Below, piece by piece: positions 1-64,000 of a stretch of DNA of 64,000 bases (its first letter is position 1; every line of letters begins with the position of its first letter). Both the position numbers and the translations under genes were made by a program. Where the stretch lies: positions 1,150,605 to 1,214,604 of the forward strand of contig UYJD01000004.1 of assembly GCA_900618795.1 (NCBI GenBank), read 5' to 3'. This DNA is from Cyanodermella asteris. Taxonomy: Eukaryota > Ascomycota > Lecanoromycetes > Ostropales > Stictidaceae. A model generated the notes under the pieces. That model ran no database searches. It was not told where the DNA came from and saw only the letters and a program-made list of their open reading frames with translations.

Positions 1-1631
1 GATGGGCAGACCGAATCCAGACAGCAGGACGGGGACGCGGTACGTGTTCCAGAGATAGTTGAGTTGGGAGCGCAGGTAGGGTGCCGTGTTATACATGATG
101 TAGTCGGTGTGCGGGCCCATGAGCCAGTCGTTGGAGGTGAGTTCCGTGGTGCCGACGCAGGTTGGGTAATGGGCGTTGGTGGTGCTGTTGTCGGTGCTGC
201 AGGCGGTGTAGTCGGTGACGATGGGGTAGACGGCTTGGGCGCTGTAGCCGTCGAAGCTGACAAAGTCCATTGTCCCCTTCAAGTATGCGCGATCATCTGC
301 TGAAAGGGGGACGAAGTCTTGGATTGTTTGTTTGAATGCGTCGGGGTAGTCCCCGCCGAGTACGAGCGTGTTCAAGAAGGGCCCGAATTGGAGATCTGAA
401 AGATGCTGAACAGCTTCGACGTGAGATGCGTTGTTTGGGTCAAGCGGTTGAGCGGGCGCGGCACCCATCTTCATGTTTATCTTGCCGGTTCCATTCAGCT
501 CGTGGTGGTAGAAATGCCAGAGTCTGGCGTGAGACTTGATAACGTGGTCCATGCCTGCACCTCCGGCGATTCCCACGTTCGGCCCGTTGATGGTGATCCA
601 GATAGGTACGCGATCGGCAAAATGAGCCATGACGATCTTGCCGTAATTGACGAATGCGTCCTCGAACAATGGTGTATCATAGCTTGTGAACTCGAATCCG
701 TAGTACGCGCGTTGAGAAAGCGTCTCGGTGAGGTTGCTGCCGAAGATTGGCAGTGGCGTGTCAAGGTGAAGCAACGTCACAATCGGCACCATCCCCTTCG
801 AGATGGCGAAGTCGATGAGATCTTCGTAGTGAGCAAGACCTTGTGAGTTTACTGGCGTGCCCGGAAAGTCGAATGGTAGGATGCGACTCCAGGATATGGA
901 GAATGAGTAGTACACCAATCCCATAGCTGCCATTCGTTCAATATCTTGCTTGTATAAGTAGTAATTCTCGACTGCAATGAAGTTTTTGTCGATCTCGGGC
1001 ACACCCAATACCGCTCTGATGCCTGCGGGAAGTATCTGCTGGTAGAGATCGGTGATGGCCGGAGTCCTACTTTCGTCGGCAATGGCACCTTCGATCTGCG
1101 GCGCCGCGGCGGCAGCAGCAAAGATGAAGCCATTGGGAAACGGTAAGCAGTCGGTGGAGTAAATGGCAACGGAGGTGGCAAGATGAGAGATTGAGTAGGC
1201 ACCGGGGTGGGGCTGACTGTGGTCGAGAAAATGCCGCGGGTGAAGTTTGGCAGCATCAAATTGTTCCATACGGACGAAAACGCGGCTTGTCCATAGCGAT
1301 CAGTTGGACTCGACCCGTTGGTCCCATTCAGAGGTGACCAGTTCCCGTACGAAGTTGTCGAGACGTTTGCGAACAAGGTAGCATAAGCGGAGTATGCAGA
1401 AGCGTAGGCGACGGTGGGTGAACCTGTCGGAAGCGCGATGGCAGTGCGCGTTGTCTCCGTGAGCGAATATGAGAACTGCTGATATCTATATGATGGCTTT
1501 GCGACGGACAGGGTCTGACTTGTACTACTTGCAAAGCAAGTTCTGTACTCGGAGCCAGGCACATATACTTGCTGTGCCAAAGAGACACTCAGGCAGACTG
1601 CGAGCTCTATAAGCACCAAGGGAACGAACAT
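1..1631 (-). pseudogene. GH1 (beta-glucosidase)-like secreted protein, partial, catalytic residues lost
   Basis: Glycoside hydrolase family 1 members hydrolyse beta-glucosides with two glutamates. The chosen ATG at 1631 opens a signal peptide (MFVPLVLIELAVCLSVSLAQ), followed by a Ser/Thr-rich extension and, from about 1150 down to 1, a clear GH1 barrel: FPNGFIFAAAAAAPQIEGA, YYSFSISWSRILPF, a Gln-Gly-Leu-x-His-Tyr segment, then LLHLDTPL where active enzymes have HFDLP or similar. The acid/base motif TFNEP reads TINGP (near 575) and the nucleophile region, usually TEFGF or ITENG, reads LSGFG (near 15-25), so both catalytic Glu are Gly. Extension and barrel are in different frames: around 1145-1170 one base seems missing and no intron fits. 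The 3' end lies beyond position 1. It is transcribed divergently from the acetate kinase gene. It is either a secreted pseudoenzyme with a sequencing error or a pseudogene. Confidence 0.75.
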
Positions 1632-2315
1632 TCTGAGATGAAAAAATAAAATAAAAATCAATGGAGGGTTTGGAATACACACGTCTGCAATACTGGTACA
1701 ACGGAAGGTGCTACCATCCCAATGCCCATAACTTGAACGCATTATTCTGGAAAGAAAAAAGCGAACACGATCATTAAATCACTACCTATTTCCAATCATT
1801 GAGGCTGTCGCGGAGGCTTACCATACGCACTGGTAAAGTGATTTTCGGTCATGTCGATGGCCCCAGGGAATCCTTCAGCTCCGAGAATTACTACTCTGCC
1901 TAGAAGAGGTTAATCAGATCAGGTAAGGACAATGAGCTGACATGCAGCGTAGTCCGAAGCACGGCTAGGTGTCGTTTCGTGCAGCCTCGCTGGCAGCTGA
2001 AAATGCCAGGTGCTCATCATCTTCGCCGAGCAAACATATATCGGCTCAAGAAGTACATTACAGAGCTATTTGAAGCTGCAGACCAAGTGGAGTGAATTCG
2101 GTCCTTCAGTATTATATAAGCGGTGGGGCCGAACAGGATGCGCAACATACGTCAGATGAACGTACGTCAGAATTCAGACGCACTGATACTGGAATATTAA
2201 GCACTGAGAGAATAGAGATAATATGAATGTGATTTTCGTCCACGTCCCACATTCTTACACACCCATGTCAAGTCCGTAGATCCCGGTGACGAGATCTCCA
2301 ACCACTTCCCAAAAC
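1632..2315. promoter_or_regulatory. Divergent intergenic region between the GH1-like gene and acetate kinase
   Basis: About 680 bp separate two outward-facing genes. A TATA-like string, ATTATATAAG, lies at 2111-2120, about 200 bp before the acetate kinase ATG. I see no other gene or repeat here. Confidence 0.4.
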
Positions 2316-3575
2316 ATGGCGATCATCCTCTCCATCAACGCCGGCTCCAGCAGCGTCAAGCTCTCCGTCTACACCCTCTCCTCCGCCAACTCCCCACCAA
2401 CCCAACTGGCCGAAGCCTCCATCTCCGGCCTCACCGCACCCCCTCCAGCCCTCACCTACTCCAATGGCACGGATAATATCAAAGACCAAGAGATCAAAGA
2501 CGCCGAAATCACCTCCCAATCCGACGCCTTCCAGTACCTCCTCAAGCACATCTCCTCCTCCGACTCCCTGACCCAAATCTCCGACCCGAAATCGATAACG
2601 CACGTCTGCCACCGCGTCGTCCACGGCGGCTCCTACCCGCACGCCGTCGAAATCAACCGCTCCACCTACTCGGATCTCGAAAGACTAACCGACCTGGCGC
2701 CCCTGCACAACGCCGCGGCGCTGGGAATAGTCAAAGCCGCGCACAAACACCTGCCGCACGCGCGCAACCTCGCCATCTTCGACAGCAGCTTCCACCAGAC
2801 CATGCCCGAGTGCGTGCGGACCTACGCCATCGACCGGCAGGTCGCGCGGAAAAACGGACTGCGCAAGTACGGCTTCCACGGGATTTCGTACTCGTTCATC
2901 ACGCGCAAGGTCGCCGAATACTTACGCAAGCCGATCGGGGACGTGGGCATCGTTGCGCTGCATTTGGGCTCCGGGGCGTCGGCGTGTGCGATCGAGGGGG
3001 GCAAGAGCGTCGACACGACGATGGGGCTGACGCCGCTGGACGGGTTGCCGGGCGCGACGCGCAGCGGGCAGATCGATCCGTCGCTCGTGTTCCATTTCAC
3101 GCATGATGCGGGGAGCATGAGTCGGAGCGCGACCAGGGAGCTGCACATTACGAACGCGGAGGAGATTCTGAACAAGAAGTCTGGCTGGAAGGCGTTGGCG
3201 GGCACGACGGATTTTGGGGAGATTTCGGCTTCGGAGGACGAGGGTGCGAAGTTGGCGTTTGATTTGTTCCTCGACCGAATAGTCGGGTTCGTTGGGAGTT
3301 ACTATCTCAAGTTGGATGGCAAGGTGGACGCGCTGGTTTTTGCAGGTGGCATTGGGGAGAAGGGGGAGAAGTTGAGGAGGGTGATTGTCGAGAAGGCCAG
3401 GAGTATCGGGTTCGAGATTGACGGGGAGAAAAATGCGAAGAAAGTGGAGGATGTGGTGGTGGATATCAGTGCACAAGGCGCGAAGCACAAGACTTTGGTG
3501 GTCCAGACGGATGAGCAGTGGGAGATGGCGAATGTGGTGAGCCAGGACGAAAAACTATTTGGAAACTCCCAGTAG
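2316..3575 (+). CDS. ackA: Acetate kinase
   Basis: Interconverts acetate + ATP and acetyl phosphate + ADP; in fungi it is thought to work with phosphoketolase (Xfp), which is not in this window. The single exon encodes 419 aa, normal for the family. The ATG at 2316 is chosen because the family N-terminus starts directly with MAIILSINAGSSSVK, the first acetate kinase signature; an upstream in-frame ATG at 2286 only adds ten unlike residues. Other conserved parts are visible: CHRVVHGG (substrate-binding Arg), FDSSFHQTMP (catalytic Asp), RKYGFHGISY (transition-state His), a second signature ending ATRSGQIDPS, and GGIGEK near the C-terminus. All key residues are present and the frame is clean. 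No targeting signal is evident, so the enzyme is probably cytosolic. Confidence 0.95.
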   Translation: MAIILSINAGSSSVKLSVYTLSSANSPPTQLAEASISGLTAPPPALTYSNGTDNIKDQEIKDAEITSQSDAFQYLLKHISSSDSLTQISDPKSITHVCHRVVHGGSYPHAVEINRSTYSDLERLTDLAPLHNAAALGIVKAAHKHLPHARNLAIFDSSFHQTMPECVRTYAIDRQVARKNGLRKYGFHGISYSFITRKVAEYLRKPIGDVGIVALHLGSGASACAIEGGKSVDTTMGLTPLDGLPGATRSGQIDPSLVFHFTHDAGSMSRSATRELHITNAEEILNKKSGWKALAGTTDFGEISASEDEGAKLAFDLFLDRIVGFVGSYYLKLDGKVDALVFAGGIGEKGEKLRRVIVEKARSIGFEIDGEKNAKKVEDVVVDISAQGAKHKTLVVQTDEQWEMANVVSQDEKLFGNSQ

Positions 3576-3846
3576 TGATGCGATTGGTGGTGAAACCACA
3601 GCAAATACCTAGAGAACATGGAAAAGATATAGACGTTGATGGCTACATGTGTACAATAACGCGAGGTGGATGTTTTGTAATGAACATAAATAAGATCGTG
3701 TCATCATGCTATCGGTGCTATGTACAATTGATGTTCGTGCTGTAAGCAATCTCTCCCCAGTCCACACGTGCAAATACATTGCTTTTCATTTTGCCATTAT
3801 CGTCAGGTCAATCCCATATGCGACAATTACCATCACATCGTATTGT

Positions 3847-5139
3847 TTACTTCAAGTTCTTTCCGCTCAAGAAGCTGGTGATGACCGAGTAAGCACCCGT
3901 AGAGTTGTAGTGGGCATTGATACCGTGACCACTCTCGGGTTGGATGTAAGCGGTGAAGTTGGTGTTGTTCGTGCCACCGAATGCCATGGCAACAGCGGCA
4001 GGGATGCTGGAGCCCGCTCCACCGGTAGCCAGGCAGTCACCGCCGCAGAACGGAATGTCGTTGCTACCGGTGATGACGAGAACGGGGCCTCTGAAGGCAT
4101 TCGTCATTGGGACGGATCCAAGAGTTAGCAGCTCACCGTAGGTAACGGGTTGCTTCGTCTGCTCGGCCACGACCAGGAGCTTGGGGTCGAAGGAACCAGG
4201 CAGGAGGAAAAGCTGGCTGTTGCTGACGATGGAGTCCGAGATGATATAGCCGGGGGAATAGTTTAGACCGGGAGGAAGAGTAGTGATATCAATCGGCGTA
4301 GTCAGGTCACCAAAAGGAGAGTAGGCAAGGTATTGGGCGACCTGAGCAGTGTCGATTGAGCCGAGACGCAGAGGCTGGTTCTCGGCGGCAGGAACGAAGT
4401 TGGCGCCCTGGCCGAACTGCGAGATGAAGCTGCTGTTGGCGGAGAAACCGGTCAAGACGATAGCAGCGGTCTCTTTGGGGTACAAGTTGGCGAAAGAGTA
4501 TGTTTGGGCAGAGCCGAAGGAGTGACCGACGTGGACGATGCGGTTTCCAAAGGTCTGGTTGACGCCAGGGAATGTGCCCACGCGCAACTGACGAGTCAGC
4601 TCACGCAGAGCCGCAACCTCGATAGTCGCCTGACCCTCGTTGATGGGGTCGGCAAAGTGGGAGCTGTTACCAATGCCGAGTCTGTCGTAAGAAAGAGTAG
4701 CATACCCGGCATTCGTCGCGGCGTTGATGTAGGAATAGTTATAGTTATTGAAGGCAAGATCCCAATCTGTGCTTTTGTTAGCAGCTGTTCCAACTTCGAT
4801 TGCCAGAAAGTACTTACAGGTCTTGTCGAAGCCAATGCCGTGCGTCGGCACCTGAACGTAGCCAGTCTTGGTGAAGTTGTCCGGCACGCAGTACTTGGCC
4901 GAGATACTGTAATTACCCGAGGTGGTCTTGTAGCCCGTGAGGGCCTGTTGGGTGAAATTGTTGCCCTGGCGAGCGTTGTTCAGCAAGAACGCTACAACGT
5001 CGAGCTTGTTCTGGGGAGGCTGAATGTTGAAGGTTCCTGTACGAGCGCTAGTTTGTACAGGGACCGTGATGTTCTTGCACTGCCTGGCCTCGCTGACGGC
5101 AGCAAGAGCCAGGAGGGCGACACTAGTAAACGACACCAT
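3847..5139 (-). CDS. Secreted alpha/beta-hydrolase fold protein
   Basis: Predicted secreted serine hydrolase of unknown substrate. The ATG at 5139 gives a good signal peptide (MVSFTSVALLALAAVSEA) and is preferred over an in-frame ATG 42 bp upstream. A 51-bp intron (4767-4817; donor GTAAGT, branch GCTAAC, acceptor CACAG) is a multiple of three with no stop, so the unspliced frame stays open; removing it joins GFDKT to YWDLAFNN, the expected family sequence. The spliced protein is 413 aa. The nucleophile elbow is GHSFGS, a likely acid lies in VITGSNDIPF, and the catalytic His is in ESGHGINAH. Many Asn-x-Ser/Thr sites fit secretion. Such proteins are common in plant- and surface-associated fungi and are often named esterase or lipase without proof; a more exact function cannot be given. 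Confidence 0.85.
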   Translation of the reverse strand: MVSFTSVALLALAAVSEARQCKNITVPVQTSARTGTFNIQPPQNKLDVVAFLLNNARQGNNFTQQALTGYKTTSGNYSISAKYCVPDNFTKTGYVQVPTHGIGFDKTCKYFLAIEVGTAANKSTDWDLAFNNYNYSYINAATNAGYATLSYDRLGIGNSSHFADPINEGQATIEVAALRELTRQLRVGTFPGVNQTFGNRIVHVGHSFGSAQTYSFANLYPKETAAIVLTGFSANSSFISQFGQGANFVPAAENQPLRLGSIDTAQVAQYLAYSPFGDLTTPIDITTLPPGLNYSPGYIISDSIVSNSQLFLLPGSFDPKLLVVAEQTKQPVTYGELLTLGSVPMTNAFRGPVLVITGSNDIPFCGGDCLATGGAGSSIPAAVAMAFGGTNNTNFTAYIQPESGHGINAHYNSTGAYSVITSFLSGKNLK

Positions 5140-6471
5140 CTTGACGATTGACAGGGAGGAACGAGAATCGGGTAGGGACAAAGAGAGGGCACAGTCGACA
5201 AATCCAAGGGGCGAAAGCCATCATATAGGAGGCCGTAGCCGCTGGTGACGATTCCCAGGTTTTCGGCAACCCGGATGCGGAGCTTGAGCTTGAGCCCATT
5301 CCCATGGCTAAAGCGGCTTGCGGTCAGCTCGGCGAAGGTCAAAAAGCTCCTCAAAGCTGAGGACCGGTGAGGAACAGAGCTTCGATGTCGTCGTGAGGCA
5401 TATCGTCATGCTCGACTCAGCCAGTGACGTGAGATTTATCGAGCTGAAGCTTCGCCAGACGCACTCAATCACCAATCAACAGCTGTGCGAGCTGTAAGCT
5501 ATTTGTCAAACACGGCATAGACGTTGTGCAAAGGAGCTTGGGGACTTCAATCGCCTAACGATTAAGCTTCAAGAGCCGTGTACAAGATGATGTAAATGAA
5601 CAGCAACGTCCAAACTCAGGGATGTGCGAAAAACCCAATACTCGTGCGCGGGAGCCTCCATGCCGAGAGAAAGGCAAGCAACAGGCTTTGGGGCCTGAAC
5701 GGGCGATCAGGTCGATGGGGAATAGCAGACCCGATCGAGATGTGCGGAGCAGAAATGCATGTCAAACTGTGAAGGCGGAGATGGCCATCTCATCCCTTTC
5801 GAGCGCGGATTCATCTCCGTCCCCTGACGTCACCTGATCTCAGCCAACAGTCGAGTCTAGATCGATCTTCCCCGAAGATGCCCGGCTGCGGACTCGGAGT
5901 CGTCTTCTTCGTTGCTGGACATGGGCGTTTGCTGCCACATTGGGCAGATGGTCTTTCATAGCGCTCGAGTGGTAGACGTGAGAGATCCGCCGGGATGATG
6001 CGCACACACGTGAGTGCGAGTGAAACATCCTTGCAAGTTCCTGGGTGGTTCTGGCGATCTCCCGCCATCTCTAATTATGCTCATCAACTTTACGATAAGG
6101 TTGACGCCCTTCTGCCAGAAGGCATGGAGGAGCCTGGCCCGTGACACCCATGTCGTTGCAAATGCGCATGGGGCCAGTGCTGGTAAGCATAGATTGTCAG
6201 GCGCTTCTAGCAAGTAGCAATTTTAGCATTCGGCGTCTGTTTGGTCCAGCACGTGAATACAGGATTTTTTTTGGACATGATACGTGTGATCGCGAGCGAA
6301 CGTACAAGCAGACAGTCAGCAAGTCACATCATGCTCTCCGTCGTCTACCATCGCCGGCATATGAAAAAGGCCTTGTTGCTGTGACTTCAATTCATTCCTA
6401 TAGATGCATTAATCATATACAGGCATACTTCCAAATTTCATTTTCATCCTCAGCTTTTTCGAGCCAAACAC
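5140..6471. other. Intergenic region, no gene recognised
   Basis: About 1.3 kb between the 5' end of the alpha/beta-hydrolase gene and the 3' end of the HsbA gene. Only short, unlike-protein reading frames are present on either strand. The part next to 5139 must hold the hydrolase promoter. Confidence 0.5.
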
Positions 6472-7155
6472 CTAGTAGTTGACGACCTTGCCGTTGCGGA
6501 CGTTGCTGGGAATAGCTGGCAGATCAATACCGTTAATGTGCTGGGAGTAGTTGTTGATGGCACCGTTGAAGGCGTTATCGATGGCAGTGGTGACCTCAGG
6601 GACAACGGTAGCCAGACTGGCGTCAATGGTGCTGTTGATAGCCTGGACGAGGTTGTTGGTAAGCGACAGGTCGTTCTGGAGGGCGGAGAGGACGGTAAGG
6701 CGGGCAGAGAAGAAGACGGCGATGGTGTCGACCTTGGGGCGGGCGGCAACAAGGTTCTTGAGCAGGCTCTGGACGTTGGGGACGAAGCCGATGAACTCGA
6801 GGCCGACGTTGAGCGAGTCGTCCGCGCTCAATTTGCCGGTCTGCTTGACCAGGTTGGTGATGGTGATGAGATCATTGCCGACCTGGTCGCTTGCCTTGAG
6901 GACGTCGAGGAGGCCGCCCAAGGTGCTGAGGGAGGTGGGGTTGAACGCGTTGACAGTGTTGTTCAGCTTGCCGACGTCGGCGCTCAGACTAGAACGAGAG
7001 TTAGCTGAGTTTCAATGCAACAGCAACGACGCAGCTTACGTGTCGATCGCAGCAATGATGGCCTTGGCATCACGCTTCTGAACTTCAGCGCCAGGAGTGG
7101 GCATGGCAACCACTGCGCTGACGAACAGCGTGGAGAGGATTCCGAAGAACTTCAT
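6472..7155 (-). CDS. HsbA-type hydrophobic surface-binding protein
   Basis: Small secreted protein of the HsbA family (PF12296). The founder, Aspergillus HsbA, binds hydrophobic surfaces and recruits a lytic esterase to them. Exon 1 (7155-7040) encodes a signal peptide (MKFFGILSTLFVSAVVAMP) and a short pro-like stretch ending KR. A 51-bp intron (6989-7039; GTAAGC donor, GCTAAC branch, CTAG acceptor) precedes exon 2 (6988-6472). The spliced product is 210 aa. The mature part is an amphipathic helical repeat-like sequence with no Cys: SLSTLGGLLDVLKASDQVG, later TIDASLATVVPEVTTAIDNA. A TATA-like element lies on the minus strand near 7290-7297, about 135 bp upstream of the ATG. The neighbouring secreted alpha/beta hydrolase would make a natural partner if the HsbA model applies, but that is inference. 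Confidence 0.88.
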
Positions 7156-8760
7156 GTTGATTGATTTCGAGTTGTACTGTGAGGCGATGGATTTTGATTG
7201 ACCAGGTTTCCAGAGAGATCAGTGAAGATGTCAGGAGCAGCACAGCGAAGGAGGAAGATTCCACACAACCAGAGGTGAGTCCCAGCGACTATATACATTT
7301 CCACATTGGAGACATGGTCCGTTCATCACAAGCCAAATCGGCAAGACTGTGGAGTAGCTCTGGTGCAAAGACAGGTACAAGTTGCGCACCATCACGGATG
7401 GCCAGCGAGCTCTGCCATGAGCCTCGTTTCACATGGGAGAAGCTAACATATGATCAACGCTTACCACCGAGCACTGTGGCGAGGGCGCACTGAAAGGCAC
7501 GCTCCGGGTCTGAAGGACCATGTCTTCATCCCATCGTTCCCTGGATACGTGCAGCAGCCGTCCAACCACAGCTCAGTTGGCGGCTCGGGGCCCTAGTGGG
7601 TGTGTGGGTGTGGCGTTTTGCAAGCTAGAAGCCGGCTAGTCCTTGCGGGGAAACGGTACAGAAAAAAGGTACAAGGATCAGCCTGAAGCTGAGCACAACG
7701 CTTTCTGCGGGGAATCGTATGGCAAGAGATCCAAGCCAGTGCGGTTCTAGCTCGGCGCCATAAGCTGCACAACGAATCGCCTTGGCCGTGGAGAGGGTCG
7801 CAGTAGTCGGCCACATTAGCCTTGGTAGGTGGACACGTGGGAGACTGTGGGAAAGCAAACAGCCAGACACACCGAGTCTCTGCCCAAGAGTCAAAGTAAG
7901 CTGCTAAGCAGATAAACGATGCCAAACGAAAGTCGCACGAAAAGTAACGTAGAAAAGTTGTGGTCCTTTGTTGCAAACAGACCACTCGATGCGAACGACG
8001 TGCCTGGAGTCTGGAGAGTGGCGCCAGCCTAGCAAGACCAGCCGAATCATCTGCTCGGCGAAGCGATTATTCAAGACTGCGCGAAAACTGGTGCACAGCT
8101 CGAGAAGCTTTGCCGGGAGGTGAGCGTTTAGCACGGCGAATTGGTGGTGGGCATAATTTCGTGCTCACATCGAATTAGATCGGGTCGGGCCTGGACTCCA
8201 CCGGTACGTGGGCCGCCCACCCAATTGTCTTCGACGCCTCGTACCTCTGACCTCCATTGTTCCAAGCCAGATCTCATACCGTCGGTAAGCCGGCAGGCGA
8301 GTTCCTGCAGGCGGTCGAGACATGGGCAGAGCTGTTGACAAGAATTTCCTCATCAGATATGCGACATGGGCGGGCGGGGTCTGGGCGAGACCTCACAACA
8401 TCTCCACCATCCGCAATCCGTACATACTGAGGTACCTGGCAGTGCTACTGTCCTTACAGTCTTACACAGCTAATGCCTTTGCCCGAACGCTGCTCTCGGC
8501 TCTGAGCGGCCCGACGGCTTGTCTCCAACAGAATCTGTCATCCAAGCCTGTCTTTACCCCACAAATGCTACATTAGCTACCTAAGCTTGAAGCCTACTTG
8601 AGAAGTTTCGACTCAGCTAAGCTGCTTTTGTAAGCGAGAGCTGGGTAGTTGCCGACACCGTACAGCTTTCACATGCGCAGACTTCCTCGCCGGCTCAACG
8701 TGCTGAGCAAACCACTCGTCGTGACCGCCAAATACAGCGCCTCAGCGGCTAGGACCTGCG
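7156..8760. other. Intergenic region, no gene recognised
   Basis: About 1.6 kb holding the HsbA promoter at its left end and the 3' flank of the amine oxidase gene at its right end. Reading frames are short and overlap on all strands without family resemblance. Confidence 0.5.
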
Positions 8761-10970
8761 CTACCGACTACTGCAACACGACGAGTTCCCAGCCTCGCCA
8801 TCAACGACAACGCTCTTGTTCTGCTCCCGGCTCGCTGTGGCTACGTCGAGACCCGGGTTGCCGCTGAAGAAGTTCACCGGCTTGAGCCCGACGACCATCT
8901 TCTCCGCCGGCATCACAGGCCAAGCTTCGATTCTCTGGCATGAGCACAAAAGTTAGCATGTCGCGTGGCGTTGCTGCACCTCATTATTGTGTCATAATCT
9001 TACCGGATTGTGTGTGGAGCCGAAGGTGTGCCAGATGACGATGTCTTCATTTCTCACGCTTGTGGCCGCCTCCGCGTCGCGTCGCTTCTGGATTGCGCTG
9101 GCGATCCCCTCGCCGCCTGCCGACTGCATTGTGTGTCGCCCCGCAGGAAACATCTCGTCGTCGTCGTAGCGGGTCACCCAAATAGCGTGCTCGCCAAACT
9201 CGGACCGCTTCGCGTGGTGTGAACTCGGGTCGGCAAGCAGCATTTGGCTATAGCATGGGGCAATCTCGAAGCCAATCGGCGTGCCGGTTATGGGATTCAC
9301 CTCCCTCTCGTTGACAATTTTGAAAGTTCGATTCTTCGTAAAGTCGAGGTCGAGACCTTCTTCATGCTCGACATAGCTCGACGCTGTGGTATAGCCCACG
9401 CCGAAAGGATTATGGACTTGAGAGTCATTCATCGGCATCCGCACCGACTCTTCTACCTGCAGGCTATTGAGCCAACCGTCGATCGCAGAGTCTATGCGAA
9501 GACTGAACAAGTGTTGATGATACGGCGCTAAAACCCCAGGAGCTACCACGGTACCATATGGCACCGTCTCGCCCATGGCAATCGGGGCTGTCGACAGAAT
9601 GCCAGTAGCGCGAACCTCATAGTGGATCGATGCATCCTGCCCGAACTGGAAGGCGAATGTGTACTCATAGTTGCTAACGGTAATGACGGTCTGCAGGACG
9701 AGAATGCGCGACCGGGCGACGACGGCATGCTGCGTACGGAAATTGGTATGCTTCCAGAGAATACCGTCGTCCTGCTCATGGCAACAGACCACATTCGGGA
9801 GCTTCAGGGCTTCGCCTGAGCTCAAATTGTGCCAAGCGTCGAAGTATTTGATGGTGCCCAGACAGTCACATCCCAGCTGAAGATTGTTCCGCGTTGATCC
9901 CGGCGCCGTCGTTGCCCAAGTCAAATGCCCCTTTGCGGGGAAATGGAGCTCGTGGGTCTCCATACGGGACGAACATCTCGGCCAGCGAAAGACGGTAGAA
10001 CAAGCTGCGGCCATCGTAACGAATGTCATTCAGCACGAGACCCTCTCGATAGTTGAAGCCAACATGAAAGCTCCACTTCTCCCAAGTCACATTGTTCCCA
10101 CTGACCTGGAATGATGGTCCTTCGGGCTGGACCACATGGTAGGGTTTTGTGCTGGAACGTGGAGGTGGTCTGAGGTCCGGGTGATATTCTGAAGCCTCAG
10201 CAGAATGTATTCTCTTCTTGTCGAACGGCCGCGGCTCATCATGGATTCTCTCATCTTTTGAAGATGGAACACGATAGATCTTCGTGACCTGCAACGCGCC
10301 GTTCACCTCGGCGCACAGGTCGAGTGGGTAGGCGTAGTAGTTGGCGTCGGGGCTTTCTGAAAGCCGCATATAGAACCAGCACTGTCAAGCGTCAAACCCC
10401 AGCCGCACAGATTGATTGTCTGCTTACTCACCATAGTCGTCAGATCAGTCATGTCTGTCATACCATCCCTTGCATAGGCCCAAGGCTCAATGCAGACCGT
10501 TGCCCCAGACGGCAGTCGCAGCTTCTCGATCTCCGCCTGCACCCGTTCATCTGCTCGGCAGGCCTTCTCCACCCTTTTCATATGGTCCATATCGATGAAG
10601 GAATGTCGTCCAACCAGATCTTCTTTCGAATCGACAATGCTGCGATCGAGGTCGACTTGTAGCTCGAAAAACTTCCCCAGCGCTTGATCATCCCGGAGGA
10701 TAACCTGAACACGGGCCCTTCTCGGTGGTCTGGGGTTCTCATCCTCCTGTCGCCGTCCTCGACTAAGATATAATACCATGTCATGCTTGGGGGGCTCTCT
10801 GAGCGTTATCACGCGGAAATTCAGATCTACTCCCGGAAAAGCATTGCTTGTGATTTCAGCCGCCTGCACGTCGAACAGTTGTTAGCAAACGCGCAATAAT
10901 TTCGGGGTCAGCTCGCCTTCGAGATCTCTTCCGGCCCGAGAGGGTCCAAAGGATGTCCGGGGACACTCAT
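8761..10970 (-). CDS. Copper-containing (TPQ) amine oxidase, with one apparent extra base
   Basis: Oxidises primary amines to aldehydes, releasing ammonia and H2O2. Four exons: 10970-10917 (MSVPGHPLDPLGPEEISK), 10863-10432, 10381-9004 and 8934-8761. The introns are 53, 50 and 69 bp; the first starts with GC rather than GT. The copper-oxidase core is clear: FVPYGDP and KGAFDLGNDGAGINA, then LGCDCLGTIKYFDAW, the topaquinone site TVSNYEY (the Tyr is modified; Ser replaces the usual Gly), the copper ligands HQH and a third His in HNPRIEAWPVMP. Exon 3 is 1378 bp. Frames before and after about 9886 differ by one base between INA and NNLQLG; dropping one base gives exactly 459 codons and fits all intron phases, for about 678 aa in total. 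This is a recent single-base lesion or a base-call error. The C-terminus has no obvious PTS1. Confidence 0.85.
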
Positions 10971-12784
10971 GACCGGACGATTGATGCACAGCTTCCTTAA
11001 AAGAGAGGTACAAAGTGGTGGCTTGTCTGTGTGGCCGTGAGTACGTTACTGCCCCACACCATGAACTGGCTTCGGGCTTGGTCATTAGAAAATGTCTTTT
11101 ACGTGAGGAAGCCAGTAAGTTTGACTGCTAAAGGAAAGACTGCGCGGAATTCGTGGATTTCTATATCCTCCAAAGGAAGTTCCAAGCGCGGCGGGGTTTG
11201 CCTTGCACGCCAAAGATAAGGAAATTGTTGGCAATCACTGGATCAGGGGTACCAAAGACAAGAAACCTGGCGATGTGTTCGGCATCAATACCTGCGCTTC
11301 CATGGAGGTAACATAAGCTACTAAGCGTGTCGATTTGATTTGACTACAAACCGCAAACCGATATTACTTTGTGCACGAGCACATGGTCATGTACGACGAC
11401 AGTGATGCATTGGAGACCCGCAAACAAATCTTTTGAATGCCTGTGAGATCTTTACTCGACGTCGATAGCTGCGCTTGGTTGTATGACGGGCGTTGGACCT
11501 TTCAAATCGTCGTATCTGTCTCGCGTGCAGGGCGTGCGGCGAGGTCAACATCCGACATCGGCCCCGCGGGCTCCTGAAGCATCCCGCACGACCTCGTTTC
11601 GCTGATCCTTCTTCCATCAACAGCTTTTGGATCTCGTTGTCAGGCCGTTTTCTCTCTACCTGTGCTTTCTTAAAGACTAGTGGACCATGGTCGGGGTCGA
11701 GTCGTCTGTATCTCTTGCTTGCCGTATGCGATCCGGTGCTCGCCTTTCAGCGGTCGAACTAGAATTCGTCTGCTGCAGTCAGCTGTGAAGCGTGTAATTC
11801 CATCTCGGTATTCACTGAGAAGCCTTGTATTTTCCTTCTGTTCTGCGGATTGTGCGAAGGGGTCTACTTGTCTGATCGCGAGTGGAATTCTGTGCTTTTG
11901 AGCTTCCCTCACTTCAGCTCCACGGTGGAAACATTGACTTGACTACACAAAAAAGACAATGGATCGTCACATTTGTACTAGAGCGTATTCTTCTACTCAC
12001 GAGCATCAAAGTATTCAGGCTGTCGAGCTCCGGCGACAGGGCACTCGACCGCGTGCGCGATGACATTCCCGGACTCGTGGCTGGAGGCGTGAATCGCGCC
12101 CCTCCTCGAGGTTCTTTGTGCTCGCTACAGATGGTTACGCATGTGCTTTTTGAGACTGTGAGAGTCTATTGAATGTTCAGGAGACGAGAATTTCGATTGC
12201 ATCGGTTTGTGACCTCTGCTTACGGCTCTTTTCTTGTCTGTGCTTCTTCGCGCTGGCATTCCGTACTTGTGAACCGAGAATGTGACCCACCATACCCTCC
12301 AGATCTTCACTAGCAGCCGCATCTACCTGAAAAGAGATACATCTCAATCAGTGACTGCAAGCGGAAGCTTCGTGCTGGTATTTGTCATCCACAATCGATC
12401 ATCGCTTCAAGTTGCTCGCAACCACGTTGACAGAGCTGGAGGAGTCTAGAAATCTGCCATTAGCCCGCCAGGAAAATCTTTTCATTCAAGTGATCGACGA
12501 TTCTGGTGAGGTATGGAAGGTGGATGCTCACCGTGTTCACGTGGACTGTACGGCCAGTTGCACAATACGGGAGCGGTCAGCAGACACATAAAGCAGCCGC
12601 CGGGGATGATTCTTTCAATACATCCCACCAGGCTGCCTCTTGGAGTTCTCTGAGGTCTGCAAGTCCACACACCCAGCTTCTAAAGTACACTGATTTGGAG
12701 TCGATCATAAGCCTCGCTGAGTATCCCCCTGTCGCAACATCTCGGTGATCCTCCTTTGGCTCTTCAAAGCAAAGAGCCGTCGAG
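10971..12784. other. Intergenic region between divergent amine oxidase and peroxidase genes
   Basis: About 1.8 kb between two genes that read away from each other, so both promoters must lie here. I see no coding region with family resemblance, no tRNA and no repeat array. Confidence 0.5.
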
Positions 12785-13873
12785 ATGAAGTACCCAACGC
12801 TTGTGGCTCTCGTTGCCGGTATTATCGACCATGTGACCGCCTTCCCTGCCGCGGAGCGCAGCGTCGATAATAAGTACTTCTACCTCCCTCCGGCATGGAC
12901 CGATGCCCGCAGTCCATGTCCAGGTCTTAATACTTTGGCAAACTATGGCTATATCAACCGTAACGGACGCAACATCGATGCTGCCTCGGTCTTTTCGGGC
13001 TTTTTCGAAGGGTTTGGCATGAACCAATCCGCCGTGGTGAGTCAAACAGTCCTACCATGTGTTGGACATGAAAACTAATCAGACTAGGCTCCTGCATTCC
13101 CCAACAGCCTCCACGCCTGTTCTTATGTCACGGGAACGAACTGCACTGCGAAAGGTGCCTTGACCAACCTCACTGAGATCGCCGAGCCTCATGCCGCCGA
13201 ACATGATTACTCCCTGTCTCGCCAGGACTACAAGACGGCCTACAACCACCGCAAGCCGACCGACAACTACAACTTCAACCCGACCATCTTACAACAGATC
13301 CTCGACCTGATCGGCAAGCGCAAGCACGTCGACTTTGCCCTCGCAAACGAAATCCGCCTGATGCGCACCAGCAACGCCGTGAAAGCCGACGAGAAGGGCT
13401 GGATGCAACCGGAGAGCGAGATCAAGCCCGTGCAGGCAGTCGAGCTTGCTTTGATCTTCGCCGTCATGGCCGACCCGACGCTGCCGGATGCCGCGACCAA
13501 TCCTCGGATCCGTGTCGACTGGTGGCATCATTGGTTCGCATACGAGCAGTTCCCGTACAACTTGGGATGGAAGAAGCCGGAGCCTCCTCGGGAGCTGGAG
13601 CCGTTTACTCGTCGACGCCGACTTCGACGCCGTTTCTGCTGCCTGCCAGTGCACTTGGTCCGGCTGCGATTCCGATCTTGCCTTTGCCGACCGAGAAGCC
13701 GTACGTTGGTGTCCGGCCGCTCTAAGGATTTTGAGCACTTACAGTCTATGCTACAACGTTTCACACCGCCGTCCAGGCCACCTAGAATAGATTATTGTGC
13801 CTTGAGTGACATGAAAGCCGCGAAGCTGGGACTCAGTCCGATGATCCAGAACTCGCGCGCGTCGCAGCCGTGA
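12785..13873 (+). CDS. Haem-thiolate (chloroperoxidase-type) peroxidase, C-terminus uncertain
   Basis: Family-2 peroxidase (PF01328); these secreted haem-thiolate enzymes use H2O2 for halogenation or oxygen transfer. Exon 1 (12785-13036) has a signal peptide (MKYPTLVALVAGIIDHVTA) and the proximal-haem motif SPCPGLNTLANYGY. A 51-bp intron (13037-13087, GTGAGT, CTAATC branch) leads to exon 2, with LHACSYV and the distal catalytic motif EHDYSLSR. The frame as given runs to 13873, but after YNLGWKKPEPP it becomes an Arg/Cys-rich string (TRRRRLRRRFCC) untypical of the family. One frame over, the same DNA gives a Ser/Thr/Pro-rich tail, YSSTPTSTPFLLPASALGP, ending in TAA at 13725. A single-base frame change near 13565-13615 is therefore likely. 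The catalytic part is intact. Confidence 0.8.
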
Positions 13874-14239
13874 GTAAATGCAGGTTACTGTTTCTGCGTT
13901 TCAGTAGATCAACTCATTTCTATCATGTTTTCCGAAAGAGCTATCTCAATCACATGAAAGCGATTGGTAACTAACTGCAAGGCAACTCGATATCCTCGAG
14001 ACGCGGATGGGTACATGTATCGGCCAGCCACTGACTGCTTCGCCGGTGCTGACATATGCCTACGTTCTGCTGCACCCCAAGACGAAGCTCAAAGCATGGA
14101 GGCGAGCGAACGTCAAGACCAACAGGAGGAAGGGTGCCTTTTCAAGGATCCGACGTCTCTGCAATCGGAGTGCCGTCTTGGCAGACTGCTTTCAACTAAG
14201 ATCATCTCCCGGACGCATGTGCCGACTTGGATAGATAGC
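13874..14239. other. Short intergenic stretch
   Basis: About 370 bp between the peroxidase gene and the terpene cyclase relic; no recognisable coding content. Confidence 0.4.
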
Positions 14240-15252
14240 CTACAAGCGTCGGTGGTCTTCGACGTGAGTGTCTCGACGTTTCATGCGTGCGGCAATATCC
14301 TTCTGCACGTATATCTGCCCATAAAGATCCGTGACGTCGACGAATGCCAGAATCCTTTGCAGAACGGCTCTTTGCTTGTCCTCGGCAAACAAGGCTTCCA
14401 GTCGTCGCACGCTCAGTTCCATAGATTCTCTCTCAAATTCAGCAGCAAACATCAAATTCTGCTTGGCTTCCGTGCGTGCGTGTGTCGTGTCAGCACGGGA
14501 CTGCTCCATCGGTCCGCTCCTGCCATCCACGGGCTCTTCCAAGTGCGACTCGCTTGCCGTTACGGTTCACGTTTGGAGAAGAGGACGGGACCGACGTGCT
14601 CTCCTTTTGCGTACCCTTGCCAGGATCGTCTCTCGACACTCCCCGAGACAGGTCCTCAAAGTCCACGCTATTCAGATTGTCTTCCGCATGATCTCGGGCA
14701 ATGCTGCCGTAATCGTTGTACTGTCGACACAGCACCGCGAGATGGCAGCAAAGCGCGTTGCCGACGTAGAGCTGGCGCGGCGTGGAAAGGATATGGGTGC
14801 CGGGCTCGCTGTTCAGACAGCAGAAAAAGACAAACGAGAACGGGCAGCTTGTGTGATCGGCTCCTGTGGATTTGACCCAGGTGTAATACCCTCCTTTCTG
14901 ACTCGTCGATCCCTGCCGAGGCTGGCTCGGGTCTAGCTGCGGATCACGTTGACGGACAAAGATGTGCGTTGTCACGGTTCTGTTGACGATGCGCTGCCAA
15001 AAATTTGTACAGCTCGAGGCCGAGCCGATACCTAGTGTCCGAAGGAGAGTCCAGCACTCGAGGGTGTTGGAGGACGTGGTCAATGTAGCGGTGGATCACG
15101 CCCTCAATTTCCTTTATCTGGTTGCGTTGCTCCCCAACAAGGCAAGAGGATGGCGATGTAGAGCTAGGCGACTCTATAGATACGTTCGCTGATCGGAATC
15201 TGGTTGGAGTCGACTGGCTCGAGCGTCCTTTGTGTCCGAGTGTCACGGACAT
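14240..15252 (-). pseudogene. Relic of a fungal diterpene cyclase (CPS/KS-like), C-terminal part only
   Basis: Resembles the class I (alpha) domain end of fungal bifunctional copalyl diphosphate/ent-kaurene synthases. Three neighbouring reading-frame pieces on the minus strand follow the family order. Piece 1 (15252-14944) has IEGVIHRYIDHVLQHPRV and LGLELYKFLAAH. Piece 2 (within 15083-14490) has YYTWVKSTGADHTSCPFSF and the metal-binding segment CRQYNDYGSIARDHAEDNLN, matching the NSE-type motif NDYGSxxRD. Piece 3 (14542-14240) has EFERESMELSVRRLE and VDVTDLYGQIYVQKDIA. The two frame changes, near 14950-14985 and 14540-14570, have no convincing splice sites. The upstream two thirds (DxDD and DDxxD regions) are absent, and the locus abuts repeat-like sequence and the N gap. 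It could in part be an assembly artefact, but conserved pieces in three frames favour a decayed gene. Confidence 0.75.
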
Positions 15253-15831
15253 AGGAGGGACCGTCAGTCAGGGACTCACGGGAACCAATGAATCGGGGAT
15301 TCATCAGGTACGGAGGTACTAACGACGGAGTTAGACTCCGAGGAGAGCTAGGAGAGCTAGGAGAGTTCGCTCTCCTAACTATCCTCACTCTCCTCCATAC
15401 AAGCCTATGGTCTATATAGCTCGCCTCATCGGCACAGTAGNNNNNNNNNNNNNNNNNNNNNNNNNCCAGGTACGCGCTCGGATCCCTGTAAAAAACGATA
15501 CCTACTTCCATTAGTAAGGTACGTGGTGTCTGAAAATGACGTCATTCAGCCTCGCCGACCGTTGGAGTCTCACTTTTCGATCACTGGCTCGCGAATTCGG
15601 CTTTGAAACAATGACAATTCTCCCTCACTGAGCGGAGTCGCTTCCTGACAACGTTGACGATGATGTGCGGTCATCCGTCAGTCAAAACACGGGTTTCATC
15701 GACTTGCGTCGTGACCTTCGTAGATCCGCCAAGCCGGTCTTCATCAATATAGTGAATACACGGTCTTGTCGCAGCTGATACTCGCGCCTTTACGTCCCTT
15801 CTCATTCCTCAATCTCGCCTGCTTCACCGAT
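15253..15831. other. Intergenic stretch with short repeats, a hairpin and an assembly gap
   Basis: Contains repeated GGAGAGCTA units at about 15340-15365, an 8-bp perfect hairpin TAGGAGAG-TTCG-CTCTCCTA just after them, and 25 unknown bases at 15441-15465. No gene is recognised. The terpene cyclase N-terminal domains, if they ever existed here, are not visible between the gap and 15831. Confidence 0.6.
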
Positions 15832-17150
15832 ATGGATCCTAACGCACCGAACAGAGACAAGCGCACGACGCCCCAATGGGCCGAATACCAGCGCAAAAAC
15901 TTCTGGAGACCCGACGAAGGCCAAGTTACTCTCCTCAACACCCACAAGCCATCACAATCGACCGCTTTGTACCATCTTCCCGAGTCTTCGAACCAGTATA
16001 CTGACCCTTTCGATCCGTTCAGACCGCGCAAAACTCGAAGCCCCTAGCAAAAGAGAAACTCACCCAAGACGGCTGCTACTACGGCCTCGGCTACACCCGC
16101 CCTCGCGAACCGCGAATCCCTCTACCGCCGCAAAATAAATCCCCCGCCAACTAATCGACACCAACGTCCGAGACACGGGCGACCGAGATCTTCGGGCACA
16201 AAGTCTCCGGGCCCATCGGCTTCGCGCCCGTGGGCATCAACAAGATCCACCACCACCCCAAAGGGAGAGCTGCCCGTGGCATCTACGGCCAAGACTCTCA
16301 ACTTCCCGCACTGTCTCTCGACCGCCGGGTCCAGCACGATCGAAGATGTCGCGGATGCGAACGTTCAGGGACCGCGATTTTTTTCCCCAGTTGTACATGC
16401 CGCATGATGACGAACTGACCGTGTCGCTGTCGACGCGTGCGGTGCAGAGCGGGTTTTAGTGCATGTATGCTCACGACCGATACGTGGCGGCCGGGCCTGG
16501 CGGCACGACGACGTCGGCGACGGGGAACTACGCTTTCTATCGAGGGCATCGGAGCGGGTCTGGGGCTTTCGGACCCAGTGTCCAAAGAAGATGCTGAAAA
16601 GCCAAGGTAATCGAGCCCGTGAAGCAACCAGAGGAGGCGGGCGCCTACTGGATTGATAACGGGTAGCACGGGCGCGCGTGGAGCTGGGAGAAGATGCCGT
16701 GGCTGATCGAGACGTGGAAGCGCATTTCGGGCGGAAACCCGATTTGTCTAAAGGGGATTCGACATGTTGAGGATGCGGAGAAGGCGGTTGAGATGGGGTT
16801 TGATGGAATTGTGGTGGAGTAATCACGCTGGACGAGAGGTTGATGGGAGCGATTGCTAGTTTGGATGCGTTGGAGAAGATTGCGGAGGCGGTTGGGGATA
16901 AGACGTACATCATATTTGACTCTGGTGTGCGTTGTGCGGTGGGTGTTATCAAGGCTCTGGCTTTGGGTGTGAAGTTCGTCTTCATCGGCAGGCTCTGGAT
17001 CTGGGGTCTGAGCATCGAGGGTGAGGTCGGAGTCAGGAACGTCATGAAACGCTTGCTGGCTAACCTCGATCTGTTGTTCGAACTTGCCGGCATACAGAAT
17101 GTGGGTCAGATCAACAAAGACTTGATCGAGTCACATCCCAAAGTATATGC
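15832..17150 (+). pseudogene. FMN-dependent 2-hydroxy-acid oxidase (lactate oxidase-like) relic
   Basis: FMN-dependent alpha-hydroxy-acid oxidases convert lactate or similar acids to keto acids. The family can be followed end to end in pieces: MDPNAPNRDKRTTPQWAEYQ at the ATG, RQLIDTNVRDT, GHKVSGPIGFAPVGINKI (FMN site), LPVASTAKTLNFPHCLSTAG, QLYMPHDDEL, AWSWEKMPWLIETWKRISGG, ICLKGIRHVEDAEKAVEMGF, then from 16840 a longer clean stretch with GAIASLDALEKIAEAVGD, YIIFDSGVR, FVFIGRLWIWGLSIEGEVGV and AGIQNVGQINKDLIESHPK. Consecutive pieces lie in different frames at least seven times, with in-frame stops (for example after VQSGF near 16456), and the catalytic SNHGGRQ stretch near 16820 is disrupted. 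No plausible set of introns restores one frame, so this is a pseudogene. It sits directly beside the terpene cyclase relic. Confidence 0.88.
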
Positions 17151-17318
17151 CATGATAGTCGAGAAATCGATGCTACAGGGAGGATGCGAACAATCAGCAC
17201 GAATCCATGTCAAGCATATCTTTTTGAAAGCTGGAGTTGGCAACAAGAGGCAATATCTCAAAGCACATACGAAGATAAACATACTTGTTTGGGATAGATA
17301 TGCATACAACATAAGCAT

Positions 17319-19452
17319 TCAAACGTCCAAAATATCGTCGTCCAAAATATCCTCCGCCAGAGTTTCTTCTTCACTGCCGTCTGTGTTTCGAGTGAGTCCG
17401 TCACACTGTACATCAAAGAGACCGTCCCAATACTCATCACCGTCCCACATGTCGACATCGATCCCTGAATCCAAAGAACCTTGCAGATCGTCGTCGTTAA
17501 GGTCATCGGGCAGACCGTCGATACTCAGAACATCGACGTCGCAGATGACAAGCTCCTCGCTGCTGACTTCAGAGGGAGTTTCCGATATCAGGATATTCTC
17601 CTCTTCTTCGCATGTTCCCTGTTCTTCTTTTGTCGACAGACCGTCATGCAGCAAGCTGAGTCTTTGTGCAGGCCCGTGCTTGGCAAATCTTTTGCGCATG
17701 GCCAACCAAATCTTGCTCTGCAAGTTGACCCGGGAAAGCTGCATGGATACTCCATGCCTGAAGTTTTCCGTATCCAGCGACGCACCCCCAGGGCAATCGC
17801 GTTGCATCCGCAAAGCGAGTCCAGCCAGAGACGCCGCAATAGAGGAAACGTGTGGAGCTCTTGCTGCTACCGCCTGACCCAAAGATCATGAGCTTCAAAT
17901 AATCGGCGGATAGGATTGTGTCTCACCTGCAAGTACCCGGGACTGAATATGCATGGTGCAATATCCACGAGCCGAGTCAGACCGCCCTCCTGATTGTACT
18001 GTACATCACGCGATATTCGTACAGGTTTCGAAACAATGGCGCGACGGAACGCTGCATCAACAAGGCTAGTGACCACAGTGTACTCAACAACAGATGGCAG
18101 CGTTGCGACTTCGGCATTTGTGTGAAAGGTATCGTATTTTTGGGGCTCAATGCTCACATCATCGTCAAGCAGCATTTCCTCTTTCTCGCCTCCCGATGGT
18201 GGGTAAGCATCCTGCCACCAAAGCTTGGTTGGGCTCACCGCAAAATTCGCAGAGTCGTCAGCCTGAAATCCTTCGAGACCTTGAGGTGACACTGCTTCCT
18301 CCTGCGCTGACTGGGAATCATGTACTCCCATACATGCAAGCTTTGGAGCTTCATCATCAAGGTCATCAAAGAGTGGTTGGAAAGATTTTGCATGCTTTCG
18401 TTCGGGCTGCCTTCGTTGGTCTCGTGGTGGCTTCTCTTCGCGAAGACGGAGATCGAGTCTGAGCTCCTTAATAGTCAAGACTGGGAGGATTCAGATGTCT
18501 GACCAACGATCGTTACATGCGTGTCACTCAAAACTCCTGGCACTGGCTCATCCCACTCATCCCGTATACGATCAAGCCGCAGTTCCATGATGAAACCATC
18601 TGACTGCGTTTGTGAATGTGCGTCGTCTAAGCAGGCGACAAAACCGAGGCCCGACCAGAGCTAGACCAGAATTAGCTTCACGGTCAACAGCGACTTTTCA
18701 TGAGAAAGACCTTCCATGTCCGTAGGTCTTGTTCCAGTCGTGGAATCATCTGCTCAATTCCAACAAAGTCCAGGTGATCGAAGGTAACATGGTAGATGAC
18801 CTTGACCGAGCCTGTGCACTGCGTCCACACCGCTTCCCAAAAGCAAAGATCAGGTATTCCTGCAGGCGCACAAAGACTTGCAGAGACATCGAAAACGATG
18901 GAAACAGATGATTGAAGAGAAACTGCAACCTTCAGATGATGCAGGTGGGCCTGGACAACGGTCACATCCCACGCCTGCATATTCGAGGGCCGAAGCTATG
19001 TAAGAAGACAAGTGAAACGGGACACATGACTGAGGTGGCGAAGGATCGCTTTCTGGAATTGGCACGATTTCGATATTCATTGGTGTAGATGCCGGCTTAG
19101 GGAAGGCGCAACACGAATCCATCTCGCCGGGAAGGCGCCACTGAGGGGACTTCATCTGAGCGACATCGCGAAATTTGTGTACATCTTCGACATTGAGGCT
19201 CTCTCTTGCGCACATGGATATCCTGATTTTCATGGCAATAGCTTGTAATTGTCTTGTGTTCAGACGAGTTGACTTGTTGGTGCCGGTAGCAAAGAACGAA
19301 ATGGTGGATGTGAAGTCGATGGCGCCGGAAGCGGATGGATCTTCAGCACCACAGGAGGGACCCCCACTTTCACCATGAGAATTCGTAGCTCGTATATCAT
19401 TATCTCCATCAAACATCTCCCAAGGCACAACAGCTCCTATACATGTTGTCAT
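17319..19452 (-). CDS. Hypothetical protein with acidic C-terminus, five-exon model
   Basis: Family not recognised. A model that keeps phase throughout has exons 19452-19066, 18995-18711, 18660-18517, 18466-17927 and 17873-17319, giving 636 aa. The last three introns (50, 50 and 53 bp) are reasonable: GTCTTT...GCTAATTCTGGTCTAG, GTAACG...CTTGACTATTAAG and GTGAGA...GGTCAG. The first intron (18996-19065) has a weak GTGCCA donor, so the N-terminal exon is the least sure part. The second exon reads LRPSNMQAWDVTVVQAHLHH and then a hydrophobic beta-like run. Two Glu-Leu-Arg-Leu-Asp motifs flank the third intron. The middle is charged (ERKHAKSFQPLFDDLDDE) and the last 120 residues are strongly acidic (DVDMWDGDEYWDGLFD). 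No signal peptide or membrane segment is evident. Confidence 0.5.
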
Positions 19453-19658
19453 CTGCGTTTCGGGAACCCCGAGCCACCGCCGGGCGCCGCCAGCAGGGCT
19501 GACTCGGGCTCTCGGCCGTTGCGGCACCACCGCTCAAGACTTGCATCCGCCTTTAAACTAGCATCGCTCACCCCGAAGGATCAAGTCCTGCGCGTTGACT
19601 GCAACATACGTAGTCTCAAGTCTGCTGTGCCTGTTCGGAACCATCGTCGTCTTTCAGT

Positions 19659-20467
19659 ATGGCGGCAATACCGAATACATGGCATCTACGTACCGTGGCC
19701 GACAACGCGGGCAAGCCATGCTGGATCGATTACAAGATATCGACCGCGGTCTTGATCACGCCTGACAACAAGGTATACTTCCCTTCTAGATCATGCTTGC
19801 GGGTAGTGTGGTTGAGGCGAATCAGGACTTTTTCTATGTCTGTCGTGGTCATCTAAAAGACCGCACATTTGCAACACCGGCAACGCCCATCGAGGACGCG
19901 GACGCAAAGGCCAAAAAACGCGAAGAGGAGCTCCAGAAAGAAATCGAAGCCATCAAGAAGGAATACGCCGAAAAGCAGGCAAAGAAGAAGTCAAAAGACA
20001 AGGACGACAAAAAAGCCAAAAAGGAAGCCGAGGAAGAAGACAAGAAGCAAGAGCAAGAGAAGGACGACAAGGTGAGATCTCGCCCCGGCCCCCGTCTACT
20101 ACGCCTCTTCTATTGATTTCAAAAGCTAATCTGTAACCATGTCTCCAGATCAAAGCGGCCAAAGACAAGGCCGAAGGGCCGTCGGACACTTCCACGGATC
20201 TGCCACGGATATGGTCCCTTCATAGGTATGTTGTGCCGCTTGCGGTATTTTCTTCTGGATGGAGCCCTCATCTGCTGGTCCACATCATAACATGCACAAC
20301 GTCTCTGTTCCCGTGTTGGTGTTTGATGCAATGTGCCGTGCTGACAGAGCAGGAACTTCTACCAAATGCGACTGGACCGCATACGCAAAGCTGAAATCGC
20401 CCGGAGAAACCGTGAACGATTGCAAGATCCGAACGCCTTCCCATCGGCCCCAAGCGGAGATTTGTGA
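19659..20467 (+). CDS. vfa1: Vps4-associated protein 1 (Vfa1) homologue
   Basis: Yeast Vfa1 binds the AAA ATPase Vps4 and stimulates it at endosomes (ESCRT pathway). Four exons: 19659-19772, 19826-20071, 20149-20225 and 20353-20467; introns 53, 77 and 127 bp; 183 aa. The N-terminus follows the family: WHLRTVADNAGKPC, TAVLITPDNK joined across intron 1 to DFFYVCRGHLKDRTFATP. Then comes a long charged coiled coil rich in Lys/Glu (KKREEELQKEIEAIKKEYAE), and the C-terminus NFYQMRLDRIRKAEIARRN ending NAFPSAPSGDL, the Vps4-binding end. The family zinc motif is Cys-x-x-Cys followed by Cys-x-x-His; here the first pair reads CWID, so the second Cys is Asp while CRGH is kept. All splice phases agree. 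Confidence 0.88.
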
Positions 20468-20616
20468 ACTCATCAAGAGGGTCGCACTTGACGCCAAGTA
20501 ATACTCGGCAAAAGCGCCAGTAATGGTTCATTCGACTTCCCGGCTCATTTTCTACCTTTCCATTTCCCGGCGGATCATGGTTCTGAGCTTTGAGATAGCA
20601 TGACGGACGTCCGCCC

Positions 20617-21850
20617 TTACATCCTCCCTTGGGCGTTGACCCTCTGGCGCACCTCGTCCATCTTAGAGCGATTCAGATTGATGCCTGGTACCATCCATTT
20701 GTTGCAACTGCATCTGCTTCCTTGCCATGCGTACTTGCCGACATTCTGACCGCATCTTTGGTTTGGACAGTTGAGCTTTCCGTCTAGCTTGCCTTGCTCT
20801 AGTTCTGGTCGCATCCAGCTTAGTGGTTCCACGAAAATGTGTGCGCACGTTTCATTGGAACCCTCTGCTTTTTGGTGTACGACGTAAGCCGATGTGGCAA
20901 GGCTTTGTCGGCACTTGCGGCAGCGGTACTCTTTTGCTTCCGGTGACGCGCTTTCTTCTATGGCCGCTGTCTCGCCTTTCACTTCGTCCTCGAAGCGAAT
21001 CTTTTCGGGGGCCTGTCGGATCTCGCGGCTCCTCACGAGCTCCCTTTGGTACAGCCACCTCTGGTAATGAGGCTGTTCTGCAACATCGTCTGGACATCCC
21101 ATCTTCTCGAAGATCCTGAGTTGCTCGGCAAAGCCATCGTTGGGTTCGACTAGAGGCTGTGCCGTTTTGAGAAGTGCGTGTGCGTCTTCAGCGGTCATAC
21201 CTCGACTCTTCATCATGTACGCGATGACGATGCTGGCAGAGCGGGACTTGCCCATCGCGCTGAGTCTGGGTGAGCTGTGGGCTTGGACGGGCAAAGGGGG
21301 TCCCGCTTACCAGTGCACGAAGACTTTGCCACCTTCTTTCAGGGCATCTTCGATAAACTTGTTGGTTTGCGGAAGGTACTGTAGAATATCTTCATCATCG
21401 ACATCGTCAATATCGATCACCAGACGATCTTTGCATTTTTCGAATAGTCGATTGTCCACAGGTAGATTTAGAGCCGAGACGACATGGGTAATGCCTGATT
21501 CCTCAATGGCCTTGCCACGACGTAGTGTAAAAATGCTATCCTGGCGTCAGCACAGACCAGACCCATCGCGGCGAAGTGGAAAGCAGTGATACACAAATGC
21601 CACCGCCCAGGAGAAGTTACACGTTCCGCCTATCGACATTCTCAGATAAGGCAAGATTGATCTTGTCCATGTTCAACGGTGCCTGCTCCTACACCTCTCA
21701 TAGCAACACGGCATCAAAGACGGCGTTTCGGGCGTTGACGAGGAAGGGATTCATGAAACGATGCCGTAGACATATCTGCACTTACCCGCCAATGTACAGT
21801 TCATCATCGCCCGGAACTTTATCAAGCATCGTGCCACCTAGAGCGCTCAT
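20617..21850 (-). CDS. yvh1: Dual-specificity phosphatase of the Yvh1 type
   Basis: Yvh1/DUSP12 has an N-terminal dual-specificity phosphatase domain and a C-terminal zinc-binding domain; in yeast it is needed for late 60S ribosome maturation (release of Mrt4, exchange for the P stalk). Exons 21850-21786, 21535-21311 and 21259-20617 give 310 aa with matching phases. Exon 1 ends DDELYIGG and exon 2 starts IFTLRRGKAIEESGITHVV. The catalytic loop HCAMGKSRS is split by the 51-bp second intron (21260-21310). The C-terminal zinc domain shows YRCRKCRQSL, a conserved ETCAHIFVEPLSWM, then LNCPNQRCGQNVGKYAWQGSRCSC. The first intron (21536-21785, 250 bp) is unusually long for this window and might hide a small exon. 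Ribosomal protein P1, a functional relative, is encoded at 43.4 kb. Confidence 0.92.
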
Positions 21851-24800
21851 GTCCAAATGCTGAGATAACAGCTCCAGCACGGCAAGGCCTTTCCCTTGCA
21901 AGGGACGAGTAGGGAGCGCCGTTTTGTTGACAGGTGCTCAGGGCCGGCGATCTGCCAGTCCTTTCACAAAATCAAGTTGCGTACACTGAGAGGAGTGCTC
22001 GATCAAAGATAAGGACTTCGTTTCACGTCGATGCAGTGTCAAGTGTGATTCATGCTGTGTTGCCTTCGGTGGTGGTTTGCGGTGAGCGGCCATCTACCTG
22101 ATTTTTGCATTGTGAAGATGGCATTTGCCCCGCCAGCTTTTATCCGCTGCCGACACTTGGAAGACAGAACAAGCGCCATGAAAGCAACCTGACGATGAGC
22201 AGCCAAGTCACGCTCCGCTCTACCAAGTAGTAGGTAGGCAGTACTATGAGCGTACCTGAACCCAAGTGCGCCTTCTCAATGTTATACACGGCCAGGGAAA
22301 GGGCTGAGAGTCGCGCTTGCCTTGAACTCACACGTGGCTGTCGATATTTGCTCATTCCAAGGCCTCAAGATTTTCAACGCTCGGCACAAGGCACAGGATT
22401 CCACACCTACGGTCTTTTGCTCATTCTTCACAACGGTGCGAAATAATGCATTTCAAAGGCGCTTTCGTACTACCCCCGGCTGCGTCATAGATGTAATTGC
22501 CGACTTTGCCGCATTGACTACGAATGGACAGCACCATAACGGTCAAGAATTTCTGCTGCAGCGAATGGTTAACAAGCATGGTGACATTGAACGGATGGCT
22601 TTGCCTGCAAAGTTCAAGCTGAGTTGGGTTTTTCCACAACTCACGGTCACAGCACGGCATGATACTCATTGACCACAACGCTAATGATACTCTCACCATC
22701 CGAGCCTCGGACAACGCCTGCTCCCGTTCACCGGAACCTTGTTCCACACCTTCTCCGACAGGAGCAGCAGAAGATCTTTGCGAGATACTCCATCCGCACG
22801 CGCCGACAAGGACGTGGACGATTGTGAGAGGTCCATATTTCAAGACCTAAGCAGGGCTGTGCAGTCCAGTCTTGCACTTGCGGAAGGGCCTTGGCGTAGG
22901 CGGGCCACACAGGCTTGACACAAACGAAGTGGGTGTCTGCTGTATTGGTGCACGTACCGTGTGTTCGCATGCAGGGACGGCCTAGATGTTCACGGCTATC
23001 GATTGCGGCAGAACAGCAACAAGGGCCAGAGTTTGAGCATAGGCGTATCGAGCGCAGGTTCGTAAAAGTCCGTGATTGAGCTTTCTTACCAATGATCTGA
23101 GCTGAGCATTGCAGATTTGTCGCGTCTTCTGCGGCGTTGATGTCGGCGCACTAGCGTGCCGGACAAGCAAATTCCCCAGGCCCCGTTCTGAATTATCCAT
23201 TTCTTTTGTGGCCGCGTGGACGGCGTGCGGCAGCACATGGGGGCCGCGCCAGGCCCCACCGATGGTGGCGGCGGTGATCTATATCCGGACGTCTTCAGAA
23301 TGCAGCTGTTGAACAGATCATCTGGGCAGTGATACAGGTGGGACTGGACTCGCAGGTCAAAGGTTTCCCTCACACCAGTAGAGCGGACTGGGTGACGCAC
23401 CAGAGTATCGAAAGTTGTCAACGTGGAGACTGGCGGGACCGGCGAGCCCAAGATGATGAAGTCGACGCTTCTGATTGGTACAGCGAGGTGCACACGAAAC
23501 TGAGGGGTGGGTAAATCGCAGTCGCCAGGCGTTTCTGCTCGAGACGCAGCGTCTGCGAACGGCAGGACTGAGATGAAGCACTAGCACGTTAATGGTGCTG
23601 GGGGTAAAAAAATGCACCGCGCAAGCACACGGCGGCGCTGAGCACGCACAAAGCGTTCTGCGACATGTGTGCACCACCGGCCGCGTTCGTGTCCACCGAC
23701 CACCAGCAACGTCGTCGGTGGGTACACGCGTTCCGCGTCCGTCTCTGCCTTACGAAAGGGCTGAAGCGCTGGACAGAGCAGCATGTCTCGGCCCGAAGCT
23801 GACTGGTGTTATCACAGCACGTTGCTGGCATCTACTCCCGAGGTCTGAGAGGCAGAGCAGACTCGGCAAAACGCTTGCACACGCACGCTTTGCCAGGCCG
23901 TGCCGCTTCGTCCACGCCATGACGGCCACTGGGCAGCCCTTAAAGCCAGTAGGTACGCATGCAGCGAGCCACGGCCGAATTCGCGAAGGGTAAAGAAGAG
24001 CGCCCACACTCACGCATCAATCTGGAGGTGACACCTGGTATGCATACACATGAATCGGAACACCTTCCTGTTGGTTCGTTGTACGACATCAGTTGGAACC
24101 TCCGACGCTATCGCTAGTAGGCATGCAACTTCTATCTTCAGCTTCGGCGGCCGGTACTGAGGTCTATCCGCCCTCCAGCCTTATGATATCTTGCAACTAC
24201 AGGAGTACCCCTCGCGAGACAGGACTCGTTTTGGTTGGCCCGAGCTGCGGCCACTCTGGCTGGCACAGTCGCGCTAAAGGTTCAACCGTCCCAAAGCAGG
24301 ATCTCTAGCGTCCAGGGCCTGTGACAGTCTGCGGTAAAGGTAACATATGATCACAGCCCGAGGGTCTCCATAATAGCCCCTCGTATTGGTTGGCGACTCG
24401 TGTTGAGATCACAGGCTTGTCCAGAGTGGAGAAGGGTCGAAACATTTGTGCCAGATGCATGTCATAACCGTGAACAGGCACAAGTCGTAGCAGCTGCGTT
24501 TCGAGCCAAAACGTTCTGCCGACCCAACATGGTGCCCGCCTGACGAGTGACAAGCCTGGTTTCTCCGAGCTAGTGGCCGATCGTGGACGACGGGCAATGA
24601 CGGCTCGAAGGAACGATTAATGAACCGTTCGGGGCCACTCGACCGGCTTCCCCACCCGGCGAGTCCACGAAAAGGCCAGTCGGCGAAGGTACACTAGTCT
24701 GCGACAAGTCAAAAAAGATATGTCAAACGGAGGCGAAGAAATAAGAGCGCGAGAAGGCAGCTACCCCGTGTCGGATTGCAACAAGTACCACGAGAGGTTG

Positions 24801-27800
24801 ACGAGGTGACTGCTCGGTCAATTTTCATTCGACAATCTGCCTCAGATGTGACGATCGACACGAAACGACGTGATGGGACTGGCATGTCGTGGTGCGCAAA
24901 CGAGTGTTGCTCAAATGAGGGGTTGCTTGATGGCTGAGGGGCCCTATCTGGTACAGCATCGTCAAGGAAAAGAGCGGTTATGGTACGGCAATACTCGAAG
25001 CGAGGCTGCCGTTGCATGCTGATCAGCCCGGCGTCAAAGGTTGCAGCAAGGTAGGGCTGCTGGGAGACTGCGGCTGACACGATGGCAGCAGCCACAAGGA
25101 ATTGCTGGGGTGCGTGCAAATGCATTGATTCTTCGACTCTGGTGAAGCGAGGTGAGTGCAGGCAAGCATGTATGGTTCGCTGATGCATTTCTCCGATGCT
25201 CTCGTACGCTGACTGCGCAGGTATGAGCGCTCGATACAGCAACCGATAAGTTACGAAACGGCAGAAGCAGATACAGTTTCCTGGAGGCTTTCTGCAGTCA
25301 GACCGGCCTGTATCGCTTCCGGAAATGATAGACAGGCTTGGGAGCAAGCTTAGCGGCGCAGAAACAAGACTTGCTCTAGCCCTGTAAGGCCTTCTCGCTC
25401 ACCCCTCGGACAGAAAGTCGTGGTCCATATCCACGCTCAGCTGGCCCGTCAATCAGCGCTATTCACGCTCTCTGCCAGTTTGCCAGACCGCCGGGTATGG
25501 CTGAGGCATTAGCTGCTCCCACTGCGGACACTTCACTTTCCACCCTGGTAGATTACTAGTAGATATATGCGTTTGCAGGCCCCGCTCACTTGCCGCAGTT
25601 GTTGCAACTGGTCACCGTTGTGGACTTTCTACTGCTCGGGCTGCGCACTGGTTCTTGTGTGCTTTTCTCTTTCGGTTGCTTGCTTGCTTGCTCTCCCCTC
25701 CTTCTCCTTCGATGACCACTAGCGCTCGGCAAAGGTAGCAAGTGTGTGCACACGGTTGGACCGGGTCTGTCCTCGGCTTTGCACTCCGTGCCATCTGAGC
25801 CCTTCACTCTCACATAGTCTCACTCGTCGCGAGAGCACGGCAGCCGGCGGGGTGAGGAGGACACCTTGGGGGCAATTGTGGGAACCGGATCTCGAGTCTT
25901 TTCGGCAGGTATCGGCCGTGGGGTTAACTATCGCAGAATCGTCGTGCTGCTTCTCAACCGTCTTCTCGGGCAAGTCGGACGCGCACAGGCAGGAAAGGAG
26001 CGTGTGGTGCGGAAGTCACCAGCATTGCATTTATGAATTCAACCTGAAACGCCGCGCATAGCTGCCCGGGCACGGCACCCCATTGACGGACGACCTTGGA
26101 CCCCCGGTGCGTTATTAATGAGCGTGGCTCTGGGTGCACTGAAGCGCATTGCATTGGGTGAGCAGGTCTATACAAGAGCGTGCTCTTGTGCCGTTGGAAC
26201 TGCCGGCCGACAGAAGAACGAGATCATCGGTGTCCTCTGTCAATTCGGAAAGACTCCTTGAAGGGGCGAGCCCTGCCAGAAGGACCAAGGGAGCAGCGTG
26301 CGACCCACCGGCTCAACCAGACGCCCAGACCGCAGAGTAGCAACCGGAGACCAGTGCTTGGTCCCTTCTCCGGCCAGCAGCAGTTTCTGATTGCGGAATT
26401 ACTGGACCTCGACGAAGTCAGCAATCGAGAGTCCGGAATTGTGCGTGGGCAGCACTGACTTGCCCCAGCAGGCCGAAGCAGATATAACATCATCAGCAGA
26501 AGAGCGCAAGCAGGGAGCAGCCAGCAGCCAGCAGCACGCCCGCTCGCCAACAAGGTCGAGCTGACGAGGACGAGGGAAGCAAGGCCGGGGTCAGCACTTC
26601 AGCAGCGGTGCCCCGGAAGGTGTTCGCGGCGGCTGTTAGGTGAGGCGAGAGGCGGCGTTGATAGGGCAGGCCAGCAGGATTCACGGAGCAGCAGAATTGT
26701 TTAAAGGGCCCCCACTCGGGTCGCTGAGAGCTGCGGATCAGCCTGACCGGTGCGCAAGAGAGCGTCACGCAGATAGGTCCCCACCAGGCAAGTCCCGCCC
26801 CGTCTTCTTCAACGCTTTTCCTTGTCGCGTGGCCGGCCTTGTCTCTCGTCTGTTTCGTTTGAGCCTCATGAATCATGATGCCTGAGTGGCGGCTCGCTCG
26901 TCGTCCTGTCCTGTCCTGCCCTGTCCTGTCTCGTCTCGTCTCGTCTCGTCTCGTCTCGTCTGTCCTCGTACTGATCCTGGTCCTGCTCATTGCCCACCAC
27001 TGGCTCCTCTGCGCCCAGCCCCCAGCTGGACAAATCGGCTTGTCTCATGTCGCCGAGCTCGCTGGAGGCATTGGCGCAGGGCCCGGCGCTCGAGCGAGGG
27101 ATCTCTGTCTGGGCAGCATTGGGTCCATCCGCGATTGAAGCGAGCAGAGCGGTAGGGCAGGCCAGGTAGACGAAGAGTCCGGTGCATGACGAGTGCGTGG
27201 GCGTCACAAGTCAGTCGAATGTGCATCTGCCGAGAGAGTTGCTGTTATCCTGGATACCGGTTATCTTTGCACGAGTGATTCGCCGTCGACGCCGCGCACG
27301 GCAACGCTACAGAGGAGAGTTCAGCAGCAAAGTGCAGCGCAGCGCCGGCCCGCGCTCGGCAGCACAGCACAGAAGACTACTACTGGAACAGTAGATACAG
27401 ACGGACAGCACAGCGAAGGCTCGTCGACTACGCAAGCTGTAAGGCTGAGCGCCCCGCCTATCAAGGCCTCGGGATGCAGCATCGCGCTCTCGTTGGCTGC
27501 CATGCTCTCAGAAGCAGAGGCCGCTTCGAAACGCTTGACGCTTTCCATTCTCCCATTTTGCCTATCCATGCTCGACTGGGGCCACGCGCACGCTACCCGT
27601 CGCCCATCGAAGCATCTTTGCTCTCCTCTGCTTCGCTAGCCACTTACCGCCGGCCCGCTGCTCCTCTCATGTCATTCATTGTCCTTCCTTCATCCGCCAC
27701 TAGTATTGACCATTATGTTTTCCAGGTTTCCAAGATCTCGCCCTATACACCACCACGATTCGCCTCTCACCCTCCCATTTGCCAATTCCGGCAACCCGGC

Positions 27801-28255
27801 CCCTGGTGCCCTTTGACATCTCAGCTGGCTCCACACGACACCATCACCTTTCGCTACTGCCTACTGTGGCTGTACCCTCTGGAATTTCTCCCGACGACCT
27901 TTGCGGCGCAACTTGGCATTGAGCCGCCCTGGCTGGAAACATCTGCCGCGACGCGACACCTCGTCTCGGTGGCTGATCATCCGACGCCTTGGAAGGCACT
28001 GTGTCTGTGCTATTCGCTCGCACTCATTCAGCCCTCATTGTCTGGTCAAGGGCATTCGTGTCGTGTGTCACCTTGTTCGTGACTTCGATCCTCTCAGGGT
28101 CCCAGATCTGGACTCCTCCGAGCCACTTCAAGTCTCCCTTCATGATCTCCTTAACGAAGAATACTTCCACATTGGGTTATCGCAGTTTCCTGGTCACTTG
28201 TCGTGGCATCGTCATTGGATAGGGCCGAATCCCGCCAACATCCACTTCAGCAATC
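21851..28255. other. Large intergenic region with simple repeats; likely long 5' leader at its right end
   Basis: About 6.4 kb without a recognisable gene. Reading frames are many but short, often on both strands at once, and none looks like a family. A pentanucleotide run (TCTCG repeated, about 26920-26962) lies within a stretch of TCCTG/TCTCG motifs from 26905, and short AGCAGC-type runs occur near 26480-26530. The right 1-1.5 kb is rich in short upstream frames and pyrimidine tracts and probably includes the promoter and a long 5' UTR of the zinc-finger gene. A non-coding RNA cannot be excluded. Confidence 0.5.
26905..26965. repeat. Pentanucleotide microsatellite (TCTCG/TCCTG)n
   Basis: A run of TCCTG-like units changes into six to seven uninterrupted TCTCG units before ending in TGTCCTCG. 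It generates artificial Arg/Asp/Glu-rich frames on the minus strand, so no protein should be called here. Confidence 0.85.
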
Positions 28256-30773
28256 ATGGCACACTCGCCGCCGTCGTCCCGAGGGGGACGTATGCAATGT
28301 CATAGTACGATGCAGCAAGCGGAAAGTCCGCCAGTGTCTCCTGGCGGCCAACCTATACATTTACCTTCATCAACGTCGTCACATCCTGCACCGCTTGCTA
28401 TTCGGGGTGCAGCGCCGCCAGATGCGCCACCACCACTGCCGCCGCCACGGGAGTTGAGTATGGGCCTGGGACCTGTGTCTCTCTGGCACGATCGAAACGC
28501 CTTCAAAGGAACCGGTTCTGTCAATCCTTCATCCAGTCTTTTCGGCTCAGGTAGCTGGCCAAGGCAACCGCCGCGTTCGTTTCATCAGCCCAAGAACAGC
28601 TTGGGCAGCATCATGCCATCGCCTTTAGGAAGAGACCAGCCCATCAAAAGAGAAGACGATGCAGCTCAGTTTTCACCGTAAGTCCGAATAGTCTTGCTCG
28701 ATGCGGGATGCTTGTCTGATGATGCTGCCTGCACTAGCTCAAGGGTCACTTGCAGATCAAATTTCCATCGGGTACGCATTCAGCGAGAGATCACGTATGA
28801 CTGACAAACCATCAACAGGCTTCCCAGAATCAGTCCTGGACGACCATTGGACATGCACAACCACCAAGAATCGACCAAAGCCTACGATAAACAAATGCTT
28901 TCGAGAATCGGGCAACCTTCGAGACCAAAGACACCAGTCCGATCAAGCACGTTAGCAAGCTTGGATACATCTCCTGTCGGTGCCGGCAACCCGCTCAGAG
29001 TCGAGACACAGCCTGCCTTACACAAGCTTAGCCTTGCGGATCGATCACTGAGCGCACATGCCGAGTCCCCGTTCAAGGCATCGCCTTCTTGGTCAACACG
29101 GTGGCCTCCATCCGCATCCGGCACCATATCGCCGAGCATGAACTCCAGCGCGAGCACACGGAGTCTCAGTCTGGCAGAGCTACGGAGCCCTCAGAGCTCA
29201 TACGAACCTAGCACGGCGCCATCGTCGCTCTCAGCTGGGCAGTTCAGCAGGGTCGGATCCTTCGATCGGGCCAGCAACGCCAGCTTATCGCTCCTGTCAA
29301 GCGCCCTTGACGAAGCGGCCGAACAAAAAAACTGGCAAGCGTTTGGCCGCAGCGACCCGCATGAGTGGGGCAGGTCCAGCCGAGACAGATCGAGCTTTGA
29401 CCACCACCACATCTTCCCCGGCGACGACCCCGACTCGGAGTTTCCGCCCGCCCTTCGCTCTCACCGTGCTGACTCTCGCGACCAGCAGCATCCGGCCTTT
29501 CCTCCATCCGATGCCTCCCTTCACGCCTTGCACGATGCCAATCTGTCGCAGGGCACCAAGCGGAAAGCATCGCCATCTGCGGGAGACTTGGTCGCTGATG
29601 AGCCACCGCCACTGGCAACAAGAAGTCGCACCCCAGGCCGGACGAAGCGCTCCTCTCCTCCTGGCCATCATGCTCACGCAAGTCAGCCTGCATATGGCTC
29701 GCATGCGAGCTCTGGTGTGCAATTGTCATATGCTCCGTCGAACCTATCGCTGGGTGCTAGCAGCCTGACCAGCTATGGTGCGCCTGACCACGTACCTTCT
29801 AACGCCAACGAGCTTGCAGACAGCCGCCAGTCTCAGTCATCCTATGGCCCGACATCTTCCGTAGATCAATTGGCCTCGCAATCTTCAATGTCCTCGTCGC
29901 GTCACACGCCGTCTCTCAGTGCTGCGAGCTCGGTCATGTCACAGGAAGCACCACACGGCAAGACGACAAGAGACGGTGGCATAGCTGCCGCACACATTCA
30001 CGTCTGCGACTGCTGTCCGAAGAAACCAAAGAAATTCAACACGTTGGCCGAACTCGAGTGCGTACTTCAAAGCCGTCGACCGTCCATGATCAAAATTTGC
30101 TGACCCTGACAACAGTGCCCATCAGCGTGAGAAGCAGTTCTATTGTACTTATTGCCACAACAGATTCAAGAACAAGAATGAGGCGGAAAGGCATCAAAAT
30201 TCCCTACACTTGCGCAAACAGTCATGGTCCTGCGCGGCTCTCGACATGAAAATCGACCGCGCCTTTCACGCCTGCAACGCCACCCCATCTTTGGGCTCTC
30301 AACAAGTCCAGACTCCAGATGCAACGCCAGCCGAATTCGATGTATGCGGGTACTGTGGCAAAAACTTCCCGAATTACCCGAAGCCCGACTGGGCCGAGCG
30401 CAACAAGCATCTTACCGAAGTGCACAAGTTCGGCGAATGCAACCAATCCAAGAAGTTCTTCCGCGCGGATCATTTCCGGCAACACCTCAAGCACAGCCAT
30501 CAGGGGTCGAGTGGAAAATGGACCAACATGCTGGAGCAGGCCTGCCTCAGAGAAGAGCAGCTACTAGGCGTTGTCGAGGCCGGGTCACAACAGCAGCAGG
30601 CGAACCTGCAGGCAGCAAAGTCGGGAGGACCTATCACATCCTATCAGGCCGATGCCTTACAAGCGGTATCGAATGCAGCAGGCATGCCAATGCGCCAACC
30701 GTATCCATCAGCGATCGCGTCTCATGTGCAATACGAACCCAAGATAGACGAGGAGGACGAAGCGCGGGGATGA
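28256..30773 (+). CDS. C2H2 zinc-finger protein, probable transcription regulator
   Basis: Large nuclear-type protein of 772 aa in three exons: 28256-28677, 28819-30057 and 30116-30773; introns 141 and 58 bp with GTAAGT/CAACAG and GTGCGT/CAACAG borders. The first 580 or so residues are low complexity, rich in Ser, Pro and His with short repeats (SYEPSTAPSSLS, SQSSYGPTSS), typical of a disordered activation region. The C-terminal third has Cys/His fingers: HVCDCCPKKPKKF...LDAH split by intron 2, FYCTYCHNRFKNKNEAERHQNSLH, VCGYCGKNFPNYPKPDWAERNKHLTEVH and a last one ending FRQHLKHSH. Gln-rich and acidic segments follow (EEDEARG at the end). The ATG at 28256 is the first that fits the frame. DNA target and role are unknown. 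Confidence 0.85.
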
Positions 30774-33700
30774 AAATTGAAAGCAGGCTAACTATACCTC
30801 GCCACCCCGTATGCGAGGCTGGATTGGAGAAACAACGATCCAATCGCATGGATGGAAGAAAGAAAGAATCGGAACCCTCCCGGAATGATTTTCTCGCGTG
30901 TGTACTTTTTTTCCTTGCCGTGACATGGCGGATGATGTTGTCATTTTCAACCACCGGCGCTGTTGCATTCACGATCGACGACGATGAATCCCAAAAAGAT
31001 TTTTCCAACGGCCACGCGACGATACGATTCGCTCACCAAAGCCGAGTCCCAGCATGAATCACGAGAGAGAAGATACAGAACTTGCAACCTGAGGAGAAAT
31101 TCAAGTTTTTTTTCTTTCTTTCTTTTTGGCGTACTTGGAAATTTGGCATAATTGAGGTTTTTATTTTTTGAATTTGAATTTTGAGGCTTCGGCTGTCCAA
31201 TCTGGAGAGCCAACCAAGAATTTTGATTCCATTCGGAGTTTTCTGGATCACGCCACACAAATTTGATGATGAACTGTTTTTCTTCAGCATGGCGAAATTT
31301 ACGACATAATGACGGACAGAAAAAGAAGTACTTGATGAGGAAAAAACTCGGAGCGAAAGGCGCGAAATTTTGAGATTACCTTGTGTATATTCTTTTGCGA
31401 GAGGCACGGCAAGAAGCGAGGCATGAATGGCGAATAATAAGGCTGAGCTGCCGGCGAGTCCGAGCCCCGATCCGATACGGCCGTGGTGTGTGTGCATACA
31501 AAGGAATAAATTCGTGCGAAAGCTATGACCTGAACTTGCTGTGCCTGTGTGTATCATTGCGACTTGTGATCGATGTTTGTTCTGATGTTGCTCTACCGCA
31601 CGCTTCGGAGAGTGCCTACCCATCTTTTTCTAGGGAGTCCTGAAAAAAAAACTGAAAAAAAAAGAAGGACCCACAGGTTCAGACTTGGCCGCAAGTCGCG
31701 CATAGCGCCCAACTTGGTGTGAAGGAGGCGACGCTAACGCCCTCTCCGGTCATTGTCATCGATTATTCATTTTCCTGCCTCACTCTTTGCTGACCTCGGC
31801 GTTGGATACGGGTATTTTTGCACATGATCTCGGCAAGGCAGAGCTCGATTACATATCGTCAGTAGGATTGTATAGGCTGAAAAAAGAAAAAAAAAGTCCA
31901 CTCTCCACCTGACAACCTCGGAATAATCTTACGCCTGCATGGCCGCCCGAAGATGTGTCAGACACGGTCAGAGCAGTCATCGAAAGTGAAACCTCCGCGT
32001 GCGTTCGAGCACAGCACCGACCTTTGCCCAAAAAGATCACCCGAAAGCAATACAGCTGTGCACGAAAAGTCGGTGAATAGAAAGGCGGTTCAAACCGCTC
32101 GCTGGCATTGAGGGGTTCTCGTGCAGCTACCATACCCTCGAGTCTGTTATAAACATTCAGGATACCTCGAGACCAGATGCTGCCTTTCGACGGTATGGTC
32201 CACGACCAGGACATTTGTTTTACCATGCTTCAGATAAGCAAAACACTTCTATGTCGTCGCGGATCCTGACACGGCCTTGCACGACCATCTTGCGGACTTC
32301 TTAGTCGAAGTGGACGAAAACGGAAAGGGCCGTCTAGTCTGGTCAGGTCACTGACCTCGCTAGGCGATTTGGGGGCCATGCAAGAGCTATCATTCGGAAA
32401 GTGATTCTCGCGGTTACTGTTCACACTCTAATTCGGAACGACGAGCAAAGCGAACACGATGACAGCCTGTATTGTGAGCGTACGCAGTGAGGGTGTGGGC
32501 AAATCATCGTGAAGGTATGCCAACTCACCCATGGCCTGACAGGCCGATGCAATGACGGGCAATCGCAGGCGAAGCGTGGGACGCATCGGCGTACAGGAGA
32601 CACGTTTTGCTGAGTCGTTAAAAGCTGCCTAGAAGATGAGGGGCGTTTGAGTTGATGCGCTTGCAGGCCTCGATTGAGTTAGGAGGGCCTGAGGGGTGGT
32701 TGATTCCTCTTTCGCCAGGCCCTGCGGTTTTGCCCGTCGTGCAGTCTCCGATCAGCACTAGGCATCTTGAGTAGGCCTCACGACGTGGCATCGTAATTCC
32801 GTCATCCGAGACTGGCAGGCAGGGGCGCAAGACGAGAACAGGGTTTTTTAAATGCAGCCCAACGACTGGCCTTGAAACACATGGTCAAAACCGGACTTGC
32901 GAACTCGTTCCACGCCACAGGTAGCTTCATGTTTGTGTCAACAGCACATATTGAGAATGCCCGCCGACGGGACGAGTATCAGTCTTCGTAACAGGATCAT
33001 GACTCATCATTCCGCTCAGCCAGGGAAAGGCATACTTCTCGGAAGTTTAGAACCGCGGTTCTCGTTGGAGACGCGTATTCCATACCAGTCTTCAGCCCTG
33101 TCCGAGCCTGTAACAGGAGAGAAAGATGAGTCTCTGACGGTTCGTAACACTTGTCTGTATGTCATGTTTAGAAACTGAAAGATTGGAGGAGAATGACAGT
33201 CCTCGGTGAAAAGGACAAAAAGATGGTCCAGGCCAGAGAATGGAGTGGGGATCCTTGGTGAAGCGAGCAGTCGCTTTTGACTTACGATCTTACCTGAAGC
33301 GGAAACGCAGTGAGAAAGTGTGCACGGATGAGTTTGCGGTGACCCCACGTCGGCCAAAAGACAACGACGATGTGCGCGCATGATTTATCGGAAATGGACG
33401 GAGGAATGTGCATGGCCTTACCTCAACTATCCTGCTTCGAGCGGCTGGTGCTGAAATCAAGCCTGATAAGGTACACACAAAGAGGGCGCAGGTCCAAACG
33501 TCCTCGGGAGGTCTGCTTGGTTGGTCACAATTATTTCGAAACCAACGGGCGTCTATGCCCGAGATAGGCCCCGACATGCAATGGTCCACAATATTGATCA
33601 CCTGCATAAAGGCCCACAAAAAGCTTTCAGGACGACTCCGAGTCCTCCAGCACGATGTTGGGACCTGGCACACGCGAAAGGCGGTGCCCCACAGATCGGA

Positions 33701-34897
33701 GGGGAGGACGCTGACAGTCGTCGGTGATGCTGACAGTGGATGATGTAGTACAGTGGTAGAAAACTGCCCACTCACTCACCTCCCTGACTTCCTGGCGTGG
33801 GGCCAGGGGGGTGTTATCCGCGCTCAAAGCTGTCATCTATTAGGCTGTTACACGCTGAGATCGCCACAGGGCGCGTGCAAGCTGATGGGTGCCGCTGCTC
33901 ATTACTGATGCCGGACAGGACTGCGAACCATGGATCTGCCGGCTGCCGTGTGTTGCCAACCCGCGTATGTATGATTGCTTGGGTTAGTCGACCGATCCCT
34001 CGCCTTGGTATCAGCGTTACATGACACTTGACTGTACGCTGAGTGAGAGGCATGAATCGTCAGAAGTTTTGAAGAGAATGGAGGTGCATTCTCGAGGCCG
34101 TATCTGCGACCATGCCGCATGAATCTGTTGGACGCAGTCGAAATCGGTCGTATGTCACCCAATGGTTGCCTCAGCGACGTCGGCTAACCATGACTGCTTC
34201 TGGATGCGAATCCTTCAGTCTTTCCTGAGCTGACAGGCCAAGGAGCGAGGCTGAAAGCTGAGAGCAGAAGGACGTAGGCAGGGGGAGTGTCGAGGTCCAA
34301 CGCTGGTACTGACTGCACATGTGCTACCATAATCAGTGAGCGGCGTGCTAGGACTTCAGCAAGAGCCTCGTCAGCAAAGGATCGCAGCGTCGTTGCACTC
34401 TCGAAGCGGTGAGCCACAGCATTTGGGCCTTGGAAGGCGTGACCTTTCTCTTAGCTGGCGTTCGTGACGGTGGCGGTTCTTCCAAGACACGAAGACGGTG
34501 GTGGTGGCGTTGAAGGTCGAATTTTCTCAGCTGGCATACGAGGCTGATGGAGGGTGGCTTGGAAGACTTGGCCTTGCCGCCTGGGGCAGGTGCTGCAAAT
34601 AGAAAAGGTCAGCCTTGCAGTGGCCTGAAGAAATGGATCGCAACACGTGAGTGTGGCCACCGTGGTAAAGATGTTGTCAGAGACCGGCGACCAATGACTG
34701 CCTGCGATTGAGGAGTTGAATACGATGAGAAGATTGAGGCTTCTGAGTGGGCAGAAAATTGTATGGGAGGCAGACGAAATGACGTCTTCTACCAGACGCC
34801 TCGGCAGCACACCGAATTCGAGCTTCACGCGACACCTCTTTCGAGCTTATTGCAGCCCGCACACACCGCACCGAGCCATAGTCTCCTGCTGGACGCC
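30774..34897. other. Intergenic region, no gene recognised
   Basis: About 4.1 kb. The first 900 bp (30.8-31.7 kb) is T- and A-tract rich (T runs near 31107, A runs near 31642-31662) and likely holds the 3' UTR of the zinc-finger gene. The rest has only short frames; the longest, on the minus strand at 31849-32226, shows no family features. No tRNA or repeat array was seen. Confidence 0.45.
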
Positions 34898-35397
34898 ATG
34901 GCAGACGACGCGACGAAGAAGATCGAGAAAGATGCACCCGCGACAGCCTCCACTTTGAGGAGTTGGGGCGGTACGTACCTGGCAGCCCGTGAACTTGTCC
35001 TCGACTGAAGCATTTCAAGTCGAAGGCTTTCACATCCGTTTCTAGGTCTATTGCTTAGTGCTGACTTCTATCAGAATCGCCGCTACCTCCAACTCTACTA
35101 GCAACTCTCATTACAGCTCAACATGCTCGACCTTTCCAGATGCTTCCCATGCTCTTCCCCGTCGCCCTGCTAGGCAGCACATACATGAATCTCAACGACG
35201 CAAAGGTGGATGCTGCAGGTTTCAGCGCCGCATGGTCCGGTTTGTATGCTTTGCTTGCCAGCAGGAGGAAACAGAATTTCCGAAGCAAATGGAGCCCCAG
35301 GGGAATATTGAGAGGGACAACGATATTAGGATGTTTGGCGCAGGTAGCCGCTGGAGGCTGGGTATACGCAACGGGGCGAGGTTTCACCAAAAGCTAA
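34898..35397 (+). CDS. Small predicted membrane protein, unknown function
   Basis: A two-exon model, 34898-34970 and 35117-35397 with a 146-bp intron (GTACGT donor, TTACAG acceptor), gives a clean 117-aa protein. The N-terminus is hydrophilic and charged (MADDATKKIEKDAP). After the junction come two or three hydrophobic segments: MLPMLFPVALLGSTYM, an Ala/Ser/Gly/Leu-rich stretch (FSAAWSGLYALLA), then a basic loop (SRRKQNFRSKW) and a final Gly/Ala-rich helix (TTILGCLAQVAAGGWVYATG). The pattern suits a small organelle membrane protein, but I do not recognise the family. The frame continues past the splice junction without a stop, which supports the model; no other exon choice kept the membrane segments in one frame. 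Confidence 0.55.
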
Positions 35398-36255
35398 AAG
35401 AGAATGGAATGACCTGGTACCTTACAAGTCTTGAAGATAGATTTCTTCTATCGGGGCGTATGCGCAAGCTGGTCAAGTGGACTCACACATCTTGACGTCG
35501 TATTCTCTGGCGTGATCGGGAGGTCTCCAAATCTTTCCTCAATTCCATCGCGGCCTGGCTGTCCTTCCGGCGAACCCACTACCGATAAGAATTCTTTTCG
35601 TTGCTACCATGGTCCTTAACATGCTTGTCTGCTGGTTACTGGTTTTGTTTTCGGCAACTTTCTGTTCCGCATGCTGCCAATGTCCTTTGTCGTTTCTATA
35701 CCATGACAGCCGTTTTTGAGCGAAGCCAGCGATATCTCCAACACTTAGTTTCGACTACCATGCTCCGAACAGTTTATTCCAACCAAAAACGCTCACAGGC
35801 AGCAGGCGTTGCCAAGCAGCAGTGAGCCGCGGAGCAAGGGCATCACACCTCGCAGTCACTGGTATGAATGGTAAGAATCCTCCTTGACTATTCTCTGTGA
35901 CCGACGACATTTGCTGCTGGGTAACGTGTGTGGCATTGCAGCTCGTGCTGTTATTTGCTCTTCCGCAGGCACCTGCTAGTGAATCCCCCTGGGTGTGTCA
36001 TGGAAGCGCCTCGCCAGAGTAATTGTGCCGACTTCGTTGGCAGACATCCTCAGCCGAATGCCTCACAATTGGCGTAAGGTGAAAAGCTGCCGTCAGCACC
36101 TGTTCTTCAGTCCATTTGCTCTTTTTGACTTTCTTCTTTGCGACTGGCTTGATTGAAATAATATCATCCGCCACAGACGCAGCTGGTAATTGCCCAGGCG
36201 CTTGGGTTCGCATGTCTAGCGGATTGAGCTGACAAACATCGACACTGACACCAGT
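35398..36255. other. Intergenic region, no gene recognised
   Basis: About 860 bp between the small membrane protein gene and the DUF6594-like gene, both on the plus strand. Short frames only. Confidence 0.45.
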
Positions 36256-37339
36256 ATGAACGACATCACAAAGAACATGTCCGGCTCTACCGTTGACGTG
36301 GAAAAGGCCTGCACGCATAAGGACAATCATGAGCCCCGAGCCAGCCTGACCGCAGCTCCAGAATCGAAGCATCACATTTTCCACACGCTTGCCCAGAGCC
36401 ATCAATCAAACTTGTCTTATCGAATTTATCGACGCTTCGGCTACCTACTCCAGCGTCTTCTCCTCCAGAAACAGGATGAGCTGGCATTCCTCGAAGCGCG
36501 ACTACTTCTTGCTACGGATGAAGCAAGTACCGAGTCATCAGGACTCCCAACAGAGATGGCTCGTGAGCGTATTACGCAGCTCAGTGAAAGCGAACAGAAC
36601 GCTTCCGTCCTTGACCTTCTCAAAGCGATCGATGAGCAGTGGTCTCAATACGGTACGTCGACGAAAGCCACAGAGACAGATTCGAAAAGCGCTCGGTGAC
36701 TGGCGGCGCCAGTGAGACTATTGCGATACGCCATGTTCCACCATCGACATGAGAGATCCCACCCGCGAAGAATGGCGCAGCAGGAGAGATCTTCTCATGC
36801 ACAGTTTTGACGACCGACGGCCGACGCAGCTTGCTTACATGAAGCTTGGTGAAGAGCCCGCAACCTTGCTTGAGATATGGCCAGAGACTTGGAGCGACCG
36901 CATCATCTCGCAGGCCATTCTACCGACACGTGCCTCTGAAAGTCGCATGCGTGAGTCACTCTCGGCCGGCCTACGACGATCGCCCTTGTTGACCGTCACA
37001 CAGTTCATTTGGGGGTAAACCGGGCTCGTACGACCACGAGCACGAAACGCTCAGCATGTCTGACGCTCGTCTGAGGATCACCAAGCAAGCGGTCGCGGTG
37101 ATCGTAATGTTCAGCGTTGCAGCTCGTCCCGATCTTGGTTCTGTGGTTGTTTGACGGTAGAGATGAAGCTGCCCAACGACTCGCCCGGGCCAATCTCGGC
37201 TGTTCTGATATCGGACGTTCTGTTCTTTGCTGTTCTGTCTGCGGTCACGCTGGCTTCGAGGAGGGAGCTCTTGATGGCTAGTGCGGTCTATTGCGCGGTA
37301 CTGTTGGTCGTCTTGTCGGGTATAGGCCATTCTGGTTGA
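36256..37339 (+). pseudogene. DUF6594-like membrane protein, C-terminal part frame-disrupted
   Basis: Fungal DUF6594 proteins have a conserved N-terminal helical motif and two or three C-terminal membrane helices; their function is unknown. Exon 1 (36256-36652) has the family motif YRIYRRFGYLLQRLLLQKQDEL. A 103-bp intron (36653-36755) joins SQY to DPTREEWRSRRDLL in phase. Later the expected parts occur in more than one frame: SYDHEHETLSMSDARLRITK with a first hydrophobic start, then LVPILVLWLFDGRDEAAQRL one frame over, then ISAVLISDVLFFAVLSAVTL in a third frame, ending at TGA 37337-37339. A possible intron at 36957-37003 or so does not give the right phase. At least two single-base frame changes are needed, so the gene looks broken, although base errors are possible. 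A second copy of the last module follows. Confidence 0.55.
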
Positions 37340-37482
37340 CTTGGAAGCGTGTTGACCCGGCCGATCTTGATTGTAAGATACTTTAGTTCCTTTTTTCCCA
37401 GTCATGAGGTCGCTGACGTTGTAATAGTATCTCTTCCCGGGCACATACTTTCCAGAGACTGGCAGATGGCAACCTTGCGATG

Positions 37483-37678
37483 AACGCATTGCCCTCGCAA
37501 AGATGCGGCTTCCAAGCGACTCGCTGGCGTTGATCGTCGTTGTGCTTGTATCTGATGTGTTTTTCTTTGCTACACTTTCTGTGGTCAACTTGGCTTCGAA
37601 GCGGGATTTTTTAGTCGCTAGCGCCATCTATGGTGAATTGCCAATGCTGCTAACACAGCATTTTAATTCCGCCAATTG
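37483..37678 (+). repeat. Second, diverged copy of the DUF6594 terminal membrane module
   Basis: DNA at about 37495-37640 resembles 37150-37300, about 345 bp upstream. The translations run in parallel: KLPNDS, LISDVLFFAVLSAVTLASRR and MASAVY in the first copy; RLPSDS, LVSDVFFFATLSVVNLASKR and VASAIY in the second. The second copy ends at a stop near 37678. It may be a tandem-duplicated last exon or the remnant of a second gene. Confidence 0.7.
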
Positions 37679-37887
37679 ATGTAGGGCAAGCGAGAGGTTC
37701 GGGCACGAAACATCGAATCTGTGATTTTGTGGACCAAAACAGGAACGAGCGTGAAACGACCTCCGTCGCATATGTTGAAAACCGTTCTTGCGCTATGCAT
37801 ATGCAGTGCTAATGCTTTGATGTATCATGCATCGTGTATGCGCTTTCCCCACGCGTGTTTCCTATCCAATTCTGGTTCTTCTAACGT

Positions 37888-39561
37888 TCATAAACTCCCA
37901 TACTGCCCAGCGCTCCCCGGTATGTCGTCCCGCTCCAGCAACGGCCGGTCTTCATCCGGCTCAATGTCCTCGTCCGCCGCACCAATACTTCCTCCTCCAT
38001 TCCGCCTCTCCCAGTCCTCCGCCTCAGCTCTGACCCGGCTGATACTCCGGCTTCTACCTGCGTCGCTGTCCGGCGTGGCAGTGCCAGAGAACCCTCGCGC
38101 TTTCCGGCCAGCAGCAGCCGCAGCGTCCATATAGCCTTGTCGGTTCCAGCTGTCTGGGCTGAAACTGGGGACCCAGCCGCGCATCCAGCCACTTACGCGC
38201 CTCCAACTGTGTGCTTCGAACTCGTCAGGCGCAGCGCCAGGGCCAGGGCGGCGGCCTCGGGGGACGGCGAGGACGCGAGTACGAGGTGAATCTTCGCCAG
38301 CTTGAGCTGCGGCGGCGGCGGCAGCGACGTCACTATTGCCCCTTGTAGGTGGTGTTTCTACCACGATTGGGATGCGGGGTGTGTATTTGCCTCTTCGACC
38401 ATCGCCGTAGATCACGAATTGAATCCCGACAGCGGCATCTAGGCCTAGGACGCCGAACGCTCCGAGGAAGAATGGTGTTGCAGACAGTACCCATTCGGCG
38501 CGGTTGCTACCGTCAGGCCCGGCCCAGCCGTTGTGGCCATATGCCGGGTAGTCGGCCCAGGCGAGGGGGTTGGTGAGAAGACTGGAGCTGTAGAAGAGGT
38601 TACCGCAAAAGGCTGCGGCGAAGAGGGTAGGTGAGAGGCCGGCTGTGGATTTTCGGCGGTAGTTCTTGAACAGTTGCGGAAGTCGTGAGAGCAGATAGAG
38701 GGCAGTGGATAGCCAGGAGATGATGCGACCGGCCAGTTCGGAGGTTTCGGATGAGGATGTATGTACTGACGCCGGAGAGGCGATGGATGCAGATTGACGA
38801 GGGACGACCGGAGAAGCTTGACCTAGCGCGATGCAGAGGCAAGCAACAAGCAGGAGGGTATGTGGAGACGGACTAGGTAAGCCTGAGGTCGAGGTCTTCA
38901 CCGCCCGGACGATGGGCCGGCCGTTGCTTGCCTGCTCACCATTCGCTTTCTCTCGAGGAGATCCGCCGATAGCTGGAAAGTGGAAGTTCGAGAATTGCTG
39001 TTTCTGTGCCTGTCCCGGCTTGGTCTGAGATCGTGCTGTGCTGCCATTGACGGCGGCATCAGTCGGCCCGCCGTTGGCGAGCAATGGATCGGATTCGCTT
39101 GGACCTCCGCCCGACGACCCTCCTACCGGGTTCGAAGCCAATACCCTCCTTGCCCTTCTCCCATGTCCAAGTCTCTCATACCAGACATACTGTCCTACCA
39201 AGACCACATCGACGAAAGTGTAATATGCGGCAACGATAACCTGCCATGTCGCTTGACCTGTCAAGAGCGCACCGACAAGGTTGGTCGTATCACCCAAGCA
39301 CCACTCCACCAGGAAGTATACCGACAGGCCTGCTGTACTCTGTATCTTGTAGTTCTTGTAAATCTGAGGTAACTGTGCAAATAGCCATGATATTATCGAG
39401 CAGGTGCCGAGAAGCGTGCTGAAAAAAGCTAGATATGTCGGCACGCAGGTTCGGAAGGTAGATGAGAAGTGGTATAGGAAGTCGTCAACAGGTCGGCACT
39501 CCGGGGGAAGACCGTCGTTATTGGAAAATATGTGCGAAGGAAGCGAATAGTTGAAAGCCAT
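37888..39561 (-). CDS. PQ-loop repeat vacuolar membrane protein
   Basis: PQ-loop (MtN3/SWEET-related) seven-helix proteins such as yeast Ypq1-3 export basic amino acids from the vacuole or lysosome. The single exon encodes 557 aa, beginning MAFNYSLPSHIFSNNDGLPP. The first PQ-loop is at about residues 50-90 (SWLFAQLPQIYKNYKIQSTA), the second at about 280-320 (LLSRLPQLFKNYRRKSTAGL); both Pro-Gln pairs are intact. Between them lies a long, Gly/Ser-rich loop (about 145-235) containing DPLLANGG, an acidic-dileucine-like sorting signal. The C-terminal 130 residues are hydrophilic with RDxSR-type stretches and another acidic-Leu end (EDRPLLERDD), fitting a vacuole destination. No intron is needed. 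The exact transported amino acid is not predictable. Confidence 0.85.
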   Translation of the reverse strand: MAFNYSLPSHIFSNNDGLPPECRPVDDFLYHFSSTFRTCVPTYLAFFSTLLGTCSIISWLFAQLPQIYKNYKIQSTAGLSVYFLVEWCLGDTTNLVGALLTGQATWQVIVAAYYTFVDVVLVGQYVWYERLGHGRRARRVLASNPVGGSSGGGPSESDPLLANGGPTDAAVNGSTARSQTKPGQAQKQQFSNFHFPAIGGSPREKANGEQASNGRPIVRAVKTSTSGLPSPSPHTLLLVACLCIALGQASPVVPRQSASIASPASVHTSSSETSELAGRIISWLSTALYLLSRLPQLFKNYRRKSTAGLSPTLFAAAFCGNLFYSSSLLTNPLAWADYPAYGHNGWAGPDGSNRAEWVLSATPFFLGAFGVLGLDAAVGIQFVIYGDGRRGKYTPRIPIVVETPPTRGNSDVAAAAAAAQAGEDSPRTRVLAVPRGRRPGPGAAPDEFEAHSWRRVSGWMRGWVPSFSPDSWNRQGYMDAAAAAGRKARGFSGTATPDSDAGRSRSISRVRAEAEDWERRNGGGSIGAADEDIEPDEDRPLLERDDIPGSAGQYGSL

Positions 39562-41504
39562 GTGTGTGGTTTTGCGCAGTGGGCTCAGAGATAAGCCTAG
39601 ACTGCTGTATAACTTGTCGAGTTTTGCTCTGTCATTCCTCCTCTTCTTACTGCAACTTCTTGTGCAAATGCCAGTGCGACTAGTCGAGTGTGAACTGCCC
39701 TAGAGCTAAGGTGGGTGGATACGACAACAATCAATTGAGTGCTGTGGTGAAGGAGATACGCAGCAGGCGGGTCTGATGCTATCACGGGCACCGGGGATCA
39801 CGTTGCCAGCCACGGGAGCGCGCGCAAAGTCAGAAGACGACCAAGGAAGGCGGCTGATGCATTAGTGTATATATGCGCAGTACCATGTGTCTAAAGTCAG
39901 GATGAAAGGACAAGGAATGACAAGGAGAGAAGGGAGAGGAAGGCTTGCTCGAGTCAGCGGCGTGTTAGCAGGGCAGCGAGTGACCTGCAAAGCGGGTCAC
40001 GATCGCCAATTCTGCATCCCCATCGTCAGTCGACCAAAAGTCTGTTTGTTGGGCGGTGTCGCGCTGCTGGCTCTCCACTCATCCAGCTGGGCAAGAAGCG
40101 CCGGTGGGCCATGTTGTGGCTCCGATACCCGCCTGCGAAAAGGTTATCGGGGAGCCTGAGCACCAGTGAATAAAGGCCCTCCTGGAGTTGAAACCTCCCA
40201 TGCCAGGCGGCGACGATAGAGGCCACTAGAACGAATCCAGTCAACGATGCTGCAAATCGCTGCGAGATCCGACCGATCTGAGGAGGCGTGCTGGACCTGA
40301 TGCAACAGCCCCAAAGGGAACGAGATCGAGGCCTCCAACCTAATTGAGCGATTATGGCTGAATAGCTGGCCGCTTTGGGGCCTTTGCGCTTTGGCACGAT
40401 CGAAGTCGTGCCTCTGTTCTAGCGTTAGAGAGCTGATAAGGAAAGCCCAAGCTAGACTAGCACAATGCTTTCGCTTGGCCTTCTACCTGGGCGGGAAGTA
40501 CCAGATCTGCCTTCTGTCTCGTGGTGGTCTTCTCCAGGCCAACGATGCTGAAGTGGGTCGTTTCAATGGCCTCTTCGCTTGCGTCGACGGCTGACCTTGA
40601 GAATGTCGAGCGGAGCTAGATGGCCTTGCACTGGAAGCCAACGAGCTGCATCAAGAACCACGATAACATGTGAATCCGACATGTCCGCTCGACGTCGGTC
40701 TTCTCGTTGATAAAGCTTTATCTCGGGGGATTCAGACCTCGGGTAGAATTCTTTGGTTAGGCATACGGTCATTGGGCCGTGGCAGAGTCTGCACTCATAC
40801 TTGTCACGCGGCTTGATTGCTACCAGAAAGAGTTCAAAAGGCGGCCAGTCGGACTAGTATGAGCTTTCGAAGAGCAGACCCCCTACCTCCGTACCTGAGT
40901 TCAAGCAAGCACTGTCTTTTGAAATGCTCAGCTGTAGTCCCGTGGTTCTCTGTGTCAGTCATGGTCCAAGATGTCTTTACCGCTTAAGGCTGTGTTCATT
41001 GATAGCACATATCAAGTCACTCAGTCGAGGTGAGTCATGGCTGACGATGTAGACTCAGCGCCGACTCATGTACAGTCAGAGCCTTGTGATATTTCAAGGC
41101 AGCTGTAGACAGCTTTGCTATGCCATAAACGCAGTCACCGGGTTTTGTTTTGTTATCCGGCGCCACGAATGGGCATCGTGCAGTATAAGCTCCTACAGAC
41201 ATTGGCCACTGTAACGGGCAGGCAGGAATCCCGGCTACCGAGTCTGACATTTCTATGCGAAGCCATCATGACAGAGTAAAACGGCAGCAAATCAATATCA
41301 TAGACGAAACACCAAGGACATTCGCGGAATTCATAAAGCAACGATCGTGAAGTGCATTCAACCAAAACGTGAAATGAATAGAATACAGATCGTGATCCGC
41401 CTTGTCTATGTACAGTCCCGAGACAACAAGTCTTCATACAGGAATAGAAACCTTCCAATGCAAAATCACTTCGTACAGTGGATATCAGTAGAGCTCGACA
41501 AACA
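39562..41504. other. Intergenic region, no gene recognised
   Basis: About 1.9 kb between the 5' end of the PQ-loop gene and the 3' end of the DUF2408 gene. Only short frames without family features on either strand. Confidence 0.45.
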
Positions 41505-42904
41505 TCAGAGTGACTGAAAACCTCGGTCGCTCTCCGTATCTGCTTCCACCCGCAGCGTGTATGCCAGCTCATAGCACTCAGCGAGAAGATCATTAACCTT
41601 GGCTTGCCCCTCGGGAATGTCTTGTCCCACGACAAACTTGCCATCCACGCGCATGTTGTCAATCGAGTTGAGCTTCATGCTGTAAGGGTACAGCTCTCGC
41701 GCGCTGTTAACGCCACCTGAGCGTTGGACTTCCAGGAGACAGCGCTTGGTGGTTTGCAATTGGTTGTAGATTGGAAGCAGCGCCTCTGAAACCGGCTCTG
41801 AAGTTATGATGAGCATATAGATAAGCGAATAGGATTTGCGGAGAAGGTAGAGAAGTGTCTGGAATATTGGTCAGCATGATACCGGAATCGTCGGTGCTCG
41901 ATACATACCCGCTGTGAATGTAGGTCGGCCGGCTGGCCTTCGGCATCTACAAAGTTGCCATCGACTCGAGATTCGTCGACGCGGTCAAGTGCGCGCTGGA
42001 ATTGCCACAGATCAGTTTCGCGGAGCGACCAGGCCTGTGTGAGGTTGAGTTTCTCCAACTTGTCACGGATCGATTTGAGCTTGTCGAATGTGTCCTTGAA
42101 GCGATCATCAATCTTGCCCTTCTTCTGTTCAACGAGACCTGCCCAGAGTTGGCAACGCCGTAATAGCCCAATCGCAGGTAACTGGTTCTCCGGAATGGAC
42201 CCGTCCGGCGCAACAAACTTATCATCAACCATTTGTGATTGTATCCGGTCCAGCTCATCCTTCGCCTCCTGCACATCTTCTTTGGGAAAGTTTGTTCGAG
42301 TGTTGTGCGCAGCCAGCCCTCGCAAGATCGAGACGAGTTTCTCCCAGATGGGGTGCAGGGCAATATTCAGCTGGCCCAGGAAAGAGTCTAGTTCTCCGAG
42401 TGTCTTTGAGCATGCTTCCAGGCGATGCTCGAGCAGCGTTGTCATGACTTCGCACTCGGGACCCTCGCACTTCCCTGTCTGTAGTCCCTGTTGCATCTGT
42501 TCGATACGTCTGTGCAAGCCTTCGAGATCCCTCGCAGAGTAGAAGGCAGCCTCTTTCAGATGGTCCAGTAATCGCTTGAGGGTCGATGACTCGGCATACA
42601 TGGCCGGAATCTCGTCGTTCTTGCCGCATGCCAGAAAGAAAAGAGAAATGAGCTGGAAACAGTCGTCCAGCACATAATCGAGGCGGTTTTGTTCGAGGGG
42701 CTTGCGTTCCTGGGTGCGTATTACGTTGAGCGCCCGCACCTGATCGACAACCTGAGTGTATATATTGACAACGTCCGAGGACTTGATATAGCTCGAGCGA
42801 TCTCCTTTCAGCAATGTCAGATCGTCGCGCAAGAGCATCAAACGCTCGAAGATGGGCTGCTCTTGCGGGTCGACGGGCACGTGGACGGCTGGAGAATCGG
42901 ACAT
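41505..42904 (-). CDS. DUF2408 (UPF0662, yeast YPL260W-like) protein
   Basis: Conserved fungal cytoplasmic protein of unclear function. Two exons, 42904-41909 and 41858-41505, with a 50-bp intron (41859-41908; GTATGT donor, CTGACC branch, CCAG acceptor), encode 449 aa. The ATG at 42904 is chosen because the family N-terminus (MSDSPAVHVPVDPQEQPIFE) starts there; the frame is open for 77 further codons upstream, but that stretch is low complexity and lies in the divergent promoter shared with the P1 gene. The protein is mainly helical: LMLLRDDLTLLKGDRSSY, LDYVLDDCFQLISLFF and repeated DGNFVDAEG/DGKFVVGQDIP-type loops near the end. No signal peptide or membrane helix is seen. Confidence 0.88.
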
Positions 42905-43423
42905 GATGGATTGGGAGCGCGGCGAGCGCTTAGGAATGGGAGGAGTTCGCAGCCAGAGCGAAGAGAGACGCTGATTCCCAGACGTCGGGCCCACGTAGCG
43001 GCTGAGAAAGACGGAGTTTGGAGAGTGCTCTGGAGACTGCTGAGCGGGATTTAGATGCAGCTCGAGGGCGAAGCCGGTTTGCGCTTGTCGGCATGCGAGA
43101 TCTTCTGCGGCGTCGCGGGGCTCCGCATTGAACACGGCCGGCCAACCCGCGCTGACGTATCGCGCGACCGCGACTTCGGTTCAAGTTGTTCCTGCAGCAA
43201 GTCTGGCGGGATCGCTATTCTGTACCTGCGCTAAGGGCTGGCTTCTGCCTGCTGAGTCATCGCTCTGAGTCGAACCGCAAACCCTGCCGGCGCACACTGC
43301 CAAGCCCGGGCCCCTGCCGGCCAATATTTGACTATCGAAGCTGTCCGCCAGTCGTATCAGAACTTCAGCTCGACTCGATCGCAACAATCGACACAAGCAT
43401 TTTCTCTCGTGAAATCAGTCAAA
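42905..43423. promoter_or_regulatory. Divergent promoter region of the DUF2408 and ribosomal P1 genes
   Basis: About 520 bp between two head-to-head genes. It contains several short CT-rich stretches (for example TTTTCTCTCGTG just before the P1 ATG), common before fungal ribosomal protein genes. No other gene is seen. Confidence 0.45.
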
Positions 43424-43889
43424 ATGTCCAACGCCGAACTTGCCTGCTCGTACGCCGCTCTCATCCTTGCCGATGAGGATGTCGAGATCACCGTGAGTTG
43501 GACGTCTCGGAACTGGCGAGATATAGGCCTATGAATTGACAATTTGCCAGGCGGACAAGCTCACTACCCTCATCACCGCCGCTAAGGTTCCCGAGGTCGA
43601 GCCCATCTGGGCCAGCCTCTTCGCGAAGGTACGACAGACAGCAGACCCGAATTGAAGGTTTCGACTTTCGACGTTGAATTTGATCTGACACGCGAAACAG
43701 GCTCTCGAGGGCAAGAGTGTCAAGGACCTCTTGACGAACGTCGGCTCAGGGGGAGGAGCCGCCGCGGCCCCCACCGCTGGTGGTCCTGCCGCTACTGGCG
43801 GTGACGCCCCCGCCGCTGTGGAAGAGAAGCCCAAGGAGGAGGAGAAGGAGGAGTCCGACGACGACATGGGCTTTGGACTGTTCGACTAA
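43424..43889 (+). CDS. rpp1: 60S acidic ribosomal protein P1
   Basis: P1 pairs with P2 in the lateral stalk of the large ribosomal subunit and recruits translation GTPases. Three exons, 43424-43492, 43551-43628 and 43701-43889, encode 111 aa, the usual size. The N-terminal dimerisation domain reads [20 protein letters not shown] and continues across intron 1 to [18 protein letters not shown]; an Ala/Gly-rich hinge follows ([15 protein letters not shown]), then the universal acidic tail ending [12 protein letters not shown], which contacts elongation factors. Introns are 58 and 72 bp with GTGAGT and GTACGA donors. Multiple short introns near the start codon are normal for fungal ribosomal protein genes. 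Confidence 0.97.
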
Positions 43890-44343
43890 GCGCGAAATCT
43901 CAATTGTCGGGTGACAAAAGACGAGGGAGTAAGCTGCGTTGCGTGCGAGGTTTTCCTCCTCGAATGACAAGCGAACATGATGTACACTTCTGCTGGTTGG
44001 CAAAGAGCATGACTGGGGCGCACTGTGCAGCGCGATGGGCTAGATCTTCGATTTCTCTTTTACGGGAACGGCATTGGTGTCAAGGATTGAGACAATGAAA
44101 ACGAACTTCTGAACCTGAAAGCCGATTGTAATGTGCGTCATGAGAAGGTGGTGATATTTCAGGTATGACCGTCAGCATCATTTTACGGGCCTGGAACTCT
44201 TTCGAATTGGTAGATGCTGCGGAGCAGTATGGACACCCATGATGGACAACATGAAATGAAATGACTCCATGAAAGCGATGCAAGGTAACTGTTTCAAATT
44301 CGTGCCAAATATACCGAGGAGAACACCTCTGCGCGTCCTCGAT
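43890..44343. other. 3' flanks of the P1 and RIX7 genes
   Basis: About 450 bp between two convergent genes, before the 12-bp array begins. No coding content is recognised. Confidence 0.4.
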
Positions 44344-44587
44344 CAAAGATTTACTCAACGACTAATTCAATGCCTGACTCGGCGACCTGGCAACGATTTA
44401 GCCAACGAGTTGATCAACTACCTGGTCAACTACCTAATCAACGACTTGGCCAACGACTCACAACAATACTTCAGAAGATACGCTGGTTTCGACTTTTGTA
44501 GCTCCCTCCTGTAGTACCCGTCGAGACCGGTACGTAGGTAATTGTGCAAGTAGAAGCTATGGTACTTTCGCAACGACTTCAGCTCCG
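44344..44587 (+). repeat. Degenerate 12-bp periodic array downstream of RIX7
   Basis: About 19-20 units with a 12-bp step, ending at the RIX7 stop codon. Best units begin at 44403, 44415, 44427, 44439 and 44451 (CAACGAGTTGAT, CAACTACCTGGT, CAACTACCTAAT, CAACGACTTGGC, CAACGACTCACA). The core CAACGACTT returns in phase at 44571, ten units after 44451. One 1-bp slip lies near 44391. Translated on the plus strand it gives a 4-residue rhythm (LANE-LINY-LVNY-LIND-LAND). RIX7 reads the other way, so the array is probably its 3' UTR. Confidence 0.8.
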
Positions 44588-46939
44588 TCACTTCGAGGTG
44601 CCAACTCCGTTCGCATCACTCTCGCCCAACTCAGACTGATCCAGCTGATACTCGACTGCACTGTTGCCGAATCGAGTCTTCAAGCGCTCAAATCCCTCCA
44701 TAGTCTTTTCACTGACCGACGGTCCCATCCTCTGAGCTCCTGCGACCCAGTCCACGTCCGTAATCTGGGTTTTCCCTTTCTCAATCGCACACTTGCCTGC
44801 CCTGGTCCTCAGAGCCTCCAAATCAGCGCCGGAGTAGCGCTCGCAAGCTCTCGCCAGCTTCTCAACCTCCTCGGTGAAGGCGATGCCGGTGTTGTTGCAG
44901 AGCGTCTTCAAGATATCGACTCTCTCGTCCGCACCAGGCAAATCAACGTAGAGTGGTGTTTCAAGGCGTCCTGGTCTCAGCATGGCTGGGTCAATGACGT
45001 CTGGCCGATTGGTGGCCCCAATAACGTATATTCCCTCTCTATCGCTCAAGCCATCAAGCTCCGTGAGCAGGGTATTGACGACCCTGGCGCTCGACTCGCC
45101 GAGATCGCTTCCACGTTTCGGCACGAGAGCATCAAGCTCGTCGAACAGGATAATGCAGGGTATGCTGGATCTGGCTCGCGTAAACACGTTGCGGACTTCC
45201 TTTTCGCTCTCTCCGACGTATTTGTTGAGCAGCTCGGGTCCCTTGACGGAAATGAAGTTCGCTTTCGACTCGTTGGCGACGGCTTTCGCGAGGAGTGTTT
45301 TACCGCAGCCCGGTGGGCCCCAGAGGAGGACGCCGGCGGGGGCGGTGATACCGACCTGGCGGTACAGGCCGGGATTCTTAATGGGTCCGACTATGGCGGT
45401 CATGAGCTCGCGGCGGACAGCGCCGAGAGCGCCAATGTTGCGCCAGGTGGTGTTGGGGACTGTAGCGAAGCCCTCACGTTTGGATGAGGGCTGCACGCGA
45501 GGAAGGGCGATGTCGAAGTCCGATTGCGTGAGGAAGACCGTGGTGTTCTTGGAATAATTATCACGGCTGGTTTCGATCCTTTTGAAAAGGGACAGATAGA
45601 ATGGCGAAACATTTGGCTGCTCTGGGTCAGACTGAGTTATCGGCGCCGACGTTTCTGATAGATCGCGTGTCACTGTTTCTGCGGATTCATCGTCGACCTC
45701 CATCTTGTACTCGCTATTACTCTCTTGGTATTGCCTCCTATATCGTTTGATAGCAACAGCTCCGGCTGTGTTGACGAGGTCCTTCAGATCAGCTCCCACA
45801 AAACCAGCTGTTCTGTTAGCAAGATAGCTTATGTTGAGATCCCCGTCCAGCTTCTTCTTCCGTAAAAGTGCCTGTAGAATCCTTCCCCTGGCTGCTTCGC
45901 CCGGTACAGTCATGTTGATCTCCCTGTCAAAGCGCCCACCACGCCTGAGGGCCGCATCCAAGCTGTCCGGCCGGTTTGTAGCTGCTATCACAATCACTGG
46001 CTTGCCTCCGGTCTTGTCTAGTGCGAGGTCATCCATACAGGTGAGCAGCTGGGCCACGATTCTCGTTTCCATCTGTCGTTGAGCGCTCTCTCGCTTCGGC
46101 GTGATTGCATCAATCTCATCGATAAATAGGATGGACGGTGCGAGCTTCTTCGCCTCCTCGAAATGATCCCGTAAAGCCTTTTCCGATTCGCCAGACATGC
46201 CGGAGACGACCGTTGGGGCGGATATCGAGAGAAAGGGTACCTTTAGCGCAGCTGCAAAGGCGTTTGCGACCGCTGTCTTGCCGCATCCGGGCGGTCCATG
46301 AAGAAGGATACCTCTCGGTGGTTCCAGATCCGAATTAATGTAGACATTGGGCTCGAGCAAGGGTGTCACGAGGAGCTCCTCGAGCTCAAGAACGACTTTC
46401 TCTACTCCACCAAGGTCTGCTAGATTCGCGTTCGGCGCTGGCTTGTGGTCCATCTTCCGACGTTTGGCAGAGGTTTCTTCTTCAGCGCGTGACTTCTTCT
46501 TACGTTTGCCGTCTGCACTCGCCTCTGCGGACTCCTTGTTGGTCTTGTTTCCGTTCGAGGTGGACGTCTGCACTGCGTACATCTTGGTTAGACTGCTGTT
46601 AAGCGTGTGCTTAGGCTCTGGGACTGAATTCTCGAGTCCTAGTCCGTCGAAATCTCCCTCAACGGGTCCCAAGTCGTCGATTTCGTCGTCTTCGTCGCCT
46701 CCTTGCTGTTGCCGATCCTCACGAAGTACGTCCATAACTCGTTCAATACTATCCTCAAGGGTTCTCCTGGGCTTCCTCCGCAAAGACGAGTTGGACGATT
46801 GAATGGTAGTATAAATCTCGCTAATTCGAGGCAGTTGGCTGTTGTCCCGTTCGTCTGCAAGTTTTTGGACTATCTGGAGCACTTCCCGGTCCAAATTTTG
46901 GCGCAGTGACGGTCTCTGGCCCCCGAATGTCTGTGGCAT
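44588..46939 (-). CDS. rix7: Rix7/NVL-type AAA ATPase for ribosome biogenesis
   Basis: Rix7 is a nuclear double-ring AAA ATPase that strips factors such as Nsa1 from pre-60S particles. The single exon encodes 783 aa. The N-terminal region has a conserved helical domain (LDREVLQIVQKLADE, residues 17-31), an acidic stretch (GDEDDEIDDLG) and a bipartite basic nuclear signal (KRKKKS to KRRKMDHK, about 145-167). The first AAA domain has Walker A GPPGCGKT at 215-222 and Walker B ILFIDEIDAI at about 270-279; the second has GPPGCGKT at 541-548 and LFDELDAL. Both sensor and arginine-finger regions (ATNRPDSLDAALRRGGRFDR, ATNRPDVIDPAMLRPGRLE) are present. It lies head to head with the CorA-like gene, and 12-bp arrays lie on both sides. 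Confidence 0.95.
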   Translation of the reverse strand: MPQTFGGQRPSLRQNLDREVLQIVQKLADERDNSQLPRISEIYTTIQSSNSSLRRKPRRTLEDSIERVMDVLREDRQQQGGDEDDEIDDLGPVEGDFDGLGLENSVPEPKHTLNSSLTKMYAVQTSTSNGNKTNKESAEASADGKRKKKSRAEEETSAKRRKMDHKPAPNANLADLGGVEKVVLELEELLVTPLLEPNVYINSDLEPPRGILLHGPPGCGKTAVANAFAAALKVPFLSISAPTVVSGMSGESEKALRDHFEEAKKLAPSILFIDEIDAITPKRESAQRQMETRIVAQLLTCMDDLALDKTGGKPVIVIAATNRPDSLDAALRRGGRFDREINMTVPGEAARGRILQALLRKKKLDGDLNISYLANRTAGFVGADLKDLVNTAGAVAIKRYRRQYQESNSEYKMEVDDESAETVTRDLSETSAPITQSDPEQPNVSPFYLSLFKRIETSRDNYSKNTTVFLTQSDFDIALPRVQPSSKREGFATVPNTTWRNIGALGAVRRELMTAIVGPIKNPGLYRQVGITAPAGVLLWGPPGCGKTLLAKAVANESKANFISVKGPELLNKYVGESEKEVRNVFTRARSSIPCIILFDELDALVPKRGSDLGESSARVVNTLLTELDGLSDREGIYVIGATNRPDVIDPAMLRPGRLETPLYVDLPGADERVDILKTLCNNTGIAFTEEVEKLARACERYSGADLEALRTRAGKCAIEKGKTQITDVDWVAGAQRMGPSVSEKTMEGFERLKTRFGNSAVEYQLDQSELGESDANGVGTSK

Positions 46940-47118
46940 GTTTGGCAGTCAGCGAGGATATTGGTTCTCGAGGAAAATGCCGACCAGACAACGGCTTTAT
47001 TCTCTTTGCATGGCGAAACTTTTTTGGAAATCGATGCCAAGACATCGAACACGGGCCACCTCACCATACATCCGCCAGAGTCATCTTAGAGCGCAGAAGT
47101 TGTTACTACTACCAGTGT
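46940..47118. promoter_or_regulatory. RIX7 upstream region
   Basis: About 180 bp directly upstream of the RIX7 ATG, ending where the 12-bp array starts. The RIX7 promoter should lie here or reach into the array. Confidence 0.35.
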
Positions 47119-47513
47119 GAGTGCCTCTGCAAGTCCTTGCAAGAGTACTTTCGCAGGTAACTTCATGAGTCCGCTCGCACGTACCTTGAGAAGTAGCTTG
47201 ACGACTATTTATTTTAGTTACTTTGCGTAAAGCTTCATGGGTGACCTTACACGTACCCCAACGAGTAGCTAGATGAGTGCTTCTATGAATCACTTCGCGA
47301 ATAGCTACATGAGTAGCTAACAAGGACCTGCCAGAGTACCTGCCAGAGTAGCTCTCTTAGTAGCTTAGGGAATGTCCCAATGAGTATCTTGATGGGTACC
47401 CTAACGAACGCTTTGACGTGTAGCTCTCTGAGTAGCTTGGGGAGTAGCTTTGCTGGTATTTTGAAAGGTAGCTTGACAGGTGCTTAGTTGATGACTTAGA
47501 TGGGCTGCTAGGC
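47119..47513 (+). repeat. Degenerate 12-bp periodic array upstream of RIX7
   Basis: About 33 units of 12 bp, consensus close to GAGTAGCTTGnn. Examples are AAGTAGCTTGAC (47191), GAGTAGCTAGAT (47263), GAGTAGCTAACA (47311), GAGTAGCTTGGG (47430), GAGTAGCTTTGC (47442) and AGGTAGCTTGAC (47466). Spacing is exactly 12 bp from 47119 to about 47322 and again from 47346 to 47513, with a single 1-bp slip between. Because 12 is a multiple of three, frames stay open and give 4-residue periodic peptides on the minus strand (THEV-TCES-TLAR-TCRG). I treat those as by-products, not as genes. Confidence 0.85.
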
Positions 47514-47857
47514 GGCTCCGCGGGAGCTCTGCTGGCGGATGGTGAACAGCGACCCCTCGTCGCCCTTGAGCGGCTCTGCATGCTGGTATATGATCTCAGC
47601 TTCCAAATGCGAGTGCCAACTTCGACTTTGCACGCACCCTGACTTCGAGCAGAACTTGCGACAGCTTCTGCCTCTCTCCATGAGGCAGTGATGTGCGATC
47701 GAATCCATGCGTGCATATACTTAGCGGACTAAGCGCGCTCAATCTCGATGAAACCTTTGCTCGAGCCTGGGCAACTTCAATTCTGAAACCATCATCGTCC
47801 TGACAACAGCTCGAAGATCGTGGTCTCTGATCACGCATCGATCTCTCATCTCGCAGA
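47514..47857. promoter_or_regulatory. Upstream region of the CorA-like gene
   Basis: About 340 bp between the 12-bp array and the CorA-like ATG. No gene or repeat is recognised. Confidence 0.35.
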
Positions 47858-49417
47858 ATGTTTCGTGCATTCAAGGAAGATGCACGCCGATCTATACAAT
47901 GGCGACCATCTGGCGTTGAGTTCATAGAAGGCTCATTCTTTGCAGATGTAGGCTCGACAGCCATAACGTTCCGGGTTGCCCTGCTCACCTCTTCCAGGGG
48001 ACGCCAAACTTCACCGAAGGCGTCCTGCTCGAAGATGAGATTGTAGACTGGGTATCTGCACGATCATATTCGACCTCAGGTTCTCCTTCCAAAACTCCCA
48101 GCCCGACTATACGCGTGTTGTTCTGCCAGCTTGCAAGTGTCCATCCTACTGCGTTACCGATCTCTTCAGAAACATACGATGTCATTGAAAACACATGGTT
48201 GCTACCTGAGACCACTTTGTCCACCCTGGATGTACATGCAGGCACATATGCTGAGCATGTTCTTCGAAATCCCCCAGCGGCCCCCAAAATCCGTGAGTAC
48301 CTTTTCCTTTCCAGCCACTATAGATGCGGAAGGACCTGGTGCGGTCCCCATTCAATGGCTTACTCCAGACTTAATTGCGTTATACACCGAACTGTGCACT
48401 GACAACATAGGATGGATCTTCAAAACTCCACAGACAGTCGAAATGACGAACGGCACACTGGTGCTGTGCCATGACTTCGCCACGAGAACAACTAACGCAG
48501 TCTGGTTCTATAGTCTGGCTTGGCGGGCGAGAACCTCAGCGTCCGGTCAAATGAACCAAATCCGAGACAACTCGCGGCTGTGGGGCCATGCGATGTTCTT
48601 GCCATGCGTAATGCTCACCGGTCATATTCTGGCGGTTCAGAGACATGTGACAGGGAACTTGACCGGCGACATCATCTTCGTCGAGAGTCAATTGAACGTG
48701 ACCAAAGTCGGTCGGGACCCTGGGGGCGCACAGCCGACGAAAGGTATCACCATGTCAAAATCGAAAGCTGAAATGCTGATCGTGCGCATAAACAATTTAT
48801 CGACCACGACGAATTTTACATTCATGTCTCCGAAATGGCATCAGGAGGTTTGTGACTTCCTTTTGAAAATGCGAGAAAGGCTGCCAACCTTGCCTCATAT
48901 CACATTCGAAGTCAACGACGAGCTCTGCGAATTGCTTCAGCACAATATGCTCAGAGCGCGCGCGCTGTACTCCCAAACTGAGAGCCACAGAGATAGACTA
49001 CAGCTACAACTGGATGTGCTGTATACAATGCTCTCGCAGACCGACAACGCTTTGAATGCTCGGATTGCTGTATCCGCTGGTCGTGACAGCACTTCAATGA
49101 AGATACTAGCTCTTATCACGGCCGCTTTCCTTCCCGGCACATTCGTCGCGACACTTTTCAGCATGACCATGTTCCAATGGCAGCCCGACGCGACATCCGA
49201 AGGCGATGGCCATGTTGTGTCTTCCAAATTCTGGGCTTACTGGGCAACAGCAGTACCTTTGACCATTGTCACGCTTTGTGGCTGGGGCTTCTGGTGGAAT
49301 TTTGAGAAACGCAAGTACGAGGCAGAGCTGTTCGATGCGCAAGGATCAAGCGTTGGTTCGAACGACATGCCCCTAGCCAAGAACTTAGCGAGGATCGCTT
49401 CTGGGAGCATGAAATGA
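47858..49417 (+). CDS. CorA-like transporter (fungal type, no GMN motif)
   Basis: Member of the CorA Mg2+ transporter-like superfamily. Three exons, 47858-47947, 47998-48292 and 48411-49417, with introns of 50 and 118 bp, give 463 aa in consistent phase. The N-terminal half is a mixed cytosolic domain (MFRAFKEDARRSIQWRPSGV; then TPNFTEGVLLEDEIVDW). A long helix follows (NMLRARALYSQTESHRDRLQ; DVLYTMLSQTDNALNARIA), typical of the CorA funnel stalk. Two C-terminal membrane helices come last: ALITAAFLPGTFVATLFSM and FWAYWATAVPLTIVTLCGWG. Where CorA has the selectivity motif GMN after helix 1, this protein has SMTMF, as in many fungal CorA-like proteins, so Mg2+ transport should not be assumed. 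The gene is divergent from RIX7. Confidence 0.82.
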
Positions 49418-49432
49418 GATTTGAGGCAGATT

Positions 49433-50566
49433 TCATTTGGCTTCGTTTGCATAAGGCGGTTTTGCCTCGAGCATTTTGGTCTCGGCATACTGCTCCAGCA
49501 AGCCAAGGCTTATTGCTCCTCCTGTGAACCAAGCACCATACTTGAACCACCACCAGCAACTGTCGACTTTGCTCAGATCCACTTTCCTGATCATCGTCCC
49601 CAACGTCAACGCCGCTCCGCCGCAGCTCAAAGCATAGAAGCCAGGACCAAACCCGAGAGCTGCTCCAGAAGCTGCCAACAATCCGACTTGAACGACTGAT
49701 AAACCTGTCAAAACTGCCTTGGATTCCTTCTCGTGACGCAGAGCAATACTCTTGATGCCTACTTTCCGATCGTCTTTCACATCCTGATGAGCATAGACCA
49801 TGTCATACACCAAGGTCCAGCTGATGCAGCTTGCATATAATAAAGCCGCTGCTTTGAGAGCCTCAGGTGCCGCCATGAGGTCAACTCCCAATGCAGGAAA
49901 AGCGACCCATGTACCCCATGAGAACGCAAGTCCCAAAACAGCTTGCGGGTAGTTGGTAACACGTTTTGCAAGCGGGTACGTTGCAACGAGGGCCAAGCTT
50001 GGTGTTGCATACCAGAAGCAATCCCAGGGGAACTGCAGTAGTATTCCAAGCCCGGCAAGAAGTTGAAAGCCCGTGTACACAATGGCTTTCTCGAGCGAAA
50101 TAGCTCCTCGAGCAATGGGGCGAAGACGGGTTCGTGAGACATGAGGATCGAGGTTGCGATCCCAGAGATCGTTAATTGTACACCCGGCACCTCGCATGAT
50201 AATGGCTCCTGCAAGGAAAAGTGCCGAGGTCGATATTACTGCCGTCGCTGGGGCGGATGTGTATGCACCTGCCATGAGAGTGCCGAAAAGACACGGAAAG
50301 TAGAGGTAGAGACTACCGGCAGGTTTATCAAGACGAATTAGCTCTGCATACGGTATCCATGGTTTCGGTAGTATTGACAAAAGACCTTTTGTTGGTGGAG
50401 TATATGGTACAGGATTTGGTTCGTTTGAAGGTTGATGTGTAGGTGAGCTCAGGTAGCGAAAAGTCGAATGAATGAAAGGTACTGGCAGACGCTTCGGTCG
50501 GAATTTGAGATGAAGCTGACTCGAGATCTTTTGTGGCCTGCACTGGACCAACCGAGTGAGGACCAT
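49433..50566 (-). CDS. coq2: 4-hydroxybenzoate polyprenyltransferase, mitochondrial (Coq2)
   Basis: UbiA-family enzyme of the inner mitochondrial membrane that attaches the polyprenyl tail to 4-hydroxybenzoate in ubiquinone synthesis. The start at 50566 (MVLTRLVQCRPQKISSQLHL) gives a basic, Ser-rich presequence fit for mitochondrial import; an in-frame ATG 72 bp upstream is less convincing. The product is 377 aa. The first Asp-rich site is NDLWDRNLDPHVSRT, the second is YDMVYAHQDVKDDRKVG. The substrate-entry motif RLDKPAGSLYLYFPCLFG and about eight hydrophobic helices are visible. The 3' end is only 15 bp from the convergent CorA-like stop, so their 3' UTRs must overlap. A role in meroterpenoid synthesis is possible for UbiA proteins, but the presequence and motifs favour Coq2. 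Confidence 0.92.
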   Translation of the reverse strand: MVLTRLVQCRPQKISSQLHLKFRPKRLPVPFIHSTFRYLSSPTHQPSNEPNPVPYTPPTKGLLSILPKPWIPYAELIRLDKPAGSLYLYFPCLFGTLMAGAYTSAPATAVISTSALFLAGAIIMRGAGCTINDLWDRNLDPHVSRTRLRPIARGAISLEKAIVYTGFQLLAGLGILLQFPWDCFWYATPSLALVATYPLAKRVTNYPQAVLGLAFSWGTWVAFPALGVDLMAAPEALKAAALLYASCISWTLVYDMVYAHQDVKDDRKVGIKSIALRHEKESKAVLTGLSVVQVGLLAASGAALGFGPGFYALSCGGAALTLGTMIRKVDLSKVDSCWWWFKYGAWFTGGAISLGLLEQYAETKMLEAKPPYANEAK

Positions 50567-51163
50567 GGTGGTATCGCAACGCTGTGCTGCTTTGAGCTTC
50601 TCCAATAAGAGCGGTACACCTTGGTGATCTCGGATCAAACGCAGACTTAGCTCATCGCAGAGGGCTAGAAACCCTTCGCCAATGTTTCAAATCTTCGCAC
50701 CTCTGATCATTGTGAGATTCTCGTGGCGTGCTTCAATGAAGCTCTATTACCAGTGAAGCTCCAAGTTTGGGCGACGATGTAAAGCTCCCTGATTGGCGCG
50801 GAGCTCAGGCTGCTTTGTTCCCGAACCAGACTAGCACCATTTTTGTCGCGTCCGCCCAAATCCATCGCGACGCTTCGCGAGCGCTTGCTCCAACTTTGTA
50901 CCGTTCGCTCATTCACATTTACTCAACCTCCGCCACGCCACCTGCTGTCGCTCTCCGGCTCCTGCGCTTCCTCTCGGATCAACTCCGGTCCTGTGGTATC
51001 GCCTTTTGCGCCCCGCCCTTGCGCTCGTCGCTTCTGCGCCGGAGAGACCCATAGGTGCCCTCCCCGCTGCTACGGGCACTTGCAGCCCTGCGCTGCGAGC
51101 TCTACATATGCTGTAAGAGGAGGGCTCAGTACAGGCCTCTTGCAATCTACGAAGATACACACC
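50567..51163. promoter_or_regulatory. Divergent promoter of coq2 and the JmjC gene
   Basis: About 600 bp between head-to-head start codons. The JmjC frame stays open upstream of 51164 as far as 50843, but the extra residues are Arg/Ser/Cys-rich and unlike the family, so this is read as promoter and 5' UTR. Confidence 0.45.
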
Positions 51164-54100
51164 ATGCCAGCAAAGGACCGGCCGCCGGCCAAGTTCGGGC
51201 CGATTCCACCAAACCTCGATCTCAAAACGCTTGTGGAGGAAACGCCGAACTTTCGTTGGGTCGATCGAATCAGCTGTAGCGCTATTGATGAGCAGGGCGT
51301 CGATGCCTTCGAAAAGACGGTGCAATATCAAGTCATCAACAAGGGCCTCCCGCTGATCGTGGACGGATGGCACAACAAATTGGAGTCCTGGACGTTTTCT
51401 TCGCAATGGCTTGCCGACAATCATGGCAACAAGTATGAGCAGGCGCGGAATTTGTCGAAGCAAGAGGACCTTCCACTATCGATTGCACATTACCTGAAGA
51501 ACATGGGAGTTTTGACCGACCAATGGACACAATATAACTACAAGGACCCCCAGCGACAACGTCTTTACCTGAAAGACATCGACTGCCCCGAGCTGTGGCA
51601 TGAGAAATTGAGAGAGCAAATCCCTGGCTGTGTATTCTATCTGAATGAGAGCACGGGAGAGATTGGCGGCCCAGGCTCAGTGGACGAGAGGAACCCAAAC
51701 GGCATCGGCATGAGGAAGGGCAAGGGCGCTGCACATTCTGGGGACCTGATGAGCTGCTTGCCACCAGCAATGCGCGCGGAGAACCTCATGTGCTATGTCG
51801 GTACTGAGGGAACGTATACGCCTGCCCATCGTGAGATGTGTGCCAGTTTGGGGCAGAACATCATGGTGGAGACGTCGGGTGCCCTCGACGAGAACGGCAA
51901 GCGCACGAAGCCTGGATCATCCATTTGGTTCATGACCGAATCAAGCGAGCGTCAGGTCGTTGCCGAATACTGGCTATCCATGCTGGGCCACGATATCGAG
52001 GTTGAAAAGCATTTTGCACACATTAATGCATGGCGAAAGGCGCCATTCACGGTGTATGTGGTTGAGCAGAAGGTTGGTGACATGATCCTTATCCCACCTC
52101 TCGCCCCTCACCAGGTCTGGAATCGTGGCACACGCACAATGAAGGTTGCCTGGAATCGCACGACCGTGGAGACCCTTGATATGGCTCTGAGCGAGGCGTT
52201 ACCCCGTGCCCGTCTTGTGTGTCGTGATGAGCAATACAAAAACAAGTCGATCGTTTTGTTCGCCTTGAATAAGTATTACTCCATGCTCGATCACGTCGAG
52301 AGAATAAAGGAAGGTACCAAAGACGACACGCTGCGCGAAAGGCTGATCAAATCACCCAAGTTGAAGGGCTTGAGAAGGGACTTCAAACGACTCTTTCGCC
52401 TTTTCAGCAATATCCTCTTATCAGAATCGTTCTCCCCTGATTTGCCGGCCGAAAAGAAAGTCGAATACTTGCCCTATGACTCGAACGTGACCTGCTCGTA
52501 TTGCCGTGCCAATATCTTCAACCGATTCTTGACCTGCCGCAACTGTGTGGTACCCCTTGCCGATGGCTCAGAGGATGCCTACGATGTATGTATGGACTGT
52601 TATGCTATGGGACGGTCTTGCAAATGTATTAGCAAACTGGAATGGGTCGAACAATTCCCATGGAAGGATTTGTTGGAAAAGCACGAGCTTTGGCGAAAAC
52701 TGTTCATTCAGATCGACGGTGGCCCAAAAGAATCTTCTCCACAACCATTTCAATCCGAACGTCGGTTCTTGCGCGAGCGTACAACAGCCGAGATATGCCA
52801 AATTGAACTCAAGAAGCGACCGTTCAAAGATCCTCGCAAGGTCGAGCCAGAGTCGGAACCCTCAGATGACTCGAACGATGAAGACGTCACAGCAAGCGGG
52901 GCCACCAAGAAGACACAAAAGAAGAAAAAGCGCAGCGAGAAGTGGCTCGCAGAGAACCTTTCTTGCCATTTCTGCTGTTGGCGACACCCTAAATGGAAAG
53001 AAGCCATCTGCACGACCTGCGGTTCCGCCTACTGCTACGGCACTCTCTGGCGAGGTTTCGATCTGATGCCAGATCAGATATTGAAAGAGAAGACTTGGGA
53101 CTGCCCGCGTTGCCAGAAAATCTGCACGTGCGCTTCCTGCAAAAAGCTTGAGGGCAACAAGCCATTCGAACCGAACGGTACTATACTCGGTCATGATACT
53201 CGCGAGTTTGCAGATCCCCGAAGTGTTGAGTCTCTCGTCGATTTCAGTGTTTCAAACCGTCACTGGATTAAGAAATCGGGAGACGGTGATCATCCTGATG
53301 AGAATCGACGTCTTCAACGCCGTCAATCCCAGGCACTGCGAGAGAAGGAACAGGAACCTGCTAACGATGACGATGACGAGGATGGCGAGGGCGAACTAGA
53401 GGAGCAGACTCCGCCACCTCCTGGCGCTCCTGATAGCCGGCCTGGTACCAGCGATGATGATATTCCGATCGATCCTGCTCTCACGGGTGGCAACGCAGAC
53501 TGGACAGAACTACAAACTCGATACCAAGTTCAATCGCAGGCCGCCAAAGCACTCGAGGCGGTGAACGGCTTGTCTCGGCTCGAACAAGACCCAGACGCAT
53601 TCAGAGCCCAAGCTGGCCTGGAACGTGATGATTCTCCGTTGTTTGTCGCACCGACCGCTCCTATGGGTGAAGACGACGATCCGACACGGCCAGATCCAAA
53701 CATGTTTTCAACACCACAAGCGAATGGAACATCTAAAACTGCTAAGGGCAGTAAGAAGAAAAGTAGGAAGTCGGCGCCGCCAAAGGTTGTCAGCGATCTC
53801 GTTCCCGAACCCGATCCTTTCGCGTCAAGTTCTGCACCCTCGGCCGCTAATCAAAGATTTCAGCTTCAAGCTGAAAAGAAGCGTATGGGTGAAGCAAAGA
53901 AGGCGAAGCAACTAATCGCAGCTCGTGCTGCCATGAAGGGATTGACCTTGAACGTCACGTTGAGACTTGCAGCGGACAAGCTGTCACAATTCCCTGCGGG
54001 TTCTTCTCGCGATCCTAATCCGATCGTTGCCCCACAAGGCGAGATGCCGGACGAACCCATGCCAATAGTGGAATCGAACCTGCCGAAAAGTGTCCCAGAC

Positions 54101-54772
54101 GCACAGGCTCTTGCTTGGAACCCAAAGGTCCCGAAGAAGCGCGTTCGTGACGAAGACCTCGACGAGGACTTTGCCGCCGTTCCGTCCAGAGATCGGCGGA
54201 CACAAAAGCAGGTGCGCGAATCCAGGCAGACAGCGATCGAGGATCACAATGTGCAGGAGATTTCGGATGACGACATGCAAGACAGTGATGACGAAGAAGA
54301 TTTTGCTACTGCTGCTAACACACAAGCCAACGGCAACTCGAACAGACAGAGGAGATCTTTGCCCGCGTATCTGGCACAGCGTGGCGGCGACCCTGATGCA
54401 CCACTGCCAAAAGAGCTTGCGGATGGTCCCAGGGTTCGAGACAGGCCGGAGCAGCGTCCATCACCAACTTCGCAGCTCTCTTCTCATATGCCAGTCGAAA
54501 GCGCGTCAACAAAGAAGGCACGAGAGGCAAACCGACAAGGGAAGCTGCAAGCCGCAAATGGCATTTCAGCGGGCGAGTCGGAGTCGGAGGGTGAAGATGA
54601 CAGCATTACTGAGCCTGCACCAAAGAAGCAGAGGATAATCGAGGCCCCGAAGCCGTCTCCTGCTCCCAGCCGTGATGGGCTTGCAGGAAGGGGCGGCGCG
54701 AGGGGCGGTCGTGGAAGCATTTTTGCCGGTCGGGGCCGGGGTAAGATCAAGATCTCGAGTATTAAGAAGTGA
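51164..54772 (+). CDS. JmjC-domain protein with zinc fingers, probable chromatin regulator
   Basis: Probable 2-oxoglutarate/Fe(II) histone demethylase-like protein. The start MPAKDRPPAKFGPIPPNLDL at 51164 matches the onset of conserved sequence; the single exon gives 1202 aa. The JmjC core spans roughly residues 200-340 with the metal triad His222-x-Glu224 (in TPAHREMC) and His316 (in LAPHQVWNRG), so Fe binding looks intact. Cys-rich domain 1 starts at Cys444 (CSYCRANIFNRFLTCRNC, then VCMDCYAMG). Cys-rich domain 2 (about 601-665: CHFCCWRHPKWKEAICTTCG to CPRCQKICTCASCKK) looks like the zf-4CXXC_R1 type. The rest is charged and disordered, with acidic runs and a final RGG-rich tail (GGARGGRGSIFAGRGRGK). 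Target residue and partners are unknown. Confidence 0.88.
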   Translation: MPAKDRPPAKFGPIPPNLDLKTLVEETPNFRWVDRISCSAIDEQGVDAFEKTVQYQVINKGLPLIVDGWHNKLESWTFSSQWLADNHGNKYEQARNLSKQEDLPLSIAHYLKNMGVLTDQWTQYNYKDPQRQRLYLKDIDCPELWHEKLREQIPGCVFYLNESTGEIGGPGSVDERNPNGIGMRKGKGAAHSGDLMSCLPPAMRAENLMCYVGTEGTYTPAHREMCASLGQNIMVETSGALDENGKRTKPGSSIWFMTESSERQVVAEYWLSMLGHDIEVEKHFAHINAWRKAPFTVYVVEQKVGDMILIPPLAPHQVWNRGTRTMKVAWNRTTVETLDMALSEALPRARLVCRDEQYKNKSIVLFALNKYYSMLDHVERIKEGTKDDTLRERLIKSPKLKGLRRDFKRLFRLFSNILLSESFSPDLPAEKKVEYLPYDSNVTCSYCRANIFNRFLTCRNCVVPLADGSEDAYDVCMDCYAMGRSCKCISKLEWVEQFPWKDLLEKHELWRKLFIQIDGGPKESSPQPFQSERRFLRERTTAEICQIELKKRPFKDPRKVEPESEPSDDSNDEDVTASGATKKTQKKKKRSEKWLAENLSCHFCCWRHPKWKEAICTTCGSAYCYGTLWRGFDLMPDQILKEKTWDCPRCQKICTCASCKKLEGNKPFEPNGTILGHDTREFADPRSVESLVDFSVSNRHWIKKSGDGDHPDENRRLQRRQSQALREKEQEPANDDDDEDGEGELEEQTPPPPGAPDSRPGTSDDDIPIDPALTGGNADWTELQTRYQVQSQAAKALEAVNGLSRLEQDPDAFRAQAGLERDDSPLFVAPTAPMGEDDDPTRPDPNMFSTPQANGTSKTAKGSKKKSRKSAPPKVVSDLVPEPDPFASSSAPSAANQRFQLQAEKKRMGEAKKAKQLIAARAAMKGLTLNVTLRLAADKLSQFPAGSSRDPNPIVAPQGEMPDEPMPIVESNLPKSVPDAQALAWNPKVPKKRVRDEDLDEDFAAVPSRDRRTQKQVRESRQTAIEDHNVQEISDDDMQDSDDEEDFATAANTQANGNSNRQRRSLPAYLAQRGGDPDAPLPKELADGPRVRDRPEQRPSPTSQLSSHMPVESASTKKAREANRQGKLQAANGISAGESESEGEDDSITEPAPKKQRIIEAPKPSPAPSRDGLAGRGGARGGRGSIFAGRGRGKIKISSIKK

Positions 54773-55418
54773 CGATAATTTCACTACTGGGCGTTTCTTT
54801 GAGAGTCACGATGTGGAATTTGAGGGACTGGACTGATTTAGCGCAGGCGTTGGGAGGAGTCGTCCGGTCTACGGAACTACTGATACACTATTTGAATTTT
54901 CTGATCTGAAGGTGTGGGCCTTTCGATAGCGCATGTCCTACTCTATGTACAGGTGTGAACGCGCGGAGAGGAGGTGCGTCGTGTGTCGACCATGGGTACA
55001 TGTTTAAACCAAAGTGTTTCGACGAAAAGCGGGTATCGAATCAGCTTTCATCTCCACCCCACATGTTGGAAACGGTGGTTGATGTTCGCTTGCGGCAGCC
55101 TGCGCCTTGTCGAGGAGGTCGAGAAGCTGCTGGTATGCGAAAACCTGATCATGAAACTGACATCCTCAACCATGGGTGGCAACGACTGGCATCAGCTCGG
55201 GCGCGCTCTTTGAAAAGTGATGGTTTGGGCACCCTCGGATTGTCAGCAAGCCAGACCTGTTGAATCGCCCATATGTAGATGCCATCCCCACAATTACCCT
55301 AGAGGATCTTTCTCTCATTCTTTCTCTTCTTCGGTCCTACTATCCCTACATTATATTCTTTTGTAGCTTCCTGCTGTTCTGTTCCCCTCGGACAAGCTTT
55401 TGTTGACGGGCAACAAGA
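54773..55418. other. Intergenic region, no gene recognised
   Basis: About 650 bp with the 3' flank of the JmjC gene and the promoter of the P450 gene. A pyrimidine-rich stretch (TTTCTCTCATTCTTTCTCTTC) at about 55310-55332 lies about 90-110 bp before the P450 ATG. Confidence 0.45.
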
Positions 55419-57425
55419 ATGGTCACGAGAGAACTGCGATCCGTAGCACTCGAGCACCTGGCCAGCCTCGAACTGACCTCACAGCGGCTGTTCCTCTTCT
55501 CTGCGATCCTGGTATGACAGTATTCCACTCACTATCCTACACAGCCGCTGACGACGCACCATGTAGCTCTTCGTCTTCCTTGTCTACAAACCCGTCTACA
55601 ACCTCTTCTTCCACCCCTGCGCCAAGTTCCCCGGGCCGTGGACTCGTTCGGCATTCCATTTCCCCTTTCACTTGGAGCAATTCCAGGGCATCGCGCCGCA
55701 GAACACTCATGAGCTACATGAGAAGTACGGGCCGGTTGTGAGGCTGGGACCTGATCGATTGTCGTTCGTGACATCGCAGGCATACAGAGGTGGGCTCACT
55801 CCTTGACGCGGAAGCCCTCCCCACAAGAGCAAGTCTCAGGCTAACAAATCGGTCTCGCCTCAAGATATCTATGGCTTCAGAAACGACCGCAGCCAGATTC
55901 CAAAGGACCACAAACGATTCCCAATCGGCACGATGCATATGATAGCTCTTATAGGTCAGTGCGTCCCTCGTCGCAAAAAGCCCGGGTGCGAACCGTCCGT
56001 GTGCTGTGGTGTCCTTGTGGAACATTGCCGGTACTCACTGTCAACCTGCAGGCTCCAACGACGCCGACCATACTCGCCTCCGTCGCGTGATGGCCCACGC
56101 ATTCTCCGAGACTGGTCTCCGGTCCTACGAGGCCCAGATCCAAACCTACCTGCGCAGCTTTCTGACCCTGCTCCGCAAGCTTTCATCACAATCACATTCC
56201 TCCTCACCAGCGGGCATCAACCTCGATCTCTACCTAGATTTCCTCTCCTTTGACATACTAAGCGACCTCACCTACGGCGACTCCTTCGACTGTCTTTCTC
56301 GGAATGCAACGCACCCTTTCATCCAGGAGATATATCGCGGATGTCATATTCTGCCTGCGATCCTGATGGCGTGGGAATATCGGCCGTTGAGGTGGATGTA
56401 TCGGCTGATGAGAAGTCGGAGGGTGCAGAATGCGTTGGAGGGGACGACATCGGCTTTGGACGATAAGAGAATCAAACGGAGATTGGATGAGGGAACAGAC
56501 AAGGGACCGGACTTCATGACGAACGTAAGTTGGGCGGTATAACCGCATTTGCTCTGGGTCATATTTGAACATGCGAGTATGTGGTCTGGGTTGAATGGTG
56601 AGCTAACGGCAGTGACAGGTTGTCAGAAATAACCTCAATCCCAAACGATCGCCCGTGACGCCTCTCGAGACCCGGGGTCTAGCACTGGTAATCATGGCCG
56701 CTAGCAGCGAGGAGCCTTCGTCCCTGATCGCAGCCGCCATGTACCACCTTCTCCAGGAACCCGCCAAGTTGGCCCGTTTGCAAGCTGAATTGGACGAAAC
56801 GTATGCGCGTGCCGAGGACATCACGTTTGCGTCCCTTCCCGGCCTCAGCTACGTGGACGCGGTGGTGAAGGAAACGCTCCGGATTCGACCGCCGTCGAGT
56901 GGGCACAATGCGAGAAGAACAACGGCGGATACTATTGTGGATGGATTTATAGTGCCACCCGGGGTAAGTTCAAAGAGTTGAAGTGTGGTTCGCTTGCATC
57001 GAGAGCAGTTTTTGCTGACAAATTTCGGCAGACCGCTCTCGAAGTTCCTGCATACGCTGCTGGCCGGTCAACGAGAAATTGGGTCGAGCCAGATACATTC
57101 GTGCCAGAACGATTCCTGCCCGAAGCACCAGCGAAGTTTGACAAAGACGATCAAGAGGCTTTGCAACCTTTTATGCATGGTCCAAGGGGCTGTATTGGCA
57201 AGAAGTAAGCGCGCCCGTGACACAGCTGCACGAAAATCCGTTTCGCTGACTTGTGATAGCTTGGCAATCATTATCATCCGCTCCACCATTGCAAACTTGC
57301 TTTGGCATTTCGACGTTGAGATGACGGATCCAAACCAGAAATGGCTGGAGGAGCAGCCTTTTCGGACTGTCTGGCATCGGCCAGGGCTGCTGGTGAATCT
57401 GACGCCAAGAAAGGGGAGAATCTGA
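55419..57425 (+). CDS. Cytochrome P450 monooxygenase
   Basis: Membrane-bound haem monooxygenase of unknown substrate. Seven exons: 55419-55511, 55567-55789, 55865-55954, 56052-56524, 56619-56963, 57032-57204 and 57260-57425, with introns of 55-97 bp; all phases agree and give 520 aa. The N-terminal anchor reads SQRLFLFSAILLFVFLVYKP across intron 1, followed by NLFFHPCAKFPGPW. The C-helix shows HTRLRRVMAHAFSE, the I-helix ALVIMAASSEEPSS, the ExxR motif is KETLRIRPPS, the PERF-type motif is FVPERFLP and the haem loop is FMHGPRGCIGKN with its Cys intact. Members with this layout often act in secondary metabolism (CYP65/CYP58-like clans), but the subfamily cannot be set by eye. It converges on the SRPBCC gene 240 bp away. 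Confidence 0.92.
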
Positions 57426-57664
57426 TGGACGAGAGAGTGCAATAGATGCATTTGTGCTTGATTGGCAAGAGCAACAGAATGAGAGATGGATCACTCGTTG
57501 TAGCATAGAGTGAATAAAAACGGGCAGAAGAAGTATGAAAGCATTCTCTCATGCCTGGATAAGCAGGTTCATGGCTCGTGAACAGGACTCAGCTGCTTCA
57601 AGCACGTCTTCGTCGAGCGTTGTTAATGGCAGCTGGTATGCAACGTGAAATGCCGTTCGTAGAC

Positions 57665-58297
57665 TCAGCCTTGCTGCAGGGTACTGAGCTTTTCACTCCG
57701 TTTTTTCAAACCCTCAGTCCACTCGTTGAACCTCACTGGCAGTGTATTGCCATACGTCCATTTGACAGCTCTGGCCAGAAAGCCACCCATCGTCTCCCAG
57801 CTGCGAATCTCGCACTTGCCGCTATCAATGACGATGATCTCATGGAAACGCTCGCTTCGAAGTCCCTGCGTCATGAAGCCTCCCTCGACCTTCCACGAGA
57901 TCCGATAGACAGACTCGAGATCTGCCGTGAACGTTGGGTCCGCCAGCATTTCCTCGGGAATATACGTAGAAGGCTCGTCCGGAGTGGAAACATCCACCAC
58001 GCGCAGCTGCGTCGGTGTGTAATTTGTGGGCTTCTTCGGATCCATCACGACCTGGAACGTCATCAATGTACCGATTTGTAATACTGCCGAACTCGATCCA
58101 CCCGGTTGTGAATGTATGTCAACCTTGGGCGCGAAGGTGTTCCACTCGCCGTACTTGGAGGTGTCGATGAGTACGTTCCAAACCACGGCTGCTGGAGCTT
58201 TGATGGTGGTGGAGGAATAGAGAGGTAGTATGACATCGTTTCGAGCGACTGTGGGTGTGCATAGGCCTTCGGCTGGAGGCCAGGATGAGCTGGCCAT
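57665..58297 (-). CDS. SRPBCC-fold (polyketide cyclase/START-like) protein
   Basis: Predicted hydrophobic-ligand-binding protein of the SRPBCC superfamily, which includes polyketide cyclases and lipid carriers. The ATG at 58297 starts MASSSWPPAEGLCTPTVARN; the frame is open 22 codons further upstream, but those residues look unlike the family. The length of 210 aa fits a single domain. The typical opening strand and helix are present: STTIKAPAAVVWNVLIDTSK then YGEWNTFAPKV (the W-x-x-F pattern common in this fold), and the C-terminal helix GGFLARAVKWTYGNTLPVRF. There is no signal peptide. It faces the P450 gene tail to tail; whether the two act on one metabolite is speculation. Confidence 0.8.
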   Translation of the reverse strand: MASSSWPPAEGLCTPTVARNDVILPLYSSTTIKAPAAVVWNVLIDTSKYGEWNTFAPKVDIHSQPGGSSSAVLQIGTLMTFQVVMDPKKPTNYTPTQLRVVDVSTPDEPSTYIPEEMLADPTFTADLESVYRISWKVEGGFMTQGLRSERFHEIIVIDSGKCEIRSWETMGGFLARAVKWTYGNTLPVRFNEWTEGLKKRSEKLSTLQQG

Positions 58298-58915
58298 GTT
58301 CAGGGCTGTATGGAAGAGGCTTTGAGACTTTCGCTCTGAATGAGACTGGTCTTCAGTTTCCAACTAAAGCCTACAGGGCTGGCTGACACATAATCTAGAT
58401 AGACTGGTTCCAGGTGGCTGCATCTTGTCTCCCGTGGTCTATGATGCTTGTTTTCAGTATGAGCAGTCGATCTTGGCATCACGTGCCGCTCTGGTCTTCC
58501 AAAACCATGGTGTTGGTACAAAGTGCAGCCGGTTAATCACTGAATCAGGCTTTCTTCACCATGCTTTACATCATGTCTAACGACAGACAATCGTATGTCC
58601 GATTGCCTTCAATCACTCGTTCCGCTGTCAGGTGGGTAATTCTCAGATCGTCACACACTTCGTTCCCTCGTCAATTTCGAACGGTCCATCTCGCAGTATT
58701 CAAAACAAGACTCACGGCAATATACACAAAAGTCGCAGCATTGTAGCAACTGGCCGGGCCACTGGTACAGCAAACTCTGGTCCCCAAAATTGATGTTTCA
58801 GCCCGCAGGTACAGACGTCATGCCAGCAAATGCAATTCCATTCACGCCTCAAGACAAAAGGGGTATCACAAATACATTACAACCCGTCTCCCGCCGTGCG
58901 CCTGACGCACGCCAT
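58298..58915. other. Intergenic region, no gene recognised
   Basis: About 620 bp between the 5' end of the SRPBCC gene and the 3' end of the CorA-family gene; short frames only. Confidence 0.4.
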
Positions 58916-60739
58916 TCACTCTTTCTTGACTCCTCGCTGCTTCCTGCGCGTCTTGATACCAAGTTTCTGACGCTGTACCTTGTACCATCGGAATATACCG
59001 TCTCGTAATACCCACATGGCGATGACAAATACCACCGGTAACGCTATCTCCCAGAATAGGAGGTCAGAATAATACTGTACCCCAACGAAATAAACGAAAT
59101 TTTGACCGAAATACTTTACGGGGTCAGCAATTTATGGAATCAAGTAGTTGGATTAACACGTACCCCTGTAATAAATGTGAGAGGAAGAAACAAGACGGTA
59201 ACATTGGTGAGTGACCGCATGCTCTCATTTTGCCAAGCTTGGATGGTGTTCCAGATGAGTGAAGACATGTTGTCGCTAGCGCGGCGGATCTGCTCGAGTG
59301 AATCTAGCACGACAGCAACATGGTCTGCGACATCGGCAAGATAGATCTTCGCTGCCGGGGAAAGGGCGACGGTAGTTGTGTTGCCCGTGTTGTGGCGCAG
59401 GTTCACCGGCCGCTGATTGGGATTGTTAGGGTCGAAAGACTGCATAGCATGCATCGCAATCGGCGATGAATGGTCGCGCAACGAGTCAATCAGACCCATG
59501 ATGGGAGACAGCGTCGCGCGGAACTGTGAGACTTCGGAAGAGAGGACATATAGGGAGCTCGTGTGTTGAAGTTGCGGGGACGTCAGGACATTGAGTTCGA
59601 GCTCGTCGATTGCATCTTGGTATGCCGTACATACGGGAAGAGCCATATCGACAATTGCGTCGATCAAGGCTTGCAGGAGGAGGGAGCTGTCGTTGCTGCG
59701 TCGGAGTACTGTGTGGGATTTCGAGTTAAGGCGAGCCACGATCGGCGTCTCGATATCTTCGGCTGAGTGTTCGAAGAAGCTGACCACGGTATTGTCGGTC
59801 GTGAGGAAAAGGGAGACCTGCTCAACGCTGACGTTGAGATGGCTGTTCTTGAGCGCCCGGTGCTCTTCCATGAATCCGATGCGATCCTCGTTCTGACCTC
59901 CGTGGTATCTTTGTAGGGTGCGTAGCCCACTGCTGTCGTTCTGCTTGAGCTGCGCGAAACTCGAGCTCAATTCGTACTTGCGAACTGGATTGGCGGCGCT
60001 TTTCTCGAGATTCGAATCGTCCGATGGATCTGACCTATTGCGCCCGAATAGCGTCTGGAAGAATCCTCGCTTTTCACCCTCCTCTTCCTTTCCATGTCCC
60101 TCCTCGACGTGAATCAGCTTCTGTAGTGGTAGGACGACTGTGAGCTGGTCAGCACATTGCAAGAATCCACACTCTCGCATTCAACTTACCATAAGCATGA
60201 TCTGAGTACCAATCCGCCTTCGTCCGGTTCTTCCTCGACAGCACATCCTCAATCGCCAATGGATGGAAGTTCTTCGTCCTGGCCAGCGCGCTAATAACGT
60301 CCCAGCTCAGCCCATTGACATTGATCCACTTGCAGCGACCCACATCCGCCTTGGCCATGTCATCGATCAACTCCAATATGCTCTCATTGTCGTAGAGCGA
60401 AATCTCGAAGTCATCCTGGCTGAACTGGACAAACGTGATGTCGCACGCGGTCTGGAGATGCGGTGTTCCGCCCGGAAGCAGTGCATTGGGGTCCAATCCC
60501 GGCTCTTCGCCCGGCTTCCAGCGACGGCCCCGCGCACTGTTCGGATTGAACTTGTCGGATGTTATGGAGCGGCGGGGCGCTTTGAAGGTTGTGCGGGCGC
60601 TGCGAAGCGCTGGAACGCCATCGCTGGACTCGCCGCGGGCGCGGATCGGGCTGATTGGAGTGGTGGTAGGAGGTTCAGCGTCGGGAAAGGCATCAATTCG
60701 GTCGCTGGAGGAGGAAGAGCCGTGAGGCCTCATGGCCAT
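58916..60739 (-). CDS. CorA-family metal-ion channel with GQN in place of GMN
   Basis: CorA/ALR/Mnr2-type divalent cation channel. Exons 60739-60190, 60137-59164 and 59113-58916 (introns 52 and 50 bp, GTAAGT and GTACGT donors) give 573 aa in phase. The N-terminus is Ser/Arg-rich and disordered; the cytosolic domain begins near FNPNSARGRRWKPGEEPGLD and includes KWINVNGLSWDVISALA and FHPLAIEDVLSRKNRTKADW, the hallmark pre-stalk motif; the join VVLPLQKLIHVEEGH crosses intron 1. A long stalk helix precedes TNVTVLFLPLTFITG-YFGQNF, split by intron 2. The pore motif is therefore YFGQNF where Mg2+ channels have YFGMNF. The second membrane helix is EIALPVVFVIAMWVL, and the C-terminus is very basic (KTRRKQRGVKKE). 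Ion specificity may differ from Mg2+. Confidence 0.9.
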
Positions 60740-61253
60740 CACGAGATGAAAGTGTCAGGAATGAGCGTATGTCCTAGGATAGGTATGGATGGGAAACAGG
60801 AACGGGAATGCGGCTTTTAGACGGTTTGGGTGGAACGTTTCATTGGGGACTTCAGCTGAAGATCGACCTTGTTGGCGCCAATTTAGGTCGAATTTAGGCC
60901 GTTTTAGCGGCTGTTTCAGCGGATAACAGTGGCCAATCATGCGGATCGATTTGTCCACCAAACGCGTCACGAAAGTGCGGAATTGAGCATCGCCCTGATC
61001 GTTACTCGGTCCACGGTATTGCGATGATGAATCACTCGAGAGTCGAATGGCAGAGTCGCTGAAACGAAGCTAAGCTTCCGGCTATTGATTATCAGGGTCT
61101 CTGCGAAGCCGTCCTCGTTTCGAACAGCAATGGTCATCCCTTTTAATGCTTTTAACTTCGTTGATCATGTCATGCTGTGCTTCAAACCAGCCAGCCCAAG
61201 CACAAAATGATCGACGTATATGATATGCGCTCCAACATATGCAATGCAAGCGC
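60740..61253. other. Intergenic region, no gene recognised
   Basis: About 510 bp with the CorA-family promoter at its left and the 3' flank of the Rad5-like gene at its right. Overlapping short repeats of GGCCGTTTTAGCGGCTG type near 60895-60920 form a weak inverted pattern; otherwise nothing is seen. Confidence 0.4.
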
Positions 61254-64000
61254 TCAGCTTAACAACTCCTTGATATCCTCAATCCTCTGCATACGTTTTT
61301 CTTCCTCGCTCATCATGCCCAAAGAGCTTGCACTGCACAAAATGTTAGCCATATTCAAGCGATAGTCCCCGACTTCAAACTTACATGAACTTTTTCCGCT
61401 CCTGGACTTTCAACATCCTCTGCTCGATACTGTCCGCGACGACGAATCGTGTGACTTTGACTTTACTGTCCTGGCCCATACGGTGTACACGATCTATCGC
61501 CTGAGCTTCGACGGCAAAGCTCCACCACGGATCCATCATGTATACTCTCTTTGCCATGACCAAATTGAGTCCGACACCGCCGGCACGCAAGCTGAGAAGC
61601 AGAACCACACCGCACTTCGACTCCGAGAACTGAGTCAGGACTGCAGCGCGAGCCTTTTGGTTCATGGCACCGTCAAAGCGTAGGTGAGGAATTCCTTCTC
61701 GATCCAGGGCTGGGCCGATCAGGTCAAGGAACGAGGTGAATTGGCTGAATACCACAGACTTCATGTTCGGCGATTCGCGGCGTTGATTCTTGAGCTGTCC
61801 AAGCAGAGCGACTATCTTGGCTGATCCTTCGCTTCCAATACGTCGTAGCGTGATCCGAGGCTTCTTCGGCGCTGGGTTATCGTATAGCGAATTGTTGTCA
61901 TCCTCGGGCTTTTCGTCATCATGCTTAATGATTTCGAACACGTCCCTCGAGTTTATCGGTTCCCTGCAGTTGAAGCATCTGGGTATCTCGTGCTTGTCCG
62001 TCTGGTGCTGGATGTAGTCCAGTAAGCATTTCTTGCACGCGGAATGCCAGCAGCCGGTCACGACCGCTTCAACCATGGGCTCTTCCGCGCAGATGGGACA
62101 CTCGGAGTCAACCTCTTCTTGAATCTGCTTTAGCACGTGGGCGCCAAACTTGTTGACGTCCTGTTCTGACTCAGTTGCCTCGAATCGATCGATCAGCGAT
62201 TGCAGGTCCATGTCGTCAGCAAATCCGTTCGCGACATCTAAAGCCGCATCGGCTTCGGCTTCCTCTACAGCGAGCGCCTTGTTTCTTGTCAGAATAGGGT
62301 GACAGCAAGATTGTCGCAGTCTCAAAAGCTGAGCGAAGATCGTCGTGTAAGACTTCATCAACGTGCCAGCTTCAACGTTAGCGCTGAATGTACGTTTGGC
62401 GCGTAGGTAGATGAAGTCATAAACCTCTCGCTCCTCTTTAGAAAGTTCAATCTCGGCGACGTCAATAGTCTTTGGTGGTAGTGGTACGAGGGCTTGACCA
62501 TCTGGTGTCTTCATGTCCTTTGTTCGACGAATCACAAGCGGCTCCAGAACCGTTTGTACAACGTCTAGCGCCCGCATAAAGTCTTTGGACTCAAACGGCA
62601 CGGTGATGAAGGTTTTCCAGAAAGAAAAGTTCGACCAAGGCTCGACTCTGAGAAAGCGTACAAGCGAGAATAGGTCTTCCAGCCTGTTCACAATCGGTGT
62701 GCCCGTCAAGACCCAGCGATGACGGGCTGCGAGCTCACAACACGCCTTGGCTGTTTTCGACTGTCTGTTCTTGACGAAGTGTGCTTCGTCGAGGATGAGG
62801 CGGAAGAAATCGACCGAGAAGAGCCCACCATGTGCACCTCGTTCCCCATTTCGGGCAGCTACCTGGTTGAATTCGGACAAAACCACACCATAGCTGGTCA
62901 CGATGACGTTGGGAGCGGTTGATGCATTGTCTTCGCAACACAAGCTTTGCAAGTTCGCGGCCTTGTCGCTTCCATAATAGACCATGGTCTTGAGAGATCC
63001 AGCTTTCGACGCTTTTACGGCTTCACTTTCCCATTGCGCCAGCAACGACATTGGAGCCACAACCAAGGTTGTATGAGGAGCCGGCAACACTGAGTCTGAC
63101 TTCTTTCGCAACCTGGGCAGATTATTTACTGTAGATGCAGGCTCATCTGAACTTGTTGAGTTGGTCTCGGGTCGGTGTGAATGTATCAAGCTCAACATCT
63201 CGATCGTCTTTCCTAGTCCCATCTCGTCGGCAAGAATACCACCGAGACAATGCTGTTCCTGTCTTGGGAACTCCAATGACATCTCTCCAGAGTATGGATT
63301 GACGTAGAAATTGTCCAAATTTTCGACGCTTGGAAGCGACTTGTCATCCACGTCTTTCTCCGGCCATCTGTACTCTTCCCAGAGAGGATGTATCAACTCT
63401 TCTCTATCTTGTACCTTTTCGTCTTTTTCTTTCGATATCATCCAGTGCAAGGCCTGCTTCTGATATTTTCGCAGATCCATGACAAATGTTGAAGCTGGCT
63501 CGGCCGTAGGCGTGTCAAAGTCGAATGATTGAGCTTTCTTGTATAGCGTGTCCAGCTGATCCTGCTCGAGTTCCTTGCCTTCCTCCTTCTCTTCGTCAGA
63601 CTCGGTCGGGGACGAGCCCGGAGATTTCTTCGTTTTGTCGGCCTCATACTGCTCGGCTATTTCCGCCGCCTGTAGCAATCCCGCCCTCTTGTGTTTGTCT
63701 GTCAAGGCGTTCTGAGTCGACGGGTGCAGATTGATCTCATCGAATAATCTCACCAATCCGACTTGACGCAGTCTGAGGTCCTGCTCTTCAGTCGTCTCCT
63801 TCTCTTCGAATATACCCGTCTTGCGATTGTTATCCAACGGCTTAATCAACCCACCCTCGAAAGTCTTCCGCAGGAGGTATGCCTTGAGCTGCAGATAGAT
63901 AGTATCGTTGATACGGACGCGATCCGGCGAAAAGACGCACACACCTTCGAATTGGCACACCTGCTGGTCAATCAATGACGAGACCCACGCCGCCGTCTCA
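61254..64000 (-). CDS. rad5: Rad5-type SNF2 ATPase with RING finger, partial
   Basis: Rad5/HLTF proteins act in post-replication repair: a SNF2 translocase carrying a RING E3 that helps polyubiquitinate PCNA. The gene enters from beyond 64000, so the N-terminus (HIRAN domain) is missing. Visible parts in order: an N-terminal piece KTFEGGLIKPLDNN, charged linker, LRKYQKQALHWMISKEK, Walker A GGILADEMGLGKTIEMLSL, DEAH box LILDEAHFVKN, motif III ALTGTPIVN, the inserted RING (CPICAEEP, CWHSACKKCLLDYIQ, CFNCREPIN; C3HC4 pattern), then helicase motifs V and VI (LRAGGVGLNLVMA, AIDRVHRMGQ). A 52-bp intron (61333-61384; GTAAGT, GCTAAC, GCAG) precedes a last exon finishing KFIASSLGMMSEEEKRMQR and DIKELLS, exactly the Rad5 end. 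All catalytic motifs are intact. Confidence 0.94.

Follow-up and report, generated by a model that had tools for sequence, protein, structure and literature searches.

Why should an essential gene be flanked on both sides by degenerate tandem arrays of the same short period? The question is raised by a 64,000-nucleotide stretch of the genome of the fungus Cyanodermella asteris (hereafter the window), in which an initial annotation had placed two 12-bp arrays around RIX7. Both arrays are real. A lag-match scan of the window recorded period 12 at 44344-44460 (array A) and at approximately 47110-47515 (array B), each with 67 matches in 120 at lag 12 against a window mean of 33.0 (sd 6.1), and TRF output gave array A as 44383-44458 with period 12 and, of array B, a 25-bp piece. 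With extents corrected, array A belongs to a longer feature at 44281-44595, and array B covers 47110-47515. We consider it probable that each array is the inner part of an old copy of a small non-autonomous DNA transposon (MITE), and that the two came to lie around RIX7 by chance. The features on which this reading is built are the following:

44281..44595, plus strand (the orientation of L078, an element copy on contig C9): degenerate MITE copy A, 315 bp, from its alignment to L078 and with 19 other copies.
44281..44340, plus strand: left end of copy A with the part next to it, ungapped against L078 from CAAGG.
44344..44460, plus strand: array A, 12-bp units of approximately TCAACGACTTAG, from the lag scan, the profile, and the L078 and multi-copy alignments.
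44569..44595, minus strand: right terminal inverted repeat of copy A, from the terminal inverted repeat (TIR) profile (p=0.015) and ungapped with L078.
44588..46939, minus strand: RIX7, an NVL-type AAA ATPase with an ORF of 783 aa; the host gene, outside the element.
47110..47515, plus strand: array B, about 34 units of the GAGTACCTTGAC type, from the L021-array profile; its ends are not recognisable.

The RIX7 product contains two AAA domains, with Rix7 7t3i as its top PDB match (E 3.1e-165). Array B is upstream of the gene, about 170 bp from its start codon. Array A adjoins the stop codon and sits between RIX7 and a convergent gene, the end of whose product we take to resemble ribosomal protein P1. 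A third lag-12 stretch in the window, at 19919-20105, is by eye lysine-rich coding sequence, and this stretch (19940-20096) was dropped from the array count.

Period-12 arrays are common elsewhere in the genome. A sample of 180 kb, made up of one 10-kb stretch at position 200001 from each of the 18 contigs C3 to C20 (C1 and C2 being too short), contained 8 further arrays, or about one per 22 kb. These derive from 14 lag-12 rows outside the window, after five were dropped (an N run in L012, together with L005, L006, L018:7171 and L020, which by eye look like coding sequence or simple repeats) and two rows of L021 had been joined into one. When lags of 4 to 60 were scored in 120-bp windows across 244 kb, 12 was the lag with most runs at all three thresholds. 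Twelve bp is hence the commonest degenerate tandem-array period in the sequence scanned, and some of the arrays can be traced to a single transposon family. Four of the eight sample arrays start with a terminal inverted repeat or common leader (five end matches by profile). The leader pattern, which represents the inner part of the TIR, has 285 matches in the genome versus 87 for its reversed control, with many inverted pairs among the 100 of the 285 matches listed; an outer-end pattern matches at 394 places genome-wide, compared with 17 when reversed. With a 31-base pattern for the array, the counts are 31 and, for the control, 0.

Paired ends were sought by script in 43 loci, comprising 39 from L023-L062 that had been chosen at TIR-pattern matches, plus L012, L016, L018 and L063. 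TIR pairs were found in 32 loci, leaving 11 without. The elements so delimited are 124-359 bp from end to end and their ends begin CAAGGCGGG. Directly outside CAAGGCGGG...CCCGCCTTG, a perfect 4-bp target duplication is present in 15 of the 32, with three of four bases matching in 7 more; none of the other duplication lengths and shifts tested (lengths 4, 5, 6, 8 and 9; shifts -2 to 2) exceeded 1 of 32. Within the subfamily of L078, the perfect duplication occurs in 8 of 16 two-ended copies versus 5 of 240 mismatched pairings, both ends having been found in all but 3 of its 19 copies. The family therefore combines terminal inverted repeats with a target site duplication of fixed length (4 bp); its members are short, non-coding as judged from length alone, and scattered over many contigs. 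It is a MITE family with a 12-bp minisatellite interior, which we rate as new within a kind already described.

A cyclic 12-column model of that interior, for which 30 of the 32 served as training set, yielded the unit AAGTACCTAGCT and covers 3906 of 4815 bases, at about 3 to 18 units per element. Of 14 pairs of inner anchors, chosen by eye from the 100 listed of the 285 matches, 8 have a spacing of 12n+2 (p 4e-6 for that residue, approximately 5e-5 for any residue); full element lengths are less clean, at 2-4 mod 12 in 20 of 32. Alignment of 16 copies from the commonest subfamily in all pairs, which are not independent of one another, gave 266 internal gaps of at least 6, and 148 of these are multiples of 12. 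Two elements on different contigs, L026 and L027, differ by exactly 24 bp in the array and also by 8 bp near the left end. These unit-sized gaps and the anchor spacing indicate that the array is carried along when the element moves and changes in length by entire units. By eye, another subfamily (CAAGGCGGGCTGACAGAAGTC) is without a clean array.

Two other accounts of the unit were set aside. The mix of C and T is highest in the three columns before A, and RIP (CpA to TpA) was considered as the source of unit variation and rejected, as within these columns a T shows no association with an A after it (Fisher p 0.35, 0.07 and 0.39). A coding reading (AAG TAC CTA GCT) was discounted by eye, given the in-frame stops and indels that are frequent in the arrays. 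Neither a transposase nor an autonomous copy was found among the 100 of 394 end positions listed, with one long pair inspected. An autonomous candidate, the 4.7-kb interval C24:87045-91920, was discarded: it holds other coding frames instead, which are presumably UDP-glucose-epimerase-like and cytochrome-c-peroxidase-like. To our knowledge, a 4-bp duplication fits none of Tc1/mariner, hAT, MULE, PIF and CACTA.

Array A belongs to a degenerate copy of this family. L078 is 221 bp long with CGCG on both sides, in a subfamily of approximately 220 bp. The window segment 44281-44595 matches it with blastn E values of 1.9e-9 and 3e-4 in a search of 229 kb of fetched loci, and the global alignment of the two scores 5.5, compared with -49.6 +/- 6.1 (maximum -29.5) for 200 base shuffles (z about 9). 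When aligned with 19 other copies (L078 and 18 more, some of them partial), the segment follows the element from CAAGG through the whole of 44281-44595, so that homology to the L078 subfamily runs along the element. Copy A carries about 94 bp (8 units) more than the others, placed by the alignment at approximately 44341-44435, and these extra units resemble the single TTCAACGACTTA that other copies have at this place. The majority sequence of the 19 copies, with the window copy left out, itself has its top lags at 24 (z 4.5), 36 (2.9) and 12 (2.8), followed by 20 (2.1), and the best lag is 12 or 24 in 10 of the 12 single copies with a printed value (window copy included), the exceptions being L100 and L101. 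On these alignments, array A is a 12-bp minisatellite that would have expanded inside a MITE, or whose units would have been lost by the other copies.

Several observations tell against this assignment. The left end of copy A was not detected by the general TIR profile alone (p=0.63) and its right end at no better than p=0.015, and the positions outside its ends bear no recognisable 4-bp duplication (GATG at 44277-44280 versus AGGT at 44596-44599); a perfect duplication is likewise absent from 8 of 16 other copies of the L078 subfamily. The window copy is also not among the 53 rows returned by a genome search with L078, of which 16 match at least 198 of 241 bases, the query included; it is presumably too diverged for that search. 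Boundaries placed by eye did not survive. A right end at 44475-44511 was one of two competing right ends, and a first profile, trained on one subfamily, gave no significant end there; the right end given here comes from the L078 alignment, and a left start near 44306-44312 was replaced by 44281.

Array B is connected to the rest of the genome through a dialect of the unit. A profile learned solely from the L021 array (contig C19) scores array B at 145.7, with 32.5 at the next best place elsewhere in the scan, and none of 300 column-permuted L021 profiles reached 145.7 on B (best 70.7). Permuted profiles can score other strong arrays up to 64.3, so that a low score by itself says little. The dialect has a third representative, L064 on contig C12 (73.8), which was recovered by searching for the dialect. 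Compared unit against unit, B and L021 agree at p=0.0005, the floor of the test. Likeness to B is also seen in L013 (p=0.011) and in L017 (p=0.008). These two in turn resemble the unit of the TIR elements (p=0.004 for L013, 0.007 for L017), all four being single-test values, uncorrected for the 11 and 15 tests made; for B against the TIR-element unit directly, p=0.11. Over 300 column permutations, array B compared with the other 8 arrays gives p=0.007 for the summed score and p=0.03 for the best, and compared with the 33 loci fetched for TIR elements p=0.02 for the best and 0.06 for the sum. The corresponding values for array A (taken as 44344-44590) are p=0.03 for the sum and 0.14 for the best against the 8 arrays, and 0.04 for the best and 0.11 for the sum against the 33 loci. 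The unit of array B is thus alike to those of other 12-bp arrays beyond column-permuted controls.

The ends of array B are another matter. Terminal inverted repeats were not detected on its left (p=0.54) or right (p=0.17), and the TIR profile likewise detected none at L013, L017, L019, L021 and L064. Of the known elements included as positive controls, L018 had both of its ends found by the same profile, and L012 and L016 their left ends; the right ends of L012, where another repeat follows, and of L016 were not found. For B, too, ends placed by eye were given up, because the initial end profile, which had been trained on a single subfamily, showed no significant end. Being without detectable ends, array B is classed as the same type of array and not as a proven MITE. 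Most likely, it would represent an older member of the array type that was once an element and whose ends have decayed.

The absence of detectable TIRs at B, L021 and L064 invites a different account, in which A is a MITE while the other three are separate, free 12-bp minisatellites that arose by local slippage with no transposon ancestry and resemble the family by convergence. At E up to 1, neither B nor the L021 array recovers anything beyond itself in DNA searches, and the comparison of B with the TIR-element unit, at just p=0.11, points the same way. However, B is tied to L013 and L017 and these to the TIR-element unit, by the single-test values given above; B also resembles the other 8 arrays by both sum and best score, and a dialect common to three contigs (L064 having been recovered through the dialect search) is not easily produced by independent slippage. 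We regard this account as unlikely, though it is the one of the alternatives considered here that we would weigh most seriously.

The initial annotation had aligned the two arrays to one shared unit, and this is not confirmed. With units learned separately from A and B and array columns permuted, no likeness beyond chance was detected (p=0.27, 2000 permutations), which is half of what that annotation had named as telling against it, namely profiles no more alike than chance. Consensus patterns of arrays A and B, searched at up to 3 mismatches through the 28.5-Mb genome, matched only the window copies: one had a single match, in B, versus 2 for its reversed control, and the other two overlapping matches, both in A, versus 0. 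By that test neither array has close copies. The link between A and B is instead indirect, running through the rest of the genome. In a 244-kb scan, a profile from TIR-element interiors, none of them from the window, scored A at 22.6 and B once on the plus strand (19.0) and once on the minus strand (16.7). Twelve permuted versions of this profile mostly stayed below 17, with one giving 31.8 on A (real 22.6) and 30.3 on L019 (real 16.6). L018 and the second L012 element (as L036) were in the training set, and their own matches are therefore not independent. The unit of the family comes close to being its own reverse complement, and B is matched on both strands, which leaves the orientation claimed as common to A and B only weakly defined. 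What stands of the proposed dispersed minisatellite family is that A and B each match other arrays in the genome; what is not borne out is their direct likeness.

Three origins had been suggested for the bracketing. For the first, in which RIX7 was inserted into an older array and split it, the equal period on both sides can be cited. It is contradicted by array A, a separate element with its own ends and subfamily, and the units of A and B are not alike beyond chance; we find this origin scarcely credible. Spread of a minisatellite, the second, fares better, in that 12-bp arrays are indeed dispersed, but the carrier is a short inverted-repeat transposon and not the recombination that had been proposed. 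The third, a boundary or regulatory role, which we take to mean that A and B work as boundary, promoter or terminator elements and were retained around RIX7 for that function, could draw on their positions, B a short distance upstream of the start codon and A abutting the stop. Against it stand the 8 arrays of the 180-kb sample, the scatter of element copies over many contigs, and the degenerate state of A and B, in which no common unit can be demonstrated, and we hold it to be very improbable. At about 8 arrays per 180 kb and an A-B gap of 2.5 kb, the Poisson chance of a neighbour so near is approximately 1 in 10, and the sample contains another close pair, in L012, 1.8 kb apart. Given this density, two arrays flanking one gene need no explanation, and their placement on both sides of RIX7 looks like chance. 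A transposon origin also accounts for the occurrence of similar 12-bp arrays beside unrelated genes.

We are thus able to propose a general history for the locus. A MITE family with inverted ends CAAGGCGGG, a 4-bp target duplication and an interior of degenerate 12-bp units (AAGTACCTAGCT and its dialects) would have been dispersed by a transposase that presumably acted on the ends. Unit number then changed by gain or loss of whole 12-bp units; the change itself is observed, and slippage or unequal exchange may have been the process. Copy A would have landed next to RIX7, or within its 3' end, and subsequently grown by about 8 units, unless the others lost them, and array B would be the older relic of the same kind. 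An elaboration that we consider improbable is that the 12-bp units, which approach self-complementarity around GTAC and AGCT, might be binding sites for the transposase or a host factor, their number setting mobility or the transcription of neighbouring sequence. Lineages such as the dialect of B, L021 and L064 would then have shed the inverted ends and still spread as free mobile minisatellites. En/Spm (CACTA) elements carry 12-bp TnpA-binding repeats that are subterminal and of fixed sequence, and make 3-bp duplications. They share with the family described here the presence of repeated 12-bp motifs inside a DNA transposon, whereas our units are degenerate, putative binding sites at most, and the duplication is 4 bp.

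MITEs with internal tandem repeats are already known from animals; what we take to be new is this fungal family. According to one review, Xmix/Xstir and miDNA4 of Xenopus and the (GTCY)n MITEs of Lepidoptera are, like ours, short non-autonomous inverted-repeat elements with a tandem array that spread by transposition (PMC9659126); unlike them, the present family has a fungal host, a 12-bp unit, a 4-bp duplication and a degenerate interior with several dialects. Galileo / Foldback (P superfamily) in Drosophila is likewise an inverted-repeat transposon whose tandem repeats expand and contract, but in the sections available Galileo has repeats of approximately 210 bp inside the inverted repeats and 7-bp duplications (PMC3573991), as opposed to 12-bp units between the ends and 4-bp duplications here, and our family does not qualify as Galileo / Foldback. 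Among fungi, some MITE families of Zymoseptoria (Mycosphaerella) graminicola resemble ours in having common ends with different interiors, and MITEs of that species are more prevalent in gene-rich regions (PMC4522978). In contrast to our 4-bp duplication and 12-bp interior, the accessible portion of that paper states duplications of 2, 5-6 or 8-9 bp for 12 of 13 families and mentions no 12-bp interior (PMC4522978). A Cochliobolus survey describes, in its available part, seven MITEs related to Tc1-Mariner (PMC4112212). No fungal MITE with a 12-bp interior was found in searches of the open-licence literature, including the accessible parts of these last two papers (PMC4522978, PMC4112212). The family provides a detailed example of how a minisatellite can start, and change in length, inside a MITE.

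Finally, insertion of copy A may have left its mark on the gene itself. RIX7 ends in VGTSK followed by its stop, and both the TGA (44590-44588) and the preceding Lys codon lie inside the right end of copy A. Judging by this 27-bp alignment, the element probably supplied the two codons, and the end of a MITE would thereby provide the last residue and the stop of an essential gene.

MITE A, the degenerate element copy at the 3' end of RIX7, sits between two ribosome-related genes arranged tail to tail: RIX7 itself and a convergent reading frame (window 43500-43890, +) whose product ends in a 13-residue signature. Judging by this C-terminal signature, the frame resembles 60S acidic ribosomal protein P1.

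Elsewhere in the same genome, a second MITE subfamily shares the outer nine bases of its ends with the 12-bp-array elements. Its members are about 200 bp long, and no clean 12-bp array was seen in them by eye. A very short MITE copy, L083:101-185, totals only 85 bp, with its inverted ends nearly back to back and CTAT on either side. Another dispersed repeat was also encountered, its sequence partly N in L012 and L047.

Dispersed elements, by fetched locus
L043-L047, L067-L077, L079-L082: second MITE subfamily, ends CAAGGCGGGCTGACAGAAGTC or a close variant
L015:8299-9310: other dispersed repeat, with long inverted parts (175 bp, 95%)
L012:7986-8339: other dispersed repeat, abutting a 12-bp array
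L047: other dispersed repeat, assigned by eye

Contig C2, 27.6 kb long, carries 12-bp array units close to its start (C2:70-136, inside the initial 140 bases), so an assembly break may coincide with an array. Tandem pentamer arrays of GTCTC/GTCCT occupy window positions 26897-26982.
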